Of a DNA stretch of 64,000 bases, positions 1-64,000 are shown piece by piece (the stretch's first letter is position 1; the number at the start of each line of letters is the position of its first letter). The notes beneath the pieces were generated by a model that saw only the letters and a program-made list of their open reading frames with translations, did not search any database and was not told where the DNA came from. Origin of the DNA: Celeribacter litoreus. GTDB lineage: Bacteria > Pseudomonadota > Alphaproteobacteria > Rhodobacterales > Rhodobacteraceae. The DNA lies in the NCBI RefSeq assembly GCF_020165855.1, contig NZ_JAIUFY010000005.1, positions 62,001 to 126,000 of the forward strand, written 5' to 3'. The position numbers and the translations under genes are program-made.

Positions 1-537
1 GTTGGTGATGATGTTGCCCCAAACCTGAGAGTTCGGAACAATGACCTGCACGTTGGAGAGGTCGGCCAGCTCCGTGAAGTTCAGGGAGATGTCTTTGACG
101 GTCCCCATTTTTCCAGCCACTTCAACAAAATCGCCATTCTTGAACGGGCGGAAGAAAATGATCATCACACCTGCTGCAACGTTCGACAGGGTGCCTTGCA
201 GAGCCAAGCCGATAGCGAGACCGGCGGCACCGATAACTGCAACAATCGAAGTTGTCTGGATGCCGAAGGTGTTCAAGACGATGAGGAAGGTGAATGCGAT
301 AACCGCGTATCGCACGATATTGGCAAGGAAGTTGAACAGCGTGTTGTCGAGCTGCTGGTATTTATTGCTGATCGCGCGAATTCGGCGGCTAAAGAAGCCA
401 GCGAGGAAAAAACCGATGATGAGGAGAACAAGTGCGCCGAGGATCGAGCCCGCGATACCCGCCAAGAATTCCAATGAGAGATAGTCTCCGACCGTATTCC
501 CGTTATAAATTTCGTAATTCAGAAGCTGTTCAATCAT
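1..537 (-). CDS. mscS: Small-conductance mechanosensitive channel MscS family (partial)
   Basis: MscS channels open on membrane tension and release solutes from the inner membrane during hypo-osmotic shock. The gene runs off the window start, leaving 179 N-terminal residues. A first membrane segment lies at about residues 25-48 and a second at 70-95. The pore helix at about 98-125 is rich in Gly and Ala, with the GLAIGLALQGTLSNV pattern typical of TM3. The start of the beta domain follows (FRPF at 129-132). The ATG lies 1 bp after the stop of the dehydratase gene and has GAGAAAG upstream inside that gene, so the two are probably co-transcribed. The family call is secure; the C-terminal vestibule is not visible. 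Confidence 0.93.
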   Translation of the reverse strand, partial: MIEQLLNYEIYNGNTVGDYLSLEFLAGIAGSILGALVLLIIGFFLAGFFSRRIRAISNKYQQLDNTLFNFLANIVRYAVIAFTFLIVLNTFGIQTTSIVAVIGAAGLAIGLALQGTLSNVAAGVMIIFFRPFKNGDFVEVAGKMGTVKDISLNFTELADLSNVQVIVPNSQVWGNIITN

Positions 538-538
538 G

Positions 539-829
539 TCAGGCCGCTTTCTCCATGGCTTGTGCGAGTTTGATATCTTTTCGGGTCACGCCGCCCGCGT
601 CGTGCGTTGTCAAAACAACATCTACGGTTTTGTAGACGTTGCTCCATTCTGGATGGTGATCCATTTTTTCGGCACATAACGCGACCTCGGTCATAAACGC
701 AAAGGCTTCGCGGAAGTTCCCGAACGTAAAGCGTTTCGAGATGGCTTTGCCGTCTTCGGCTACACGCCAGCCAGCAGACAAGAGTGGATCTAATGCTTTA
801 TGATCAGCGTCAGAGAGTAGGTCAGTCAT
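539..829 (-). CDS. phhB: 4a-hydroxytetrahydrobiopterin dehydratase (pterin-4a-carbinolamine dehydratase)
   Basis: A 96-residue cytoplasmic enzyme that dehydrates 4a-hydroxytetrahydrobiopterin, recycling pterin after aromatic amino acid hydroxylation. The family signature is visible as DHHPEW (residues 57-62) with a THD motif at 75-77, and the length is normal for the family. The ATG at 829 has GAGAG about 5 nt upstream. Its 5' end overlaps the last 8 bp of the FemAB-like gene, suggesting translational coupling. No phenylalanine hydroxylase is in the window, so the substrate source is unknown here. Many bacteria carry the gene without an obvious partner. Confidence 0.93.
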
Positions 830-2012
830 GGTCGCTCTCGTTCTGGGTGGATTTGAAGGGGCCATAGGACGTGAGGATTTCGATTTCCTCATCGACCGCG
901 GCGCGCTCTGCCTCAAGATAGTCTGCAATCGCTCGCCCGAACCCCGGATCGCGCGCCCAGTGGAGGGAGTGCGTCGTGTTCGGGAGATATCCGCGCGCGA
1001 GCTTGTGCTCGCCCTGTGCCCCCGCCTCCACACGAGAGAGGCCCTGCGCAATCGCGAAGTCGATGGCCTGATAATAGCAGAGCTCGAAATGCAGGCTCGG
1101 ATAGTATTCTGTGCTGCCCCAATACCGTCCAAAGAGCCGGTCGCTCCCAATAAAGTTGAGTGCGCCCGCAATAGGGTGCCCGTCTTCGATAGCGAGAACC
1201 AGCAGCACGTCGTCGCGCATCGTCTCGTGAACGAGATCGAAGAATGCGCGGGTGAGGTAGGGACTTCCCCATTTTCGCGCGCCCGTGTCCTGATAGAACT
1301 CCCAGAAGGCATCCCAATGTTCCGGCCTGAGGGCATCGCCTGTCAGTTGGATGATTTCCCCACCGAACCCTTGGGCTTGCGCACGTTCCTTGCGGATGTT
1401 CTTGCGTTTGCGCGACGAGAGGCGTGCTAGGAAGTCGTCGAATGTCCGATAGCCCTCATTGTCCCAGTGGAACTGTTGACTCGTCCGGTGCAGCAACCCC
1501 ATCGCCTTACCCGCAGCAACTTCGTCATCGGAACAGAACGTGATGTGCAGGGAAGAGAGATTGTTCTGGTCCGCGAGTTGAACAGCGCCCTGAACGAGCG
1601 CAGATAAGCCCGCAATCTCGTCTCCGGGGCGGGCCAAGAGGCGGCGTCCGGTGACGGGGGTAAAGGGCACAGCGATCTGAAGTTTCGGGTAATAGTGCCC
1701 GCCCGCCCGCTCGTATGCATGGGCCCAGCTATGGTCGAAAATATATTCGCCCTGACTGTGGCTCTTCACATACATCGGGGCGACCGCAATGACCTCATCA
1801 TCGCGCCGCGCGATCAGATGGCGCGGGGACCAGCCGGTTCCGGGGCCGACCGAGCTGCTCTCTTCCAATGCCGAGAGAAATCTGTGTGTCACGAATGGGT
1901 CTTCGGCCCGCCCGCCGTCATGGAGTGCTTCGGGGGCCGCACAGGCATCCCACTCGCGGTCAGAGATGGCCGCGAGCGAGTCAATTACGCTGATTTCAAT
2001 GTCCTGCGTCAC
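822..2012 (-). CDS. FemAB/GNAT-like protein (COG3146, peptidogalycan-type N-acyltransferase)
   Basis: A 396-residue protein of the COG3146 family, whose double GNAT fold resembles the FemAB aminoacyl transferases. The substrate is not established. Recognisable parts are the N-terminal [14 protein letters not shown] region with a Tyr-rich stretch (about residues 85-110), the [12 protein letters not shown] basic motif near 200, and the C-terminal [12 protein letters not shown] motif near 340. A GTG start is chosen because GGAGAA lies 5 nt upstream. No signal peptide is seen, so the protein is probably cytoplasmic. Annotation as a peptidoglycan cross-bridge enzyme would over-interpret the homology. 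Confidence 0.85.
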
Positions 2013-2057
2013 CGAGTTCTCCGTTTTCCCAAGTAACTGGGGTTCGGCGCGTCAGGG

Positions 2058-2813
2058 TCAAGCGTGATAGCCCTCGAACGTGATATTTTCGGCAACCTCG
2101 CGGGCTTTTGCCTCTGCCTCCGGCGTTCGGATTGTCCAGCACAGAATATGTGCTCCGTTGGTCTTCAGTTCAGCGACCCGTGGTGCTCCCAAATCGTCCC
2201 ATTGATGCGAGATGAAACACGCGCCGACACGGTCGTAGTCGGCAATTGCCTTCAATTCTTCTCTGCGGGCTTTCGGGATGAGTTGTTCATCCGAACCTTC
2301 CCAATTCGCAGTGGTGAGACCGCGCGGAACGGACGGACAAAGATCGGCCAGCGCGGCAACGGAGTGCGGGTTGAAGGACATCAGTGCGACCGGCCCATCA
2401 TATCCATTGAGGGCGGCTGCGACGGCGGCTTCCAACGCCCCGACGTTCGGACCCATCGCGCCATCCTGATCTTTGATCTCGATGAGGAGGGGGACTTTGC
2501 CCGCAATTTTTGCCAGAACGTCGCGGAGCGTCGGCACCCCGACTTCGCCAGTCTTGAATTGCAATTTCCCGAGCGCATCCGTGCCCATCTGAGCAATCGG
2601 GCCAGTGCTCTTGGTCAGGCGGTCGAGTGAATAATCATGAAAGACCATTGCGTCACCGTCTTTCGACAGTTGGACGTCAATCTCGATGCCGTAGTCGTTT
2701 TCGATGGCCGCCTCGATGGCGGCCATGTTGTTTTCTGCGCGTTTGATGTTGCCGTCGTGCAATGCGCGATGGGCAATCGGCCTTTTGAGGAAGGCCGCAG
2801 GGAGAGCGGGCAT
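2058..2813 (-). CDS. Glycerophosphodiester phosphodiesterase
   Basis: A 251-residue GDPD-family TIM-barrel enzyme that hydrolyses glycerophosphodiesters to glycerol-3-phosphate and an alcohol. Catalytic and metal residues are visible: H15-R16 near the N terminus, E44 and D46 in the EID motif, and H59 in the VFHD motif. There is no signal peptide, so it is cytoplasmic and UgpQ-like. The ATG overlaps the RidA stop codon (ATGA), and this start is preferred over a TTG one codon upstream. No Ugp transporter lies nearby, so the substrate source is open. Confidence 0.92.
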   Translation of the reverse strand: MPALPAAFLKRPIAHRALHDGNIKRAENNMAAIEAAIENDYGIEIDVQLSKDGDAMVFHDYSLDRLTKSTGPIAQMGTDALGKLQFKTGEVGVPTLRDVLAKIAGKVPLLIEIKDQDGAMGPNVGALEAAVAAALNGYDGPVALMSFNPHSVAALADLCPSVPRGLTTANWEGSDEQLIPKARREELKAIADYDRVGACFISHQWDDLGAPRVAELKTNGAHILCWTIRTPEAEAKAREVAENITFEGYHA

Positions 2814-3277
2814 CAAACCAGCTCGAAAATCGCTTCGATTTCGACGGCTACGCCGAGCGGCAGGCTCGCGGCGGATACTGCGGAACGTGCATGGCGGCCC
2901 GTTTCGCCCATGACTTCGACCATGAGATCGGAAGCGCCGTTGATGACCTTGGGTTGTTCGGTGAAGTCAGCTGTCGAGTTTACGAACCCGACGAGTTTCA
3001 CGAGACGTGCGACTTTGGAGAAATCCCCGCCAACTGCCGCTTTTGCCTGTGCGAGGAGCGCAAGGGCGCAAGCTTGAGCAGCTCTCGCACCATCTTCGGT
3101 CGTCATGTCCGCGCCAAGTTTCCCGCAGATCAAACCATCCGGTCCGTTGGAAATTTGTCCGGAGATGAAGAGCTGTTTGCCGCTGATCACGTAGGGCACA
3201 TAGTTTGCCGCAGGTGCCGGTGCGTCCGGCAGGCTGAGGCCGCGTGCGGCGAGATTTTCTTCGATGGGATGTGCCAT
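2813..3277 (-). CDS. RidA family protein (YjgF/YER057c/UK114)
   Basis: A 154-residue member of the long RidA-like subgroup. Classical RidA deaminates reactive enamine/imine intermediates made by PLP enzymes, but this subgroup (about 150 residues, beginning IEENLAARGLSLP) often lacks proven activity. The core LFISGQISNGPDG region and the C-terminal LPLGVAVEIEAIFE motif are clear. The latter replaces the usual Arg-Val-Glu-Ile-Glu pattern and lacks the catalytic Arg (RidA R105 equivalent), so deaminase activity is uncertain. It overlaps the downstream GDPD gene by one base and is preceded by an AGGAT ribosome site. Confidence 0.88.
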   Translation of the reverse strand: MAHPIEENLAARGLSLPDAPAPAANYVPYVISGKQLFISGQISNGPDGLICGKLGADMTTEDGARAAQACALALLAQAKAAVGGDFSKVARLVKLVGFVNSTADFTEQPKVINGASDLMVEVMGETGRHARSAVSAASLPLGVAVEIEAIFELV

Positions 3278-3301
3278 GATATCCTCTTAGGTCGTCAGGA
3301 G

Positions 3302-4624
3302 TTATTCGCGGAAGGCCCGCGTGAAATAGTCTGTAAGCGGCTTTGTCAGATATGCCAAAGGCGAACGTTCGCCAGTGGTCAAAAAGGTTTCGACGGGCAT
3401 CCCGGGAATGAGGACTGCGCCAGCCGGGAGCCTCTCGCGCTGGTCTTCCGGCAAGTGGATCTCCGCCCGATAGAATTGCGATCCGTTCGCCTCGTCCGTG
3501 AAGGCGTCTGGCGATACGCGGATCAGGGTGCCTTCGAGCTCGGGCGTTGATCTTTGGTCAAAGCTTGTAAAGCGGAGGCGGACCGGCTGACCCGGATACA
3601 CCTGATCAACATGCGTCGGGCTCACGCGCGCTGTGATGATCAAAGGACGGTCTTGTGGAACGATATATAGAATTGGGGAGGCCGGGGGCACGACCGCGCC
3701 CGGGCCAAACACTGATAACCCGTAGACCACGCCCGACACTGGGGCATGAATGTCGAGGCGGGCCAGTTTGTCATCAAGCGCCGCGATTTGTGCGCGAAGC
3801 CGCGAGATATACGCCTGCATGTCGCGAAGTTCGGTGATCGCCGCTTCACGTCTGTCACTGCCGAGCTTAAGGATTTGAAGCTCGATTTCCGCCAACTTGA
3901 CCTGCGCTTGCGCCTCTGTCGTTTCCGTGCGCGCAATTTCGGAAGTCAGCGATACGACGTCCCGTCTGAGAGCGAGGACCCGGCTCTGCTGTGTCAGCCC
4001 GCGCTCCAGAAGAGCCGTCTGTGCCGTTAGTTCCTCCTCAACAAGCACTCTCTGGTCTGAGAGGGCGTCCTTCTGAGTTTTTAATCCGCTAATCTGCACC
4101 TCGATCTGGCGCACCTGTTTTTCAAGTTGTTCGGCTTCCGCCTCGGCGGTGCGTTTCCGTGCGTTGAAAAGATCGATCTGTCCTGCGACCGCGCGCGCGA
4201 CACGCCCATCTTGCGCCATTCGCGATTGCAACTCTTCATCGAGAAGGATGTCGCTAGCGTTATCCCGCTCTGCGGTGAGGCGAGCCGCGCGCGCCAAAGA
4301 TTCAAAGAGTTGGGTTTCGAGAAGGGCGCGTTCGTTTAGGTCATCCTCGGCGGAGAGCTGCAAAAGCAGTTCTCCCTTGTCGACGTTTGCGCCTTCGGTG
4401 ACGAAAACAGAAGCGACTTCGCCGCCGTCGCGATGCGCAATGGACTGTCGGTTTTGGTCCACTTGCACCTGTCCGGAGGCAACAATCGCGCCGTCGATGC
4501 GCGTGAAGGCGGCCCATCCACCAAATCCACCAATTAGAATTAAGACGCAGAACAGTCCGAAGATGACCGCGCTACGGGCAGACCAGATGTCGTCTTCGCG
4601 GGCGGTGCGCGGTGGAGTTGTCAT
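3302..4624 (-). CDS. HlyD-family type I secretion periplasmic adaptor
   Basis: A 440-residue membrane fusion protein that would bridge the adjacent ABC exporter to an outer-membrane TolC-type channel. One membrane helix lies at about residues 15-40, followed by a lipoyl/barrel half (SGQVQVDQNRQSIAHRDGG). A long alpha-helical hairpin with heptad-like Glu, Gln, Arg and Leu spans about 95-285. The second lipoyl half contains HAPVSGVVYGL. The C-terminal VETFLTTGERSPLAYLTKPL pattern is typical of PrtE/HlyD adaptors. The start overlaps the ABC gene stop (ATGA). No RTX or protease substrate gene and no TolC are in the window. Confidence 0.93.
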   Translation of the reverse strand: MTTPPRTAREDDIWSARSAVIFGLFCVLILIGGFGGWAAFTRIDGAIVASGQVQVDQNRQSIAHRDGGEVASVFVTEGANVDKGELLLQLSAEDDLNERALLETQLFESLARAARLTAERDNASDILLDEELQSRMAQDGRVARAVAGQIDLFNARKRTAEAEAEQLEKQVRQIEVQISGLKTQKDALSDQRVLVEEELTAQTALLERGLTQQSRVLALRRDVVSLTSEIARTETTEAQAQVKLAEIELQILKLGSDRREAAITELRDMQAYISRLRAQIAALDDKLARLDIHAPVSGVVYGLSVFGPGAVVPPASPILYIVPQDRPLIITARVSPTHVDQVYPGQPVRLRFTSFDQRSTPELEGTLIRVSPDAFTDEANGSQFYRAEIHLPEDQRERLPAGAVLIPGMPVETFLTTGERSPLAYLTKPLTDYFTRAFRE

Positions 4625-6360
4625 TTGTCACCCCCCTCATCGGAAGCTTGCTTCAGGATATCTTTGGAGTTCTTCACAATCTCGGACAAAACCTGATCGC
4701 GTGGCCCGAATGCGCGCCGCATGCCGCCGTCAAGGACGAGGAGTTTTTCACATTCCTGAATTGCAGATGGACGATGCGCCATAATGAGAACCGCGCCGCC
4801 TTCTGCCTTATGGCGACGAATGGCAGCATTCAGAGCCTGAGAGCCCGGATGATCGAGGTTGGAGTTGGGTTCATCAAGAATCACGATGACCGGAGCACCA
4901 TAGAAAGCACGGGCGAGGCCGATCCTTTGGAGTTGCCCGCCGGACAAAAGGCCGCCCGCCGAGGAGACGAGCGTGTCATATCCATCTGGTAGCGCGAGGA
5001 TCATCTCATGCGCGTCGGCTTTTTTTGCAGCGTTGATGACGGCCGCGCTGTCGGGCTTGAGAGCCAGTTTGGCGATGTTCTCGGCGATTGTGCCATCGAA
5101 CAGATGCACCTGCTGAGGCAGGTAACCGATGTGTGCGCCGAGCGCCTCTGGGCTGTAATGACCGAGTTTTGCGCCATCGAGGCGCACGGTCCCGCTCGCC
5201 GCGGGCCAAACCCCGGTGAGAGCCCGAGCTAAGGTGGATTTGCCTGCACCTGACGGCCCGATCACCCCCATTGCTTCGCCGGGGGCGAGATCGAAACTGA
5301 TCATGCGCAAAGCGGCCGAGGCCTGTCCGGGAGGCACAACCGAGAGCTGGTTCACGCTCAGCGCTGCTTTCGGGCGTGGCAATTCCGTGCGGACCGGAAG
5401 CGGCGGATAGGTTCCCAGAAGCTCCGCAAGATCAGACCAGCTCGTGCGGGCATTCTGAACGAGCTGCCATTGACCAACGAGATGATCGATGGGTTGCAGA
5501 GCGCGGCCCAAGAGAATGGAGCTCGCGATCATCGCGCCGGGGCTCAGAGTGTGTTGAAGCACGAGCCAGGCGCCGAGTGCCAGCATCGCCGACTGGAGAA
5601 ACAGCCTGAGTGCGCGGCTGGTCGCGGCATACCGCATGGTGACGTCTTCCCCTCGGACTGCTGTCTCGAGAGCCGTCTGCCGCATCAGGAGCCACCTCTT
5701 GTAGGCGGCGTCTTCCATTCCGAGCGCGCGCAGGGACTCTGCGGCGGTTGTAGCACGCGCACCAGCCTGCGCCGCTTCGCTTTCTGCGATCAGCGCGGCA
5801 TTTCTGAGCGGGGCAGAGGCGGCGCGGTTTAAGAGCGCAACCGTGACGATGGCGCCGCCGCCGAAAAGCGCGAGCGCGCCGAGATACGGATGGAACACGG
5901 CGATGCCGAAAAGGAAGACGGGCGTGAACGGGAGGTCATAGACGGCGGCGAGAACAGGCGAGCCGATCAGGCGCCGAATCGACATAAGGCTATCCAGCGC
6001 GCGACTTTTACGCGACTCACGCGGGTTCGCAGCCGCCCGCGACATTGATGCGTGGAAAACGCGATTTTCCAGAGTGTCCTGAAACCGCGCCGCGATCAGG
6101 GAAAGGATGCGGGCGCGTGTGCCGTCGAGGAGGCCCATCATCAGAAACAGAAAAGCGACAATCGTGAAGAGGGCTGCCAGCGTTGCCTCCGAACCGGAGC
6201 CAAGAACCCGGTCATAAACCTGAAGCATGAACAGGGGGCCGGTGAGCATCAGGAAGTTGATGCAAATGGAAAATACTGCGACGGCCCAGTAGAGGCGCCT
6301 GCTTCTACGTCTGGCATCAATGAGTTCTTTTTGTCCGCGACGGATATTTTCCTGTGTCAT
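4621..6360 (-). CDS. Type I secretion ABC transporter, PrtD family (permease/ATPase)
   Basis: A 579-residue fused permease-ATPase of type I secretion, the motor that exports unfolded substrates directly out of the cell. The membrane domain occupies about residues 25-310. The nucleotide-binding domain follows, with Walker A GPSGAGKST, signature LSGGQLQRIGLARA and Walker B VILDEPNSNLD. No C39 peptidase or inactive C39-like N-terminal domain is present, which points to the PrtD rather than the HlyB type. I choose the ATG at 6360 with GAGAG 5 nt upstream over a TTG 15 codons earlier. It heads the operon with the adaptor. Confidence 0.93.
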   Translation of the reverse strand: MTQENIRRGQKELIDARRRSRRLYWAVAVFSICINFLMLTGPLFMLQVYDRVLGSGSEATLAALFTIVAFLFLMMGLLDGTRARILSLIAARFQDTLENRVFHASMSRAAANPRESRKSRALDSLMSIRRLIGSPVLAAVYDLPFTPVFLFGIAVFHPYLGALALFGGGAIVTVALLNRAASAPLRNAALIAESEAAQAGARATTAAESLRALGMEDAAYKRWLLMRQTALETAVRGEDVTMRYAATSRALRLFLQSAMLALGAWLVLQHTLSPGAMIASSILLGRALQPIDHLVGQWQLVQNARTSWSDLAELLGTYPPLPVRTELPRPKAALSVNQLSVVPPGQASAALRMISFDLAPGEAMGVIGPSGAGKSTLARALTGVWPAASGTVRLDGAKLGHYSPEALGAHIGYLPQQVHLFDGTIAENIAKLALKPDSAAVINAAKKADAHEMILALPDGYDTLVSSAGGLLSGGQLQRIGLARAFYGAPVIVILDEPNSNLDHPGSQALNAAIRRHKAEGGAVLIMAHRPSAIQECEKLLVLDGGMRRAFGPRDQVLSEIVKNSKDILKQASDEGGDK

Positions 6361-6564
6361 GAGGCTCTCATAGCTCAAATCGGTAAATAACACCTGTTTG
6401 TGCAAAGGCGCACGAATGACGTGCTATCATCTGTTGAAACTATGTCACATTATAGCGGGTGTCGTCGGCTTTGCATTGGGCTTCTCTTCGCGAGACACTA
6501 TCTAGCCTGATAACATCGCCGCTGGTCTAATTTAAACGCGGCTCTCATTTTAAGGTCATTTGGT

Positions 6565-7323
6565 ATGTTCCGAGTCCTCCCTCATATCATCCTGACGGCA
6601 TCAGCCTTGCTGGTGGCGGGGTGTTCCGCGCCTGGTGCGGGCGAATTCAACGATCCCTATGAGGATGTGAACCGCAGTTGGCATGAGACCAACACCATCA
6701 TCGATCGCGGCGTCATTGATCCTGTGTCGACAGCCTATGGCACCGTCGTGCCAGACCCGGTGCGACGCGGAGTTTCCAACGTGTCGGATACCTTGTCTCT
6801 CCCGGGGATGGTTGTGAACGATGTATTGCAACTCCAGCTCGGAGATGCGGTTCATAACACGGCTCGGTTTGCGTTGAATGCGACACTCGGGATCGGGGGG
6901 CTTTTCGACCCAGCGAGCGAAGTTGGACTCGAAGAGCGCGAAAGCGATTTCGGAGAGACATTGCATGTCTGGGGTGTGCGTGAAGGGGCGTATCTCGTGT
7001 TGCCGCTTTATGGTCCTTCAACCGAACGTGATGCGGCGGGCCTCCTCGTGGATATCGCTCTTGATCCGGTTGGTCATCTGCTGGGCACTCGCGAACGTGA
7101 TTTGCGTGCTGAGCTGAAAGCCGCGGAGCTTGCGGACACACGCTATCGTTACTCTGACCTCTATGAGTCTGTCCTATATGAAAGCGCAGACAGCTACTCT
7201 CAGATGCGTCTGAGCTACCTCGACAACCGTCGCTATGCCCTCGGGGTTCCTATCGTTCCAAACGAAGGTGAAGAAGAGCAGAGCACTGCGACATATGATA
7301 TCTATGAGGACTTTTATGAGTGA
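6565..7323 (+). CDS. mlaA: MlaA family lipoprotein (VacJ)
   Basis: A 252-residue outer-membrane lipoprotein. MlaA removes mislocalised phospholipid from the outer leaflet and passes it to MlaC. The lipobox LVAGC (Cys20) follows a hydrophobic signal. The family core is clear: FNDPYEDVNR near residue 30, FALNATLGIGGLFDPAS near 105, and the glycine-rich DFGETLHVWGVREGAYLVLPLYGPST near 130-155. The tail is acidic. It overlaps the next gene by 8 bp, giving an mlaA-mlaC pair without the MlaFEDB ABC genes, which must be elsewhere. Confidence 0.95.
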   Translation: MFRVLPHIILTASALLVAGCSAPGAGEFNDPYEDVNRSWHETNTIIDRGVIDPVSTAYGTVVPDPVRRGVSNVSDTLSLPGMVVNDVLQLQLGDAVHNTARFALNATLGIGGLFDPASEVGLEERESDFGETLHVWGVREGAYLVLPLYGPSTERDAAGLLVDIALDPVGHLLGTRERDLRAELKAAELADTRYRYSDLYESVLYESADSYSQMRLSYLDNRRYALGVPIVPNEGEEEQSTATYDIYEDFYE

Positions 7324-7900
7324 CACCATCCTTGGCCGCCGAACTCTGCTCGGAATGATGGCAGCAACGGCCACATACCCGAGTGTCGCGTTCGCCTTCT
7401 CCGAGGCAGAGGCGTCGGCGCTCATTAATAACGCTGTGAGAGAAATCACTACGGTTATCAACTCCGGAAAATCCGAGAGTCAAATGTATCGCGAGTTCGA
7501 GAGGATTCTCGTGAGCTATGCGGACATGCCGAATATCGCTCGGTCCGTGCTTGGCCCCCCTGCGCGGACAGCGTCCTCATCGCAGATGTCTGCGTTCACG
7601 AGGGCGTTTCAGACGTACATCGCAGACAAGTACGGCGCGCGCTTCCGCGAGTTTATTGGCGGTGAGATAACGGTGAACAGCACGCAGAAGATCAACTCGA
7701 TCTACGAGGTGCGCTGCACGGCAAATCTGCGTGGGGAGGCCCCTTTCGCGATCACTTTCATTGTGCACGAAAGATCCGAGAAATTCATCGATCTTCAGAT
7801 TGAGGGCATTTCCCTGCTTAAATCGGAGCGCGCGGAGATCGGTGCGATGCTCGACAAAGCTGGTGGGAATGTTGACCAGCTGACAGCTTCTCTGAGTTAA
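7316..7900 (+). CDS. MlaC/Ttg2D-like periplasmic phospholipid carrier
   Basis: A 194-residue ABC-transporter auxiliary protein of the MlaC/Ttg2 family, expected to shuttle phospholipid between MlaA and the inner-membrane MlaFEDB complex. The N terminus has a twin-arginine-like signal (GRRTLLG, Arg8-Arg9, then a hydrophobic Ala/Met stretch), so Tat export is possible. The mature part matches the MlaC pattern of a helical N-half, a central FTRAFQTYIADKYG and a C-terminal VHERSEKFIDLQIEGISL. The start at 7316 has GAGGA 5 nt upstream and overlaps the mlaA end, so the two are coupled. Upstream in-frame starts lie inside mlaA and are not favoured. Confidence 0.88.
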   Translation: MSDTILGRRTLLGMMAATATYPSVAFAFSEAEASALINNAVREITTVINSGKSESQMYREFERILVSYADMPNIARSVLGPPARTASSSQMSAFTRAFQTYIADKYGARFREFIGGEITVNSTQKINSIYEVRCTANLRGEAPFAITFIVHERSEKFIDLQIEGISLLKSERAEIGAMLDKAGGNVDQLTASLS

Positions 7901-7922
7901 TATCTCTGCCTAACCAGAATGC

Positions 7923-7948
7923 AAAACGCGCCCGACTGGGCGCGTTTT
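7923..7948. terminator. Bidirectional intrinsic terminator (mlaC / PBP1A)
   Basis: An 11-bp perfect stem (AAAACGCGCCC with GGGCGCGTTTT) around a GACT loop, followed by T residues on the plus strand and flanked by A residues that give a U tract on the minus strand. It lies between two convergent genes. Confidence 0.9.
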
Positions 7949-7967
7949 TTGTTTAATTGGTGCCAGG

Positions 7968-10154
7968 TCAGTCCCTGTTACGGAGGATAGATCGGAGAAG
8001 GCCTCTCAAGACATTGTCTGCCTTGTCGCCCGAGCGCCGACGCCCCCCGTTATTTGAGGTGAAGGTGTTGTCTTGCACTGTTGGGGGAGAGGATGGCCGG
8101 ATCATGGGAAGAGGCGTCGGCTCGAGGCCTTCGTGTACCTTCGCCATTGTCATCTGCCAGATCTCCGCAGGAAGCCCGCCGCCTGTGACGCCGGAAAGCG
8201 GAGAGTTGTCGTCATAGCCCATCCAGACACCGGCCACGTAATCGCCAGTGAAGCCCATGAACCACGCATCGCGAGCGGCCTGAGTTGTGCCGGTTTTTCC
8301 CGCGACCTCGACACCGGGGATTTGGGCACGCGCGCCAGTGCCGGATTGGACGGCGTTATACATCATGTAAATCAACTGCTGTGCGCTATCCGGCGTGATG
8401 ACGCGTTCGCCCATGCCGCCGTCTTGTCCCATAAGGGGAGTGGCGTCGCCCTTGAGCCGCAACGAACGCAGTCCATAAGGCGTCACCGAAGAGCCGCCAT
8501 TGAGAATGCCTGCATATGCGCCGGTCATTTCGATCAGTGTCGTCTCAGACGCGCCAAGCGCCAAGGCCGGCCCTTGTGCCAAATCGGATTCAATTCCGAA
8601 CATGGACGCGACAGTCCGGACATTTTCGAGACCCGCTTCGGTCGCGAGTTTGACTGCCGGAATGTTGTAGCTGTGTTTGAGGGCGTCTGTCAGCGTGACA
8701 GGCCCATGGAATTTCCGGTCATAGTTCTGTGGGGACCATGGCCCTGAACCTGGAATGTCAATCGTCAGGGGTTCGTCCATGATTGTGTCGTCGTAGGACC
8801 ATCCCATATCGAGAGCTGTGGCGTAAACGAAGGGTTTGAAGGACGAGCCCGGCTGGCGTTTGGCCTGCGTCGCGCGGTTGAAGGCGCCGGACACTTTGAG
8901 TTTGCGCCCGCCGACCATGGCGCGGACGGCACCATCCGCGGACATGACGACAATTGCCGCCTGCGCCTCCGAGCCCTCGCGGACCTTGTTCTCGAAAACC
9001 CAGACGAGCGCATCCTCAGCCGCCTGTTGGATCGACTGGTCGAACGTGGTCTCGATGACCACATCCTCGGTGGTGTCGCGGGTAAGGAAATCTGGGCCTG
9101 CGCCCATGACCCAGTCCGCGAAATATCCTCCTGCCTGCTTTTCGGCTGTTTCCGAGAGTTCCGCAGGATTCGCCTTCGCGTAGGCGCGCTCGGCGTCTGT
9201 GATGTAGCCTTGTTGGTTCATGAGCAGCAACACAATGCCGGCGCGTTCTTGTGATCGCGTGAGGTTGCTCGTTGGAGCGAACCGTGTCGGCGCGGTCAAC
9301 AGCCCTGCGAGCATTGCGGATTCCGCGATATTCACCTCGGCAGCGGATTTGCCGAAGTAACGTTGCGCCGCCGCTTCGAACCCATTTGCGCCTGCGCCGA
9401 GGTAGGCGCGGTTCATGTAGATTGAGAGAATCTCGGACTTGGAGTAACGCGCCTCCATCGCAATCGCGTAGACCATCTCCTTGAGCTTGCGCGCCATGGT
9501 GCCTTGGCGACAGTCGGCTTCATAAGCGGTCTGGTTCTCCCACTTCTGTGGGTCGTATGGCACGCCGAGGCAAAGAAGTTTGGCGGTTTGCTGGGTCAGG
9601 GTAGAGCCGCCGTGGCCCGAAAGTGGCCCACGTCCCTCCGAGAGGTTGATCTTGATCGCGGAGGCGATCCCACGCGGGGATACGCCGAGGTGCCGGTAAA
9701 ACCGTTTATCCTCGGTGGCGACAATCGCGTTTTTCAGATGCTCCGATACGGTGTCCGCCGTGATCTGACCACCAAACTGCTCACCCCGCCATGCGAAGAC
9801 GGAGCCGTCTCTGTCCAGAAGAGTAACGGAGCCGCGTGCGCGACCGTCCAGAAGGTCAGAGTAGGGCGGAAGCGTTGTATATATATAGAAAACGGCGAGA
9901 CCGACCACGAGCCCGAGTGCAATCGCACCGCGAGACACGATCAGCCACATGAGACGCAATATCCAGCGGAACAACCCCGTGACAAGCCGGGCAATCGGGT
10001 TCGATGATTGCTTGCGCGTTGGCTTCCGCGGCTTTTTTGCCTTCTTCTTTGCAGGCTTGGGGGGTTTCTTCGTCGGCTTTGGCTTGGCGTTCTGAGACGC
10101 GGGATAGCGGCGCTCAGCAACAAGTTTGCGCTTTCCATCCTTGGGTGCGGTCAT
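7968..10154 (-). CDS. Class A penicillin-binding protein (PBP1A-type, GT51 plus transpeptidase)
   Basis: A 728-residue bifunctional peptidoglycan synthase. The first about 65 residues are strongly basic (Lys/Pro/Arg repeats, cytoplasmic), followed by one membrane anchor at about 70-95. The glycosyltransferase domain has EDKRFYRHLGVSPRG near 147 and GGSTLTQQTAK near 185. The transpeptidase domain has SSFKPF near 434 (the nucleophile Ser is in the SxxK box) and KTGTTQAARDAWF near 618. A Pro/Ser-rich tail ends the protein. The length is normal. It is monocistronic between a terminator and the glnK promoter region. Confidence 0.94.
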   Translation of the reverse strand: MTAPKDGKRKLVAERRYPASQNAKPKPTKKPPKPAKKKAKKPRKPTRKQSSNPIARLVTGLFRWILRLMWLIVSRGAIALGLVVGLAVFYIYTTLPPYSDLLDGRARGSVTLLDRDGSVFAWRGEQFGGQITADTVSEHLKNAIVATEDKRFYRHLGVSPRGIASAIKINLSEGRGPLSGHGGSTLTQQTAKLLCLGVPYDPQKWENQTAYEADCRQGTMARKLKEMVYAIAMEARYSKSEILSIYMNRAYLGAGANGFEAAAQRYFGKSAAEVNIAESAMLAGLLTAPTRFAPTSNLTRSQERAGIVLLLMNQQGYITDAERAYAKANPAELSETAEKQAGGYFADWVMGAGPDFLTRDTTEDVVIETTFDQSIQQAAEDALVWVFENKVREGSEAQAAIVVMSADGAVRAMVGGRKLKVSGAFNRATQAKRQPGSSFKPFVYATALDMGWSYDDTIMDEPLTIDIPGSGPWSPQNYDRKFHGPVTLTDALKHSYNIPAVKLATEAGLENVRTVASMFGIESDLAQGPALALGASETTLIEMTGAYAGILNGGSSVTPYGLRSLRLKGDATPLMGQDGGMGERVITPDSAQQLIYMMYNAVQSGTGARAQIPGVEVAGKTGTTQAARDAWFMGFTGDYVAGVWMGYDDNSPLSGVTGGGLPAEIWQMTMAKVHEGLEPTPLPMIRPSSPPTVQDNTFTSNNGGRRRSGDKADNVLRGLLRSILRNRD

Positions 10155-10273
10155 AGGTTCTGCTCGATCTTTCTCGATTAGTTTCAGAAGAGTTTAGGGC
10201 GATGCACTGCGAAAGTTGAGGGGAAACGAGTCGGGAGCCCCCCTTTATTTTCTGATTAATTAATAGTCAAAGC

Positions 10274-10297
10274 GCACAAATTGTATAATTCTTGTGC
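10274..10297 (+). promoter_or_regulatory. Putative glnK promoter core inside an inverted repeat
   Basis: A perfect TATAAT hexamer (10284-10289) lies between inverted arms GCACAA (10274-10279) and TTGTGC (10292-10297). The arrangement looks like an operator over a -10 element about 125 nt ahead of glnK. No good -35 hexamer is seen at 17 nt, and no TGGCAC-N5-TTGC sigma-54 promoter was found between 10155 and 10420. The GCAC/GTGC arms resemble NtrC half sites only loosely. The rest of 10155-10420 holds nothing else I can support. Confidence 0.4.
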
Positions 10298-10378
10298 GGC
10301 GGTGCTTGAAAAAGAGTCGCATGAAACAGGGCGTTCGCTTGTGCAGAAACACGGAACAGCGTCTTTCTGACCCCGTGA

Positions 10379-10759
<381 letters not shown>

Positions 10760-10793
10760 TCGCGATTACCCGAGACGAAAGGGACTGAAACCT

Positions 10794-12122
10794 ATGAAAC
10801 TCTCCAAGCTCATTTCGGCCACTGCGCTCGCGACTGCGATGCCGGTTCTGGCCTTTGCGCAAGACGCTGAAGTCGCCGCCGCTGTGCCGACCGACTCCGT
10901 CTTCATCTTTAACACGCTGCTCTTCCTCATGTCGGGCTTCCTCGTGTTCTTCATGGCCGCTGGCTTTGCGATGCTCGAAGCTGGCCTCGTGCGTTCCAAG
11001 AACGTTGCGATGCAGCTCACCAAAAACGTGGCTCTCTTTGGCCTCGCATCCATCTTCTACTACCTGATCGGCTACAACCTGATGTACCCGCTCGGCACCT
11101 GGTCCATGGACGGCGTCCTTTCCGGCGTATTCGGCCCGGGCGTGCTCGAAGCTGTTGGTATCACTGCTGAAACCGCTGACGACTACGGTTACGCGTCCAC
11201 CGGTTCCGACTTCTTCTTCCAGCTGATGTTCTGTGCGGCAACTGCCTCCATCGTTTCCGGTACTCTCGCTGAGCGTATCAAACTGTGGCCGTTCCTCATC
11301 TTCACCATCATTCTGACCTCCATCATCTACCCGGTTACCGCATCCTGGACCTGGGGTGGTGGCTTCGTTGGCGAAGCTGGCTTCTCCGACTTTGCTGGTT
11401 CCACGATCGTTCACTCCGTCGGCGGCTGGGCTGCTCTGACCGGTGCAATCATCCTCGGACCGCGCCTCGGCAAGTACAAAGACGGCAAAGTGACCGCATT
11501 CCCGGGTTCCAACCTGCCGCTCGCTACGCTCGGTACGTTTATCCTGTGGCTCGGTTGGTTCGGCTTCAACGGTGGTTCCCAGCTCGCTATGGGGTCTGTA
11601 GGTGACGTGGCTGACGTGTCCCGCATCTTCTCCAACACCAACGCTGCTGCTGCTGGTGGTGCTGTCGCCGCTCTCATCGTGACCCAGCTGGTTTACGGCA
11701 AGATCGACCTCACCATGGTGCTCAACGGCTCCCTCGCTGGCCTCGTGTCCATCACTGCTGAGCCGCTCGCTCCGTCCCTCGGCCTCGCAACGATCATCGG
11801 TATGATCGGTGGTGTCCTCGTAGTCTTCGCCGTTCCGCTTCTCGACAAGCTGAAAATCGACGACGTCGTTGGTGCGATCCCGGTTCACCTCGTCTGCGGC
11901 ATCTGGGGTACCCTCGCTGTTGTTCTCACCGGCACCTCCACCCTCGGCGCACAGCTCTACGGTATCGTGGTGATCGGTCTCGCAACCGTTGTCTCCTCCG
12001 CCGTCGTTTGGTTCATCCTGAAAGCTGTCATGGGCATCCGCGTCTCCGAAGAAGAAGAGATGATGGGCCTCGACAAAGCCGAACTCGGCATGGAAGCTTA
12101 CCCGGAATTCTACAAAGGCTAA
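10794..12122 (+). CDS. amtB: Ammonium transporter AmtB
   Basis: A 442-residue inner-membrane ammonium channel with a cleavable signal peptide (about residues 1-22, ending AFAQ) and 11 predicted membrane helices. The twin pore histidines are visible in IVHSVGGWAALTG and VHLVCGIWGTLA, and the FNGGSQL region is conserved. The cytosolic tail ends in an acidic EEEEMMGLDKAELGMEAY stretch where GlnK docks. It forms an operon with glnK and ends at a strong terminator. Confidence 0.97.
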   Translation: MKLSKLISATALATAMPVLAFAQDAEVAAAVPTDSVFIFNTLLFLMSGFLVFFMAAGFAMLEAGLVRSKNVAMQLTKNVALFGLASIFYYLIGYNLMYPLGTWSMDGVLSGVFGPGVLEAVGITAETADDYGYASTGSDFFFQLMFCAATASIVSGTLAERIKLWPFLIFTIILTSIIYPVTASWTWGGGFVGEAGFSDFAGSTIVHSVGGWAALTGAIILGPRLGKYKDGKVTAFPGSNLPLATLGTFILWLGWFGFNGGSQLAMGSVGDVADVSRIFSNTNAAAAGGAVAALIVTQLVYGKIDLTMVLNGSLAGLVSITAEPLAPSLGLATIIGMIGGVLVVFAVPLLDKLKIDDVVGAIPVHLVCGIWGTLAVVLTGTSTLGAQLYGIVVIGLATVVSSAVVWFILKAVMGIRVSEEEEMMGLDKAELGMEAYPEFYKG

Positions 12123-12148
12123 TCTGCCTTTCATTCCGAGACATTCCG

Positions 12149-12178
12149 ACCCGGGCGCCGTAAAGCGCCCGGGTTTTT
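12149..12178 (+). terminator. Intrinsic terminator after amtB
   Basis: A 10-bp perfect stem ACCCGGGCGC/GCGCCCGGGT with a CGTAAA loop, followed by TTTTT. It lies 26 bp after the amtB stop. Confidence 0.93.
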
Positions 12179-12254
12179 CTATGTTCGGGAAAGGGTTTCT
12201 AAACTTTGCCGCCTTATCCCTTCTCCGACCGGATCTGTTTCGGGGAGAAAGGGT

Positions 12255-12998
12255 TTGCGCAAGAACTGCGTGTTTCTACTCATTGGGGCTCTGCATGTCG
12301 GACCGGCATTTGCAGAGCCTGTTTCAATTTTTGCGAACGGCGCGATGGATGCAGGGCGCGTTTCTATGCTGGCCTCGGCGAAGCCGCTCGCGCAGATGGA
12401 GAGCGACGCCCTTATCGTCGCGGGGCCGAGTCTGTTCGCTGATCGCGCGCTTGGGGGGCTATTCGCGCCTGTCTTATCGCAGCCTCGCGTGGAGGGCGTG
12501 AGATCGCGCCGCAGCGTGCCCGCGGATCTGCAGGCCGTGCGTGACCTCATCGGGCGGGCCGAAAGTGCGTCGGCGGGTTATGACGCGATCCACCACGGGG
12601 CTAAACGCCTGCCGATGAAGCGTCCGAGCCAGATGACCATCCGAGAGATCTTTGCATGGATTGAGGCGACGCCGGGGCAGCCCCATGCCATCGGCTACTA
12701 TCAGTTCATTCCCGATACCTTGGAGCGGCTTGTCAGTCAGTCAGGCGTCGGGGATGAGGCTGTTTTTACCCCAGCGCTGCAAGATGCACTTGCGGACGTT
12801 CTCTTGCAAGAAGCGGGCCTCTATGAGGCGCGGGCAGGGCGCATGGAGCGGCAGACGCTCATGCACAACCTCGCGAAGATTTGGGCGGGGCTGCCGACGC
12901 GCTCGGGCCTGTCGTACTACCATGGCTACGCGGGCAATCGCGCGACGATGAGTTGGGCGGAGTTCGACGCCGCCATGGCGCGCGTTTTCCCTAGCTGA
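12255..12998 (+). CDS. Secreted lysozyme-like protein (GH104/phage-muramidase-like)
   Basis: A 247-residue protein with a signal peptide (about residues 1-20, cut after AFA). The first mature 80 residues have no recognised domain. Residues 95-240 look like a lysozyme-fold muramidase: LIGRAESASAGYDAIHHGAKRL contains the likely catalytic Glu, and IGYYQFIPDTLERLV and FTPALQDALADVLLQEAG match GH104-type endolysins. The TTG start is chosen because GGAGA lies 6 nt upstream and it yields the signal peptide. It is monocistronic. A role in cell-wall remodelling is inferred; the exact bond cleaved is unknown. Confidence 0.75.
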   Translation: MRKNCVFLLIGALHVGPAFAEPVSIFANGAMDAGRVSMLASAKPLAQMESDALIVAGPSLFADRALGGLFAPVLSQPRVEGVRSRRSVPADLQAVRDLIGRAESASAGYDAIHHGAKRLPMKRPSQMTIREIFAWIEATPGQPHAIGYYQFIPDTLERLVSQSGVGDEAVFTPALQDALADVLLQEAGLYEARAGRMERQTLMHNLAKIWAGLPTRSGLSYYHGYAGNRATMSWAEFDAAMARVFPS

Positions 12999-13039
12999 GA
13001 AAGGGGCCTGCTGTGGCCCCTTCTGAGTTCAGTCGCGGA

Positions 13040-13420
13040 TTATTTTGCCGGAACTGCGGTGGGGGCGCCTGTTGCCATGTTCGTGCCGGTGTAGGCTTTG
13101 CCTGCGGCCTTCCACGCGCCAAACCCGCCTTCCATATGAGCAATCGGAGAGATGCCTGCGGCGGCGCTCGCCTGCGCAACCTTGGCAGAACGCATGCCGG
13201 AGCCACAGTGGAAAACGATCCGTTTGCCTTCCTGCGACGGCAGCTTCTCAGCGGTGAAGAACGACATCGGCAAAAGCAGCGCGCCGGAGATGTGCTCGAA
13301 CGCATATTCTTGTGGGGTGCGGACGTCGATCAGGACAATTTCGTTCGCGTTAAAGGCCTTTTCGACCTCATCTACAGTCCAAGTTTCAAAGCTCAGGCCG
13401 TCGACGGTTTCGGTTTTCAT
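13040..13420 (-). CDS. Rhodanese-like domain protein
   Basis: A 126-residue single-domain rhodanese, expected to transfer sulfane sulfur. The active-site loop is HCGSGMRS with Cys72, and the IDVRTPQEYAFEHISGALLLP signature is present. The last about 20 residues (Thr, Ala and Pro) form a loose tail. The ATG at 13420 has AAAGGA about 9 nt upstream and removes nine unconserved residues of a longer reading. There is no signal peptide. It is monocistronic; the sulfurtransferase SseA is encoded 1.4 kb away on the same strand. Confidence 0.9.
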   Translation of the reverse strand: MKTETVDGLSFETWTVDEVEKAFNANEIVLIDVRTPQEYAFEHISGALLLPMSFFTAEKLPSQEGKRIVFHCGSGMRSAKVAQASAAAGISPIAHMEGGFGAWKAAGKAYTGTNMATGAPTAVPAK

Positions 13421-13559
13421 AGAAGCATTTCCTTTGATGATGAGCACATGAATTTCAGACGTGCTCGAAAAACATAGTGAAAAAGCGACACGTTAAAAGT
13501 GGCCCGCTGCAAATAGCATGGCCTAAGCACGGATATTTGACCACTCTCTAGAAAACGAA

Positions 13560-13584
13560 AAAACGCGCCACGTGGGCGCGTTTT
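13560..13584 (-). terminator. Intrinsic terminator after the aminotransferase gene
   Basis: A 10-bp stem AAAACGCGCC/GGCGCGTTTT with an ACGTG loop, with A runs on the plus strand giving a U tract on the minus strand. It lies 22 bp past the stop of the aminotransferase. The stem is almost identical to that at 7923-7948. Confidence 0.88.
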
Positions 13585-13606
13585 CTGTCTCTTTGTAACC
13601 TGTGGG

Positions 13607-14794
13607 TTACTTGCAGATTTTCGCGACGGCCTCTGCGAGGAGCGGCACGGTTTTCGCGTTCAGGCCTGCGATGTTCATGCGCGAGTCGCCGACCATGTAG
13701 ATGCCGAACTCTTCGCGGATTTTAAGAACCTCTTCCGGCGTGGCACCGATGCGGGAGAACATACCGCGGTGTTGCGCAACAAAGTCGAAGCGGTCGGAGT
13801 TCGTCAGGCGCTTCAGCTCGTCAGCGAGTTGCTGACGCAGACCGAGCATGCCGAGGCGCACTTCTTCGAGTTCCGCCATCCAGTCGGCCTTCAGCTTCTC
13901 GTCGGTCAGAATCATCGTAACCAAACGCGCGCCGTGATCCGGTGGGAAGGAGTAGTTCTGGCGGTTGAGGAAGTTGAGCGTACCTTGGGTGACAGGGGTC
14001 TGCTCTGCCTTCTCGGAGATCGCCATGAGGCAGCCGGTGCGCTCGCGGTAGATGCCGAAGTTCTTGGAGCAGCTCGCAGCCACGAGAAGTTCCGGCAGCT
14101 TGCCAGCAAGAAGGCGCGTTGCGGCGGCATCTTCTTCGAGACCGTCGCCGAAACCTTGGTACGCGATGTCGACGAGAGCAGTTGCGCCTTTTTCGAGGAT
14201 CAGGTCGGCAACAGCGTCGAACTGCTCGAGCGTGAGGTTCGCGCCGGTCGGGTTGTGGCAGCAGCCGTGCAGGAGAACCACGTCACCTTCTTTTACGGCC
14301 TTGAGGCTATCCATCATGGCGTTGAAATCAACGGAACAGGTCGCCTCATCAAAGTATGCGTATTCCGCATTCTTGAGGCCCATGAATTTGATGATCGAGA
14401 CGTGGTTCGGCCATGTCGGGTTCGATGTCCAGATGGTCACATCCGGATTGACCAGCTTTGCGAGTTCGAATGCCTGACGGATCGCGCCGGTGCCGCCCGG
14501 GGTCGCAATGGCGCCCACACGTGCGTGGTCCACGGAGTCGGCCAGAACGAGAGATTTCATTGCCGCGCCGAACGCCGGATCACCGGAAAGGGCGGTGTAT
14601 TTCTTGGTGGTCTCTTCTTCCCAAAGCTGCTTTTCTGCTGCTTTGATGGCGCGCATTACAGGGGTCTCGCCTTCGGCATTTTTGTAGATGCCGACGCCAA
14701 GGTCGATCTTCGTGTCGCGCGGGTCGTCGCGATACAGGGCCATGAGTTCGAGGATTTTGTCCGCTGGTTGCGGTTTGAGAGTGCTGAGCATCAT
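13607..14794 (-). CDS. Aspartate/aromatic amino acid aminotransferase (class I)
   Basis: A 395-residue PLP enzyme of the TyrB/AspC (I-alpha) group, interconverting aspartate or aromatic amino acids with their 2-oxo acids. The Schiff-base lysine is K244 in SCSKNFGIYRERTG, and IDLGVGIYKNAEGETPVM near the N terminus and HGCCHNPTGANLT are family hallmarks. Length is standard. The first ATG overlaps the sseA stop (ATGA), so the two form an operon. Substrate preference (aspartate versus tyrosine) cannot be settled from sequence. Confidence 0.93.
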   Translation of the reverse strand: MMLSTLKPQPADKILELMALYRDDPRDTKIDLGVGIYKNAEGETPVMRAIKAAEKQLWEEETTKKYTALSGDPAFGAAMKSLVLADSVDHARVGAIATPGGTGAIRQAFELAKLVNPDVTIWTSNPTWPNHVSIIKFMGLKNAEYAYFDEATCSVDFNAMMDSLKAVKEGDVVLLHGCCHNPTGANLTLEQFDAVADLILEKGATALVDIAYQGFGDGLEEDAAATRLLAGKLPELLVAASCSKNFGIYRERTGCLMAISEKAEQTPVTQGTLNFLNRQNYSFPPDHGARLVTMILTDEKLKADWMAELEEVRLGMLGLRQQLADELKRLTNSDRFDFVAQHRGMFSRIGATPEEVLKIREEFGIYMVGDSRMNIAGLNAKTVPLLAEAVAKICK

Positions 14795-15645
14795 GCTTCT
14801 CCAGTTGCGACCCGCAGGTCACCATACATGCCCCATTCCGCCCATGAGCCGTCGTAGAGCGAAAACTCCACGCCGAGCCGGGTCAGTGCGAGGCCCAAAA
14901 TTGCGGCGGTCATGCCAGACCCACAGGTGGTGATCGCCGGTTTCGACAGATCGACGCCAGCGGCCTCGAATACGGTGCGCAGGTCGTCGTTTGATTTCAG
15001 GGTGCCGTTCGGGTTCAGAACCTCTGTAAACGGCACATTGCGTGAGTTCGGGATATGACCAGAAGCCAAGCCTGCACGTGGCTCCGGTGCCTCGCCTTTA
15101 AAGCGGGCGGCAGAGCGTGCATCGATAATTGTGTAGTCGCCGAGTTTAGAAGAGGCCGCAACCTGAGTAACGTCGCGCACGAGTTCCGGATGGACTTCGG
15201 TGATCATATGGCGATCACGAATGGTCGGCGGTTGGTCGGTGACGGGGCGGCCTTCGGATTTCCATTTCGGGAGGCCCCCGTCGAGGACGGCAACATTGTC
15301 CTGACCGAAATATTTGAACATCCACCAGACGCGCGGGGCGGAAAAGACACCTGCGGTGTCATAGACGACGACCTGATGTCCATCGCCGATGCCGAGCGCG
15401 CGCATGCGGGACATGAACTTTTCGACCGGCGGGAGCATATGCGGCAGGTCCGAACGCAGGTCGGCCACCTCATCAACATCAACGAAGCGTGCGCCTGGGA
15501 TGTGCTCGCGTAGATACTCCGCATGGCAATCGCGATTGTCTGCAGGCATGTACCAACTTGCGTCAATCAGACGAAGTTCCGGCGCCTTGAGGTTCTCGGC
15601 GAGCCAATCTGTGGAAACCAACATTTTCGGATCATCTTGCGGCAT
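14791..15645 (-). CDS. sseA: 3-mercaptopyruvate sulfurtransferase
   Basis: A 284-residue protein with two rhodanese domains. The N-terminal one is inactive and the C-terminal one carries Cys241 in CGSGMTA, the loop type that favours 3-mercaptopyruvate over thiosulfate. SDWLAENLKAPELRLIDASWYMP at the start is typical of this group. With the aminotransferase encoded immediately downstream, the pair could convert cysteine to mercaptopyruvate and then to sulfane sulfur plus pyruvate. This pathway link is inference from the overlap of the two genes. Confidence 0.93.
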   Translation of the reverse strand: MPQDDPKMLVSTDWLAENLKAPELRLIDASWYMPADNRDCHAEYLREHIPGARFVDVDEVADLRSDLPHMLPPVEKFMSRMRALGIGDGHQVVVYDTAGVFSAPRVWWMFKYFGQDNVAVLDGGLPKWKSEGRPVTDQPPTIRDRHMITEVHPELVRDVTQVAASSKLGDYTIIDARSAARFKGEAPEPRAGLASGHIPNSRNVPFTEVLNPNGTLKSNDDLRTVFEAAGVDLSKPAITTCGSGMTAAILGLALTRLGVEFSLYDGSWAEWGMYGDLRVATGEA

Positions 15646-15760
15646 AGTCTGGCCTTTATCCGTTGTGAAAGGGCAGTCCGTTCTGCCTTAGCGGCACTCA
15701 CGCGTCGGTGCAAGCAGTCGGAAAGGCTAAGTCCGCACGATTTGCAAGAAAGCCCAATCT

Positions 15761-16246
15761 TCACCCGCCGTGACGCAAAAGTCGTTGTTTCTGACGTCCC
15801 CAGTCGCGCTTGGCCTCGGTCTGGCGTTTGTCGACTGTCTTCTTACCCTTGGCGATGCCAAGTTTGATTTTCACTTTGCCCTTATGGTTGAAATACATCA
15901 CCAGCGGGACAAGCGTCATCCCCTCACGACCTGTTGCCTGCCAGAGTTTCGACAATTCGCGGCGCGACACGAGGAGCTTGCGCTTGCGACGTTCCTCATG
16001 CGGGAACATCGCCTGCTCATAGGGCGCGATATAGGAGTTGGTGAGCCAAAGCTCGCCATCATCGACGGACGCGTAGCTTTCGGCGATGTTCGACTGCCCT
16101 GTGCGAAGGGATTTTACCTCGGACCCTGTGAGCACAATCCCGCATTCTATGTCATCCTCGATGGCATAGTCGTAACGGGCGCGCCGGTTCTCGGCGATTA
16201 CCTTGTAGTTCTTTTCTTCAGGGGTCTGTTTCTTTTTCTTAGCCAT
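15761..16246 (-). CDS. smpB: SsrA-binding protein SmpB
   Basis: A 161-residue partner of tmRNA in ribosome rescue. Family motifs include [29 protein letters not shown] near residues 20-50, the NSYIAPYEQ segment, and a basic C-terminal tail ([24 protein letters not shown]) that enters the ribosomal A site. The ATG at 16246 gives the usual AKKKKQ start; a longer upstream reading has no conserved residues. No ssrA RNA was found in the window. Confidence 0.96.
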
Positions 16247-16339
16247 GATCAGAAGCAGATAGGAGTTTGAGGACGATCTGTCCACTGGCCCGCAGTGGTG
16301 AATTCTGCCAAAAAGCGCAGAAACGCATTCGGAGCGCCC

Positions 16340-16780
16340 ATGTTTTCGCAAATCGCTATCGGCACCGTCCTGATTTTGCTGTCCGTGTTTGTCGCGGCGC
16401 TCGGGTTTTTGCTGCTGGAGTGGACGCTACAGCGCGCGCACGGTTGGCTTATCAAGGAACCGCATGCGCCAAAGTTGGCGATTGTCCTGTTCGGAACGGT
16501 GATTGCAGTTTTGTGGATGATCACCGCAGGTGTCTGGATTTGGGCGATTGCGTTCCGGTTGTTCGGATTGTTCGCTCATTTCGAGGAGGCGCTGTACTTC
16601 TCGCTCGTGGCGTTCACCACACTCGGGTTCGGTGATCTTCTCCTGCCGGAGCAATGGCGCCTCTTGGGCGGGTTCGCGGCCACGAACGGACTGTTGAACA
16701 TCGGCATGATGACGGCGCTTTTGATGGAGGTGCTTCGTCACGTCCGCCGCAACCAACTTGAAAGCGTTCATCGGCGATAA
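16340..16780 (+). CDS. Potassium channel family protein (pore-loop, two to three TM)
   Basis: A 146-residue membrane protein with helices at about residues 5-30, 45-72 and 112-132 and a pore loop at 85-103. The selectivity filter region reads TTLGFGD (93-99), where GFG replaces the common GYG. GFG occurs in functional K+ channels, so conduction is plausible. No RCK/NAD-binding domain follows, so gating is unknown. The ATG at 16340 with GGAG 5 nt upstream is preferred over an in-frame GTG at 16295. It is transcribed divergently from smpB and ends at a shared terminator. Confidence 0.8.
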
Positions 16781-16782
16781 AA

Positions 16783-16807
16783 AAAAGGGGCCTCTGCGGC
16801 CCCTTTT
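16783..16807. terminator. Bidirectional terminator (channel gene / dapA)
   Basis: A 10-bp stem AAAAGGGGCC/GGCCCCTTTT with a TCTGC loop, flanked by A and T runs, between convergent genes. It starts 2 bp after the channel stop codon. Confidence 0.9.
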
Positions 16808-16827
16808 CAATTCGAATTTTTTGGGCG

Positions 16828-17700
16828 TCAGAGCAGACCTGCGTGCTCCATCGCGCTCTTGATCGCGGCTTTGGTGTCCTCAGAGAGCGGCGTCAGCGGC
16901 AGGCGTACTTCGTCGGAACACAGGCCAAGAAGAGACATCGCATATTTCGCGCCGCAAACGCCCGGTTCGAGGAAGATCGCGATGTGCAGGGGCATCAGCT
17001 TGTCGGTGAGTTCAAGCGCTTTCGCGTAATCGCCCATGCGGGTGGCCGCCTGCATCTCGGCGCAGAGTTTTGGAGCGACGTTCGCGGTCACGGAGATACA
17101 GCCCACACCACCGTGCGCGTTATAGCCGAGGGCAGTCGCGTCCTCACCGGACAGCTGAACGAAGTCCTTGCCACAGGCGATGCGGGTCTGCGGGACGCGG
17201 GACAAATCGCCAGTCGCGTCTTTTACGCCAACGATGCGCGGCAGTTTCGCCAACTCACCCATCGTGTCCGGCTTCATGTCCACCACGGAACGGCCCGGGA
17301 TGTTGTAAATGATGATCGGCAGTTCTGCCGCATCATGCATCGCGGTGAAATGCGCGATCAGGCCTTTTTGAGTCGGCTTGTTGTAGTAGGGCGTCACGAC
17401 CAGCGCCGCGTCTGCGCCAACTTTGGCGGCATGCTGCATAAAGCCGATGCCTTCCGCCGTATTGTTGGAGCCTGCACCGGCGATCACCGGAATGCGGCCC
17501 GCAGCGGTTTCGACGACGATCTCGATCACACGACGGTGTTCGTCGTGCGTCAGGGTCGGGCTCTCACCGGTGGTGCCGACAGGAACGAGGCCGTCGGAGC
17601 CTTGCTCGATGTGCCACTCGACCAGACGTTTAAGCGTATCGATATCCAGTTCGCCGTTCTTGAACGGCGTGACCAGTGCAGGAATGGATCCTTTAAACAT
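16828..17700 (-). CDS. dapA: 4-hydroxy-tetrahydrodipicolinate synthase
   Basis: A 290-residue cytoplasmic TIM-barrel aldolase condensing pyruvate with aspartate semialdehyde, the first committed step to lysine and diaminopimelate. The Schiff-base lysine is K160 (GVKDATGD). The catalytic triad residues Thr43/Thr44 (GTTGES) and Tyr132 (IYNIPGRS) are present. Length is normal. It is monocistronic, with its promoter in the 168-bp gap shared with the divergent transglycosylase gene; that gap shows nothing I can define. Product use in peptidoglycan fits the neighbouring cell-wall gene. Confidence 0.97.
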
Positions 17701-17869
17701 CGTCTTACGCTCCTATTTTTTAATGCGTGGGCGGTGAGTCGCCCGAGAAAGTTCCGGCGGAAACTAGCTTCCTTCGCGGCGCTTCACAAGAATCTGTATT
17801 GCTGCGCCCAAACAGCGCGATACTCTGCTATAAAAAATCAAAACTGCTCGAGGCAAAGCCGTTCTTACC

Positions 17870-19807
17870 ATGATGTTCCAACGCTCCGCGAAAGCGGCCT
17901 ATTGTATTGTTTTCGCGGTATTTTCCGCATTTCCCGTCTTCGCCTCGCCCGAGTCGGACGCCTTGGAGCGTGCCTACGAAGCGAGATGGCAGGGCAATTG
18001 GGATCTTGCCCGTCAGGAGGTCTCGGGCGTCGGAAGGGACATCATTGATTGGCACTACCTCCGCGCTGGTCGCGGCACATTTGCGGAATATCGTGAGTTC
18101 CTGACGCGCAATGCCGATTGGCCGGGTCTGCCATTGCTCGCGGAAAAGGGTGAGCCGGTGATCCCGATGGATGTCTCGCCGGATGTGGTGATCGACTACT
18201 TGACCGCCTATCCCCCCCAAACAGGGCAGGGGGCATGGAAACTCGTGTCCGCCTATGAGCTCAAGGGGCTGTCGGGGGACGCTCAGGCCAATGCGGTATT
18301 GTTTTGGAATACGCTGCCGATGGACGCTGCCGAGGAGGCGCTTTTCCTTGAGCGCTACGCAGATATCCTCGCCCCGCACCACGCTGCGCGAGCGGAGTGG
18401 CTCCTATGGGATGAAGATTTCGAGGATGCGGCACGACTGTTGCCGTATCTGCCCGACGGCTGGGGAGCATTGATTGAGGCGACGCAAAAGCTCGTCCGTG
18501 ATGAAAACGGTGTTGATGATGCAATCGCGGCCATCCCCGAGGCGCTGTCCGATCATCCGGTCCTTGCGCATGCACGATTTGAGTGGCGCGTGCGTCGTGG
18601 ACGGAATGACGATGCAATTAACCTGATGCTGCAGCACTCCACGCCGCAAGGTATCGGCGAGGCTGAGGCATGGGGAGATCGTCGCCGGACGCTGGCCCGC
18701 CAGATGATGCGCGACGGTAAAGCGCAAATCGCCTACACCATTGCGTCGCGCCATATGCTCGCGCCGGAGCAAGATCACTATACCGATCTCGAATGGCTCT
18801 CCGGATATCTCGCCCTGCGCTACCTGAAAGAGCCGGGTCAGGCTCTAGATCACTTCAACCGGTTCCGGATGGCCGTTGGAACACCGATTTCTCTGGGCCG
18901 TGCGGGCTATTGGGAAGGTCGGGCGCTCGAAGAAATGGGTGCGCTGGATGATGCCGCCGCCGCCTATGAATTCGGCGCGCAGTTTCAGACTTCGTTCTAC
19001 GGCTTGCTCTCGGCTGAGAAAATCGGACGGCCACTGGACCCTGCTCTGACGGGCGAGGCGCGCTTTGATGACTATCAGACGGCGGCGTTCATGGGATCGT
19101 CTGTGTTGCAGGCAGCCTTGCTCCTCGAAGAGGCCGATGAACTGCCGCTCGCGGCGCGTTTCATGCGCCATCTGGGGGAGAGCCTGACGCCCCAAGAGCT
19201 CGGGCAACTGGGTGACCTAGCTCTCGACCACGATCCGTATCTCGCGGTTCTGGTGGCGAAGTTTGCGGCCGATCGCGGCATCGTCCTCAACCGTGCCTAT
19301 TATCCACTGCACGAACTTGCAGAGGCCGATCTGCCTGTGGAGCCAGAGCTGGCCCTGTCGATCGCGCGACGTGAGAGTGAATTCTATGCCAAAGCGCGCT
19401 CGCATGTCGGCGCGCGTGGTTTGATGCAGCTTATGCCCCGCACGGGCGAGGCGATGGCGGGAAAGTTGTCGCTTGAAGGGTTCACAGAGAGCCAGTTGGA
19501 CGATCCTGTGACCAACGCGCGTCTTGGCTCCGCCTATCTCGCGCAGCTTATCGAAGAATTCGGGAATAACGTGCCGCTCGTGGCGGTGGGTTACAACGCC
19601 GGACCGTCGCGCGCCCGCGACTGGATCACGCGCTATGGTGATCCGCGGTCCGGTGAGGTTGATCCTGTGGACTGGATCGAGCATCTGCCCTTCCGCGAAA
19701 CGAGAAACTATGTGATGCGGGTCGCAGAGAGCCTTCCGGTCTATCGCGCACGACTGCACGGCGAGACCGGTCCGGTGCATCTGTCACGCGAGTTGAGCGC
19801 CCGTTAA
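17870..19807 (+). CDS. Soluble lytic murein transglycosylase (Slt-type)
   Basis: A 645-residue periplasmic enzyme that cleaves glycan strands to 1,6-anhydromuramyl products. The signal peptide covers about residues 1-25 (ending VFAS). Residues 30-470 are an alpha-helical superhelix with TPR-like pairs. The C-terminal catalytic domain begins near 490 with ARRESEFY (catalytic Glu502), SHVGARGLMQLMP and GYNAGPSRARDW, all family-1 LT motifs. Its last four bases overlap the stop of the convergent DMT transporter gene. Confidence 0.94.
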   Translation: MMFQRSAKAAYCIVFAVFSAFPVFASPESDALERAYEARWQGNWDLARQEVSGVGRDIIDWHYLRAGRGTFAEYREFLTRNADWPGLPLLAEKGEPVIPMDVSPDVVIDYLTAYPPQTGQGAWKLVSAYELKGLSGDAQANAVLFWNTLPMDAAEEALFLERYADILAPHHAARAEWLLWDEDFEDAARLLPYLPDGWGALIEATQKLVRDENGVDDAIAAIPEALSDHPVLAHARFEWRVRRGRNDDAINLMLQHSTPQGIGEAEAWGDRRRTLARQMMRDGKAQIAYTIASRHMLAPEQDHYTDLEWLSGYLALRYLKEPGQALDHFNRFRMAVGTPISLGRAGYWEGRALEEMGALDDAAAAYEFGAQFQTSFYGLLSAEKIGRPLDPALTGEARFDDYQTAAFMGSSVLQAALLLEEADELPLAARFMRHLGESLTPQELGQLGDLALDHDPYLAVLVAKFAADRGIVLNRAYYPLHELAEADLPVEPELALSIARRESEFYAKARSHVGARGLMQLMPRTGEAMAGKLSLEGFTESQLDDPVTNARLGSAYLAQLIEEFGNNVPLVAVGYNAGPSRARDWITRYGDPRSGEVDPVDWIEHLPFRETRNYVMRVAESLPVYRARLHGETGPVHLSRELSAR

Positions 19808-20673
19808 CGGCGGGCGACCTGACGGGCGCGGAGGAAGGTCACGACACCTGCTCCGACGACGATGATCGCGCCGATCAAGACGTTCGCACGGATCACGTCA
19901 CCGAACGCAAATACGCCAAGCGCCGCAGAAAACGGGAGTTGCAGGTAGGCAAAGGGCTGAATGGCTGAGGCTTCTGCAAGTTCATAGGCCTTGATGAGCA
20001 GGAAGTGCGACGAGATCGAGGTGACGCAAAGTAGGCCCATCCAGAGCCAGTCCCCGGGTAGCATCGGCTCCCAGAACCAGACGCCGACGAGCGATGTGAC
20101 GACAGCGCCTGCGAGGCCTGTGTAAAAGAACGTCACATCCGCGCTATCGAACCGAGAGACATATCGGTTGAGAATGCCATAGAGTGCGAAGCACAAAGCC
20201 GCCGTAAACGGAAAAATCGCATCGAAGGAGATTACGCCGCTACCCGGCTTGATGATGATCATCACACCGATAAAGCCTACGAAGACGAGCGACCAGCGGC
20301 GCCATCCGATACGCTCCCCGAGGATCGGGCCGGAAAGTGCCGTTATCAACAACGGATACGACGCGAAAATCGCAGGCCCGTCGACGAGTCCCATGCGCAC
20401 AAATGCAGTGACCATGATCAGGATTTCGATTGCGAGGATGGCACCACGGAAGAACTGCAATCCGGGGCGCTCCGACTGTAGTGCCCGTTTTAGACCGCCG
20501 CCACGGAGCGATAAGGCCATCACGAAGACCGCAAACACCCAATAGCGGATCATAACGATCATAAAGACGTTGTAGGTCCCCGCGAGGTGGCGGGAAATGC
20601 CGTCCTGCATCGCGAAGATGAAAGTTGCGGCGATCATCAGGATTGTGCCCATGCCAACGTTTTGACGGGTCAT
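19804..20673 (-). CDS. DMT-superfamily transporter (EamA family)
   Basis: A 289-residue inner-membrane protein with ten predicted helices in two EamA repeats of about 130 residues each (internal duplication). The first repeat has MQDGISRHLAGTYN, and the second includes FAYLQLPFSAALGVFAFGD. Such proteins usually export metabolites or amino acids, and the substrate is unknown. The start overlaps the mnmD stop by four bases (ATGA), so it is co-transcribed with the tRNA methyltransferase, with no obvious functional tie. Confidence 0.9.
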   Translation of the reverse strand: MTRQNVGMGTILMIAATFIFAMQDGISRHLAGTYNVFMIVMIRYWVFAVFVMALSLRGGGLKRALQSERPGLQFFRGAILAIEILIMVTAFVRMGLVDGPAIFASYPLLITALSGPILGERIGWRRWSLVFVGFIGVMIIIKPGSGVISFDAIFPFTAALCFALYGILNRYVSRFDSADVTFFYTGLAGAVVTSLVGVWFWEPMLPGDWLWMGLLCVTSISSHFLLIKAYELAEASAIQPFAYLQLPFSAALGVFAFGDVIRANVLIGAIIVVGAGVVTFLRARQVARR

Positions 20674-21335
20674 GATTTCACACCTCGGCTCATATGGCGT
20701 TTGCGTCCGAAACCGGGAGTGCGTTCGACCTCAAATCCTGCATCGCCGAGCTTTTGGCGCACATGGCCCGCCGCTGTGTAGGTCGCGAAGGTTCCGCCCG
20801 TTGCTGTGTGACGCCCGACTTCGAGCATGAGGTCTTCACCCCAGAGTTCCGGATTCTTCGCTGGGGAAAAACCGTCGAGGAACCATGCGTCGGCCATTCC
20901 GTCCCAAGTCGAGAGCGTCTCACGCGCATCCCCGATTTTGACGTCGACGTCGATCTGGCCGAACCGGAAGCGACGTTTGCCCTCGGCCCAGGCGTCGAGA
21001 AACGGGTCAGCGATGGCGCGCGCCTCGGGAAAGGCATCGAGCGCCTGCGCGATGTCTGGCGTGGTCATTGGAAAGGCTTCAAATGAAGTGAAGCGGATGG
21101 CCCCCTCCCCTTGATAGGCGAGCGCGACGGCGAGCATGTTCAATCCCGTGCCGAACCCGAGTTCCGCGATGTGAAAGCCGTCTCGAAGGCGCGCGGGCAG
21201 ATCGTTCCCGGCGATAAAAACATGGCGTGTTTCTTCGAGGCCGGACGCAAGCGAGAAGTAGGGGTCATCGAACTGTGTGGAAACAGGAATGATCCCGTCT
21301 CTCCATGAGATGGAGGCAGTCTGGTCGTCTTGCAT
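20670..21335 (-). CDS. mnmD: tRNA 5-methylaminomethyl-2-thiouridine methyltransferase MnmD
   Basis: A 221-residue SAM enzyme equivalent to the N-terminal half of E. coli MnmC (pfam05430, Methyltransf_30), which makes the last methylation of mnm5s2U34. Visible are DDPYFSLASGLEETRHVFI, the SAM motif AELGFGTGLN, and AWFLDGFSPAKNPELW. The FAD oxidoreductase half is not fused. A FAD-dependent oxidoreductase is encoded divergently 77 bp away. I choose the ATG at 21335 because it matches the family start; a longer reading adds 19 unconserved residues. Confidence 0.92.
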   Translation of the reverse strand: MQDDQTASISWRDGIIPVSTQFDDPYFSLASGLEETRHVFIAGNDLPARLRDGFHIAELGFGTGLNMLAVALAYQGEGAIRFTSFEAFPMTTPDIAQALDAFPEARAIADPFLDAWAEGKRRFRFGQIDVDVKIGDARETLSTWDGMADAWFLDGFSPAKNPELWGEDLMLEVGRHTATGGTFATYTAAGHVRQKLGDAGFEVERTPGFGRKRHMSRGVKS

Positions 21336-21411
21336 GATTTGGCCTATGAGACACGCGAATGCGCGCGAACATGCGGGCGCGCGACGATACATGCAACGGG
21401 TAAATTTGCAG

Positions 21412-22452
21412 ATGGGCAGAGCGGAAATTACGATCTACGGGGCAGGGGCATTCGGTCTGTCCTGTGGGTATGAGGCAGCGAAACGCGGGGCCAAGGTGCG
21501 CGTCATCGATCCGAATGGGGTTGGCGCAGGGTCTTCTGGTGGTGTTGTCGGTGCCCTCGCGCCCCATACGCCGGAGCGCTGGAACGCAAAGAAAGAATTC
21601 CAGTTTCAGAGCCTGATCATGGCGCGTGAGCATTGGCCGGATGTCGAGGCGACGGGTGGCGTGTCGTCAGGCTACGGCAATCTCGGGCGCGTGCAGGCGA
21701 TCAAGGATGATCGCCAATTGCAACTCGCCCGCGAACGGGTTGAACAGGCGAAAACGCTCTGGAAGGGCAAAGCGACATGGGAGGTCGTGACGCAGGGCGA
21801 AACGGGATACTGGGCGCCGATCAGCCCGACGGGATATCTCGTGTATGACACTCTGTCCGCGCGGCTGAACCCGTGGCGGGCGTGTCAGTCTCTGGCCGCC
21901 GCAATCACCGCGCTTGGAGGCGAGGTCGTAACAGAGGGGGGCGAAGAGGGCGCCGTTATCCACGCGTCCGGATGGTGGGGGCTCAAAGAGCTCAGCATCG
22001 CGATGGGCAAAGAAGTCGGCAACGGGGTCAAAGGGCAGGCGATCTTGCTCGATCTCGCTTTGCCGGAGGCTCCGCAACTCTACGGTGAAAGCCTGCATGT
22101 GATCCCGCATTCTGACGGGACAACGGCTATTGGTTCTACGTCCGAGCGGGAGTTTGAGAGTCCCGACACGACAGACGCGCAGGCGGAGGATTTGCTTGAG
22201 AGAGCCTGTGCTGCGGTGCCCATGCTGCGCGGGGCGCGTGAACTCCGTCGTTGGGCGGGCGTCCGGCCTCGCGCGAAATCGCGCGCTCCGATGCTTGGCC
22301 CATGGCCGGGTCGCGACGGGCATTTCATTGCCAATGGCGGCTTTAAGATCGGGTATGGCATGGCGCCGCTCGCAGCGAAGGTGCTTGTCGATCTCATCCT
22401 TGAGGGCAAAGACGAAATCCCTGAGGACTTCCGCGTCGAGGCGTCACTCTGA
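21412..22452 (+). CDS. FAD-dependent oxidoreductase (DAO family, glycine oxidase/MnmC-C-like)
   Basis: A 346-residue flavoprotein with a dinucleotide-binding motif at the N terminus (IYGAGAFGLSCGYEAAKRG) and the DAO-type C-terminal signature (ANGGFKIGYGMAPLAAKV). VIDPNGVGAGSSGGVVGALAPHTPE includes the FAD-contact loop typical of MnmC C-terminal domains and glycine oxidases. Given the divergent mnmD it may supply the carboxymethyl-removing step of the same tRNA modification; this is inference from neighbourhood. The start is one of several in-frame ATGs and is chosen because it lies just before the Rossmann motif. Its end overlaps the convergent FMN reductase gene by 9 bp. Confidence 0.86.
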   Translation: MGRAEITIYGAGAFGLSCGYEAAKRGAKVRVIDPNGVGAGSSGGVVGALAPHTPERWNAKKEFQFQSLIMAREHWPDVEATGGVSSGYGNLGRVQAIKDDRQLQLARERVEQAKTLWKGKATWEVVTQGETGYWAPISPTGYLVYDTLSARLNPWRACQSLAAAITALGGEVVTEGGEEGAVIHASGWWGLKELSIAMGKEVGNGVKGQAILLDLALPEAPQLYGESLHVIPHSDGTTAIGSTSEREFESPDTTDAQAEDLLERACAAVPMLRGARELRRWAGVRPRAKSRAPMLGPWPGRDGHFIANGGFKIGYGMAPLAAKVLVDLILEGKDEIPEDFRVEASL

Positions 22453-22977
22453 GGCAATCGCCCGCAAGGAGGTCATGAGCTTTTCGAGGCCAGCGATGCT
22501 GCGTTCGTTCGTGAGGCGTCCCTGCTCATCGAAGGCGTTTGAGCTATCGGCTATGAGCACTTCGGGCGCTTGTATGATCCGCGTGTTGAATGGCGTCATG
22601 GCCCAGCGAAGCGAATACTGAGACCGTTCGCCGCCCGCGCGTCCGCCAGCGGCGGACATGATCGCGACGGGTTTGCCGTCCCACGGTTTCAGACCAGTGC
22701 GGCTGATCCAGTCGAGGGCATTCTTCAACACGCCAGAGATCATCTTGTTGTATTCGGGGGTGGAGATAATCACAGCATCTGCATCCCGGATTTGCTCCGC
22801 GAGCAGCGTTACCTCCTCAGGCATGCCCTCCTTCTCGAGATCGCCGTCGTACAGCGGCAGCCGCAGATCGGCCCGCGTAAAGTCACTCGGGCCGAAGAGG
22901 CGCACGGCCTCATACATCAGTTTGGTGTTCGTGCTTTCGCTGCGTAATGCGCCTGACATGCCGAGAAGCTTGAGCAT
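22444..22977 (-). CDS. NADPH-dependent FMN reductase family protein
   Basis: A 177-residue flavodoxin-fold protein of the NADPH-dependent FMN reductase group (ChrR/ArsH-like quinone or azo reductases). The FMN phosphate loop GMSGALRSESTNTK lies at residues 5-18, and STPEYNKMISGVLKNALDWISR at about 75-97 is the classic active-site segment, followed by AAGGRAGG. It is a single gene. The substrate is unknown; a general role in quinone or electrophile reduction is known for relatives. Its 3' end overlaps the convergent oxidoreductase gene. Confidence 0.92.
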   Translation of the reverse strand: MLKLLGMSGALRSESTNTKLMYEAVRLFGPSDFTRADLRLPLYDGDLEKEGMPEEVTLLAEQIRDADAVIISTPEYNKMISGVLKNALDWISRTGLKPWDGKPVAIMSAAGGRAGGERSQYSLRWAMTPFNTRIIQAPEVLIADSSNAFDEQGRLTNERSIAGLEKLMTSLRAIASE

Positions 22978-23041
22978 CGATAGGACCCTTTTAAAATCGC
23001 GGTTCTGTTCTAGCTAGGTCTCATGCCCCAGAGGGCAATAT

Positions 23042-23650
23042 TTAGAATTCTACGCCGATCTGTGCTTTGATCCCTGAACGGAACGGATGCTTCACAAGCT
23101 CCATTTCGGTGACGAGGTCGGCAACTTCGAGCAGTTCCTCTTTCGCATTTCGGCCTGTCAGGACAACGTGTGTGAGCGGTGGTTTCTCTTCCTTGAGGAA
23201 GTTCACGACGTCGTTGATGTCGATGTAGTCATAGCGCAGCGCAATGTTGATCTCGTCGAGCAGGACCATCCGGTGTTTCGGATCGCGAATGAGGTCTTTC
23301 GCCTTCTCCCAAGCCGCTTTCGCCATCTCGATGTCTCGGGCTTTGTCTTGTGTCTCCCACGTAAAGCCCTCACCCATCGTGTGGAATTCGCAGAGATCGG
23401 AGAATCTCTCCGTGATCAGATTGCGCTCCCCGCATTCCATCCCGCCTTTAATGAACTGAACAACAGCGGAGGGCATTCCGTGCGCAATGCAACGGAAGAT
23501 CATGCCAAACGCGGCCGAGCTTTTGCCCTTGCCCTTGCCCGTGTGGACGATGATGAGGCCCTTCTCATCGGTTTTCGTGGCCATGATCTTTTCCCGAGCG
23601 GCTTTTTTCTTGGCCATTTTGACGGCGTGGCGGGCGTGGTCGTCAGACAT
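23042..23650 (-). CDS. cobO: Cob(I)yrinic acid a,c-diamide adenosyltransferase
   Basis: A 202-residue CobA/CobO/BtuR-type ATP:corrinoid adenosyltransferase, attaching the 5'-deoxyadenosyl group to Co(I) corrinoids. The P-loop is GKGKGKSSAAFG at about residues 39-50, and VVLTGRNAKEELLEVADLVTEM and the C-terminal HPFRSGIKAQIGVEF are diagnostic. The N-terminal about 25 residues are Lys-rich and extra to the E. coli form. It lies 9 bp from lrgB, likely in one transcript with lrgAB, and 4 kb from the main B12 block. Confidence 0.96.
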   Translation of the reverse strand: MSDDHARHAVKMAKKKAAREKIMATKTDEKGLIIVHTGKGKGKSSAAFGMIFRCIAHGMPSAVVQFIKGGMECGERNLITERFSDLCEFHTMGEGFTWETQDKARDIEMAKAAWEKAKDLIRDPKHRMVLLDEINIALRYDYIDINDVVNFLKEEKPPLTHVVLTGRNAKEELLEVADLVTEMELVKHPFRSGIKAQIGVEF

Positions 23651-23659
23651 GATGTCTCC

Positions 23660-24376
23660 TCAGAAGAAAAGTTGGACGAAGATTGGTGCGGCAATCGCTG
23701 TGAGAATGGCGTTAAGCACCATGCCGATGCCGGCAAATGCGCCGGCGGTTCCGTGCACCTGAAAGGCGCGCGCAGTGCCGATGCCGTGGGCAGCAACGCC
23801 CGTGGCGAAGCCGCGACCGCGGTAATCACGAATGCCTAGCATATTGTTGAGCGGGGTTGTGACAACCGCGCCAATGACGCCGGTAATTAGGACGAGCGCA
23901 ACAGTCAGGGTCGGCAGGCCGCCGATGGCCTCGGATACCCCGATTGCGACGGGCGACGTTGCGGATTTCGGCACGAGAGAGAGAAGCACATCGCCGCGTA
24001 GACCCATTGCGGCGCCAATGGCCACGGCGGACCCCATCGCCACCATCGAGCCGACAAAGAGCGCGGCGATGAGCGGCACTGCGGCGGACTTTACCTTTTG
24101 CCAGTTCTGCCAGAGTGGCACTGCGAGTGCGACAGTCGCCGGCCCGAGAATAAAGTGGATGAACTGTGCGCCCTCAAAATAGGTGCGATAGCTCGTGTCT
24201 GTGACTGTTAGCAACGTGGACAATAGAACCATGGAAATCAGCACGGGATTGACCCAAGGCTTCGCTCCCGAAAGCCGAAAGAACCAGTCCCCGATCAGGT
24301 AAGCAATGATCGTAGCGGACAGCCAAAGGAGTTGTCCCTCGGCGAGATAGGACCAGATGTCGAGAATATCACTCAT
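23660..24376 (-). CDS. lrgB: LrgB family protein (CidB/LrgB)
   Basis: A 238-residue inner-membrane protein with about 8 hydrophobic segments. LrgB/CidB proteins are linked to control of murein hydrolase activity and, in plants and some bacteria, to glycolate/pyruvate movement. Family features seen are FILGPATVALAVPLW, LLSLVPKSATSPVAIGVSEAIGG and AHGIGTARAFQVHGTAGAFAGIGMVLN. The start overlaps the lrgA stop (ATGA), confirming an lrgA-lrgB pair. The functional role in this organism is not shown by the sequence. Confidence 0.93.
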   Translation of the reverse strand: MSDILDIWSYLAEGQLLWLSATIIAYLIGDWFFRLSGAKPWVNPVLISMVLLSTLLTVTDTSYRTYFEGAQFIHFILGPATVALAVPLWQNWQKVKSAAVPLIAALFVGSMVAMGSAVAIGAAMGLRGDVLLSLVPKSATSPVAIGVSEAIGGLPTLTVALVLITGVIGAVVTTPLNNMLGIRDYRGRGFATGVAAHGIGTARAFQVHGTAGAFAGIGMVLNAILTAIAAPIFVQLFF

Positions 24377-24735
24377 AGCGGTGTCTCATCGGCTTCACCA
24401 AGCAGGCGGTTTACGTGCTTGTAGGTCAGTGATCCCGCGCCGATGGCGAGGATTGTCGAGCCGACCAAAGCAACAGCAAGGGGGAAGCCGATCTCCGAGA
24501 CCTGATCGATATATTGCACGATCCCGACGCCTGCTGGCACATACAGAAGTGACAGGTAGGACAGCACATGAGAGGCCGTATCCTTGATCTTTTCGCCCAA
24601 GGACGGGCGCGCGAGCAGCAGGGCCGCCAAGAGCACCATGCCAATAACAGGGCCGGGCAGCTGAAGCATAAAGACGCGTGCGATCACCTCGCCCAAGAGC
24701 TGAAACCCCAGAAACATTGCCAAGTGTATGATCAT
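24373..24735 (-). CDS. lrgA: LrgA/CidA family holin-like protein
   Basis: A 120-residue membrane protein with four helices, the holin-like partner of LrgB. The LQLPGPVIGMVLLAALL motif (about residues 24-40) and the LSLLYVPAGVGIVQY segment are family hallmarks. I chose the ATG at 24735 because AAAGGA lies 6 nt upstream; the longer reading adds 17 charged residues that do not fit. It is first of the lrgA-lrgB-cobO gene group on the minus strand. Confidence 0.91.
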   Translation of the reverse strand: MIIHLAMFLGFQLLGEVIARVFMLQLPGPVIGMVLLAALLLARPSLGEKIKDTASHVLSYLSLLYVPAGVGIVQYIDQVSEIGFPLAVALVGSTILAIGAGSLTYKHVNRLLGEADETPL

Positions 24736-24814
24736 GCGTGTCCTTTCGCGTCGCACCATTGTGGCAGTGTGGCGAACCGGCTGCAAGCGGTGGGGACGAG
24801 CGAAGGATAGGAAA

Positions 24815-24841
24815 AAGGCGCGGCTTTAGTGGCCGCGCCTT
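24815..24841 (-). terminator. Intrinsic terminator after the FNR-box membrane-protein gene
   Basis: A 10-bp stem AAGGCGCGGC/GCCGCGCCTT with a 7-nt loop; the plus-strand A run gives a U tract in the minus-strand transcript. It is 26 bp past the stop at 24868. Confidence 0.88.
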
Positions 24842-24867
24842 CTGTCTTTCGTATCTGTGATCCGGGA

Positions 24868-26073
24868 TTACTCCGCGGGAAGCGCATCAATCGTTACAGA
24901 GCGTGCGAAATGCTGGCTGTTGAGCCGGAAGACGAGCGCGATCACTGCAAACTGGAACGCGATGGCAATGGCGCTGACCACCCAATAGGTCGTTCCGAAC
25001 TTTTCGATCACGCCTGCGCCAACCAGTCCTTTGTTGACGAAGAAGTGCAGGAGCACCGACAGAGCAACACCGGGGCAGACCAATGCATACGAACCTGGGG
25101 ACAGTTTGGACCCGAAAACGAAGTCTTTGAAGTAACCTTGGCGTTTGAGAACCACGAGGCCAAGGCCGAGGAAGACAACCTGCAGGGAGACCATCCGTGC
25201 GAGGAACATCAGCGTGCCAGCAACGTCCGTATGACCGTTGAAGGTGTGCAGACCATGGTCCTGCCGCATGAGGAGGATCGAGAGAATGGTCACAATCGGG
25301 ATCACGATCATGAGGGTCGGGCCTGCTTCTTCGTGAGTTCCGTAGTGTAGCATGGAGTTGAACGCGGTGACCAAAGCAACAGCCGCATAGACCAGCGAGG
25401 CGACCGCGAAGAAGGTCGACATCACAAGCGATGTTCCGACGATCCATGGCTGGTGGGACATAGCGGCCGGTGCAGCCATGCCGACGCCGATCATCGCCAG
25501 TGCGAAGGCCGGCAGCATTTGAGCAAAGGAGTTGTGGGCCGTCACGTCAAACACGCCACCTTTAGACAGCACACGGCCGAGAAAATCACCGATGATTGAC
25601 AGTGCCTGCCATCCAATCAGGGCAAAGGCGATGAGGGCAAGCGGGAAGAGATATTCGACGACTGTCCAGAGCTTGGGCACGAAAACAAGCCCCGCGATAA
25701 ACAGACCATTTACAGCCATGGCGAGTGCGAGCGGCATCGCGAGCATAGTGGATTCGGCATTCGAACACCGCAGGCTTTCGTAGTTCGCGGTTTTCTTGAA
25801 TGCGCGATAGGCGGATATGTTCCAGACCAAGGCCTTCAGGTTGAGGAACACAAAAACGGCAATTCCGATCATGGCGACGGCGATCCCGAATTTGAGCGGC
25901 GCACTGCCGTTGGCCCATGCGGCCGCGATGTCTTCGAAGATTGGAACAGGGCGGCCCGGATGGGGAATCCAGAACATTAGATACATGAAAAAGGTGACAG
26001 AGAGACCTCCGGCACCCAATGAGGCGAGAAAGTAAGTCGGGACATATCTGTCCGCGGCATATGTGGGTTTCAT
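24868..26073 (-). CDS. Polytopic membrane protein, possibly TsoY/SLAC1-like family
   Basis: A 401-residue inner-membrane protein with about ten hydrophobic segments and short loops. I do not recognise an assigned activity. The layout resembles TDT/SLAC1 anion channels, and the segment KGGVFDVTAHNSFAQMLPAFALAMIG recalls proteins annotated as TsoY family (seleno)protein; both links are tentative. Two cysteines stand out (LRCSNAEST near residue 102 and LVCPGVAL near 347). There is no in-frame stop, so no selenocysteine is implied here. A palindromic FNR-type site lies about 60 bp upstream, so the gene is probably induced under low oxygen or nitrogen oxides. It is monocistronic with its own terminator. 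Confidence 0.6.
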   Translation of the reverse strand: MKPTYAADRYVPTYFLASLGAGGLSVTFFMYLMFWIPHPGRPVPIFEDIAAAWANGSAPLKFGIAVAMIGIAVFVFLNLKALVWNISAYRAFKKTANYESLRCSNAESTMLAMPLALAMAVNGLFIAGLVFVPKLWTVVEYLFPLALIAFALIGWQALSIIGDFLGRVLSKGGVFDVTAHNSFAQMLPAFALAMIGVGMAAPAAMSHQPWIVGTSLVMSTFFAVASLVYAAVALVTAFNSMLHYGTHEEAGPTLMIVIPIVTILSILLMRQDHGLHTFNGHTDVAGTLMFLARMVSLQVVFLGLGLVVLKRQGYFKDFVFGSKLSPGSYALVCPGVALSVLLHFFVNKGLVGAGVIEKFGTTYWVVSAIAIAFQFAVIALVFRLNSQHFARSVTIDALPAE

Positions 26074-26132
26074 CTTTGGGCTCCATACATATTCTTTAAA
26101 TTGAATATATATAAATCCAAAAAGATATATTT

Positions 26133-26146
26133 TTGATATAGGTCAA
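26133..26146 (-). promoter_or_regulatory. FnrL/Dnr-type binding site
   Basis: The sequence TTGAT-ATAG-GTCAA matches the FnrL/FNR consensus TTGAY-N4-RTCAA at every specified base. It is centred about 66 bp upstream of the ATG of the minus-strand membrane protein. This is compatible with a class II activator site if transcription starts about 25 nt before the gene. Confidence 0.75.
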
Positions 26147-26250
26147 ATCTTGGAGAGTTTCTTTTTAACGACCGGTCCCTCTCAATGAGGGGATGACAAA
26201 CGCCGTTGCCCGTCTAAATCTAGGTGATCGCACCATCAGGTGAGATTTGT

Positions 26251-26266
26251 GACAGGGCACCCTGTC
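26251..26266. promoter_or_regulatory. Short perfect palindrome upstream of the MOSC gene
   Basis: GACAGGG-CA-CCCTGTC, 7-bp arms with a 2-bp centre, lies 71 bp before the MOSC start. There is no T tract, so a repressor or activator site is more likely than a terminator. No cognate regulator is in the window. The remainder of 26147-26337 shows nothing else. Confidence 0.35.
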
Positions 26267-26337
26267 CTTTGAGCCAACTGCTCTTTCCGTTTCGAATCGT
26301 GTAGGAGAGCGCGGAAGCTAAGTTGTTTAGGGAAAAC

Positions 26338-27165
26338 ATGAAACTCGCGCGTATCACGACCTATCCGGTGAAGAGCCTTCATGGCACAGACTTAGCGCTT
26401 GGGCGTGCTGATGTGTTCGGTTTGCGCGGTGATCGGCGCTGGGCTGTGATCTTTCCGAATGGAAAAGTCGCCACCCGACGGGAGTTGTCGCGGCTCGCCT
26501 TGATGAGCGCTGTGGAAACGCCACAAGGGATTTCAATCTCTTATGAGGGCGCGCGCCTGGATGTGCCGTTCCCGCATAGTGCGCCTGTAAAGGTGAAAGT
26601 GTTCTCCACCGAAATCGACGGTGTGGAAGATGCCGGGAACTACGCATCTCACTTCCTGTCGTCGGCGCTCGAACACGAAGTGCGCCTCGTTTATTTTCCT
26701 GACACTGCAGTGCGCCCTGTCAGTCGTGCTTACGCGGGTGAAGGCCATTTCACGGCGCTGGCGGACGGTTATCCGATTCTGCTCGCGACCCAAGCTTCTC
26801 TCGAAGAGCTGAATGCGGAACTTGCATCACCTGTGGAGATGCAGCGCTTTAGACCCAATCTGGTCATTTCGGGAGATCTGGAACCGTGGGCAGAGGACAC
26901 TTGGCGCCGGATCAAGATCGGAAGTGCGGTGCTTCGTGTCGTGAAGCCGTGCGAACGCTGCGTGATGGTCACGCAGGACCCGAATACCGGCGTGCAAACG
27001 GATCCGCGGGAGCCTTTGGCGACCTTGGGCCGCATCCACCGCGCGGCTAACGGGAAGATCATCTTTGGTCAAAATGTCGTGGTTGAGGAAGAGGGCGATA
27101 TGATCCTCGGGGATCAGCTCGAAGTTCTTGAAAGCGGCACCTCCAACCTCTTTGATTTCAAATAG
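26338..27165 (+). CDS. MOSC domain-containing protein
   Basis: A 275-residue protein with an N-terminal MOSC_N beta-barrel (ARITTYPVKSLHG, FGLRGDRRWAVIFPNGK) and a C-terminal MOSC domain (about 130-265). The conserved Cys in KPCERCVMVTQDPNTG corresponds to the residue implicated in sulfur or molybdenum cofactor binding. Relatives (mARC/YcbX) reduce N-hydroxylated compounds with Moco, so a similar role is plausible but unproven. The ATG at 26338 has AGGGA 5 nt upstream. It stands alone downstream of a palindromic site. Confidence 0.92.
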   Translation: MKLARITTYPVKSLHGTDLALGRADVFGLRGDRRWAVIFPNGKVATRRELSRLALMSAVETPQGISISYEGARLDVPFPHSAPVKVKVFSTEIDGVEDAGNYASHFLSSALEHEVRLVYFPDTAVRPVSRAYAGEGHFTALADGYPILLATQASLEELNAELASPVEMQRFRPNLVISGDLEPWAEDTWRRIKIGSAVLRVVKPCERCVMVTQDPNTGVQTDPREPLATLGRIHRAANGKIIFGQNVVVEEEGDMILGDQLEVLESGTSNLFDFK

Positions 27166-27222
27166 GCGCTGCGACCGTCTTGGTTTTACCGATCGTTAAC
27201 CATGCCCATTCTAGGGTTGGTC

Positions 27223-27597
27223 ATGATTTTCAGAGCCCCTATTCCACTCATAGCTGTCCTCGTTCTCGCATCTTGTGTGAGCGGTAGCCCGACAGTCGGG
27301 TTCGGCGGCAGTGGATACGTTCCGGTCGATATCGGTAACAACAGCTATCGCGTCTACACCCAAGAAACGCGCAATTGCGTGGAGGTCCATCGGACGAATT
27401 TCGTCTTTCCCCCGCCGTCCCGCTTGCAGGTCATGCTGGAAATGGAAGTGGCTGCGGAGCAGGTCACCGGATGCGCGATAAAAAAGGGCACCTTTGCCGG
27501 AGATCAAACGATCTCCAAAGGGCAACTTGACTGCTCCATGCGACCCGACGCAAAGGAGTGGGTCGCAGGAACCTGTGTTATCCGCCCTTGGAGATAA
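27223..27597 (+). CDS. Small putative lipoprotein of unknown function
   Basis: A 124-residue protein with a hydrophobic signal and lipobox VLASC (Cys at about residue 18), so it is likely a membrane-anchored periplasmic lipoprotein. The mature part is Gly/Ser-rich, then has four cysteines (NCVEV, GCAIKK, LDCSM, GTCVI) that could form two disulfides. I do not recognise the family. The ATG at 27223 has AGGG 6 nt upstream and gives the best signal. It follows the MOSC gene by 57 bp on the same strand and is convergent with cobN, 6 bp away. Confidence 0.7.
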   Translation: MIFRAPIPLIAVLVLASCVSGSPTVGFGGSGYVPVDIGNNSYRVYTQETRNCVEVHRTNFVFPPPSRLQVMLEMEVAAEQVTGCAIKKGTFAGDQTISKGQLDCSMRPDAKEWVAGTCVIRPWR

Positions 27598-27603
27598 AGC
27601 ACC

Positions 27604-30600
27604 TCAAGTCAAATCCTCAAGCATCGCCCGCGCGGAATTCGATCTAGGCCGCCACAAACCGCGCTCCATTGCCTCCAACAGGCGCTCTGCGATCTCGCGC
27701 AGCGCGGGCGCGTTATGCTCTTCGATAAACTCGCGCGTCTCGTCGTCTTCGATGAAGGCGCTGTGCACCATATCGAAATGATGATCCTTCACCGCATGCG
27801 TGGTCGCAGAGAACGCGAACAGATAATCGACCGTCGCCGCGATCTCGAACGCGCCTTTGTAGCCATGCCGTTTGACGCCTTCGATCCATTTTGGGTTCAC
27901 GACGCGAGAACGCACAACGCGTCCGATCTCTTCGTCTAAGGTGCGGATCACGGGGCGCTCTGGGCGCGAGTGATCGTTGTGGTAGATGGGACGATCTTGT
28001 CCCTGAAGCGTTGCAATCGCCGCCGCAGCCCCGCCTTCGAACTGATAGTAATCGTCGCTGTCGAGCAGGTCGTGTTCACGGTTGTCTTGGTTCTGAACGA
28101 TGGCTTCGACCTCGGACAGACGTGCCTCAAACCCCTCGCGGTCCTTCACACCTTCCTGAGCTGCACCGTAGGCATATCCGCCCCATTCAAGGTAAGCGTC
28201 CGCGAGATCGGCGCGGCTCTCCCAGATGCGTTCGTCGATCATGGCCTGAAGCCCTGCACCATACGCCCCCGGTTTCGACCCGAACACGCGCGACGTGCTT
28301 TCCCCTCGTTTCGCCCGAGCCGCTGCGGGATTGTCGTCCTCGGACTCGTCAAGCGCCTGCACCGCCCGCGCGGCACTGTCGACGAGGGCAATGAGTTGCG
28401 GGAAGGCGTCGCGGAAGAAACCGGACACGCGCAATGTGACATCCACGCGCGGACGACCGAGAACGGCGGCGGGAAGGATTTCAAACCCTGTGACGCGTCG
28501 GCTCATGCTGTCCCACGTCGGCTTCACGCCCATCAGCGCAAGTGCCTGCGCAATGTCGTCGCCGCCGGTGCGCATGTTTGCCGTGCCCCATGCCGTCACA
28601 AGCATCGCACGCGGCCAGTCTCCGTGATCCTGCAAGTGCCGCTCAATCAGAAGATTTGCGGATTTCCACCCGAGGCTCCACGCGGTTTGGGTCGGCACAG
28701 CGCGCGCGTCGACGGAGAAGAAATTGCGACCCGTTGGCAAAACATCCAACCGGCCGCGCGTCGGAGCACCTGACGGACCGGGGGGAACCGCGCGTCCAGA
28801 TAGCCCTGTCATGAGGCCAGACATTTCAGCCGGACCGCAGGCGGCAACCGTCGGCAGGATGGCGTCTTTGAGTTCTTCAAGGACCGCAGAGGACGCTGGT
28901 CCCGGTGCGGGGGCGCCCGTGTCGAGAAGTTGGGCGGAGAGAAGTTCGAGACGTTCGACCGTATCACCCGTCGAGCGCCAAGTGTCATTGGACAGTGCGT
29001 TGAGCGCCTCGGGCCGCGCTCCCGTCCACGTAGCGCTCATGTCGCAGTCGAGCGGATCGAAATCGAGGTCGAGGTCTTTCGCGAGCGCTCGGACAAAAGA
29101 GGCATTGCGACCGGTTCCATCGCCGCGAGGCACACGGGCGAGCGCGAGCGCGAGATCACGCGACAGGCGGCCCTCCGGCGCCGTTCCGAAGATGTGCAGC
29201 CCGTCCCGAATTTGTGCCTCTTTGAGTTCGCAGAGATAGGCGTCGAGTTTGGCGAGATCTGTTTCTTCATCCTCACCGGACATGCCGACATCGCGGTCGA
29301 GACCCGTCACGGACGAGAGGCTCAGGATTTCACGACGCAATGTGTCGATGCGGCGGGGATCGACGCCCGCGGCTTCGAAATATTCGTCAACGAGCGCTTC
29401 GAGATCGCGCAACGGCCCATAAGTTTCTGCGCGGGTGAGGGGCGGCGTCAGGTGATCGAGGATGACAGCCTGCGCACGGCGTTTGGCCTGAGTCCCTTCG
29501 CCGGGGTCATTGACGATGAACGGGTAGAGATGCGGAACCGCGCCGAGCACAGCTTCCGGCAGGCAGGTCTCGGAGAGCGCGACGGCCTTGCCCGGCAGCC
29601 ATTCGAGATTGCCGTGCTTGCCCATATGCACAATCGCGTGCGCGCCGAATTGGTGGCGAAGGTAGAAATAGAACGCGAGGTAGTTGTGTGGCGGCACGAG
29701 GTCGGGCGCGTGATAGGTCTCGATCGGGTCGATGTTGTAGCCGCGGGCAGGCTGGATGCCGACGACCGCGTTCCCGTAGGTCAGGATCGAGAGGGCGAAG
29801 GCCCCTGTGGAGCCGTCGGAATTGAGTATTTTGGCCAAGAAGAAGGGGTCTTTTTCAGGGGCGCCCCAGCGGCTTTCAACTGCTTCGCGGACGCTTGCAG
29901 GGAGGCAGTCATAGGCGGCGCGATAGTCGGAAAGGGAGAGGCGCGCGCCCCCGTCCCGCTCTTGGCGATCTGTGAGCCAGTTGGTCGGCCCCGCAAGGAT
30001 TGCTTCCATGAGGGCGTCGCTGTCCTGCGGTTGATCATCAACTGCGTATCCGGAGGCTTGCAGCTCGTTGAGCACGTTGACCGTCGCGGCAGGCGTGTCA
30101 AGGCCGACACCGTTTGCCAAACGGCCATCTTTGTTCGGATAGTTGGCGAGGACGAGGGCGACCTTTCGGTCCGTCGAAGGTGTCTTACGCAGCTCGGCCC
30201 AACGTGCCGCCAGCTCCGCAACATATGCAATTCGGCTCTCTTCCGCGCGATATGTGGCGATGGTGCACTCGGTTGCTTCGTCGAAATAGGCTTCGCCTTT
30301 GAAAGAGATTGCCCGCGTCATGATGCGTCCGTCGACTTCAGGCAGAGCCACGTTCATCGCGATATCGCGTGCGGAGAGGCCGGTTAGGCCTTCGTCCCAC
30401 GCCTCATGAGATGAGCCAGCAAGAACGACTTGGAAGACAGGCGCGCCATTGGCCGCGTCCATAGCGAGCGGGTTGTTTCCCCCTGATCCATCGGGCGAAC
30501 CGACCGCGAAGGCAGTGCAGTTGAGGATCACGGAGGGCGGCGCGTCGAAGAATAGGCTCTCCAGTGTCGCGGCGGAAATTGGGTCTTTAAGCGAGGCGAC

Positions 30601-31308
30601 GAAAATCGGGAGCGGGTTCAGGCCAGAAGCGAGCAACGCTTCGCAAAGGCGGTTGATCGGAGCGAGGCCTGCGCCCTGAACCAAAGCGCGGTAAAAGATG
30701 ATCGGGGCAACCGGCGCATCTGCGTGCCATTTGGCGCGCAGGTGATCGAGATCGGAGATGCCTTTGCCGGGCCAATAGATGCCGGACCTCAAAAGCGGCA
30801 TTGCGGGCGTAGGAAACTCCCCGCCTTCCAGCATCGCAGTCGCATATCGCAGAAAACCAATCGCATTCTCCGCGCCGCCCTCGGTCAAGTAGGACCAGAG
30901 TTGGTGGTAGTGTTCTTTCGAGACAGTCGAGAGGGCTGCGAGTTCTGCGTCCGGCTTGTCGTCACCTGGCAGAGCGACGAACGGCACGCCCGCTTCGTGC
31001 AGACGCGCTGCATATTGTTCGAGGCCGTATTTCCAATAGCCAGAACCGCCGAGAACCCGCGCGATGACCAGACGGGATTTCGTTGCGCAATCGTCGAGAT
31101 GGAGGTCGACCGACATCGGATGACAAAGGTGCAAAAGAGAGGTCAGGCGGAGCGAAACGGGGTCGTCCATCGCTGCGCGGGCCTCTGACAAGAGCGCCAG
31201 TTCCGTGTCCGCAGCAGAGATGACTACGACATCGGCGGGAGTCTGCCCGAGATCAACCGCCTCGTTGCCGTCGTCGATAGAGCCGGGGGTGGCTGCGAGC
31301 AAATGCAT
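27604..31308 (-). CDS. cobN: Cobaltochelatase subunit CobN
   Basis: A 1234-residue large subunit of the ATP-dependent cobaltochelatase (CobNST) that inserts Co2+ into hydrogenobyrinic acid a,c-diamide in the aerobic route. Family landmarks include FVALPGDDK near 115, SGIYWPGKG near 176, LANYPNKDGRLANGVGLDTPA near 385, HMGKHGNLEWLPGKAVALS near 560, and LVTAWGTANMRTGGDDIAQALALMG near 900. A GGAGAGAG ribosome site precedes the ATG. Length is within family range. CobS and CobT, its partners, are not in the window. It lies downstream of cobW on the same strand with a small plus-strand gene in between. Confidence 0.97.
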   Translation of the reverse strand: MHLLAATPGSIDDGNEAVDLGQTPADVVVISAADTELALLSEARAAMDDPVSLRLTSLLHLCHPMSVDLHLDDCATKSRLVIARVLGGSGYWKYGLEQYAARLHEAGVPFVALPGDDKPDAELAALSTVSKEHYHQLWSYLTEGGAENAIGFLRYATAMLEGGEFPTPAMPLLRSGIYWPGKGISDLDHLRAKWHADAPVAPIIFYRALVQGAGLAPINRLCEALLASGLNPLPIFVASLKDPISAATLESLFFDAPPSVILNCTAFAVGSPDGSGGNNPLAMDAANGAPVFQVVLAGSSHEAWDEGLTGLSARDIAMNVALPEVDGRIMTRAISFKGEAYFDEATECTIATYRAEESRIAYVAELAARWAELRKTPSTDRKVALVLANYPNKDGRLANGVGLDTPAATVNVLNELQASGYAVDDQPQDSDALMEAILAGPTNWLTDRQERDGGARLSLSDYRAAYDCLPASVREAVESRWGAPEKDPFFLAKILNSDGSTGAFALSILTYGNAVVGIQPARGYNIDPIETYHAPDLVPPHNYLAFYFYLRHQFGAHAIVHMGKHGNLEWLPGKAVALSETCLPEAVLGAVPHLYPFIVNDPGEGTQAKRRAQAVILDHLTPPLTRAETYGPLRDLEALVDEYFEAAGVDPRRIDTLRREILSLSSVTGLDRDVGMSGEDEETDLAKLDAYLCELKEAQIRDGLHIFGTAPEGRLSRDLALALARVPRGDGTGRNASFVRALAKDLDLDFDPLDCDMSATWTGARPEALNALSNDTWRSTGDTVERLELLSAQLLDTGAPAPGPASSAVLEELKDAILPTVAACGPAEMSGLMTGLSGRAVPPGPSGAPTRGRLDVLPTGRNFFSVDARAVPTQTAWSLGWKSANLLIERHLQDHGDWPRAMLVTAWGTANMRTGGDDIAQALALMGVKPTWDSMSRRVTGFEILPAAVLGRPRVDVTLRVSGFFRDAFPQLIALVDSAARAVQALDESEDDNPAAARAKRGESTSRVFGSKPGAYGAGLQAMIDERIWESRADLADAYLEWGGYAYGAAQEGVKDREGFEARLSEVEAIVQNQDNREHDLLDSDDYYQFEGGAAAAIATLQGQDRPIYHNDHSRPERPVIRTLDEEIGRVVRSRVVNPKWIEGVKRHGYKGAFEIAATVDYLFAFSATTHAVKDHHFDMVHSAFIEDDETREFIEEHNAPALREIAERLLEAMERGLWRPRSNSARAMLEDLT

Positions 31309-31374
31309 CGCTCTCTCCTTGTCAGCCCCGCGTTTTCAGGGCATTTGCTTGGAAAACCTTCTGGAGGTTGTCCG

Positions 31375-31536
31375 ATGGACTACTCGAAAATGGGCGGAGC
31401 CAAGCGCCCGTCCCCTGCGCCGAAACATGGCGAGCATAAAGTCAACGCGCCGGCGGGGAAACAGGCCCCGAAGGCAGAATTGCTCGCGCGGATGAAAGCC
31501 GCTGCAGAGAAAAAGGGGGCGAAGAAGGCCGAGTAA
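31375..31536 (+). CDS. Small basic protein of unknown function (53 aa) between cobN and cobW
   Basis: A 53-residue protein with a strong ribosome site (TGGAGG, 7 nt before ATG). It begins MDYSKMGGAKRP, is rich in Lys, Ala and Pro, has one His pair region (KHGEHK) and ends in a Lys/Ala helix. It is predicted to be largely disordered, with no membrane segment. It lies on the strand opposite to cobN and cobW and divergent from cobN by 66 bp. I do not recognise the family. Good codon usage and the ribosome site support a real gene. Confidence 0.65.
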   Translation: MDYSKMGGAKRPSPAPKHGEHKVNAPAGKQAPKAELLARMKAAAEKKGAKKAE

Positions 31537-31554
31537 CGGCCTCCTTCCCGAACC

Positions 31555-32637
31555 TTATGCTGAAAGCGCGGCTTCGATGGCTGCGCGATCAAGACCGCTT
31601 TGACCGATGACAACGAGGCGGGTGATGCGCGGCTCTGTGCCGAACGGCTGGTCGAAATAGCTGTCAACGCGCGGGCCAACGGCCTGAACGGTGAGGCGCA
31701 TCGGTTTGCCTTTGACGGCGACGAAGCCTTTGAGGCGCAGGATGTCGTGCTCGCGAATGACGTCGGCGACCTGCTCCGCAAAGGCTTTCGCGTCCTCGAT
31801 TTCCGAGCGCATCACAACAAAGCTTTCGAAGTCGTCGTGATCGTGGTGGTGATGGTGGTCGTGATGATGATCATCGTCGTCATGATCGTGGTCATCATCG
31901 TGATCATGGTGGTGATGATGCACCTCGCTGCGGGCCTCCAAATCGCCCTCAGAGCCGATCCCCTGACCGAGGAGCACATCGACAGGCAGTGCGCCGAGCG
32001 TGGAGCGGAGCACCTGAACGCCGCTGCGCGCTTCGCCTTTGAGCTTGGTCACGAGGGCGTCGGATGCCTCTTCGCCCAATAGGTCGGATTTGTTTACGAC
32101 GATCATGTCGGCACAGGCGATCTGGTCTTCGAACAGCTCTGAGAGCGGGGTCTCGTGATCGAGGTTCTCGTCCAATTTGCGCTGCGCATCGACCGCGGCC
32201 ACGTTATGCGCAAAGCGGCCCTCGTCCACGGCTTTGCCGTCAACAACGGTTACAACGCCATCAACGGTGACTTTGGTGGAAATCTCCGGCCAGTTGAACG
32301 CGCGCACGAGCGGTTGCGGCAGGGCGAGGCCAGAGGTTTCGATGACGATGTGGTCGGGTTTGTCCTCGCGCTCCAACAGCTTTTGCATCGTCGGGATGAA
32401 GTCCTCAGCCACGGTGCAGCAGATGCAGCCGTTCGAGAGTTCCATGATATCGTCTTCGGTGCAGGTCTCGTCTCCGCAGCCTTTGAGGATATCCCCATCG
32501 ACCCCGAGATCGCCAAATTCGTTGATGATGAGCGCAATCCGTTTGCCGTTCGCATTGGCGAGCATATGGCGGATCAGGGTCGTCTTACCGGCGCCGAGAA
32601 ATCCGGTGACGACGGTTGCGGGTATCTTGGCAGCCAT
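31555..32637 (-). CDS. cobW: CobW-family GTPase (cobalt/zinc metallochaperone) with His-rich loop
   Basis: A 360-residue G3E GTPase. Walker A is GFLGAGKT (residues 12-19), and the metal-binding CxCC motif is C71-x-C73-C74. Switch and specificity motifs (ETSGLALP, NKSDLL) follow. Residues about 238-267 are an extreme His/Asp run (roughly 15 His and 15 Asp), likely a metal reservoir. The CobW_C domain completes the protein. In B12 clusters CobW is thought to deliver Co2+ to CobN. The gene is oriented with cobN downstream and the cbtBA genes upstream on the same strand. Confidence 0.96.
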   Translation of the reverse strand: MAAKIPATVVTGFLGAGKTTLIRHMLANANGKRIALIINEFGDLGVDGDILKGCGDETCTEDDIMELSNGCICCTVAEDFIPTMQKLLEREDKPDHIVIETSGLALPQPLVRAFNWPEISTKVTVDGVVTVVDGKAVDEGRFAHNVAAVDAQRKLDENLDHETPLSELFEDQIACADMIVVNKSDLLGEEASDALVTKLKGEARSGVQVLRSTLGALPVDVLLGQGIGSEGDLEARSEVHHHHHDHDDDHDHDDDDHHHDHHHHHDHDDFESFVVMRSEIEDAKAFAEQVADVIREHDILRLKGFVAVKGKPMRLTVQAVGPRVDSYFDQPFGTEPRITRLVVIGQSGLDRAAIEAALSA

Positions 32638-32694
32638 GCGGGCCTCCGTTATTGGTCTGTCTCATTGGCCCGTTCGGGGCAGGAGAGGTATTCG

Positions 32695-33021
32695 ATGGCA
32701 GATCGTATCACCATCTGTTCGAGTTGTCGGTCGGCCGATACGACGCCAAAGGGCGCGACATTGGCCGGGAGGTTGCGCGAGCGGGTGACAGCAGAGGTGT
32801 CCACAACAGACTGTATGATCGTCTGTGGTAAACCTGTGACGGTCTCTTTCCGTGCGTCGGGTAAGGCCGCCTATCTCTTCTCCGGCGTCGACCCCGAAAC
32901 ACAGATAGACGAAATCGCCGAGTTCGCGCGTTTGTATGCGTTGGCCGATGATGGTCTCATCGAAGATGTCCGGTCCATCGGCCAACTGCGGTTTTGTCTC
33001 GTCGGGCGTATCCCGGCCTAG
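32695..33021 (+). CDS. DUF1636 family putative metal-binding protein (copy 1)
   Basis: A 108-residue DUF1636 protein. Cysteines form a C8-x2-C11 pair and a C40-x3-C44 pair, as in thioredoxin-like [2Fe-2S] proteins, so an iron-sulfur or other metal site is likely. The ATG has AGGAGAGG 7 nt upstream. It lies on the plus strand between cobW and cbtA (both minus), overlapping the cbtA stop by 4 bp. A second family member is at 41710-42111 next to cobC. Repeated placement beside B12 genes suggests a corrin or cobalt role, which is inference. Confidence 0.85.
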   Translation: MADRITICSSCRSADTTPKGATLAGRLRERVTAEVSTTDCMIVCGKPVTVSFRASGKAAYLFSGVDPETQIDEIAEFARLYALADDGLIEDVRSIGQLRFCLVGRIPA

Positions 33022-33695
33022 GCCTCTTTCGCCCAGATCGCGCCCGCGATTGCCCCGAGCACGGCCCAGCTGATCGCCGCGACACCGAGTGACCGCGCGA
33101 CGTAAAGCCCTGCGAGTTCCGGCGGCGCGACACCGAAGTAGGTATCAAGCGTAGGCGCCCCGAGGATGTGGGGGATCAGGATAATGACGAAGCCCATGAG
33201 GATCACCGCAATCCCACGACCATAGCCAATGAGGCCCAATCCGATGAGTGTCGCGATGATCGTGCCGATCCACCAGACCTGACGCGCTACGATATCCGCA
33301 GCAACCATGCCTGGAAGTTTCGGCGGCAGTCCGAACGCGGTGGCGAGATGCACGGCAGCAAAGCCGCAAAGACCCCAGATGAGGCCCGTGCGCGCGTCGA
33401 TCTTGCGCCCGAAGCTCTCGGCGAAGGCAAAGCCGACGACCATGAGCAGGCCGAACCCGGTATAGACCACGAGATTCGAGGTGAAGGTGGTCGTATGTCG
33501 TCCCATCTCATGCATGATGGAGGGGACGCCTGCGGGGGATTGTGCGCCGTTTGCGCCGAAGTGCACACGCGTGCCCACTTCATAGAGTTCGCCCTCCATC
33601 ATGGATGGAACGACGAACACAAATTGCAAGAGGGCTGCCAGCACGCCAGCAGCCAAGCCAGCGAACAACGCGCTGACGAATACTTTTTTAGCCAT
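33018..33695 (-). CDS. cbtA: CbtA family cobalt transporter subunit
   Basis: A 225-residue membrane protein with about five helices, the CbtA partner of CbtB, proposed as a B12-regulated cobalt uptake system. Helices lie at about residues 5-27, 70-92, 103-122, 140-165 and 200-220. H63 and H67 in MHEMGRHTT could bind metal. It follows cbtB by 21 bp and is under the same cobalamin riboswitch. The stop overlaps the convergent DUF1636 gene. Confidence 0.94.
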   Translation of the reverse strand: MAKKVFVSALFAGLAAGVLAALLQFVFVVPSMMEGELYEVGTRVHFGANGAQSPAGVPSIMHEMGRHTTTFTSNLVVYTGFGLLMVVGFAFAESFGRKIDARTGLIWGLCGFAAVHLATAFGLPPKLPGMVAADIVARQVWWIGTIIATLIGLGLIGYGRGIAVILMGFVIILIPHILGAPTLDTYFGVAPPELAGLYVARSLGVAAISWAVLGAIAGAIWAKEA

Positions 33696-33716
33696 GATTA
33701 ATGTGTCAGACGCTGA

Positions 33717-33884
33717 TCAGTGGCACGGAAAGCCAATAGCGTGGCGGGAATCGTGTGCGAAGTCGTGCGCGGACGCGTTGTGGCTCAGGCCCACAGCGAA
33801 TACGAGGCCGAGGCCGAGGAAAGCGGCAGCGCCGAGCGTCAGAAGTTCGGAGTGAAGGCGCGCGAAGGCGAAAGTCTTGGTCAT
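33717..33884 (-). CDS. cbtB: CbtB family cobalt transporter subunit
   Basis: A 55-residue protein with one membrane helix (about residues 13-34) and a His-rich C terminus (HNASAHDFAHDSRH ... PCH) containing six His, the signature of CbtB and its presumed cobalt-binding site. The ribosome site CAGGAG lies 5 nt before the ATG and next to a small hairpin at 33897-33914. It is first gene after the cobalamin riboswitch, with cbtA downstream. Confidence 0.94.
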   Translation of the reverse strand: MTKTFAFARLHSELLTLGAAAFLGLGLVFAVGLSHNASAHDFAHDSRHAIGFPCH

Positions 33885-33896
33885 TTTGGCTCCTGT

Positions 33897-33914
33897 CCCG
33901 TCACACCCGACGGG
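33897..33914 (-). promoter_or_regulatory. Hairpin next to the cbtB ribosome site (candidate expression platform)
   Basis: CCCGTC/GACGGG, a 6-bp stem with a 6-nt loop, lies just upstream of the CAGGAG ribosome site of cbtB and downstream of the riboswitch aptamer. It could be part of a translational switch, but no explicit alternative pairing was worked out. Confidence 0.35.
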
Positions 33915-33929
33915 GATTGGTGAACATAA

Positions 33930-34124
33930 GTCGAGGCAGGTCTCCTGGCTCGCGGGTCGACACATCTCCGTCACCTTCCCGACCTTTCGGTCAGTGGCAT
34001 AACGACGGGTGCTCGCCGCATACAGTCGCGGGGGCGGCTGTGGCATCGAACCCCGAATTGGGTCGCTCTCACCACATTCCCATTTGGTCCCCGAACGCTT
34101 GGCGTTCTGACGGGGAACCTCAAC
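33930..34124 (-). promoter_or_regulatory. Cobalamin riboswitch
   Basis: On the minus strand this carries the B12 box (GAGCCAGGAGACCUGCC), the GCCGCCCCCGCGACUGU element, an AAUGUGGUGAGAG-type element, CCACUG and the GGGAAGG element in the correct order. The P1 stem pairs GUUGAGG (34118-34124) with CCUCGAC (33930-33936). It sits about 45 nt before the cbtB start. The family normally represses when adenosylcobalamin is bound, so cobalt uptake would fall when B12 is plentiful. Confidence 0.95.
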
Positions 34125-34130
34125 GGGCCT

Positions 34131-34159
34131 ATTTGGCGTGTGAGGTGTCATCGGGTCAA
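34131..34159 (-). promoter_or_regulatory. Likely promoter of the riboswitch-cbtBA transcript
   Basis: TTGACC (34154-34159) and CAAATA about 18 nt downstream on the minus strand place the start near the 5' end of the riboswitch P1 stem, at about 34124. The -10 match is weak. Confidence 0.5.
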
Positions 34160-34302
34160 GCGGTTTAGAGAGTGTTTGCGCCAATAGTCGTGTTTGACGG
34201 GCGCGGAGGATCAATATTTTGTGGATAAATCGGGTCATTTGACCAGATGTCGGTTGTCTGCGGTTGACACACAGCGGTCGCTACCGAACAGTTTTAAAGA
34301 AT

Positions 34303-34317
34303 TGAGAATCATTCCCA
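34303..34317. promoter_or_regulatory. Fur-family-like 7-1-7 inverted repeat
   Basis: TGAGAAT-C-ATTCCCA is an inverted repeat with one mismatch and resembles the 7-1-7 Fur box TGATAAT-n-ATTATCA. It is 21 bp before the smc start and about 180 bp upstream of the riboswitch transcript start. Which gene it would control is unclear. Nothing else notable was seen in 34160-34302 apart from a lone TTGACA at 34264-34269. Confidence 0.4.
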
Positions 34318-34338
34318 CTGACTATCCGAGGGACCCGT

Positions 34339-37300
34339 TTGCGTTTTACCCGTCTCCGTCTCAACGGCTTTAAAAGCTTTGTAGACCCAACCGATCTCGT
34401 GATCGCGGATGGGCTGACGGGCGTTGTTGGGCCGAACGGGTGTGGCAAATCGAACCTGCTCGAAGCGCTACGTTGGGTCATGGGGGAGAACCGCCCGAAG
34501 GCCATGCGTGGCGCGGGCATGGAGGACGTGATCTTCGCGGGCGCGGCCTCTCGTCCCGCGCGCAACTTTGCCGAAGTCAATCTGATGATCGACAACTCGG
34601 AGCGGTTAGCCCCCGCAGGGTTCAACGACAGTGACAGTCTCGAAATCGTTCGGCGGATCACACGTGATGCGGGGTCGGCCTACAAGGTGAACACCAAAGA
34701 CGTTCGCGCGCGTGACGTGTCGATGCTCTTCGCAGACGCTTCGACCGGGGCGCACTCTCCGGCGCTCGTGCGGCAGGGGCAGATTTCGGAACTGATCAAC
34801 GCAAAGCCGAAAGCACGTCGTCGCATCCTTGAGGAAGCGGCGGGTATCTCTGGCCTGTATCAGCGCCGCCATGAGGCGGAACTCAAACTCAAGGGCACAG
34901 AGACCAATCTGGCGCGTGTGGATGATGTGATCGAACAACTCGCCGCGCAGCTTGCGTCGCTGGCGCGTCAGGCGCGGCAAGCCGCCCGCTATCGCGAGAT
35001 CGGAGCGGAATTGCGTCAGGCTGAGGGGCTTTTGCTCTACCGCCGTTGGCGCGACGCGGATCATGCGCGGCAGGAAGCAGAAGACATCCTGCGCAGCCGT
35101 GTGACACAGGCGTCGCAGGCCGAAAAGCTGTCGCGCGATGGCACGAAGGCGCGTGAGGAGAGAGAGGCGGCCCTGCCACCGCTACGGGAAGAAGAGAGCA
35201 TCGCGGGTGCGGTCTTGCAGCGGCTCTCTGTCGCCCGCGACCAACTCACGGCTGAGGAAGTCCACGCGCGGGAACTGATTGAAACGCTGTCACGGCGGAT
35301 TGATCAATTGGTTGCGGACATGGCGCGCGAGGAACAACTCAATAAGGACGCTGGAGAGACCATCGCCCGTCTCGAATGGGAGCAACGGGAACTCGTCAAA
35401 GCGGCTGAGGGGCATGAACCCAAACTGACGCAAGCCGCCGCTGATTCTGCTGAAGCGAGCCAAATTCTCGCCGATCGCGAAACCGCCCTATCGCAGATGA
35501 CCGAGGATGTGGCCCGCCTCGCGGCCCGTCACCAGTCGGCGCAGCGGCTGGTGGATGACAATCGCAAGACGCTCGACCGTGCGCGTGGCGAAGCGGACCG
35601 TGCCCGTGCCTCCGTTGCGCAGGCGCAAGAAAGCCTCACAACCTCTACAGCTGCGTTGCAGTCGGCAATTCAGGCGCAGGACGATGCGGCGCAACGGGCC
35701 GAAGAGACAGAGGACGCGCTTGTGGCCGCAGATGATGCGCGGACGGAGGCCCAGAGCCGTGAGGCAGAGGCCCGTGCGGTGCGTTCGGAAGCTGAAGGTG
35801 AGGTCGGCGCGCTAAAGGCCGAAGTTTCGGCGCTCGCAAAAATGCTCGACCGTGACCAGATTTCCGGCAAGCAATTGTTGGACCTCGTGCGGGTGAAGGC
35901 AGGCTATGAAAAAGCCCTCGGCGCTGCACTCGCGGATGACCTGCGCCAGCCTGCGATTGAAAGTTATCAGGCGTCCGGTTGGGTAAACTTGCCGCCCTAT
36001 GACGATGAACCTGACCTGCCCATCGGCGTGGAAAGCCTCGCTGAATATGTCGAGGTGCCACCAGCATTAGAACGCCGGATCGGGCAAGTCGGACTGGTGA
36101 AGGCCGAAGACGGGGCGCGTTTGCAGATCGACTTGGAGCCGGGGCAGCGCCTCGTGTCTGTCGAAGGGGATATGTGGCGCTGGGATGGTTTGCGTGCGGG
36201 CGCTGAGGATGCGCCCTCGGCTGCCGCGCTCCGTTTGCAACAACTCAACCGTCTTGAAGATTTGAAACAGGAACTCGTCGCAGCCGAAGCGCAGGCGATG
36301 GGGGCTGCGCAAGCGCATGAGCATCTGAAGTCGAGCTTGCAAGCATTGACCGAAGCGGACCGTGCGGCGCGCGAGGCACGCCGTGAAGCGGACCGTGCCT
36401 TGTCGGAGGCTGCGCGTGCGATGTCTCGGGCGGAGAACGAACGCACTTTGGCCGAGGGCAAGGTTGAAAACCTCGGGCTGGCGGTGTCGCGTCACGAAGA
36501 GGATGCGCGAGGCGCCGAAGCGCGGTTGCGCGAGGCCGAGGCAGCACTTTTGGAATTGCCGGACCTGTCCGCTGCGCGCAGCGAGATTGAGGATGTGAAG
36601 CTCACGGTCGAGGCCGCGCGCGTGACCATGATGACCAAACGCTCCTCGCATGACGAAATTCGTCGAGAAGGCGAGGCGCGGACACGGCGGAGCCAGCAGG
36701 TTACGACCGAACTGTCGGGGTGGCGCCATCGTCTCGAAACCGCGGGGAAACGGATCGGCGAGCTACAGGCGCGCAAGAAAACGAGCGAGTTCGAGCTGAA
36801 GGAAGCCGCGAGCAAGCCGGAAGAAATCGCTGAAAAGCGTGAGCATCTGATGGATGAGATCGAGGTCGCAGAGACCCGTCTGCGCAAGGCATCCGATGCG
36901 CTTGCCACGGGCGAAACCGCGCTGCGGGAGGCTGTGACTGCCGAACGTGAGGCAGAGCGCCTAGCGTCCGAGGCCCGCGAAACCCGTGCCGCCGCAGAGG
37001 CACGTCGGGATGCGGCCCGTGAGACTGTTGAAGCCGCGATTGAACGGATCGAGGAAGAACTCGAAACGACGCCCGCGAAGCTGCTCGAAGAACTCGACAC
37101 GGATCCCGAAAAGATCCCGTCGCATTCCGCGATCGAAGTGGATGTGAACCGTCTCAAACGTCTTCGGGATAGCTTGGGGGCCGTGAACCTCCGCGCCGAG
37201 GAAGACTCGAAAGAGGTGCGCGAGGAGCATGATACGCTCCTGAGCGAAAAGCAGGATTTGGAAGAAGCGATCAAGACGCTTCGGTCCGGCATTGCCGCGC

Positions 37301-37794
37301 TGAACAAAGAAGGGCGAGAGCGCCTGCTCACGGCGTTCGAACAGGTGAACAGCAACTTCTCCATGCTCTTCACGCACCTGTTTGGTGGCGGTGAAGCCCG
37401 TCTGATGATGGTCGAAAGCGACGATCCGCTCGAAGCCGGGCTCGAGATCATGTGTCAGCCGCCGGGGAAAAAGCTCTCGACGCTCTCGCTGCTGTCCGGT
37501 GGCGAACAGACGCTCACGGCGCTTGCCCTGATCTTCGCTGTGTTTATGGCAAACCCCGCGCCGATCTGTGTGCTCGACGAGGTCGACGCGCCGCTGGATG
37601 ACGCGAACGTCACGCGCTTCTGTGATATGCTTGATGAGATGACCCAGCGCACGGACACCCGTTTCCTTGTCATCACCCACCACGCGGTGACTATGGCCCG
37701 TATGGACCGCCTGTTTGGCGTGACCATGCAGGAGCAGGGCGTGTCTCAGCTTGTTTCCGTTGATCTGAAGAAAGCCGAGGCGCTTGTCGCCTGA
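34339..37794 (+). CDS. smc: Chromosome segregation protein SMC
   Basis: A 1151-residue SMC ATPase, the core of bacterial condensin that organises and segregates chromosomes. Walker A is GPNGCGKSN near residue 32, and long coiled coils run about 170-480 and 650-980. The hinge is about 500-640 (AALADDLRQPAIESYQASGWVNLPPYDDEPDLP). The signature LSLLSGGEQTLTALAL is near 1052 and Walker B CVLDEVDAPLDDAN near 1075. TTG is taken as the start because it gives the canonical RFTRLRLNGFKSF and has GAGGG 6 nt upstream. ScpA/ScpB are not in the window. A hairpin spans its stop codon and that of the convergent gene. Confidence 0.96.
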   Translation: MRFTRLRLNGFKSFVDPTDLVIADGLTGVVGPNGCGKSNLLEALRWVMGENRPKAMRGAGMEDVIFAGAASRPARNFAEVNLMIDNSERLAPAGFNDSDSLEIVRRITRDAGSAYKVNTKDVRARDVSMLFADASTGAHSPALVRQGQISELINAKPKARRRILEEAAGISGLYQRRHEAELKLKGTETNLARVDDVIEQLAAQLASLARQARQAARYREIGAELRQAEGLLLYRRWRDADHARQEAEDILRSRVTQASQAEKLSRDGTKAREEREAALPPLREEESIAGAVLQRLSVARDQLTAEEVHARELIETLSRRIDQLVADMAREEQLNKDAGETIARLEWEQRELVKAAEGHEPKLTQAAADSAEASQILADRETALSQMTEDVARLAARHQSAQRLVDDNRKTLDRARGEADRARASVAQAQESLTTSTAALQSAIQAQDDAAQRAEETEDALVAADDARTEAQSREAEARAVRSEAEGEVGALKAEVSALAKMLDRDQISGKQLLDLVRVKAGYEKALGAALADDLRQPAIESYQASGWVNLPPYDDEPDLPIGVESLAEYVEVPPALERRIGQVGLVKAEDGARLQIDLEPGQRLVSVEGDMWRWDGLRAGAEDAPSAAALRLQQLNRLEDLKQELVAAEAQAMGAAQAHEHLKSSLQALTEADRAAREARREADRALSEAARAMSRAENERTLAEGKVENLGLAVSRHEEDARGAEARLREAEAALLELPDLSAARSEIEDVKLTVEAARVTMMTKRSSHDEIRREGEARTRRSQQVTTELSGWRHRLETAGKRIGELQARKKTSEFELKEAASKPEEIAEKREHLMDEIEVAETRLRKASDALATGETALREAVTAEREAERLASEARETRAAAEARRDAARETVEAAIERIEEELETTPAKLLEELDTDPEKIPSHSAIEVDVNRLKRLRDSLGAVNLRAEEDSKEVREEHDTLLSEKQDLEEAIKTLRSGIAALNKEGRERLLTAFEQVNSNFSMLFTHLFGGGEARLMMVESDDPLEAGLEIMCQPPGKKLSTLSLLSGGEQTLTALALIFAVFMANPAPICVLDEVDAPLDDANVTRFCDMLDEMTQRTDTRFLVITHHAVTMARMDRLFGVTMQEQGVSQLVSVDLKKAEALVA

Positions 37795-37811
37795 CGCCGG
37801 GTTTAGGCGTC
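37793..37811. terminator. Stem-loop spanning the smc and SIP stop codons
   Basis: GACGCC/GGCGTC with a 7-nt loop fills the 8-bp gap between convergent stops. There is no T tract in either direction, so terminator function is weakly supported. Confidence 0.35.
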
Positions 37812-38549
37812 GAGGTCCTTGATCGAGCTTTCTGCCTGACCGGACACCCAATACCCTGCTGCTTTGAGCCACGTCAGTGGATGACCGCGTTCCAGCATTT
37901 TTTCTCTGAGGGTCTTGGCGACACCGGCCTCCGTCGCGATCCAGACGAACGTGTTCTCCGGCAGGTCGAGAGTCTCAATTGCATCAACGAATGGAGCAGC
38001 ATCCGTCGCCTGATCGAACGGGCGATAGACCCATGTGACGGACACATCTGCTGAGGTGTCAAAGGTCTGAATGTCGTCTGCGGACGGAACAGCCGCGATA
38101 ACGGTCGCTGTCACTCCGGCGGGTAGTTCTTCGACTTTGCGGCCGATAGCCGGCAGAGCGGATTCATCACCGATCAACACCCAATGCGCGATGTCGCCTT
38201 CGATGATCCGCGACCCGCGTGGGCCACCGATCTTCAGCGCGTCGCCTTCTTTCGCATTGCGCGCCCAGCTTGCGGCGGGGCCTTCACCGTGGTCGGCGAA
38301 GTCGATGACCAATTGTTGTGCGTCGTTATCAAACCGGCGCGGGGTGTAGTCCCGCATCTGCGGATCACCTTCTTTCTGGGGGATGAAAACTTTCAGGTGG
38401 TCATCGAAGGACCCGCTGGCGAAATCTGCCAACTCTGGCCCTTCGAGGGTGATGCGCAACATGTTCGGTGTCAGACGTTCCGTCTGGCGCACAGTGAGAT
38501 CGCGTCGTTTCAATTCGTGCCGGACGCGGCGGATAACAGGAGCAGTCAT
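37803..38549 (-). CDS. Siderophore-interacting protein (FAD ferric-chelate reductase type)
   Basis: A 248-residue cytoplasmic flavoprotein of the SIP/ViuB family, which releases iron by reducing ferric siderophores with NAD(P)H. The FAD motif is RDYTPRRFDN near residue 65. The GEGPAASWARNAKEGD and GPRGS region follows, then a C-terminal NAD(P)-binding lobe (WVLIGDESALPAIGR; VWIATEAGVAKTLREKM). ATG at 38549 is chosen over an in-frame TTG two codons upstream. No siderophore uptake genes lie nearby, so the substrate is unknown. Confidence 0.93.
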   Translation of the reverse strand: MTAPVIRRVRHELKRRDLTVRQTERLTPNMLRITLEGPELADFASGSFDDHLKVFIPQKEGDPQMRDYTPRRFDNDAQQLVIDFADHGEGPAASWARNAKEGDALKIGGPRGSRIIEGDIAHWVLIGDESALPAIGRKVEELPAGVTATVIAAVPSADDIQTFDTSADVSVTWVYRPFDQATDAAPFVDAIETLDLPENTFVWIATEAGVAKTLREKMLERGHPLTWLKAAGYWVSGQAESSIKDLDA

Positions 38550-38653
38550 AAGCAAATCTTTCTTTCAGAAGGTCGCGTTGGGCCGATTTCCCGAAAACAA
38601 AGTATTTTACTCAGGAAAAAGCAATCCCTCGGTCGAGCACAGGTGATGTGCAC

Positions 38654-39823
38654 TCACAGGCGCGACAGAAGCGACGGAGTTGGCCACGCATCCGCAGGGA
38701 GGCCGAGTTTCATCTGCACGTCCTGCACGGCTTCGCGCGTCTTCTCGCCTAGAATGCCGTCGACACCACCGACATCATAACCGCGCGCGACGAGTTTGCT
38801 CTGGAGTTGATTCATCTGAGCACCGGAGAGGCCGGGCTCCGGATTGCCCGCGTTGTAGACCGGTGCGCCTTCGAGACGCGTCGCGAAATAGGCGGCGGTC
38901 GTGACGTAGACGAAACTCTTGTTCCACTCGAAATAGACCTCGAAATTCGGATAGGCGAGGAACGCGGGACCGTTGCGCCCCATAGGGAGCAAAACCGAGG
39001 CCTGCAAATTCGACGGCCCGAGCTTGCCCGAACGCGGCTGAACACCGAGTTTCGCCCATTGGCTCACAGTCATCTTGTGATTCAGGCCGGTTTTCGACCA
39101 ATCGAGATCAGCCGGCACCGTGATTTCCTGAAGCCACGGCTCATTCGCGCGCCAGCCGAGATGACGAAGCATTTTCGCCCCTGACATGAGCGCATCGGGC
39201 GGAGAGGTTTTCAGGCGGACATGTCCGTCGCCGTCGCCATCGACCCCGTTCTCGAGGATATCTTTCGGAAGCATCTGAACCATGCCGATCTCACCGGCCC
39301 ATGCGCCGGTCGTGTTCAAATCGAAATCGCCGTTTTCGTAGAGCGTGAGGGCCGAGAATACCTGAGGCTGGAACAGTTCCGGACGGCGGCAGTCATGGCT
39401 CAGCGTCATAAGGGCGCTCAGCGTGTTGAAGTTGCCCTGCACCTGCCCGTAATCGGTCTCAAGCGCCCAAAACGCCAAGAGGACACCACGTGAAACGCCG
39501 TAATCGCGCTCGATCTTGTTGAACACGGCATCGTAATTTGCGGAGTTGCGGCGCCCGTTGTCGATCCGGTTCTGGCTGATCACGGCACGGGAAAATTCGA
39601 TGAAATCTTTCTGGAAGAAACCTTGTGCGCGGTCCGCTTTGATGACCGATGCGCTCTGCTGCGCGGCGTTGAAAAAGCGGTCGGCTGCGGCGCGGTCATG
39701 GCCCTGCGCAAGGGCCTCGGCCTTCATCGCATTTTTGAAGCTGGAGAAGCTACCACCGCAAGACACATCGGCGAGCGCCGGAGTTGCGCAGGAGAGAGCA
39801 AGGAGAAATCCTAAAGACCGCAT
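38654..39823 (-). CDS. Lytic murein transglycosylase, MltB-type with PG-binding domain
   Basis: A 389-residue periplasmic enzyme. The signal peptide covers residues 1-18 (ending ALA). The MltB catalytic domain occupies about 20-310, with catalytic Glu122 in ALETDYGQVQGNFN and GEIGMVQMLPKDI. The C-terminal PG_binding_1 domain is at about 325-389 (NQLQSKLVARGYDVGGVDGILGEKTREAV). No lipobox is seen, so it is soluble, unlike E. coli MltB. It is monocistronic and is the second lytic transglycosylase in the window after that at 17870. Confidence 0.93.
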   Translation of the reverse strand: MRSLGFLLALSCATPALADVSCGGSFSSFKNAMKAEALAQGHDRAAADRFFNAAQQSASVIKADRAQGFFQKDFIEFSRAVISQNRIDNGRRNSANYDAVFNKIERDYGVSRGVLLAFWALETDYGQVQGNFNTLSALMTLSHDCRRPELFQPQVFSALTLYENGDFDLNTTGAWAGEIGMVQMLPKDILENGVDGDGDGHVRLKTSPPDALMSGAKMLRHLGWRANEPWLQEITVPADLDWSKTGLNHKMTVSQWAKLGVQPRSGKLGPSNLQASVLLPMGRNGPAFLAYPNFEVYFEWNKSFVYVTTAAYFATRLEGAPVYNAGNPEPGLSGAQMNQLQSKLVARGYDVGGVDGILGEKTREAVQDVQMKLGLPADAWPTPSLLSRL

Positions 39824-39875
39824 TTGAATACCTTTAAAGTCTGACTACCGGGCCAAGATAGCCGTGAGACCCGTT

Positions 39876-40781
39876 TCAGGCAAATGACAGAATGGTCACA
39901 CAGACGAGGACAAAGGCCCAAGCTGCCCAGAGACGCGCGCAGGCGGCGTCTATATCGCGCGGTGTGACGTCTGGACGCCCGTCAGGATTCACCCATGGAT
40001 ATGGCTGCATCTCGCCGTGGTAGGCCCGTGGGCCAGAGAGAGCGACGCCCAAACTCCGCGAGAGGGACGCCTCGGGCCAGCCTGCGTTGGGGGAGCGATG
40101 GCGCTTTGCCTCGCGATAGATGTCTTTCCAGAGCGACGGCGGTTTGCCCCACGGAAAGAGGAGGACGGCAGTGAGGCGCGCAGGGATCAGGTTCAGAAGA
40201 TCGTCAAACCGTGCAGCGGCCCAGCCGAAGTCCTCGTGACGTTCCGTGCGGTAGCCAATCATGCTGTCAGCGGTGTTGACGATTTTGTAGATGAGGATGC
40301 CGGGTAAACCGAGGATAAGGAACCAGAAAGCAGGCGCGATCACCCCGTCCGAGAAATTCTCTGCCGCGGACTCGATGGCTCCACGCCCGACCGCATGCGC
40401 ATCGAGTTCTGCGGTGTCGCGCCCGACGATCATGGACACAGCTTTACGCCCGTCCTTAACCGATGTTTCCAGTGCACGGGCAACCGCGCGGACATGTTCG
40501 ATCAGGGATTTCTGGGCTAGAAGGATTGCTCCGAGGAAAACCTCCAAGAGAGGAATTTGCCGTAGGACAAGCCCCAAGCAACCTGTGCCGACCACCAGCG
40601 CGGAGACGAGCATGATCCCTTTCGCTTTGCGGGACGCACCGCGATTGAACCGTTTGTCGGCCCAGCCGATCAGCCGTCCCATGAGGACAGCAGGGTGTGG
40701 AACGCGGGACCAGAGCCAGTTCGGCTCGCCAAACAGCGCGTCGATGATCATCGCGAGGGCGAGCGCGAAAGCCGTCAGCAC
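39876..40781 (-). CDS. cbiB: Adenosylcobinamide-phosphate synthase (CbiB/CobD)
   Basis: A 301-residue inner-membrane enzyme joining (R)-1-aminopropan-2-ol phosphate to adenosylcobyric acid. Family motifs are LFGEPNWLWSRVPHPAVLMGRLIG near the N terminus, RDTAELDAHAVGRGAIESAAENFSDGVIAPAFW at about 130-160, NTADSMIGYRTERHEDFGWAAARFDDLLNLIPARLT near 185-215, and HRSPNAGWPEASLSRSLGV. The GTG at 40781 has TGGAGG 7 nt upstream and is preferred to a start eight codons earlier. It overlaps the decarboxylase gene stop by 7 bp; that gene makes its aminopropanol substrate. Confidence 0.95.
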   Translation of the reverse strand: MLTAFALALAMIIDALFGEPNWLWSRVPHPAVLMGRLIGWADKRFNRGASRKAKGIMLVSALVVGTGCLGLVLRQIPLLEVFLGAILLAQKSLIEHVRAVARALETSVKDGRKAVSMIVGRDTAELDAHAVGRGAIESAAENFSDGVIAPAFWFLILGLPGILIYKIVNTADSMIGYRTERHEDFGWAAARFDDLLNLIPARLTAVLLFPWGKPPSLWKDIYREAKRHRSPNAGWPEASLSRSLGVALSGPRAYHGEMQPYPWVNPDGRPDVTPRDIDAACARLWAAWAFVLVCVTILSFA

Positions 40782-41713
40782 AGAGCGGCCTCCAATTGAT
40801 CCCACGCGTCAGGGGCCGGAAGGCCGAGACGGAGCCACTTGTCCGAATACGGAAAAATACGCGACCAAACTTGACCCTGCGCGAGGCGCTGCTGCCATGC
40901 GCGGGCATCATCGACTTCGTAGAGACGGAAAAGTGTAGTCCCACCTAGGATTTTCGCTCCTTTAGAACTCAGGAGTGCGTCCATGCGGTTCGCATCTTCG
41001 GATAGACGGCTGCGTGTTTGATCTGCCCAGTCGAGATCGCTAAGTGCGGCAGCTCCAATGGTCAGCGCCGGTCCCGAGACCGCCCACGGTCCGATCAAGC
41101 TGTTGAGGCGGTCGATCAACTCCGGCGCGCCAATCGCGAACCCTAGACGCAAACCGGCGAGGCCCCAGAATTTGCCAAAGCTTTTCAGGATTATTGTCTC
41201 ACCATCCGACGCGCGGGCGATATGGCTCTCTTCGGGGCACACATCACAGAAGCTCTCGTCGATCACGACATGTGGGGCGGTGAATTCCTGAGCATCCCAA
41301 AGACGTCCGTCCGGATTGTTCGGGTGAACGGCAACTTGGACGGATGCTTTGTCCGGCGAGATGGTCCAGCCATGCGCCTCGAACGCGGCGGCATGTTCAT
41401 TGTAGGTCGGGGTCTGGATGTCGACGTGACCCTTGGGCCAAAGCGCGGGAATGCGGGCAATCAGGCTCGACGCACCCGGCGCGGCGAGAATGGCGGCGTC
41501 ATGCGGCACGTCCCAGAAGGCACGGGCGGCCTGAATCAGAGCGTCCTGCGCCGCCGCGTCGGGAAGTGCCTGCCATGCCTCTGGTGAGATGTCGCGGATC
41601 GGGTAGGGGACGGGGTTAATGCCGGTGGAGAGGTCGATCCAGTCGGACTTTTCCCCGCCGTACCGCGCCACGGCTGCATCTAGGCCACCTCCATGATCGC
41701 GATGTTTGCTCAT
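40775..41713 (-). CDS. cobC: Threonine-phosphate decarboxylase (CobC/CobD aminotransferase fold)
   Basis: A 312-residue PLP enzyme producing (R)-1-aminopropan-2-ol phosphate for the nucleotide loop. The N-terminal HRDHGGGLDAAVARYGG and WIDLSTGINPVPYP signature is diagnostic. The PLP lysine lies in ILKSFGKFWGLAGLRLGFAIG. The length is slightly short of the about 330-360 norm but all motifs are kept. It is coupled both ways: its start overlaps the DUF1636 stop (ATGA) and its end overlaps cbiB. Confidence 0.93.
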   Translation of the reverse strand: MSKHRDHGGGLDAAVARYGGEKSDWIDLSTGINPVPYPIRDISPEAWQALPDAAAQDALIQAARAFWDVPHDAAILAAPGASSLIARIPALWPKGHVDIQTPTYNEHAAAFEAHGWTISPDKASVQVAVHPNNPDGRLWDAQEFTAPHVVIDESFCDVCPEESHIARASDGETIILKSFGKFWGLAGLRLGFAIGAPELIDRLNSLIGPWAVSGPALTIGAAALSDLDWADQTRSRLSEDANRMDALLSSKGAKILGGTTLFRLYEVDDARAWQQRLAQGQVWSRIFPYSDKWLRLGLPAPDAWDQLEAALC

Positions 41714-42111
41714 GCTGTCTCTGGCTCCTCAGAGGCGGGCACAGGCAAGTGGCGGGACACAAAGTGACCTTTGACGCCTTGCGGCCACTGACGGAACGGA
41801 ACCTGTCCGGTGCCGGACTCGGCATGCATCTGGGCGTAGGCGACAATAGCCTCTGCGTCCTCCTGCGTTCCGTGAAAGGTGCCTAGGGAATAGCCGATTT
41901 TGCCCGTGGCCTGCACGATCACATTGCAGGCGCGCTCACATCCCATGGTGCAACTCACGCGACGGGTTTTGATCCCCGCCTCTTGCGCGGTGGCTTCAAT
42001 GCGGGTGGCAAGGCGGGCGCCGTCGGTCTCTGTTTCAGCGCGTTCCGCCCAATCCGGACGTTTGCAGCCTTCGCAGATAGTGATCCAAGTGGGGTGTGTG
42101 CTCTGTGTCAT
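41710..42111 (-). CDS. DUF1636 family putative metal-binding protein (copy 2)
   Basis: A 133-residue DUF1636 protein with CEGC near residue 13 and C-x3-C-x3-C (CTMGCERAC) near 50, a thioredoxin-like iron-sulfur protein pattern. The ATG at 42111 is chosen because it begins the conserved THPTWITICEGCKRPDW; a longer reading adds 31 residues without similarity. It is first of the DUF1636-cobC-cbiB operon. It is about 25 residues longer than copy 1 and shares mainly the cysteine framework. The function is unknown; location argues for B12 or cobalt handling. Confidence 0.87.
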   Translation of the reverse strand: MTQSTHPTWITICEGCKRPDWAERAETETDGARLATRIEATAQEAGIKTRRVSCTMGCERACNVIVQATGKIGYSLGTFHGTQEDAEAIVAYAQMHAESGTGQVPFRQWPQGVKGHFVSRHLPVPASEEPETA

Positions 42112-42299
42112 GCCCCTGTTTTGCCGCGGTCCAGCGGGAAGGCAAGTTAAAATCTTAAGTTTTTCGAGCACCCGAGGAGCCAGGTCAGATTGACCCCTCG
42201 ACATGAAATCGTGATTAATGAGCCTGTGTGCGTTCGTGTATGCCCACAGACTTCATTATCCGGCGGGCCTCCGCCGCAATGTGACCTGCAAGATGTGCC

Positions 42300-42665
42300 A
42301 TGAATGTTCTAATCGTCGAAAGCAACGCGGATTTGGCCCGGATTTGGGCGCGTCATCTCGAACGGCAGGGGGTGCAGGTCGAGATCGCGTCCGGTCAGAG
42401 CGATGCCATTGAGAGCCTTCAGCGCGCGGAACCCAATCTCATTGTCTTGGGCCTGCTCCTCGACGAAGGATCGGCGCTCGCGGTCTCCGATTACGCGCAA
42501 TATCGGCATCCGGAGACGAAGGTGATCATCACCTCCAACTCGCGATTTTTCTCGGACGGGTCCATCTTTCAACACGCGGCGAATGCCTGCGCGTTTCTCC
42601 CGAATGAGGTCGAACCAGATGACTTGACGGCTATGGTTGAGCATTTCGGGCAGACGTCGCGATAG
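42300..42665 (+). CDS. Degenerate CheY-like receiver domain protein
   Basis: A 121-residue stand-alone receiver-like domain (LIVESNADLARIWARHLERQGVQVEIASG). The phospho-acceptor position in LIVLGLLLDEG holds Gly51 where Asp is expected. The acidic pair is reduced to Glu7 followed by Ser-Asn, and the conserved Lys is absent (FLPNEVEPDD). Thr78 is kept. It therefore probably cannot be phosphorylated in the usual way. No output domain and no kinase nearby. The ribosome site is weak. It is convergent with the GST gene, 10 bp away. Confidence 0.8.
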   Translation: MNVLIVESNADLARIWARHLERQGVQVEIASGQSDAIESLQRAEPNLIVLGLLLDEGSALAVSDYAQYRHPETKVIITSNSRFFSDGSIFQHAANACAFLPNEVEPDDLTAMVEHFGQTSR

Positions 42666-42686
42666 GCGCGGCGGGTTATCCGCGCC
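42665..42686. terminator. GC-rich stem-loop between convergent genes
   Basis: GGCGCGG/CCGCGCC with an 8-nt loop sits between the pseudo-receiver and GST stops and includes the GST stop codon in its loop. It lacks a T tract. Confidence 0.4.
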
Positions 42687-43650
42687 CGTGCGGTTCTTCG
42701 AAATCCAGCGCTGGAGACACCGGCACGATACGCGTCGGGTTGATCATGTCGTGGCTGTAGAAATAGTGCTGCGTGATGTGCCCAAAATCGACGGTCTCTT
42801 TCACGCCCGTCCACTGATAGAGCTCACGCGTGTAGGCCCAGAGGTTCGGGTAGTCTTTGAGCATCCGTTTGTTGCACTTGAAGTGCGTGTGATAGACCTT
42901 GTCAAAGCGCACGAGCGTCGTGAAGAGGCGCCAGTCAGCCTCGGTCACGGTGTCGCCGATCAGATAGCGGTTCCGCGACAGCAGGTCTTCGAGCCAATCC
43001 AACGAGTCGAATAGCGGGTCGACTGCTTCCTCATATGCCGACTGAGACGTCGCAAAGCCGGATTTGTAGACGCCGTTGTTAATGGTGTCGTAGATGCGGG
43101 CGTTCAGGGTCTCGATTTCCTCGCGCGCCTCTTCAGGCCAGAAGTCGAGCGTATTTCCCGTCAAACCATCGAATGCAGAGTTCAGCATCCGGATGATTTC
43201 GGACGATTCATTGGAGACGATGGTGTTTTGCGCCTTGTCCCAAAGGATCGGAACAGTGACGCGGCCTGAGATCGACGGATCGGCTTCGGTGTAGACTTCG
43301 CGGAGGAACGACTTGCCGAGGAGTGTGTCGCCGGTCGCGCCAGGGAAGTCGGTTTCGAAGGTCCAGCCTTCTGCGAGCATCTCCGGATGCACCACCGAAA
43401 CAGAGATATGATCTTCCAAGCCTTTCAGTGCTCGGAAGATGAGTGTCCGGTGTGCCCAAGGACATGCGTAGGAGACGTACAGGTGGTAACGGCCACTCTC
43501 GGCCTTGAACCCGCCTGTGCCCGACGGTCCTGCGGACCCGTCAGCTGTGATCCAGTTACGGAATCCTGCGGTGGTCCGCTCAAAGCGGCCGCCTGATGTC
43601 TTGGTGTCGTACCACTGGTCGACCCATTCGCCTTCTCTCAAGAATCCCAT
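42676..43650 (-). CDS. Xi-class glutathione S-transferase (glutathionyl-hydroquinone reductase)
   Basis: A 324-residue protein of the YqjG/ECM4 Xi-class group, which reduces glutathionyl-hydroquinones. The catalytic Cys63 is in ACPWAHRTLIFRALKG, and VPILWDKAQNTIVSNESSEIIRMLN (about 130-155) and the C-terminal PTRIVPVSP motif are diagnostic. The ATG at 43650 gives the conserved GFLREGEWVDQWYDT start; the longer reading adds 16 residues. It is monocistronic; its leader faces the candidate RNA element at 43808-43930 on the other strand. Confidence 0.93.
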   Translation of the reverse strand: MGFLREGEWVDQWYDTKTSGGRFERTTAGFRNWITADGSAGPSGTGGFKAESGRYHLYVSYACPWAHRTLIFRALKGLEDHISVSVVHPEMLAEGWTFETDFPGATGDTLLGKSFLREVYTEADPSISGRVTVPILWDKAQNTIVSNESSEIIRMLNSAFDGLTGNTLDFWPEEAREEIETLNARIYDTINNGVYKSGFATSQSAYEEAVDPLFDSLDWLEDLLSRNRYLIGDTVTEADWRLFTTLVRFDKVYHTHFKCNKRMLKDYPNLWAYTRELYQWTGVKETVDFGHITQHYFYSHDMINPTRIVPVSPALDFEEPHGRG

Positions 43651-43773
43651 CAACTCACTCCTTGTGTCGTTGAATAGGAGGTAGAGTCTCTTTCTCACGC
43701 ATGAAACAGGTATGAGGGCGCAGATTGGGTGCGAATGTGCACATTTGTCTCAGTTTCAAGGGTCGGAAAGCAT

Positions 43774-43801
43774 TTGCGTGGGGCGTGTGCGAGGCCTATA
43801 G
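43774..43801 (+). promoter_or_regulatory. Candidate promoter ahead of the cbiX operon
   Basis: TTGCGT (43774-43779) and CTATAG (43796-43801) with a 16-bp spacer would start transcription near 43808, about 140 nt before the first gene of the B12 operon. Confidence 0.45.
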
Positions 43802-43807
43802 AAGAGC

Positions 43808-43930
43808 CATGACGACGCCCCATCTGGGGCCTGAGAGGTTGGCAGTGGCGGATCGACCCAAACCGGGGATTGCGCGCAGCATCGTCAGACTACCCAGCCT
43901 CCTTGAAAATCCACTGCTCTCTTGGGGGCA
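43808..43930 (+). other. Possible structured RNA leader of the cbiX operon
   Basis: Downstream of the candidate promoter several strong pairings are possible. These are GCCCC-ATCT-GGGGC (43817-43830), GAGGTTGG (43835-43842) with CCAGCCTC (43894-43901), and the alternative CAGTGG with CCACTG plus GAGAG with CTCTC. The alternatives exclude each other, as in switching leaders. It lacks B12-box, TPP and glycine riboswitch core motifs, so I cannot assign a family. Confidence 0.3.
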
Positions 43931-43947
43931 AAAGACAAGGAACAGCC

Positions 43948-44172
43948 ATGACCCGGATCTTAGCGCTTTTGATCTCCGTTTCCGCGACGCCCGCGTTGGC
44001 CCACATCGGCCACGTCGGAGAGCTCGCGGGTCACGACCACTGGCTTGCGGGCGCTGCCATCGGCATCGCAATCGGCATTGCCATCTGGGGCAAAGTGAAA
44101 GGCAAGCCGGAAGACGAGGCTGAGGCGGAAGAGGCCGAAGCTGAAGTCGAAGCTGAGCCGCAAGGGGCTTGA
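43948..44172 (+). CDS. Small His-rich membrane protein at the head of the cbiX operon
   Basis: A 74-residue protein. A signal peptide (about 1-18, ending ALA) is followed by a histidine cluster (HIGHVGELAGHDHW), one Ala/Gly/Ile membrane helix (about 34-50) and an acidic Glu/Ala tail. The layout of His cluster plus single helix recalls CbtB, though the sequence does not match that family, and a periplasmic metal-binding role is inferred. The ATG has AAGGA 6 nt upstream. It sits 4 bp before cbiX and starts the B12 operon. Confidence 0.75.
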   Translation: MTRILALLISVSATPALAHIGHVGELAGHDHWLAGAAIGIAIGIAIWGKVKGKPEDEAEAEEAEAEVEAEPQGA

Positions 44173-44176
44173 ATAC

Positions 44177-45394
44177 ATGAAAACCGGTGTAATGATTTGC
44201 GGCCATGGCTCGCGGAGCCAGGCTGCTGTGGATGAGTTTGCCGTTCTGGCTGAGAAACTTCCTGCTTTGCTCCCGTCCGACTGGATGGTGGACTATGGCT
44301 ATCTCGAATTTGCGAACCCTGTGATCCGCGACGGTTTGGACCGTTTGCGTGAAGCTGGCTGTGATCGCATTCTGGCGGTGCCCGGCATGCTCTTTGCCGC
44401 GATGCACTCGAAAAACGATATCCCGACGGTTCTGAACACCTACGCTCAAAAGCACGGGATTGAGGTGAAATACGGGCGCGAGCTTGGCGTCGATCCGAAG
44501 ATGGTCTCCGCTGCGGCGTCCCGCGTGCGCGAAGCTGTCGAGAAGGCGAACGCCGAATTGGGCGAGCTGCCTTTGCACGAGACCGCGCTCGTTGTGATTG
44601 GCCGTGGCGCGTCTGATCCGGATGCCAACGCAAACGTTTCCAAGATCGCCCGCCTCCTTTGGGAGGGCATGGGCTTTGGTTGGTGCGAAGTCGGCTATTC
44701 CGGCGTGACCTTCCCGCTCGTGGAACCGTGCCTTCAGCATGTTTCCAAACTCGGCTACAAACGCGTCATCGTGTTCCCGTATTTCCTGTTCACCGGCATC
44801 CTGATCGACCGCATCTACGGTTTCACAGATCAGGTTGCGGCAGAGCATCCGAACATTGAGTTCGTTAAAGCGGGCTATCTGAATGACCACCCGAAGGTGC
44901 TCGAAACCTTTGCGGAGCGTGTGACAGAGCAGGCGGGGGACGTTGAAATCCCGAACTGCGGCATCTGCGCCTATCGCGAACAGGTGCTTGCGCTCGAACA
45001 CGGCCACCACCATCACATCACACCGGAAGAGCGCCAGCATCCGGCCTTCGCCGATATCCCGCCGCCGACCTGTGTGCTCTGCAAATACCGCACGGAAGTG
45101 ATCGGTTTCGAGGCAGAGGTTGGTGCGGTTCAGGAAAGCCACCACCATCACGTTGAGGGGCAAGGCGCCTCTGCGCCGGGGTCGAACGTGGCGGATTGCA
45201 CGCTCTGCGATACGTTCTGCACGGGTCTCTGCCGTCTGGAGAAAGCCGGACATCATCACCATCACGACCATTCGCATGATCATCATCACGATCATGACCA
45301 CGGTCATCACCACGGGCATGACCACCATCATCCGGTCTATCCGCACGCGCAGCACCCGCATGGCCCCGAGTCTGCACGCAAGACGAAGGCCTGA
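44177..45394 (+). CDS. cbiX: Sirohydrochlorin chelatase CbiX with Cys-rich and His-rich C-terminal extension
   Basis: A 405-residue class II chelatase of the long CbiX type: two CbiX domains (about 1-120 and 135-250) for insertion of Co2+ into sirohydrochlorin. His10 (CGHGSR) and His76 (AMHSKND) are candidate metal ligands. The extension carries C261xxC264, C299xxC302 and C341xxC344xxxC348xxxC352, with three HHHH clusters and a terminal run of about 20 His. Long CbiX proteins with a [4Fe-4S] CxxC site and His tail are known; the set of Cys motifs here is richer. It is followed 5 bp later by cobH. Confidence 0.93.
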   Translation: MKTGVMICGHGSRSQAAVDEFAVLAEKLPALLPSDWMVDYGYLEFANPVIRDGLDRLREAGCDRILAVPGMLFAAMHSKNDIPTVLNTYAQKHGIEVKYGRELGVDPKMVSAAASRVREAVEKANAELGELPLHETALVVIGRGASDPDANANVSKIARLLWEGMGFGWCEVGYSGVTFPLVEPCLQHVSKLGYKRVIVFPYFLFTGILIDRIYGFTDQVAAEHPNIEFVKAGYLNDHPKVLETFAERVTEQAGDVEIPNCGICAYREQVLALEHGHHHHITPEERQHPAFADIPPPTCVLCKYRTEVIGFEAEVGAVQESHHHHVEGQGASAPGSNVADCTLCDTFCTGLCRLEKAGHHHHHDHSHDHHHDHDHGHHHGHDHHHPVYPHAQHPHGPESARKTKA

Positions 45395-45399
45395 TCCCT

Positions 45400-46041
45400 T
45401 TGCGCCCGTATGAGAAAGACCCGCAGGCGATTTACGCCGAGAGCTTTGCGACCGTGCGCCGTGAGGCCCGCCTCGACCGTTTCGATGCAGGGATGGAGCG
45501 TCTCGCGATCCGTCTGATCCATGCCTGCGGTATGGTTGAGGTCGCAGACCGTCTCGCGTTTTCGCCTGATGCCTACACCGCCGGACATGCGGCTCTGAAA
45601 TCCGGTGCGCCAATTCTGTGTGATTGCGAGATGGTCGGGGCCGGCATTATCCGCCGCTATCTGCCCGCAGATAATCAGGTGATTGTCACCCTCAACGACG
45701 CCACGACCCCTGATCGCGCCAAAGACATTGGCAATACGCGGTCTGCCGCGGCTGTGGAGCTTTGGGAGCCGTATGTCGAGGGCGCAGTTGTTGCAGTTGG
45801 GAATGCGCCAACGGCACTTTTTCATCTGCTTGAGTTGATTGACCAAGGCTTCCCGAAACCTGCTGTCATCCTCGGTTTCCCCGTCGGATTTGTCGGAGCC
45901 GCCGAGTCCAAGGCCGAACTCGCCGCCAACCCGCGCGGCTGTGATTTTGTGGCTCTCCGTGGTCGTCGCGGCGGGTCTGCGATTGCGTCTGCCGCTGTCA
46001 ATGCGCTCGCGGTCGGCCTGCCGGAGATCGGCGAGACATGA
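45400..46041 (+). CDS. cobH: Precorrin-8X methylmutase
   Basis: A 213-residue CobH/CbiC enzyme migrating the C11 methyl to C12 to give hydrogenobyrinic acid. The catalytic His lies in IRLIHACGMVEVADRLAF (about residues 29-46), and GAPILCDCEMVGAGI and GNAPTALFHLLEL are conserved. The TTG start 5 bp after the cbiX stop is taken because no other in-frame start precedes the conserved YEKDPQAIYAESFATVR region. The 3' end overlaps cobL (ATGA). Confidence 0.95.
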   Translation: MRPYEKDPQAIYAESFATVRREARLDRFDAGMERLAIRLIHACGMVEVADRLAFSPDAYTAGHAALKSGAPILCDCEMVGAGIIRRYLPADNQVIVTLNDATTPDRAKDIGNTRSAAAVELWEPYVEGAVVAVGNAPTALFHLLELIDQGFPKPAVILGFPVGFVGAAESKAELAANPRGCDFVALRGRRGGSAIASAAVNALAVGLPEIGET

Positions 46042-47231
46042 GCAAATGGCTGCACGTCATCGGTATCGGGGATGATGGCCTCGATAGCCTCTCGGAGGCG
46101 ACGCGTGCCGTGCTCAATGACGTAGAAGTCGTGTTTGGCGCGGACCGTCATCACGGTCTGACCGAGGCCCTTACGGCAGAGCGACGTGCATGGCCCTCTC
46201 CATTCAACGCCATGATTGATGATCTCAAAGCCCTGCGTGGTCGTCGCGTTGCCGTGCTCGCGACCGGCGATCCGCTCTGGTATTCCGTCGGCGCGCGCAT
46301 CGGGCGTGAGATTGGCGCGGACGAAGTCCTCTTCCACCCGCAACTCTCCGCCTTCCAACTCGCGGCCTGCCGCATGGGATGGTCGCTCGCGGATTGCGAA
46401 ACACTCACGGTCCATGGACGTCCCGTCGAGCAAATGATCCCGTTCCTCGCGCCGGATCAGAAACTCTTGCTCCTGACCCAAGGCGCGGAGACGCCCGCTC
46501 AGGTCGCAGACATCCTGACAAAGCGCGGTTTCGGCCCGTCTCGTATGACTGTGCTGGCCCACATGGGCGGAGCGGATGAGGCGCGGTTTGACGGCTTTGC
46601 GTTCGATTGGTCCGCAGACGTGCCCGCGTTCCATACCCTTGCGGTCGAATGCATTGCGGAGGAGGGTGCGGCGATCCTTCCTAGGACAGGCCTGCCCGAT
46701 GACGCCTTCGCCACGGACGGCACCATGACCAAACAAGACATCCGCGCCATTACCCTCGCTAAATTGGGCCCTGTGCGTGGCGGCCTTCTCTGGGATGTCG
46801 GATGCGGTTCTGGGTCTGTGGCAATCGAATGGATGCGTGCAGCACGTGATGCCCGCGCTATCGGCCTTGAACGTCGCGCCGATCGTCGCGCGATGGCGGC
46901 TGAGAACGCAATCGCCCTCGGTGCGCCCGCGTTAAAGCTGATGGACGCCGAGGCGCCTGACGGTCTTGCGGACCTACCTGCGCCGGACGCTGTTTTCATC
47001 GGCGGCGGATTGAGCCCTGAAACCGTTGCGGCGGCTTGGACTGCATTGAAACCGCATGGCCGTCTCGTCGCGAATGCCGTGACGCTAGAAGGCGAAGCAC
47101 TCTTGCTCGCGCTGCACTCGGAAATGGGCGGCGACCTGACCCGCATCTCCGTGTCGCGTGCGAAACCAGTCGGTCGCCTGACAGGGTGGAAGCCTTCCAT
47201 GCCCGTGACCCAATGGAGCCTGACAAAATGA
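46038..47231 (+). CDS. cobL: Precorrin-6Y C5,15-methyltransferase (decarboxylating)
   Basis: A 397-residue fusion of the CbiE-type methyltransferase (about 1-200; IGIGDDGLDSLSEATRAVL, ATGDPLWYSVG) and the CbiT-type SAM methyltransferase/decarboxylase (about 225-397; SAM motif WDVGCGSGSVAIEWMR near 253). It methylates C5 and C15 and removes the C12 acetate carboxyl. The fused form is typical of the aerobic CobL. Both ends overlap neighbours by 4 bp, so translation is coupled through the operon. Confidence 0.96.
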   Translation: MSKWLHVIGIGDDGLDSLSEATRAVLNDVEVVFGADRHHGLTEALTAERRAWPSPFNAMIDDLKALRGRRVAVLATGDPLWYSVGARIGREIGADEVLFHPQLSAFQLAACRMGWSLADCETLTVHGRPVEQMIPFLAPDQKLLLLTQGAETPAQVADILTKRGFGPSRMTVLAHMGGADEARFDGFAFDWSADVPAFHTLAVECIAEEGAAILPRTGLPDDAFATDGTMTKQDIRAITLAKLGPVRGGLLWDVGCGSGSVAIEWMRAARDARAIGLERRADRRAMAAENAIALGAPALKLMDAEAPDGLADLPAPDAVFIGGGLSPETVAAAWTALKPHGRLVANAVTLEGEALLLALHSEMGGDLTRISVSRAKPVGRLTGWKPSMPVTQWSLTK

Positions 47232-47929
47232 CCGGCAAACTCTACGGGATCGGATTGGGGCCAGGAGACCCCGAATTGATGACGCTCAAAGCCGCGCGTC
47301 TGATCCGTTCGGCGCGCGTCGTCGCCTATCCGACTTTGGCCGGTGGCAGCTCCTTCGCTCGCGCGATTGCCGCAGACTTTATCTCCGAGACGGCCCGAGA
47401 ACTCGTCATGGACGTGCCCATGACCGTCGCACGCGCTCCGGCGCAGGATGCCTATGACGCCGGTGCGGTGGAAATTCGCGCCGCGCTTGATGCGGGCGAC
47501 GATGTTGTGGTGCTCTGCGAGGGCGATCCGTTCTTCTACGGCTCGTTCATGTATCTCTTCGCGCGTCTCAAAGACGACTACGATATTGAGATTGTGCCCG
47601 GTGTTTCGTCCGTGAACGCCTGCGCCGCCGCTGCGAAACTGCCGCTGGTGGCACGCAACGAACGCCTGACAGTCTTGCCCGCTCCGAACGACGATGCTGC
47701 GCTCAACGCGGCGCTGTCCGGTGCGGAAACCCTCGTCCTGATGAAACTCGGACGCCATCTCCCGCGCATTCGCGCGGCGATTGAGGCGGCGGGGCTGACA
47801 GACAAAGCTTACTACATCGAGAGAGCCACGACCGGGGAGGAGGTCGTGTGTTCCCTCTCGGAGGCGCCCGAAAAGGCGCCCTATTTTTCCATGATCCTCA
47901 TCGTGAAAGGGGCCGATCCATGGCTTTGA
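47228..47929 (+). CDS. cobI: Precorrin-2 C20-methyltransferase
   Basis: A 233-residue uroporphyrin-III-methylase-fold enzyme adding the C20 methyl to precorrin-2 (CobI) or its cobalt form (CbiL). The SAM-binding start GLGPGDPELMTLKAARL and the LCEGDPFFYGSFMYLFARL motif (about 96-115) are diagnostic of this step; VPGVSSVNACAAAA follows. Because CbiX is beside it, cobalt-precorrin-2 could also be the substrate; sequence does not settle this. It overlaps cobL by 4 bp and the cbiG-cobJ gene by 10 bp. Confidence 0.94.
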   Translation: MTGKLYGIGLGPGDPELMTLKAARLIRSARVVAYPTLAGGSSFARAIAADFISETARELVMDVPMTVARAPAQDAYDAGAVEIRAALDAGDDVVVLCEGDPFFYGSFMYLFARLKDDYDIEIVPGVSSVNACAAAAKLPLVARNERLTVLPAPNDDAALNAALSGAETLVLMKLGRHLPRIRAAIEAAGLTDKAYYIERATTGEEVVCSLSEAPEKAPYFSMILIVKGADPWL

Positions 47930-49761
47930 CCCCTGTCGTCATCGCACTTAATGCGTCTGGCGAAAAAACTGCTGCTAAGATTGCCGCAGGACTTGGTGCG
48001 CAACTGCATGGCCGCGAAGGCCGCACCTCCGCGGAGATTACCTTTGCGAACGCATTGGACCATACCAGAACGCTGTTCGCGGCGGGTGTGCCGGTAATCG
48101 GCGTCTGCGCATCGGGTATCCTGATCCGTGCAGTCGCGCCGCTCCTGAATGACAAGAAGGCCGAACCGCCGGTGATTTCCGTCTCTGACGACGGGTCGGT
48201 GGTCGTGCCTCTGCTCGGCGGTCATCGCGGCGCGAACAAGCTCTCCGCGCAAATTGCGGACCTCCTTGACGCGAAGGCGGCGATCACGACGGCGGGGGAT
48301 GTGTCGATGGGCGTGGCTCTTGATGAGCCGCCGGTCGGTTGGGCTCTGGGCACGCCGGATAATGCAAAAGCGGCGATGGCCGCGATTTTGGCCAATGGTG
48401 GTGCGACCGTTTCCGGCGAGGAGGCAGGACGCGCGACGTGGCTCGCCGAAGTTCCAACTGCCGAAGGTGTAGAAATCATCTGCACGACCAAAGATGTGAC
48501 GCCCGAGGCGGAGACAACATTGGTCTATCATCCGCAGCGTTATGTCCTTGGCGTCGGGTGTTCGCGCAATTGCCCGCCTGAAGAGTTGGAAGCTCTCGTA
48601 CGAGAGGTGCTCGCGAAGGCGGATCTATCGCCGAAGTCTCTCGCCGCGATTGCAACCGTTGATTTGAAGGCGGATGAACCCGCCATTCTCCAATTGGCGA
48701 AAACATTCGATGTCCCGTTGCGTCTCTTCACGGCGGACGAATTAGACGCGCAAACCCCGCGTTGCGCGACGTCTTCCGATGTCGTGTTTGCTGAAATCGG
48801 CACCCACGGCGTCGCAGAGAATGCTGCGCTAGCCTGTGCTGGTGAAGACTCAGAGCTCGCCGCTAAGAAGGTCAAAACCGCGATGGCGACCGCAGCATTG
48901 GCTGTGTGTGAGGACGTGATCACCGAGCCTGCCGGTCTCAAACGCGGACGCGTTTCGGTCGTCGGGATCGGGCCGGGGCAGGCAAGCTGGCGGACGCCAG
49001 AAGTATCGAAATTTGTCTCAGAGGCGGAAGAACTGGTGGGTTACAGCCTCTATATTGATCTTCTTGGTCCGCTGGCTGCAGGAAAAACGCGGAGAGATTT
49101 TCCGCTCGGCGGCGAGGAAGACCGCTGTCGTTACGCCTTGGAGCAGGCTGCGAAGGGCAAGAACGTGGCTCTGGTTTGCTCCGGCGACGCGGGCATCTAT
49201 GCCATGGGTGCGCTCGTGTTTGAACTCTTGGACCGCACGCCAGAGGAACATGGCGTTTCCGATGCCGCCCGTCGCGTTGAGGTCATTTGCTCGCCCGGTG
49301 TATCTGCGCTCCAAGGTGCCGCAGCACGTGCAGGTGCGCCGCTCGGTCACGATTTCTGTGCAATTTCGCTCTCCGATCTTCTGACAACGCGCGACGATAT
49401 CGTCCGCCGTCTCAAGGCCGCTGCAGAGGGTGATTTTGTCATCGCCTTCTATAATCCGGTCTCGAAAAAGCGTCGGACGCTCTTGGCCGAGGCGCGGGAC
49501 ATTTTGCTCGAACACCGCCCCGCAGACACGCCTGTCATGCTGGCGTCCAATCTCGGACGCCCGACGGAGCACGTGCGCTACCGGAGGCTCGATGAGCTGG
49601 AAGTGGATGAGGTCGACATGTTGACGGTTGTCCTCATCGGGTCGTCGAATTCGCGGTTGGCGCAACTCGGGGAGGGGCCGCGCATGTTTACGCCGCGCGG
49701 CTATTCGCGCCGGATTGACGGCGATCTTAAGGACGTTGGCAACCGCCATCTGGAGGACTGA
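47920..49761 (+). CDS. cobJ: CbiG-CobJ fusion: cobalamin biosynthesis protein CbiG / precorrin-3B C17-methyltransferase
   Basis: A 613-residue fusion. Residues 1-about 335 are CbiG-like: the N-terminal CbiG domain (GVCASGILIRAVAPLL, VPLLGGHRGANKL) and the C-terminal CobE-like domain (YVLGVGCSRNCPPEELEALV, IATVDLKADEPAI). Residues about 345-613 are the C17-methyltransferase (VGIGPGQASWRTPEV, CSGDAGIYAMGALVFEL, IAFYNPVSKKR). CobJ contracts ring C at precorrin-3B; CbiG opens the lactone in the anaerobic route, while CobE is its aerobic-route relative. ATG at 47920 begins before the CbiG core. Confidence 0.94.
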   Translation: MALTPVVIALNASGEKTAAKIAAGLGAQLHGREGRTSAEITFANALDHTRTLFAAGVPVIGVCASGILIRAVAPLLNDKKAEPPVISVSDDGSVVVPLLGGHRGANKLSAQIADLLDAKAAITTAGDVSMGVALDEPPVGWALGTPDNAKAAMAAILANGGATVSGEEAGRATWLAEVPTAEGVEIICTTKDVTPEAETTLVYHPQRYVLGVGCSRNCPPEELEALVREVLAKADLSPKSLAAIATVDLKADEPAILQLAKTFDVPLRLFTADELDAQTPRCATSSDVVFAEIGTHGVAENAALACAGEDSELAAKKVKTAMATAALAVCEDVITEPAGLKRGRVSVVGIGPGQASWRTPEVSKFVSEAEELVGYSLYIDLLGPLAAGKTRRDFPLGGEEDRCRYALEQAAKGKNVALVCSGDAGIYAMGALVFELLDRTPEEHGVSDAARRVEVICSPGVSALQGAAARAGAPLGHDFCAISLSDLLTTRDDIVRRLKAAAEGDFVIAFYNPVSKKRRTLLAEARDILLEHRPADTPVMLASNLGRPTEHVRYRRLDELEVDEVDMLTVVLIGSSNSRLAQLGEGPRMFTPRGYSRRIDGDLKDVGNRHLED

Positions 49762-49763
49762 GT

Positions 49764-50540
49764 ATGACTGTCTATTTCATCGGCGCAGGGCCGGGCGATC
49801 CGGAACTTCTCACCAAAAAAGCAGAACGGATTATCGGGGAATGTCCGGTGTGTCTGTATGCGGGTTCACTGGTGCCGGAAGAAGTCGTCGCCTGTGCCCC
49901 TGAGGGCGCGCGCGTGCTGGATACAGCACCAATGACGCTAGACGACACACATGCGGAAATCAAAATGGCACATGAAAAAGGCCAAAATGTTGCGCGTGTG
50001 CACAGTGGGGACCCTTCTCTGTATGGAGCGATTGCGGAGCAAATTCGCCGTTTGCGAGCCGATGGCATCGATTATGAGATTATCCCGGGTGTACCCGCCT
50101 ATGCGGCTGCGGCTGCCGCTCTCGGACAGGAACTCACGATTCCCGAGATCGCTCAGTCTATCGTTCTGACCCGCGTGTCGATGAAATCGACGTCCATGCC
50201 GGAGGGAGAAACGCTCGAGAATTTTGCGAGAACGGGCGCGACTTTGGCGATACATCTCGGCATTCGGAACCTGCGAGAAATCGAACGTCAACTCGCGCCC
50301 TACTATGGGGCGGATTGTCCCGTCGCTGTGGCGTATCGCGTTGGCTGGCCGGATCAGATGTTGATCCGCGGCACGCTATCTGACATCCGAGAAAAGGTGC
50401 GCGACGAGAAAATCACTCGCACGGCTCTGATACTTGTCGGGCCAGCGCTTGGGCAGATTCCGGACTTTAAAGACTCCGCTCTCTACGATCCGCAGATGCC
50501 GCACGTGCTACGGCCAAAGGTGAAAAACGCAGGCGAGTGA
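49764..50540 (+). CDS. cobM: Precorrin-4 C11-methyltransferase
   Basis: A 258-residue SAM methyltransferase adding the C11 methyl to precorrin-4 (CobM/CbiF). Seen are FIGAGPGDPELLTKKAERII at the start, VCLYAGSLVPEEVVACAPEGA near 30-50, ARVHSGDPSLYGAIAEQIRRL near 78-100, and the VAYRVGWPDQMLIRGTL segment. It starts 2 bp after cobJ and ends the operon. No terminator is seen in the following 96 bp. Confidence 0.96.
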   Translation: MTVYFIGAGPGDPELLTKKAERIIGECPVCLYAGSLVPEEVVACAPEGARVLDTAPMTLDDTHAEIKMAHEKGQNVARVHSGDPSLYGAIAEQIRRLRADGIDYEIIPGVPAYAAAAAALGQELTIPEIAQSIVLTRVSMKSTSMPEGETLENFARTGATLAIHLGIRNLREIERQLAPYYGADCPVAVAYRVGWPDQMLIRGTLSDIREKVRDEKITRTALILVGPALGQIPDFKDSALYDPQMPHVLRPKVKNAGE

Positions 50541-50636
50541 TCTCGATTTTGTGCACTTTATACTTTTGGTTAGCTTGACCTTTAGGTTTCTACGCACAAC
50601 TCTATCCTTAGGATAAAGTGCGCGGAGTATCAAAAT

Positions 50637-50984
50637 ATGACAGGTTATTTGCCGAAAGAAGTCCGCGAAGGTCTCGAACTGGCGCGCAAACGCGCGGAGA
50701 AAAAGCGCTCGCGTTTGCGAGTGCGTGTCGAGGATCAGACCTATCCGATTTTGCGGTCTTGGGATAGCGGTTTCGCGCTTGATCGCGGAGACGCGGATCA
50801 TTTGCGCGGATTGGTTGATGTCTATGACGGCACACGCCATCTATATCAGGCGCTGATCGTTGCGTCCCGCTATGAGGACGACGAGATGGCGTTTGAATTC
50901 AAGCGCGCAACGAAAGCGATGGACAAGCCGCCATTGGATTATGATCGGCCCGATGACGCGCCGATCGCTCTCTTGCCGCGATAA
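50637..50984 (+). CDS. Small PilZ-like protein of unknown function
   Basis: A 115-residue soluble protein. A basic N-terminal helix (about 5-25) is followed by a small beta-rich segment with RLRVRVEDQTYPILRSWDSGFALD and LRGLVDVYDG, which resembles a compact PilZ domain, though the full c-di-GMP RxxxR...DxSxxG motif is not present. The tail is acidic and Pro-rich. It lies between cobM and the convergent lyase gene, with a TTGACC hexamer about 60 bp upstream. The assignment is weak; c-di-GMP binding should not be assumed. Confidence 0.55.
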   Translation: MTGYLPKEVREGLELARKRAEKKRSRLRVRVEDQTYPILRSWDSGFALDRGDADHLRGLVDVYDGTRHLYQALIVASRYEDDEMAFEFKRATKAMDKPPLDYDRPDDAPIALLPR

Positions 50985-50986
50985 TC

Positions 50987-52165
50987 TTACTGCAGATCCG
51001 CGAAGGCCTCTTTGAGACGCGCGCAGGCGGTCTCGACGAGACTGCGCGGCGTCGCGAGATTGAAACGCAAGAAGGGTTCACCCCCTTTGCCGAAACTCGG
51101 CCCATGGTTTGGCGCGATATGCGCAGTGTCTTGGACCCGCGAGGTGTATTCCTCTGCCGTCATGCCGGTGCCGGAAAAATCTACCCAAGCGAGATAGGTG
51201 GCCTCCAGCGGCATGGAGGTCAGGCCCGGAATGCTTGCGATTGTCTCATCGAAAATCTTGCGGTTGCCATCGAGATAAGCAACGAGTTCGTCCACCCATG
51301 CGGCCCCTTCTGGCGTGTAGGCAGCGGTTGCCATCTCGAGCCCGAACGAGTTTGGCGAAATTCCCAGACCCGCCATGCGAGCGGCGAAAACGTTGCGCAA
51401 TTTTTCATTTGGGATGATGACGTTGCCAGAGTGTGTGCCAGCAATATTGAACGTCTTTGTCGTCGCGGTCATCATCACGAGCCGATCTTCGATCCCCTCG
51501 ATGAGTGCCATTGGTGTATGTGTATAGCCCGGCATCACGAGATCGTGGTGAATTTCGTCAGACACGAGAATGAGGTCGTGGCGTTTGCAGAAGGCTGCGA
51601 CGCCTTCCAGTTCGTCACGGGTCCAGACACGTCCCCCTGGATTGTGCGGAGAACAGAACACCAGCATTGTCTCCTTACCGGTCATCTGCGCGTCCCACGC
51701 TTCGAAATCCATGACGTATCGCCCGTCTTCGAGCGCGAGTTCACATGATGTGATGTCCCGTCCGGCGGCTTTGATCACACGGTGAAACGCGTGATAGACT
51801 GGCGTCATCAGAACTACGGCATCACCCGGCTTGGTGAGGGCATCGACGCAAAGTCCGGTGCCGTTGACGAGGCCATGTGTTGTGAAGATCCACTCCGGCT
51901 CAACATTCCATCCGTGACGCGTGCTCATCCACCATTGGATCGCCGCCAGATAGGCACTGTCATCCCCGTGGTAGCCGTAGATTCCGTGGGCGGTCATCTT
52001 TTCCAGCGCAGCTTGCACCGTGGCGGGCGGGCGGAAATCCATATCCGCGACCCACATCGCGATGCCGTCATCTGCGGGCACGTTGTACAGCGCTTCCATC
52101 TTGTCCCATTTGGCACAGCGGGTGCCGAAGCGGGGGATCACCTCGTCAAACAGGGAATTGCTCAT
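50987..52165 (-). CDS. MalY/PatB family PLP-dependent cystathionine beta-lyase
   Basis: A 392-residue aminotransferase-fold C-S lyase (MalY/PatB type), cleaving cystathionine or cysteine conjugates. The N-terminal IPRFGTRCAKWDKMEALY and IAMWVADMDFRPP motifs are signatures, and YGYHGDDSAYLAAIQWW follows. CSPHNPGGRVWT and SDEIHHDLVMPG hold PLP contacts, and the Schiff-base Lys is in TATTKTFNIAGTHSGN. ATG at 52165 has GGAT 6 nt upstream and drops five residues from a longer reading. It is monocistronic and convergent with the PilZ-like gene. Confidence 0.92.
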   Translation of the reverse strand: MSNSLFDEVIPRFGTRCAKWDKMEALYNVPADDGIAMWVADMDFRPPATVQAALEKMTAHGIYGYHGDDSAYLAAIQWWMSTRHGWNVEPEWIFTTHGLVNGTGLCVDALTKPGDAVVLMTPVYHAFHRVIKAAGRDITSCELALEDGRYVMDFEAWDAQMTGKETMLVFCSPHNPGGRVWTRDELEGVAAFCKRHDLILVSDEIHHDLVMPGYTHTPMALIEGIEDRLVMMTATTKTFNIAGTHSGNVIIPNEKLRNVFAARMAGLGISPNSFGLEMATAAYTPEGAAWVDELVAYLDGNRKIFDETIASIPGLTSMPLEATYLAWVDFSGTGMTAEEYTSRVQDTAHIAPNHGPSFGKGGEPFLRFNLATPRSLVETACARLKEAFADLQ

Positions 52166-52340
52166 ATGACATCCTTTCATACTTGCCCGCAGTTAACCGT
52201 TCAAAAGCCACAAGTTAAAGGGCGATTCCCGCGCAGCGGGGCTTGCATCTCGTCTCAGCGGCTAGAGAACGCCCTTTTGCGCTCCATTCCGCCCCTTGCG
52301 CCCCATTGCGTCGTGACCCGCCATCGCCTAAATGCAAGGC

Positions 52341-52862
52341 ATGACCTTGAAACCGATCCTCATCCACCCCGACCCGCGCCTTAAAAAGGTGTGCGACCCT
52401 GTGACCGAATTCGACTCGGATTTGGCGCGGCTCGCTGATGACATGCTTGAAACCATGTATGATGCGCCGGGGATCGGTCTTGCGGCCCCGCAGATTGGCC
52501 TTACGAAGCGGTTGCTGGTGATGGACTGCGCCAAAGAGGCGGATGGCACGCCGGAGCCGATGGTGCTCGTGAACCCTGCGGTGACGTGGGAGAGCGAAGA
52601 CAAGAACGTCTACGAAGAGGGCTGTCTCTCCATCCCCGGCCAGTATGCCGAGGTGGAACGCCCGAAGATGGTGCGCGTCAGTTGGCTTGATGTTGAAGGC
52701 AAGAGCCACGAAGAAGAGTTCGACGAGCTCTGGGCGACCTGTGTCCAGCACGAGATCGACCACCTGAACGGCGTGCTCTTCATTGATTATCTCAAGCCGC
52801 TCAAGCGCCAGATGATCACCAAGAAGATGCAAAAGCTGAAACGCGAAAAGGCCCGTTCCTGA
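52341..52862 (+). CDS. def: Peptide deformylase (canonical copy)
   Basis: A 173-residue metalloenzyme removing formyl from nascent N termini. All three motifs are intact: GIGLAAPQ (44-51), EGCLS with metal ligand Cys95, and HEIDH with His137, Glu138 and His141. The ATG at 52341 starts the conserved TLKPILIHPDPRLKKV; another ATG three codons earlier is possible and neither has a clear ribosome site. It is first of four genes def-def2-def3-fmt coupled by 1-4 bp overlaps. Confidence 0.96.
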   Translation: MTLKPILIHPDPRLKKVCDPVTEFDSDLARLADDMLETMYDAPGIGLAAPQIGLTKRLLVMDCAKEADGTPEPMVLVNPAVTWESEDKNVYEEGCLSIPGQYAEVERPKMVRVSWLDVEGKSHEEEFDELWATCVQHEIDHLNGVLFIDYLKPLKRQMITKKMQKLKREKARS

Positions 52863-53353
52863 TGGCGCTGCGCGAAATCGTGCTTTGGCCCGATGCGCGT
52901 CTGAGCACAGTTTGCGCGCCCGTTTCCGAGATCACCGACGACATTCGTCACCTTGTCGTGGACATGTTCGAGACAATGTATGACGCACCGGGCCGTGGCC
53001 TCGCGGCGCCTCAGGTCGGAGAATTGATCCGTCTATTCGTTATGGATGCAACGTGGAAAGAAGGTGAGAAATCGCCGCTCGCAATGATCAATCCGGAAGT
53101 CGTGAGTGTTTCGGAGGAAGTTTGCGAGATCGAGGAGGCGTGCCTTTCCATTCCCGGTGTGTCCGCGCATGTGACCCGTCCGACGCGCATTGAAATGCGG
53201 TGGAAGGATCTCGATGGAGAGATCCAAACCCGCGCGTTCGAGGGCGTAGACGCCCGCATCATCCAGCACGAGTTCGACCATCTCGAAGGTCTCGTGCATT
53301 TCGACCGTCTTGATCCCAAATCCCGTTCTCTCCTCGAGGAGGCTTACCTATGA
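52862..53353 (+). CDS. Peptide deformylase paralogue 2 (motifs slightly altered)
   Basis: A 163-residue paralogue. Motif 1 is GRGLAAPQ (44-51; a charged Arg replaces the usual Ile or Val). Motif 2 is EACLS (Ala for Gly, metal ligand Cys94 kept). Motif 3 is intact HEFDH with His136, Glu137 and His140. All direct metal and catalytic residues remain, so activity is plausible with changed substrate fit. It starts in a TGATG overlap with the first copy and ends in an ATGA overlap with the third. Confidence 0.9.
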   Translation: MALREIVLWPDARLSTVCAPVSEITDDIRHLVVDMFETMYDAPGRGLAAPQVGELIRLFVMDATWKEGEKSPLAMINPEVVSVSEEVCEIEEACLSIPGVSAHVTRPTRIEMRWKDLDGEIQTRAFEGVDARIIQHEFDHLEGLVHFDRLDPKSRSLLEEAYL

Positions 53354-53853
53354 CCCAGCGCCCGTTTTTGCCCTATCCGGACAAGCGCTTGCGGACGGCT
53401 GTTCCGCCTGTCACGGAAATCACCGATGAAATCCGCGCGATCTGGAACGATATGGTCGAAACGATGGATGCGATGCCGGGCTATGGCCTCGCTGGTCCGC
53501 AGATCGGAGTGATGCAGCAGCTCGCCGTCGTGGATTGCTCGGAAGAGCGCGGGAAGGCGATCAAGCTGGCGAACCCAGAGATTCTCCATGCGTCCGCTCA
53601 ACCAAGGGAACACGAGGAGGCCTCCCCAAACCTGCCGGGAATGTCCGCCGTGATTTCCCGCCCTCGTGCTGTGACTGTCCGCTTTCTCAATGAGAGCGGC
53701 GAAATAGAAGAGCGCGACTTTGTGAACCTCTGGGCGACGTCCGTGCAGCATCAGATCGACCATCTCAACGGCCGGATGTATTTCGACAATCTGAAACCCG
53801 TGAAACGTCAGATGTTCCTGAAGAAGGCGAAGAAAACGGGAGCCATCAAATGA
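53350..53853 (+). CDS. Peptide deformylase-like paralogue 3, predicted inactive
   Basis: A 167-residue paralogue with the deformylase fold but broken active site. Motif 1 is GYGLAGPQ (Gly for Ala). At motif 2 the metal Cys aligns with Ser92 (EASPNLPG in place of EGCLSIPG). In motif 3 the catalytic Glu is Gln135 (HQIDH). His134 and His138 remain. The reading frame is intact, with normal length and coupling to fmt (ATGA), so it looks like a maintained pseudoenzyme, not decay. No function is assigned. Confidence 0.88.
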
Positions 53854-54755
53854 GAGTTGTGTTCATGGGCAGCCCGGAGTTCTCCGTTCCCGTGCTCGAC
53901 GCGCTTGTCGAGGCGGGGCATGAGATCGCCTGCGTTTACTGCCAGCCGCCGCGTCCGGCGGGTCGTGGCAAGAAAGACCGCCCGACGCCAGTTCAGGCGC
54001 GTGCCGAGGAACTTGATCTTCTTGTCCGTCACCCGATCAACTTCAAAGATCCCTCTGATGTGGAGGAGTTCGCCGCGCTCGACGCAGATGTTGCTGTCGT
54101 CGTGGCCTACGGCCTGATCCTGCCGCAAGCGCTGCTCGACGCGCCGAAACACGGGTGCCTGAATATCCACGCATCGCTCCTGCCGCGTTGGCGTGGCGCT
54201 GCCCCGATCCATCGCGCGATCCTCGAAGGCGATGAGAAAACGGGTGTCTGCATCATGCAGATGGAAGCAGGTCTGGACACTGGGCCTGTTTTGCTCTGTC
54301 AAGAAACGCAAATTACGGCAGAAGACACCACCGCCATCCTTCATGATCGCCTTTCGGAGATGGGGTCTGATGCGATTGTCGTCGCGCTTGATGCCTTGTC
54401 GCAACTTGTGCCTGAACCTCAGCCAGAGGCCGGCGTCACCTACGCGGCCAAAATCGATAAGGCCGAGGCCAAAATCGACTGGACCCGCCCGGCGACCGTA
54501 ATTGACCGCCAAATCCGTGGACTATCGCCATTCCCGGGCGCATGGGCCATGCTGAACGACGAGCGGATCAAGTTCCACATGTCGCGCGCGGTTTTGGGCA
54601 GCGGCCAACCGGGAGACGTGATCGGAGATTTCACCATCGCCTGCGGTGACGGCGCGGTTGAAATTTTGACGGCACAGCGCGAAGGTAAACGCGCGATGCC
54701 GGTCTCGGAAATCCTGAAAGGTCTCGAGCTCCCGATCGGCAGTCGTTTTGAGTGA
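53850..54755 (+). CDS. fmt: Methionyl-tRNA formyltransferase
   Basis: A 301-residue enzyme formylating initiator Met-tRNA with 10-formyl-THF. Motifs include [17 protein letters not shown] at the start, [44 protein letters not shown] at about 108-150 with the catalytic Asn-His region and Asp145, and a C-terminal oligonucleotide-binding domain ([14 protein letters not shown]). It forms an operon with the three deformylase genes upstream, so formylation and deformylation are co-expressed. Confidence 0.97.
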
Positions 54756-54764
54756 GGAGTTTCC

Positions 54765-55004
54765 ATGTTCATGGTTCTGATGGGAACTGTTATCATTGCC
54801 GGAATCGTTGGCTATGTTTCTGAAAAGACAGGCTTCACCCGCAATGGCATTCTGCAGTCCATTATTATCTGCGTGGGCGGCGCCTTTCTGGCATACTTTG
54901 TGAAGATCATGTTCGGCTTTGGTTTTCGAACCCCGGGCATCAATGCGATTGTCGCCTCGCTCGGATCTTTGATTATCGTGCCGACCCATTGGCGAAATCG
55001 GTAG
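54765..55004 (+). CDS. Small membrane protein, GlsB/YeaQ/YmgE-like
   Basis: A 79-residue hydrophobic protein with three predicted helices (about 2-18, 28-50, 58-73) and a Gly/Ile-rich composition, resembling transglycosylase-associated GlsB/YeaQ/YmgE stress-response membrane proteins. The similarity is by size and pattern more than by a firm motif. GAGGAG lies 6 nt upstream of the ATG. It follows fmt by 9 bp and precedes a second such gene by 9 bp, likely in one transcript. Confidence 0.65.
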   Translation: MFMVLMGTVIIAGIVGYVSEKTGFTRNGILQSIIICVGGAFLAYFVKIMFGFGFRTPGINAIVASLGSLIIVPTHWRNR

Positions 55005-55013
55005 GAGAGGGAT

Positions 55014-55253
55014 ATGCCCGTTCTGTTCTTGATCATCGTGGGGGCTGCAGCAGGGTTTATTGCCACCCGTGTGATGGACGTCAAAACGGATATATTCACA
55101 ACAATCCTGATCGGCATGGCAGGCGCTCTGATCGGCGGGCTAGTGCTCCGCGGCGTCCTGTTGCTCACCGGCATGGCTGCAGGGTTTGTTGGTGCCTTGC
55201 TCGGGGCGATGTTGCTGATTTGGGTATGGAAGACGCTTCGGGGGCGCCGCTAA
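55014..55253 (+). CDS. GlsB/YeaQ/YmgE family small membrane protein
   Basis: A 79-residue protein with three helices. The pattern VGAAAGFIATRVMDVKTDIFTTILIGMAGALIGGLVLR is typical of the GlsB/YeaQ family (Gly-rich helices, a polar GAxxGxIA start and a second GIxGAxxGG). The C terminus ends in a basic KTLRGRR. The ribosome site GAGAGG precedes the ATG by 6 nt. The function of the family is a poorly defined stress link. Its stop codon directly abuts the next GTG start. Confidence 0.78.
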   Translation: MPVLFLIIVGAAAGFIATRVMDVKTDIFTTILIGMAGALIGGLVLRGVLLLTGMAAGFVGALLGAMLLIWVWKTLRGRR

Positions 55254-55385
55254 GTGCTTTGGTTCCTGAGCATTCCGGGAATGGCCGTGCGGCTTGTTTT
55301 TGCGCTTGGGCTTTGGCTCATGTTCCGTCCGGGTGGATGGTTCGTTGCGTGCTGTCTCGCTATCGCCGCAACATGGTATTTCTGA
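55254..55385 (+). CDS. Very small membrane protein (43 aa), coupled to the preceding gene
   Basis: A GTG codon immediately after the previous stop opens a 43-residue frame that reads as one or two hydrophobic helices (MLWFLSIPGMAVRLVFALGL, then LAIAATWYF) separated by RPGGWF. A GGGGG ribosome-like stretch lies 9 nt upstream in the preceding gene. The abutting start, hydrophobic content and compact fit before the convergent TRIC gene support translation. It has no recognised family and could be a chance frame. Confidence 0.5.
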   Translation: MLWFLSIPGMAVRLVFALGLWLMFRPGGWFVACCLAIAATWYF

Positions 55386-55389
55386 CCAG

Positions 55390-56013
55390 TCAGGATCGCG
55401 GAGGACGGCTCTTGTAAACCGGAAGAGACCAGCCCCAGATGAGGCTGCCGGAACGAAGTGCAAAGGTCATAAACGCACCCGCCGTGAAATACACTGTCCT
55501 CGGAAATTCAAAATAAGACGCTAATAGCATTGTGATTGCGCCAGCGAGTGCGGCGGAGGCATAGATCTCGCCTTGCTTGAGAATGAGCGGCACTTCGTTG
55601 CACACCACGTCGCGCATCAGGCCGCCAAAACAGCCCGTCGTCACCCCCATGAGGGCCACAATCACAGGCGGTTGGCCGAGTGTCATCGCGACGCCTGCAC
55701 CCGCGACCACTGCGACCGGCAGAGCGATGGCATCGGCCCACATCAGGGCTTTTAAACGGCTCTCAAAAAGGTGCGCGGTGAAAAACACGACCGTCGCCAC
55801 GACGCAGGCGATGACGATATAGGTCGGATTGGCGATCCAGAACACGGAGTCGCGGTTCAGAAGCACGTCGCGCAACGTGCCCCCTCCCACCGCCGTCAGA
55901 CAGGCGATGAACGCGAAGCCAACGATATCAAGCTGTGCGCGTGACGCCGCCAAAGCTCCCGAAATTGCGAACACGATAACCGAGGCATAATCGAGAGCGG
56001 CGAGGGGCGTCAT
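55390..56013 (-). CDS. Trimeric intracellular cation channel (TRIC/UPF0126, YadS-like) protein
   Basis: A 207-residue membrane protein of two repeated three-helix units plus a seventh helix. The hallmark repeats are [18 protein letters not shown] (about 37-54) and [22 protein letters not shown] (about 123-144), with the glycine-rich kinked helices of TRIC channels. It probably conducts cations; prokaryotic members are K+ permeable in vitro. It overlaps the rnhA stop by 4 bp and is co-transcribed after it. Confidence 0.93.
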
Positions 56014-56471
56014 GAGGCGACCTTCTTGAACGGGGCCATGCCCTCGCGCGCCAACTCATCGGCGCGTTCGTTCTCCGGATGCCCCGCGTGCCCCTTGACC
56101 CATTCCCACGTTACATCGTGGTTTTGCTGAGCCGCATCAAGGCGTTGCCAAAGGTCGACGTTCTTAACCGGTTTCTTGTTTGAGGTCTTCCAACCGTTCC
56201 GCTTCCAGCCGAAAATCCAACCTGTTACCCCGTTCTTCACGTAGGCACTGTCGGTCACGATGGTGATCTTTGTCGGGCGTCCGAGCGTCTCAAGCGCGGA
56301 GATCGCCGCTAGCAACTCCATCCGATTGTTGGTGGTTTCCGGCTCACCGCCATTGAGCGTCCGCTCTTTGATAACGGTTTCACCTTCCTTCGCCTGAAGC
56401 AAAGCGCCCCAGCCACCCGGGCCAGGATTTCCGGAGCATGCTCCGTCGGTATATGCGTAAAATTCAGCCAT
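56010..56471 (-). CDS. rnhA: Ribonuclease HI
   Basis: A 153-residue nuclease degrading RNA in RNA-DNA hybrids. Active-site carboxylates Asp9 ([15 protein letters not shown]), Glu52 (NRMELLAA) and Asp74 (TDSAYV), and the [16 protein letters not shown]-terminal segment with the fourth Asp, are present. ATG at 56471 begins the conserved AEFYAYTDG; the longer reading has no similarity. It overlaps the methyltransferase gene by 8 bp. Confidence 0.97.
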
Positions 56472-57057
56472 GACAGAGAAGGGTGATAAAGCGCCCTGTG
56501 CTCCCGTCAAGCCCTTCGCCCTGCGAGATGCGCCGTGCGAGGATTGAAAAGCCTGCTTCGGTTAGATGGGCCTCTAATTCTTCCTCGCTGTAATAAGTGT
56601 AAAACCGTCCGATTTTGTCCGGACCTTCACCCGCGCCGAGCTTCATCGCGACGTGGAATTTTCCCGCCTGTTTGAGCGCGCGATGAACTCGTGCGAGTAA
56701 ATCGGGGAGTTCGGTTCGTCTGGCGTGCAACAAACTGAAATTCGCCCAAATCGCGTCGTAGGTGTGCTCGGCGTCCAACTCGACAAATTGCGCTTGCCGC
56801 GCGTTGACCTTCGGGTGCTTAGATGCCCGCGCTACCATCTCTGCTGACGCATCCCATGCGTCGACGTCGCAACCGTGGTCTGCGAACCACGCAGCATATT
56901 GGCCAGGGCCGCATCCGAGATCCAAAACCTTCGCGCCGTCGGGAAGTCCCTCAATCAGGGCTTTTGCCTCGCGCACCTCATAGAGCGTCTCATTCCGTTT
57001 CGCATAGGCGTCGGCCTGTGCGTCGTAGACGGCGATGGTTGGCTCGTCGGTGCTCAT
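56464..57057 (-). CDS. Class I SAM-dependent methyltransferase
   Basis: A 197-residue methyltransferase. The SAM motif I is [28 protein letters not shown] at about 42-69, post-I and motif IV ([13 protein letters not shown]) follow, and a conserved [18 protein letters not shown] is near 150. It resembles small-molecule methyltransferases (ubiE/tehB-like group); the substrate is unknown. An ATG three codons upstream (57066) is equally possible. It is part of the ispH-methyltransferase-rnhA-TRIC minus-strand series. Confidence 0.88.
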
Positions 57058-57072
57058 GGGCGGCATGCCGCT

Positions 57073-58023
57073 TTACGCGGTTTCACGCAGAACGCGCGGC
57101 ACTTTGAATTCGACGTTCTCCTGCGCGGTTTCCACAAGCTCGACGGTCACGTCGAACCGCGCTTTGAACGCGTCGATCACTTCGTTGACGAGCACTTCTG
57201 GTGCCGACGCCCCAGCGGTGATGCCAACGGATTTAATGTCGCCAAGAGCGCGCCAGTCGATGTCATCGGCACGTTGCACTAGCTGCGAATAGTCGCAGCC
57301 GTTCGCTTTTCCAACTTCTACAAGACGTTTGCTATTCGAACTATTGGGCGCGCCAATCACCAAAAGAGCGTCGATATTTGAGGAAATTGCTTTCACGGCC
57401 GCTTGGCGGTTCGTGGTCGCATAGCAAATATCTTCTTTATGCGGCCCGACTATTTTCGGGAAGCGGGCGCGGAGTGCGGCAATCACATCCACCGTGTCGT
57501 CCACAGAAAGCGTCGTCTGCGTGATAAACGCCAGTTGATCCGGATCGCGAACCGTCAGCCCCGCCACATCTTCAGGCTTTTCGACCAACAGAACCTCGCC
57601 ATCGGGCAGTTGCCCCATTGTGCCAATGGTCTCAGGGTGGCCGGCATGACCGATCATGATCATCTGCAACCCGTCGGCGTGATGGCGCTCTGCCTCGATG
57701 TGAACTTTGGAGACGAGCGGGCAGGTGGCATCTACGTAAACCATCTCGCGCCGCGCGGCTTCGGCGGGCACTGCCTTCGGGACGCCATGCGCCGAAAAGA
57801 TCACTGGACGGTCGTCGGGGCAGTCTTCCAACTCTTCGACAAATATCGCGCCTTTTTCCTTCAGGCCATCGACTACGAATTTGTTGTGGACGATCTCATG
57901 CCGGACATAGACGGGCGGTCCCCATTTCTCGATCGCCATTTCGACGATCTTGATGGCTCGATCAACACCCGCGCAGAATCCGCGTGGCGCAGCAAGATAG
58001 AGAGTGAGTGGTGTCATGGTCAA
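57073..58023 (-). CDS. ispH: 4-hydroxy-3-methylbut-2-enyl diphosphate reductase
   Basis: A 316-residue [4Fe-4S] enzyme making IPP and DMAPP, the last step of the MEP pathway. Cluster cysteines are in [12 protein letters not shown] (Cys17), [11 protein letters not shown] (near 102) and [10 protein letters not shown] (near 203). The active-site His motifs ([19 protein letters not shown]) and the Glu in the TTLS region are present. The TTG at 58023 has AGGAG 6 nt upstream; the ATG two codons later is an alternative. It heads the minus-strand series downstream to rnhA. Confidence 0.97.
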
Positions 58024-58086
58024 AGCGCGCTCCTGTTCCCCTATGAGGTATTGTCTCCGGACGGCGATGGCAACGGGACAAAATAA

Positions 58087-58112
58087 AACCCCCGCCGTGA
58101 AGCGGGGGTTTG
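58087..58112 (-). terminator. Intrinsic terminator after the NYN-domain gene
   Basis: A 10-bp stem AAACCCCCGC/GCGGGGGTTT with a 6-nt loop and a TTTTATTTT tract on the minus strand. It is 31 bp past the NYN stop. Confidence 0.9.
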
Positions 58113-58142
58113 CAGTCAGTTTTGTGCGTGTGTTCGGTGCGT

Positions 58143-58703
58143 TTAGTCGTCGTAGTTGCCTTCTTCGCGCGGTTCACGCGGCGGGCGGCCGATGACATCA
58201 CGAAGGTCGCTGAGTTCGATGAAGTTATCAGCCTGACGGCGCAGTTCGTCCGCAATCATGGGCGGTTGCGTTTTGATCGTGGAGACCACGGAAACACGGA
58301 CGCCTTGACGCTGGAGGCTTTCGAGCAGCGGACGGAAATCACCGTCGCCGGAGAAAAGCACGATGTGATCGACGTGCGGCGCCAATTCCATCGCATCGAC
58401 AGCCAGTTCGATGTCCATGTTGCCTTTGATTTTGCGGCGACCCATCGAGTCAGTGAACTCTTTTGCGGGTTTCGTCACCATCGTGAAGCCATTGTAGTTC
58501 AGCCAGTCTACAAGCGGGCGAATGGGCGAATAGTCATCGTTTTCGAGCAGTGCGGTATAGTAGAACGCGCGAAGCATTTTTCCGCGGCGCATAAATTCCT
58601 GCCGAAGCAGTTTGTAATCAATGTCGAACCCGAGCGATTTAGCGGCCGCATAAAGATTCGAACCATCGATAAACAGAGCAAGGCGTTCATCTTTGTAAAA
58701 CAT
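58143..58703 (-). CDS. NYN domain-containing protein (LabA/DUF88 family)
   Basis: A 186-residue protein with a PIN-like NYN nuclease fold. Acidic residues expected in the metal site are visible in LFIDGSNLY (Asp13), [13 protein letters not shown] (near 97) and [12 protein letters not shown] (near 118). It is a putative RNase of the LabA/DUF88 type. The C-terminal tail is charged ([13 protein letters not shown]). It is divergent from folK with a 127-bp shared promoter gap and has its own terminator. The RNA target is unknown. Confidence 0.92.
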
Positions 58704-58830
58704 TCAATGGTCCTTTTTGTTGTTCTTGGGCCAACCGTAATACGATTGGTCAATATTCGCTTTACACAGACGATCATATTCGACCTATGGCTCGAAAAGA
58801 ACTTGTCTAAAGGGATATCTCGGGGGTCAA

Positions 58831-59439
58831 ATGGGTCAGGGTGCAGAAAAGGCAAATCTGCGACGCATCTTTGTAGCGATGGGGGCCAATCTGCCTTCGA
58901 CAGCAGGTGAACCGATCGACACGTTGCGTGGCGCTGTGGCCGCGTTGCAGGCGCTCGGGCTTCACGTCAGCGCGGTGAGTCGCGTCTTTGAAACCCCCTG
59001 TTTCCCCGAAGGTGCAGGTCCTGACTATCTCAATGCGGCCCTTGAATTGCAGAGCGATTTGCCTGCCGAGACGATCCTTAGCGTTCTTCACGAGGTCGAG
59101 GCGCAATTCGGGCGCGTGCGCGAAACCCGTTGGGCGGGGCGATCGCTTGATCTCGATCTTCTTGCCGTCGAGGACCTTATCGCCCCGGACCGAGAAGGTG
59201 TAGAGCGCTGGATCAACATGCCGCTGGAGCTTCAAATGAAGAGCGCGCCTGACACGCTCATCTTGCCACATCCACGCATTCAGGACCGCGCGTTCATGCT
59301 GATTCCCTTTGCCGATGTGGCACCCGATTGGAAGCATCCGCTTTTGGGGCAAACCGTGCAGGAAATGCTGGATGCCCGTCCGGCGGGGGAGAAAACCGGT
59401 GTGAAAGCGCTCGACGGCGTCGAAATCCCCCTGAAATAA
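58831..59439 (+). CDS. folK: 2-amino-4-hydroxy-6-hydroxymethyldihydropteridine diphosphokinase
   Basis: A 202-residue HPPK that pyrophosphorylates 6-hydroxymethyl-dihydropterin in folate synthesis. Motifs are FVAMGANLPS (about 14-23), SRVFETPCFPEGAGPDYLNAALEL (50-73), and RWAGRSLDLDLL (108-119) followed by LPHPRIQDRAFMLIPFADVAPDW. It is about 30 residues longer than E. coli FolK, mainly from an insert between LLAVEDLI and LPHPRI. It is followed 84 bp later by rpoZ. Confidence 0.95.
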   Translation: MGQGAEKANLRRIFVAMGANLPSTAGEPIDTLRGAVAALQALGLHVSAVSRVFETPCFPEGAGPDYLNAALELQSDLPAETILSVLHEVEAQFGRVRETRWAGRSLDLDLLAVEDLIAPDREGVERWINMPLELQMKSAPDTLILPHPRIQDRAFMLIPFADVAPDWKHPLLGQTVQEMLDARPAGEKTGVKALDGVEIPLK

Positions 59440-59523
59440 GGCCAAAGGGCGCTTGTCATTCAGTATGCGAGCGCCTAAATAAAGCCTTTGAACTGATACC
59501 CCCGTCAAACGATTGGAGTTCCC

Positions 59524-59877
59524 ATGGCCCGCGTGACCGTTGAAGATTGCGTCGATAAGGTTCCGAACCGCTTCGAGCTTGTGATGCTTGCTGCACACCG
59601 TGCGCGCGAGATTGCGTCTGGTTCCTCTCTGACCGTGGACCGTGACAACGACAAGAACCCCGTTGTTGCTCTGCGCGAGATTGCAGAAGAAACCCAATCC
59701 GCTGAATCGCTGCGCGAGCGCATGATCGAGAGCCATCAGACCCAGATCGAGGTCGATGAGCCGGAAGACGATCAAATGGCTCTGCTGATGGGTCAGGAAA
59801 CGGACAAACCGGCAGACGACGACATGTCCGAAGAGAAACTGCTCCGCGCACTGATGGAAGCACAAGGCCAATCCTGA
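59524..59877 (+). CDS. rpoZ: RNA polymerase omega subunit
   Basis: A 117-residue subunit that binds the beta-prime C terminus and supports assembly, and in many proteobacteria forms a ppGpp site. The conserved [32 protein letters not shown] fills residues 2-34, followed by [11 protein letters not shown]. The C-terminal half is acidic and variable. The ribosome site GGAG lies 6 nt before the ATG. Its position directly upstream of rsh matches the usual rpoZ-spoT linkage. Confidence 0.97.
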
Positions 59878-59931
59878 GGGATTGGAGAGACGACGAAGGC
59901 CTGCCTTCGCTAAAGGAGTTTGCGAACCAAA

Positions 59932-62049
59932 ATGATCGACGTCGAAGACCTGATCGCCCTGGTTCGCAATTATAACCCCAAGACAAATGCTGACCTGATC
60001 CGAGAGGCCTATGCCTATGGCCTCGAGATGCATGAAGGTCAGTTCCGTCGGTCGGGTGAACCCTATTTCACCCACCCCGTCGCCGTTGCCGCCATCCTGA
60101 CCGAGCAATCGCTCGATGATGCGACGATCATCACGGCCCTTCTTCACGACACGATCGAAGACACGCGCGCCTCCTATCAGGAGGTCTCCCGCCGTTTTGG
60201 TGAGGAAATCGCCGAGCTTGTCGATGGCGTGACCAAACTCACGAACCTTCAGCTTTCCTCGACCGAGACCAAGCAGGCGGAAAATTTCCGCAAGCTGTTC
60301 ATGGCGATGTCGAAAGACCTGCGCGTGATCCTCGTAAAACTCGCTGACCGTCTGCACAACATGCGGACGATCAAATCCATGCGTCCGGAAAAGCAGCTTC
60401 AAAAAGCGCGCGAGACGATGGATATCTTTGCGCCGCTCGCGGGCCGGATGGGTATGCAGTGGATGCGCGAGGAACTCGAGGATCTCTCGTTCCGCGTCAT
60501 CAACCCCGAGGCGCGCAACTCGATCATCCGCCGTTTCATCACGCTTCAGCGCGAAACCGGTGATGTGATCCACAAGATTACCAACGATATCCGTACCGAG
60601 CTTGAGCGCGAGGGGATTGAGGCGGATGTGTTTGGGCGCGCGAAAAAACCGTATTCAATCTGGCGCAAGATGGAGGAGAAGCAACAGAGTTTCTCCCGTC
60701 TGTCAGACATTTATGGCTTCCGCGTCATCACGCGTTCGGACCTCGATTGCTACCGGGTTCTCGGCGTGATCCACCAACGCTGGCGCGCGATTCCGACGCG
60801 GTTCAAGGACTACATCAGTCAACCGAAGTCGAACGGCTATCGCTCCATCCACACCACCGTATCGGGCCGTGACGGCAAACGCGTCGAGGTGCAAATCCGC
60901 ACCCGTCAGATGCACGAGGTCGCGGAATCCGGTGTGGCTGCGCACTGGTCCTACCGTGATGGTGTCCGCGCGCAGAACCCGTTTGCGGTTGATCCGACGA
61001 AATGGCTCACGACGCTCACCGAGCGGTTCGAGAACGCGGAGGACCACTCCGAATTCCTCGAACACGTCAAAATGGAAATGTATTCCGACAAGGTGTTCAC
61101 CTTCACGCCCAAGGGCGAAGTGGTTGCTTTGCCGAAAGGGGCGACGCCTCTGGACTACGCCTATTCCATCCACACGCGCATCGGCGATAGCTGCGTCGGC
61201 GCAAAGGTGGACGGTATTCGCGTCCCGCTCTGGACCCGTTTGAAGAATGGTCAGAGCGTCGAGATCATGACAGCCGAGGGCCAGCGCCCGCAGGCGACAT
61301 GGCTCGATATCGTTGTGACGGGACGTGCAAAAGCCGCCATTCGCAAAAGTCTGCGTGAAGAGGACCGTGAACGGTTTATCAAGCTGGGCCGCGAGCTTGC
61401 CCGTGTGGCGTTTGAGCACGTTGGTCGCAAGGCAACGGAAAAGGCGCTCGCAACCGCTGCAAAGCAACTCTCGCTTGAAAACAGCGAGGAACTTCTCTCG
61501 CGTCTCGGGTCCGCTGAACTCACGGCGTCGTCTGTTGTCCGCACGGTTTATCCGGAACTCGTGCGTGAGAGCGGCGAGATCGACAGCCAACGCGCCGTCC
61601 TCGGTCTCTCTGAGGGGCAGAGCTATCATCAGGCCCAATGTTGTCAGCCGGTTCCGGGCGAACGTATTGTCGGCATCACCTATCGGGGCAAGGGCGTCGT
61701 GATTCACACGATCGACTGCCCGACCCTCGAGGCTCTGGAAAGCGAGCCGGAGCGTTGGGTGGATTTGCAATGGCACGCTGGCCCGCACGCGGCAGAGCAT
61801 ACCGTTTCTCTTGATCTGACGATCTCGAACGACACCGGTGTTCTCGGGCGTATTTGCTCTTTGATTGGCGAGCAAAAGGCCAATATCTCAGATTTGAAAT
61901 TTATTGATCGAAAACCTGACTTCTATCGCCTCATTGTCGACGTAGAACTGAGAGATATCGAACATCTGCACGCCGTCATGTTGGCCCTTGAGGCCGAAAG
62001 TGACGTGGCGCGGGTGCGGCGACATCGGGATCTGGGCAGACGCCCCTGA
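59932..62049 (+). CDS. rsh: Bifunctional (p)ppGpp synthetase/hydrolase (Rsh, RelA/SpoT family)
   Basis: A 705-residue stringent-response enzyme. Domains in order: an HD hydrolase domain (about 20-180; HPVAVAAIL, LLHDTIEDTRAS with the HD and ED pairs), the synthetase domain (about 230-350; DIYGFRVITRSDLDCYRVLGVIH, KSNGYRSIHTTV), TGS (about 385-445; VFTFTPKGEVVALPKGATPLDYAYSIHT) and a C-terminal ACT domain (about 630-700). Both catalytic domains have their key residues, as expected for the single Rsh of alphaproteobacteria. ATG at 59932 has AAAGGAG 13 nt upstream, a long spacing. Confidence 0.96.
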   Translation: MIDVEDLIALVRNYNPKTNADLIREAYAYGLEMHEGQFRRSGEPYFTHPVAVAAILTEQSLDDATIITALLHDTIEDTRASYQEVSRRFGEEIAELVDGVTKLTNLQLSSTETKQAENFRKLFMAMSKDLRVILVKLADRLHNMRTIKSMRPEKQLQKARETMDIFAPLAGRMGMQWMREELEDLSFRVINPEARNSIIRRFITLQRETGDVIHKITNDIRTELEREGIEADVFGRAKKPYSIWRKMEEKQQSFSRLSDIYGFRVITRSDLDCYRVLGVIHQRWRAIPTRFKDYISQPKSNGYRSIHTTVSGRDGKRVEVQIRTRQMHEVAESGVAAHWSYRDGVRAQNPFAVDPTKWLTTLTERFENAEDHSEFLEHVKMEMYSDKVFTFTPKGEVVALPKGATPLDYAYSIHTRIGDSCVGAKVDGIRVPLWTRLKNGQSVEIMTAEGQRPQATWLDIVVTGRAKAAIRKSLREEDRERFIKLGRELARVAFEHVGRKATEKALATAAKQLSLENSEELLSRLGSAELTASSVVRTVYPELVRESGEIDSQRAVLGLSEGQSYHQAQCCQPVPGERIVGITYRGKGVVIHTIDCPTLEALESEPERWVDLQWHAGPHAAEHTVSLDLTISNDTGVLGRICSLIGEQKANISDLKFIDRKPDFYRLIVDVELRDIEHLHAVMLALEAESDVARVRRHRDLGRRP

Positions 62050-62067
62050 GCGCGTCGAGGGTAGAAC

Positions 62068-62733
62068 GTGGTTTTCAAACGCCGGGACAAGCTGACACCA
62101 CTCCAGTGGTTGGGGCAACTGCTCTGGCCCAAGAAAGGCTGGGCGCGCGCGGCGCAGTATCTCAAACACCGCTTGCACCGCCTTCCTGACACACCTGAGA
62201 AGATTGCCCGTGGCGTCTTTGCCGGTGTGTTCTGTGTCTTTACGCCCTTCTACGGCCTGCATTTTGTCCTCGCCTTCATTCTCGCGAAGATCATGCGTGG
62301 CAACGTGGTTGCCGCTCTTCTGGCGACCTTTGTCGGCAATCCTCTGACCTATGTGCCTATTGGTGTGATCTCCCTCAAAATGGGCCACCTGATCCTAGGC
62401 ACGGAGTTCGATCACCACCAAGAGCGCAGCTTTGTGGGCAAGAGTTACGACGCACTTGATGATCTGCAACGCAACTTCTTCGCGCTCTTCACCGATCGTG
62501 ACGCGGATTGGACCGGGCTGGGCCGGTTTTTTCACGAAGTCTTTCTTCCCTATTTGGTGGGTGGAATCGTTCCCGGTCTCATCGCGGGGCTTGTGGCCTA
62601 TTACGTGACCCTGCCCATGATCGCGGCCTATCAGTTGCGCCGTCGGCGTAAATTAAAAGCCAAACTCGAAGACCGCCGCCAGAAAGCCAAGATCAAAGAC
62701 GCGCCTCTGGATAAGGTGACGCACAAGCCTTGA
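62068..62733 (+). CDS. DUF2062 domain-containing membrane protein
   Basis: A 221-residue protein with a DUF2062 domain (about 35-185) of three hydrophobic segments, near 50-75 (GVFAGVFCVFTPFYGLHFVLAFILA), 82-105 (LATFVGNPLTYVPIGVISL) and 155-185. The ends are basic (KRRDKLTPLQWL; RRRRKLKAKLEDRRQKAKIK). The function is unknown. GTG start with GAGGG 6 nt upstream. Its place between rsh and pdxJ is a syntenic position in Rhodobacterales. Confidence 0.9.
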   Translation: MVFKRRDKLTPLQWLGQLLWPKKGWARAAQYLKHRLHRLPDTPEKIARGVFAGVFCVFTPFYGLHFVLAFILAKIMRGNVVAALLATFVGNPLTYVPIGVISLKMGHLILGTEFDHHQERSFVGKSYDALDDLQRNFFALFTDRDADWTGLGRFFHEVFLPYLVGGIVPGLIAGLVAYYVTLPMIAAYQLRRRRKLKAKLEDRRQKAKIKDAPLDKVTHKP

Positions 62734-62816
62734 TCGACACGATCAGAGATTGTGGCTTTGCTTTCCGGTCACGGACGCTATTTTCGCACCAGATTAATCG
62801 TCAGGAATAGAAGACC

Positions 62817-63566
62817 ATGACCACCGAACTGCGCCTCGGCATGAATATCGACCACGTTGCGACCGTGCGAAATGCGCGCGGCTCTGCCTATCCGGATCCG
62901 GTGCGCGCAGCCAAGCTCGCGGAAGAGGCCGGTGCCGACGGGATCACCGCGCACCTGCGCGAAGACCGTCGTCACATCACCGACGCCGATATCGAGGCGC
63001 TTGTCGCTAACCTGACTGTGCCGCTCAATTTCGAGATGGCTGCGACAGATGAGATGCAGGCCATTGCCCTGCGTCACAAACCGCACGCCGTTTGCATCGT
63101 TCCTGAAAAGCGCGAAGAGCGCACGACCGAGGGCGGTCTCGAAGTCGCGCGCGAGGAAAACCGCCTCGCCCACTTCATCGCGCCGCTGCGCGAGGCCGGA
63201 TCGCGTGTATCGATCTTCATCGCTGCCGACCAGCCGCAGATCGAAGCGGCCCACCGGATCGGTGCTGCCGTGGTCGAACTGCACACAGGCGCCTATTGCG
63301 ATTTCCACGCCGAAGGCAAATTCGCGGAGCGTGATGACGAGCTTAAACGCCTGACAGACATGGCCGAATTCGCGCATGGTCTGGGTCTTGAGGTCCACGC
63401 GGGCCACGGCCTGACCTACGAAACGGTCAAACCGATCGCGGCCCTTCCTCAGATCGTCGAATTGAACATCGGCCATTTTCTCATTGGCGAAGCGATTTTC
63501 CGCGGGATCATTCCGGCCATTCATGAAATGCGCCGCCTGATGGACGAAGCGCGCGCGGAGGGATGA
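62817..63566 (+). CDS. pdxJ: Pyridoxine 5'-phosphate synthase
   Basis: A 249-residue TIM barrel joining 1-deoxyxylulose 5-phosphate and 3-amino-2-oxopropyl phosphate to make pyridoxine phosphate. Catalytic and phosphate-site motifs are [16 protein letters not shown] (about 6-21), [13 protein letters not shown] near 42, [19 protein letters not shown] near 85-105, and [14 protein letters not shown] near 200. It is coupled by 1 bp to acpS, a common pdxJ-acpS pair. Confidence 0.97.
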
Positions 63567-63567
63567 C

Positions 63568-63972
63568 ATGATCCTCGGCATTGGCTCTGATCTCGCGAAT
63601 ATCGACCGGATTTCCGGCACGCTGGAGAGGTTCGGAGACCGGTTCAAAAATCGCGTTTTTACCGAGATCGAGCAGGCCAAGGCCGAACGTCGCCGCGATG
63701 TGGCCGGAACCTATGCGAAACGCTGGGCCGCGAAAGAGGCCTGTTCCAAGGCGCTCGGCACCGGCCTCGCGATGGGGATTTCGTGGAAGGACATGGCGGT
63801 CAAAAACCTCCCGACCGGACAGCCGATCATGGAGGTCACGGGCTGGGCGAAAGACCGTCTCGACCAGATGACGCCCGCAGGTCACGAAGCGATCATTCAT
63901 GTGACCCTGACCGACGATTACCCGTGGGCGCAGGCCTTTGTCGTCATTGAGGCGCGCCCCAAGGCCGGTTAA
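63568..63972 (+). CDS. acpS: Holo-[acyl-carrier-protein] synthase
   Basis: A 134-residue phosphopantetheinyl transferase that activates ACP. Mg2+-binding Asp8 ([12 protein letters not shown]) and Glu57 ([16 protein letters not shown]) are present, with [14 protein letters not shown] between. Length is normal. It follows pdxJ by 1 bp. In relatives lepB, rnc and era follow; only 28 bp remain in the window after this stop, which show no gene start. Confidence 0.96.
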
Positions 63973-64000
63973 ACCGCCAAAAACCTGCGTTTCTAGGGGT

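Follow-up and report, generated by a model that had tools for sequence, protein, structure and literature searches.

Three peptide deformylase (PDF) genes lie in tandem immediately upstream of fmt in the window, by which we mean the whole 64,000-nucleotide stretch of Celeribacter litoreus DNA analyzed here, and the locus raises the question of why a bacterium would keep a third deformylase gene whose product looks disabled. Rhodobacterales account for 104 of the 145 species reported by Lamberioux et al. (2025) to harbor clustered PDFs; such clusters occur in 98.1% of Rhodobacterales reference species, 62.5% of these having three genes, and their rationale was called elusive (PMC12690207). The cluster in the window is the Rhodobacterales cluster of that paper, the available passages of which neither describe a uniform pseudoenzyme next to fmt nor separate the three genes into orthologous clades. 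A search of open-licence papers, including a gene-duplication paper (PMC3024229), returned no description of a dead copy beside fmt, and a whole-word search of the main text of a Rhodobacter sphaeroides Tn-seq paper (PMC5513736) found none of the terms def, fmt, and formyl.

Organization of the deformylase–fmt locus

The four genes of the locus are as follows.

52332..52862, + strand: copy 1 (c1), 176 aa; canonical type-1B-like PDF with all catalytic motifs and a basic C-terminal helix
52862..53353, + strand: copy 2 (c2), 163 aa; intact ligands, Arg in the S1' position of motif I, no basic C-terminal helix
53350..53853, + strand: copy 3 (c3), 167 aa; conserved pseudo-deformylase, last PDF before fmt
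53850..54755, + strand: fmt, methionyl-tRNA formyltransferase, directly downstream of copy 3 (TIGR00460, 269 bits versus a cut-off of 201.5)

All three PDFs pass the Pfam PF01327 cut-off, with E values of 9.4e-56 (copy 1), 2.8e-50 (copy 2), and 2.6e-37 (copy 3, at 128.3 bits versus a curated cut-off of 22.8), and they are the only matches to this family in the whole genome. The first-pass annotation described three intact frames chained to fmt by overlaps of 1 to 4 bp, and the ORF coordinates bear this out: copies 1 and 2 overlap by 1 bp (TGATGG), and the copy 2/copy 3 and copy 3/fmt junctions each overlap by 4 bp (ATGA). Copy 1 has a second in-frame ATG at 52341, which is the start used in that annotation. 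Its reading of the motifs is likewise confirmed: copy 1 has all PDF motifs (GIGLAAPQ, EEGCLS, and QHEIDH), copy 2 retains the Cys, the Glu, and both His with altered neighbors in the motifs (GRGLAAPQ, EEACLS, and QHEFDH), and copy 3 (GYGLAGPQ, EEASPN, and QHQIDH) carries Ser92 in place of the Cys and Gln135 in place of the Glu.

Distribution, gene order, and selection

To place copy 3 among its relatives, we used a sample of 61 Rhodobacteraceae genomes, one per genus, of which 59 with a PDF match were examined; G008 and G019 gave no PDF match at E 1e-10 and were left out. Copy 3 is present in 49 of the 59 genomes. The gene orders are copies 1, 2, and 3 followed by fmt (23 genomes), copies 1 and 3 followed by fmt (23), and copies 1, 2, and 3 with no fmt match on the fetched piece (three); the genomes lacking copy 3 have copy 1 followed by fmt (eight), copy 1 followed by two fmt matches (one), or copy 1 alone (one). 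Synteny with fmt, a check proposed in the first-pass annotation, holds throughout, with copy 3 the last PDF in 49 of 49 genomes and upstream of fmt in all 46 where fmt was seen. The gap between the two has a median of 3 nt and exceeds 50 nt in 14 genomes. With start codons chosen by script (L034 was given a non-start codon), overlaps are found at 18 of 23 copy 1/copy 3, 21 of 26 copy 2/copy 3, and 20 of 46 copy 3/fmt junctions. Apparent internal TGA codons in G009, G011, and G058 proved to be natural stops at the end of the alignment, the corresponding ORFs (L028, L049, and L052) being full length.

A second sample, an order-level draw from the same family that shares six genomes with the first, gave a match at the level of copy 3 (≥249 bits) in 61 of 61 genomes, the next matches scoring ≤192. 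Within the genus sample, an intact copy 3 is found in 20 of 20 genomes and copy 2 in 13 of 20. A profile search of 385 alphaproteobacterial genomes at E 1e-55 recovered copy 3 in all five members of the family and in none of the 380 genomes outside it. This search replaced a DNA pattern for QHQxDH, which matched 102 of the 385 genomes, with no PDF in any of the 30 loci inspected. Among named genomes, at least 587 relatives were found, and most of the 80 retained carry the name of Rhodobacteraceae or one of its genera in their titles, alongside a few metagenome-assembled genomes with vague titles. One contig titled Nocardioides marinus DP1N28-1 (L188) carries a Rhodobacteraceae-type copy 3 with 73% identity to that of the window and is probably a mislabelled or mixed assembly. 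Phage records matching copy 3 number 149, all below 60% identity (best 40.2%; eight rows inspected), and a distant dead PDF may exist among them; a match in an Acinetobacter phage record lay beside host-like genes and was dropped.

Copy 2 is present in 26 of the 59 family genomes and is thus missing far more often than copy 3. All 26 also have copy 3, and copy 2 occurs in none of the 10 genomes lacking it (Fisher p 0.0016, with kinship ignored). This co-occurrence, together with the constant gene order and the frequent overlaps (18/23, 21/26, and 20/46), could mean that copy 3 acts mainly through contact with copy 1, copy 2, or Fmt as a partner, chaperone, or titrating subunit, its cleft serving as the interface. 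We regard this as unlikely: copy 2 is absent from 23 of the 49 genomes with copy 3, which rules it out as the main partner, PDFs generally occur as monomers, and the strongest constraint on copy 3 falls on its cleft (see below), a putative interface at most.

We then asked where the accessory copies come from, using a tree of 90 alphaproteobacterial PDFs. Its rows were drawn at random after six loci per group had been kept deliberately, and they comprise 18 of the 49 copy-1 sequences found alongside copy 3, every one of the 10 found without it, 18 of 26 copy-2 rows, 24 of 49 copy-3 rows, and 20 of 29 outgroup rows. With a bootstrap that had not fully settled (0.980), the 24 copy-3 rows form one clade (100/100) on a stem of 1.1 changes per column, and the 18 copy-2 rows form another (100/99). 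Both clades are placed among the Rhodobacteraceae PDFs, apart from the 20 alphaproteobacterial outgroup rows. Resolving the cluster into these two clades and copy 1 sharpens the question left open in the published survey (PMC12690207).

A second tree, of copy 1 and Fmt, has 68 rows: 14 from the outgroup and 54 from the 59 family genomes, with eight of the 10 genomes without copy 3 among them. Three rows (L057, L061, and L053) stand out by odd composition or long branches. The eight genomes lacking copy 3 are scattered inside copy-3 lineages, and the starred branches force at least four label changes; copy 3 therefore probably dates from early in the family, with most members keeping it and some dropping it. 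This pattern suggests several losses within the family. No second PDF was found at E 1e-10 in the 10 family genomes lacking copy 3, and with 10 of 59 genomes doing without it and several losses on the tree, copy 3 is evidently not needed everywhere. Frequent loss, which the first-pass annotation took as an argument against retention for a function, is thus seen in part: 10 of 59 genomes lack the gene, and 49 of 59 keep it.

The genomes with copy 1 only are L053 to L062. In the copy 1 and Fmt tree, L057 and L061 have long branches and L053, L057, L058, and L061 an odd amino acid makeup, and loss of copies 2 and 3 may be linked to fast-evolving genomes. Separately, in L056, a genome lacking copy 3, fmt appears to be split into two adjacent frames (about 814–1708, − strand), possibly by a frameshift or an assembly error.

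Selection was estimated in the genus sample as NG86 dN/dS over pairs with 0.05 < dS < 1.5 and at least 140 codons. The median dN/dS is 0.082 for copy 1 (113 pairs), 0.140 for copy 2 (58 pairs), 0.079 for copy 3 (109 pairs), and 0.116 for fmt (81 pairs). When the same pairs are compared, the dN ratio of copy 3 to copy 1 is 0.91 (190 pairs, interquartile range 0.77–1.08), copy 3 evolves at 0.65 times the rate of fmt, and copy 2 evolves at 2.11 times the rate of copy 1 (78 pairs). In the 49 family genomes, the median pairwise identity of copy 3 (0.67) is close to that of copy 1 (0.68). The disabled copy 3 is therefore guarded as well as the canonical copy 1 and better than copy 2, which has intact catalytic residues. 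Neither relaxed selection nor frameshifts, either of which the first-pass annotation would have counted against a function, were seen: purifying selection on copy 3 equals that on copy 1, and all 49 family and 20 genus copy-3 genes are full-length open frames. On these grounds, it is hardly credible that copy 3 persists as a neutral relic serving only to space def from fmt within the operon. It does sit inside a tight operon, and its loss could disturb coupling to fmt, but the dN/dS equal to that of copy 1 already contradicts this explanation, as do the invariant cleft described below and the existence of arrangements that dispense with copy 3, nine family genomes having a direct junction from copy 1 to fmt. 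The most widely kept accessory member of the cluster thus looks like a disabled protein rather than a spare enzyme, conserved as tightly as the canonical copy.

The altered active site of copy 3

The substitutions that define the copy-3 site are listed below with their counts among the 49 family sequences and, where two counts are given, among 165 distinct copy-3 sequences.

53623..53625, + strand: Ser92 for the metal-ligand Cys (E. coli Cys90); 49/49 and 165/165
53626..53628, + strand: Pro93 for Leu91 (E. coli); 49/49 and 165/165
53629..53631, + strand: Asn94 for Ser92 (E. coli numbering); 46/49 and 162/165
53740..53742, + strand: Ser131 for the second pocket Cys (E. coli 129); 49/49 and 165/165
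53749..53763, + strand: HQxxH (His134-Gln135-...-His138) for HExxH; Gln135, His134, and His138 each 165/165

Pro93, Asn94, and Ser131 are absent from the first-pass annotation. The Ala-to-Gly change in motif I of the copy 3 of the window falls outside this signature, the residue being Ala in 47 of 49 family sequences. Invariant in all 49 are Ser92, Pro93, Ser131, Gln135, Trp32, Ala41, Met42, Ser64, and Ala74, and the residues found in all 165 distinct sequences are Ser92, Pro93, Ser131, Gln135, Trp32, His134, His138, Gln51, Glu90, and Asp137 (Met42 in 163). Copy 3 thus has Ser where a competent PDF has the motif II Cys ligand (EGCxS) and Gln where it has the motif III general base (HExxH), in every sequence of both sets; the canonical Cys (Cys90), Leu, Ser, second Cys, Glu (Glu133), and both His are found in 173 of 173 distinct copy-1 sequences.

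The two sets carry different weight. The distinct-sequence sets (165 copy 3, 173 copy 1, and 85 copy 2) were obtained by dropping identical sequences and those shorter than 140 aa, and since part of the 165 was found through the copy-3 motifs, the 49-sequence count is given separately. Those 49 sequences were recruited by whole-protein score and can be used to count motif loss (alignment A2 omits two of them, L021 and L034); the 80 named loci and the genus loci, found through the motifs, and the 28 order-level loci read, which are the best-scoring 28 of 61, are unsuitable for this purpose. Chance does not account for Ser92, Pro93, and Gln135, which every one of the 49 family sequences carries. 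The underlying codons vary, with all six Ser codons in use at position 92 and likewise at 131 and either CAG or CAA at Gln135. Glu is one base away in 165 of 165 sequences, and Cys in 130 of 165 at position 92 and 98 of 165 at position 131, and no reversion to Glu or Cys at these sites is found among the 165 distinct sequences. With its catalytic residues gone and purifying selection acting on the gene, copy 3 is well supported as a conserved pseudo-deformylase.

In PDFs, the Glu of motif III is the general base, and the backbone NH of Leu91 faces the formyl group and holds the formyl oxygen. Having lost the Cys ligand, the general-base Glu, and this backbone NH, copy 3 should not deformylate. 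The metal of PDFs is bound by the Cys of motif II together with both His of motif III (PMC5591237). The Salmonella enzyme is stated to need Cys90 for activity; its C90S variant failed to restore growth of a zinc-sensitive mutant, and C130S retained about half of the activity (PMC7683392); it is from the C90S mutant that the predicted loss of activity in copy 3 follows by analogy. A docking study describes one compound that contacts the Leu91 backbone and Gln50 (PMC4964514); Gln50 has its equivalent in all 165 distinct copy-3 sequences. A further change affects the S1' pocket (Tyr to His88 in 159 of 165), and fMet-like ligands may therefore not fit.

Activity can be read from motifs only imperfectly, and altered motifs are not in themselves proof of inactivity; among reference genomes, 24.5% lack any PDF that matches the classical motifs exactly (PMC12690207), a figure that might be taken to favor copy 3 as a still working deformylase. 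We consider this very improbable, given that the metal ligand and the general base are themselves replaced in 165 of 165 sequences, that the neighboring copy 1 is canonical in 173 of 173, and that the corresponding Cys is the one required in Salmonella (PMC7683392).

The pattern of conservation points to a cleft that was remodeled. Over a set of 22 cleft positions, composed of residues named in the available passages of two papers (PMC12690207 and PMC4964514) and others from general knowledge of PDFs, mean entropy versus that elsewhere is 0.32 versus 1.05 bits in copy 3, 0.25 versus 1.12 in copy 1, and 0.85 versus 1.58 in copy 2; among 10,000 random sets, none was as low for copies 1 and 3 and 11 were for copy 2. 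Seven of the 10 positions fixed differently in copies 1 and 3 (≥90% in copy 3, ≥85% in copy 1) fall in this set (Fisher p 3.5e-5), as do five of eight when positions 92 and 135 are removed (p 9e-4) and four of seven when 93 is removed as well (p 0.0045), these p values being indicative because the cleft positions were chosen with the conservation table already seen. This concentration of differently fixed residues in the cleft argues that copy 3 was retooled rather than eroded, and the cleft looks to have been rebuilt and then frozen. The first-pass annotation had called for dN/dS and residue conservation to be computed for copy 3, which shows purifying selection and an invariant altered site.

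An invariant, retooled cleft could also signify a different reaction. In this reading, which strikes us as quite unlikely, Ser92, His134, His138, and their neighbors would bind another metal or none and copy 3 would attack a different N-terminal group, or be active under stress alone, as has been proposed for type 3 PDFs (PMC12690207). Both His ligands, Gln51, and Glu90 are kept in 165 of 165 sequences, and activity of variant PDFs under oxidative stress has been discussed with an active type 3 PDF of Trypanosoma brucei cited (PMC12690207). However, the general-base Glu is Gln and the Leu91 position is Pro in 165 of 165, Cys90 is required in Salmonella PDF (PMC7683392), and T. brucei offers a weak precedent, with a value of 8 in the final column of an activity table versus 72 to 245,000 among the other rows listed (PMC5591237).

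Copy 3 shares with type 3 PDFs, which are found in archaea and trypanosomatid mitochondria and as the inactive accessory PDFs discussed for Staphylococcus aureus and Streptococcus pneumoniae (PMC12690207), motif substitutions that are expected to lower or abolish activity (PMC5591237, PMC12690207). Unlike them, it retains a conserved, type-1-like basic tail, has its changes in motifs II and III, is kept adjoining fmt across most of a family, and, among the alphaproteobacterial PDFs that make up the tree, falls inside those of Rhodobacteraceae. With type 1B PDFs (E. coli Def, PF01327), it shares the predicted fold, the basic C-terminal helix, motif I, both His, and the fmt neighborhood; the differences fixed in copy 3 are Cys to Ser, Glu to Gln, Leu91 to Pro, and pocket Cys to Ser. 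Inhibitors of the actinonin type chelate the PDF metal, and a role for copy 3 as a drug sponge was set aside, as its Cys ligand is gone.

Proposed ribosome docking and the likely role of copy 3

The AlphaFold2 model of copy 3 (mean pLDDT 95.9) predicts a PDF fold that ends in the C-terminal α-helix of type 1B enzymes.

53797..53835, + strand: basic C-terminal helix of copy 3, residues 150–162 (AlphaFold2 model); the ribosome-docking element in E. coli PDF

Foldseek matched the model to E. coli PDF bound to actinonin (1lru; TM 0.89, rmsd 1.6, 37% identity), the best E value being that of a Ni-form PDF (1icj). E. coli PDF docks on L22 by its C-terminal helix at a site that overlaps that of methionine aminopeptidase (PMC8712518), with L149, K150, R153, K157, K160, and R163 making contacts (PMC12690207). 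Lys or Arg occupies the equivalents of positions 150, 157, and 160 in 165 of 165 distinct copy-3 sequences. The equivalent of Arg153 is Met in 150 of 165 copy-3 and 139 of 173 copy-1 sequences, and position 163 is Arg or Lys in 63 of 165 copy-3 versus 172 of 173 copy-1 sequences. The median net charge of the tail is +8 in copy 1, +7 in copy 3 (based on 172 of 173 and 161 of 165 sequences, respectively), and −1 in copy 2. Judged from these residues, copy 3 appears to keep most docking features and to have lost the residues of the chemistry, and copy 2 appears to be the reverse. The first-pass annotation proposed that copy 3 is retained for a noncatalytic role such as binding formyl-Met peptides, regulating copies 1 and 2, or docking on the ribosome; retention with a disabled site is strongly supported, and, of these candidate roles, docking has partial support at the level of sequence.

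Taken together, these findings lead us to favor, by a modest measure of confidence, an ancient, family-wide pseudo-deformylase of Rhodobacteraceae that would dock on the ribosome in a noncatalytic role. The PDF fold and the docking helix are predicted to be kept in copy 3, as is much of the peptide-binding cleft; the protein would share the site of copy 1 near the exit of the ribosomal tunnel and engage nascent N-termini, or the docking site itself, without cutting. We speculate that it might thereby tune the timing of copy 1 or of methionine aminopeptidase.

More tentatively, and as a possibility we consider doubtful at present, copy 3 could represent a new kind of translation factor, a ribosome-docked, deformylase-derived reader of nascent N-termini that does not cut them. 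Such a protein, with much of its cleft kept and no metal ligand, general base, or NH facing the formyl group, would be suited to holding N-termini that are already deformylated or otherwise uncuttable, and it might pace copy 1 and methionine aminopeptidase or mark some nascent chains for another fate. A pseudo-deformylase on the ribosome could reveal a nonenzymatic step in the N-terminal processing of nascent proteins, and the question can now be tested in tractable relatives, namely, Rhodobacter sphaeroides, Phaeobacter inhibens, and Ruegeria pomeroyi.

Copy 2 is distinguished by a residue in motif I.

52994..52996, + strand: Arg45 of copy 2 (E. coli Ile44 position, S1' pocket); Arg in 85/85 distinct copy-2 sequences

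Since copy 2 was partly recognized by its GRG motif, the count of 85 of 85 is not independent. The Cys ligand is kept in 84 of the 85, and copy 2 is perhaps a ribosome-free deformylase with another substrate.

Finally, the residue of copy 1 equivalent to E. coli position 97 is Tyr or Phe in 173 of 173 distinct sequences. An Arg97Tyr change confers tolerance to actinonin (PMC12690207). Tyr or Phe at this position is common, being found also in 23 of 29 alphaproteobacterial outgroup PDFs.
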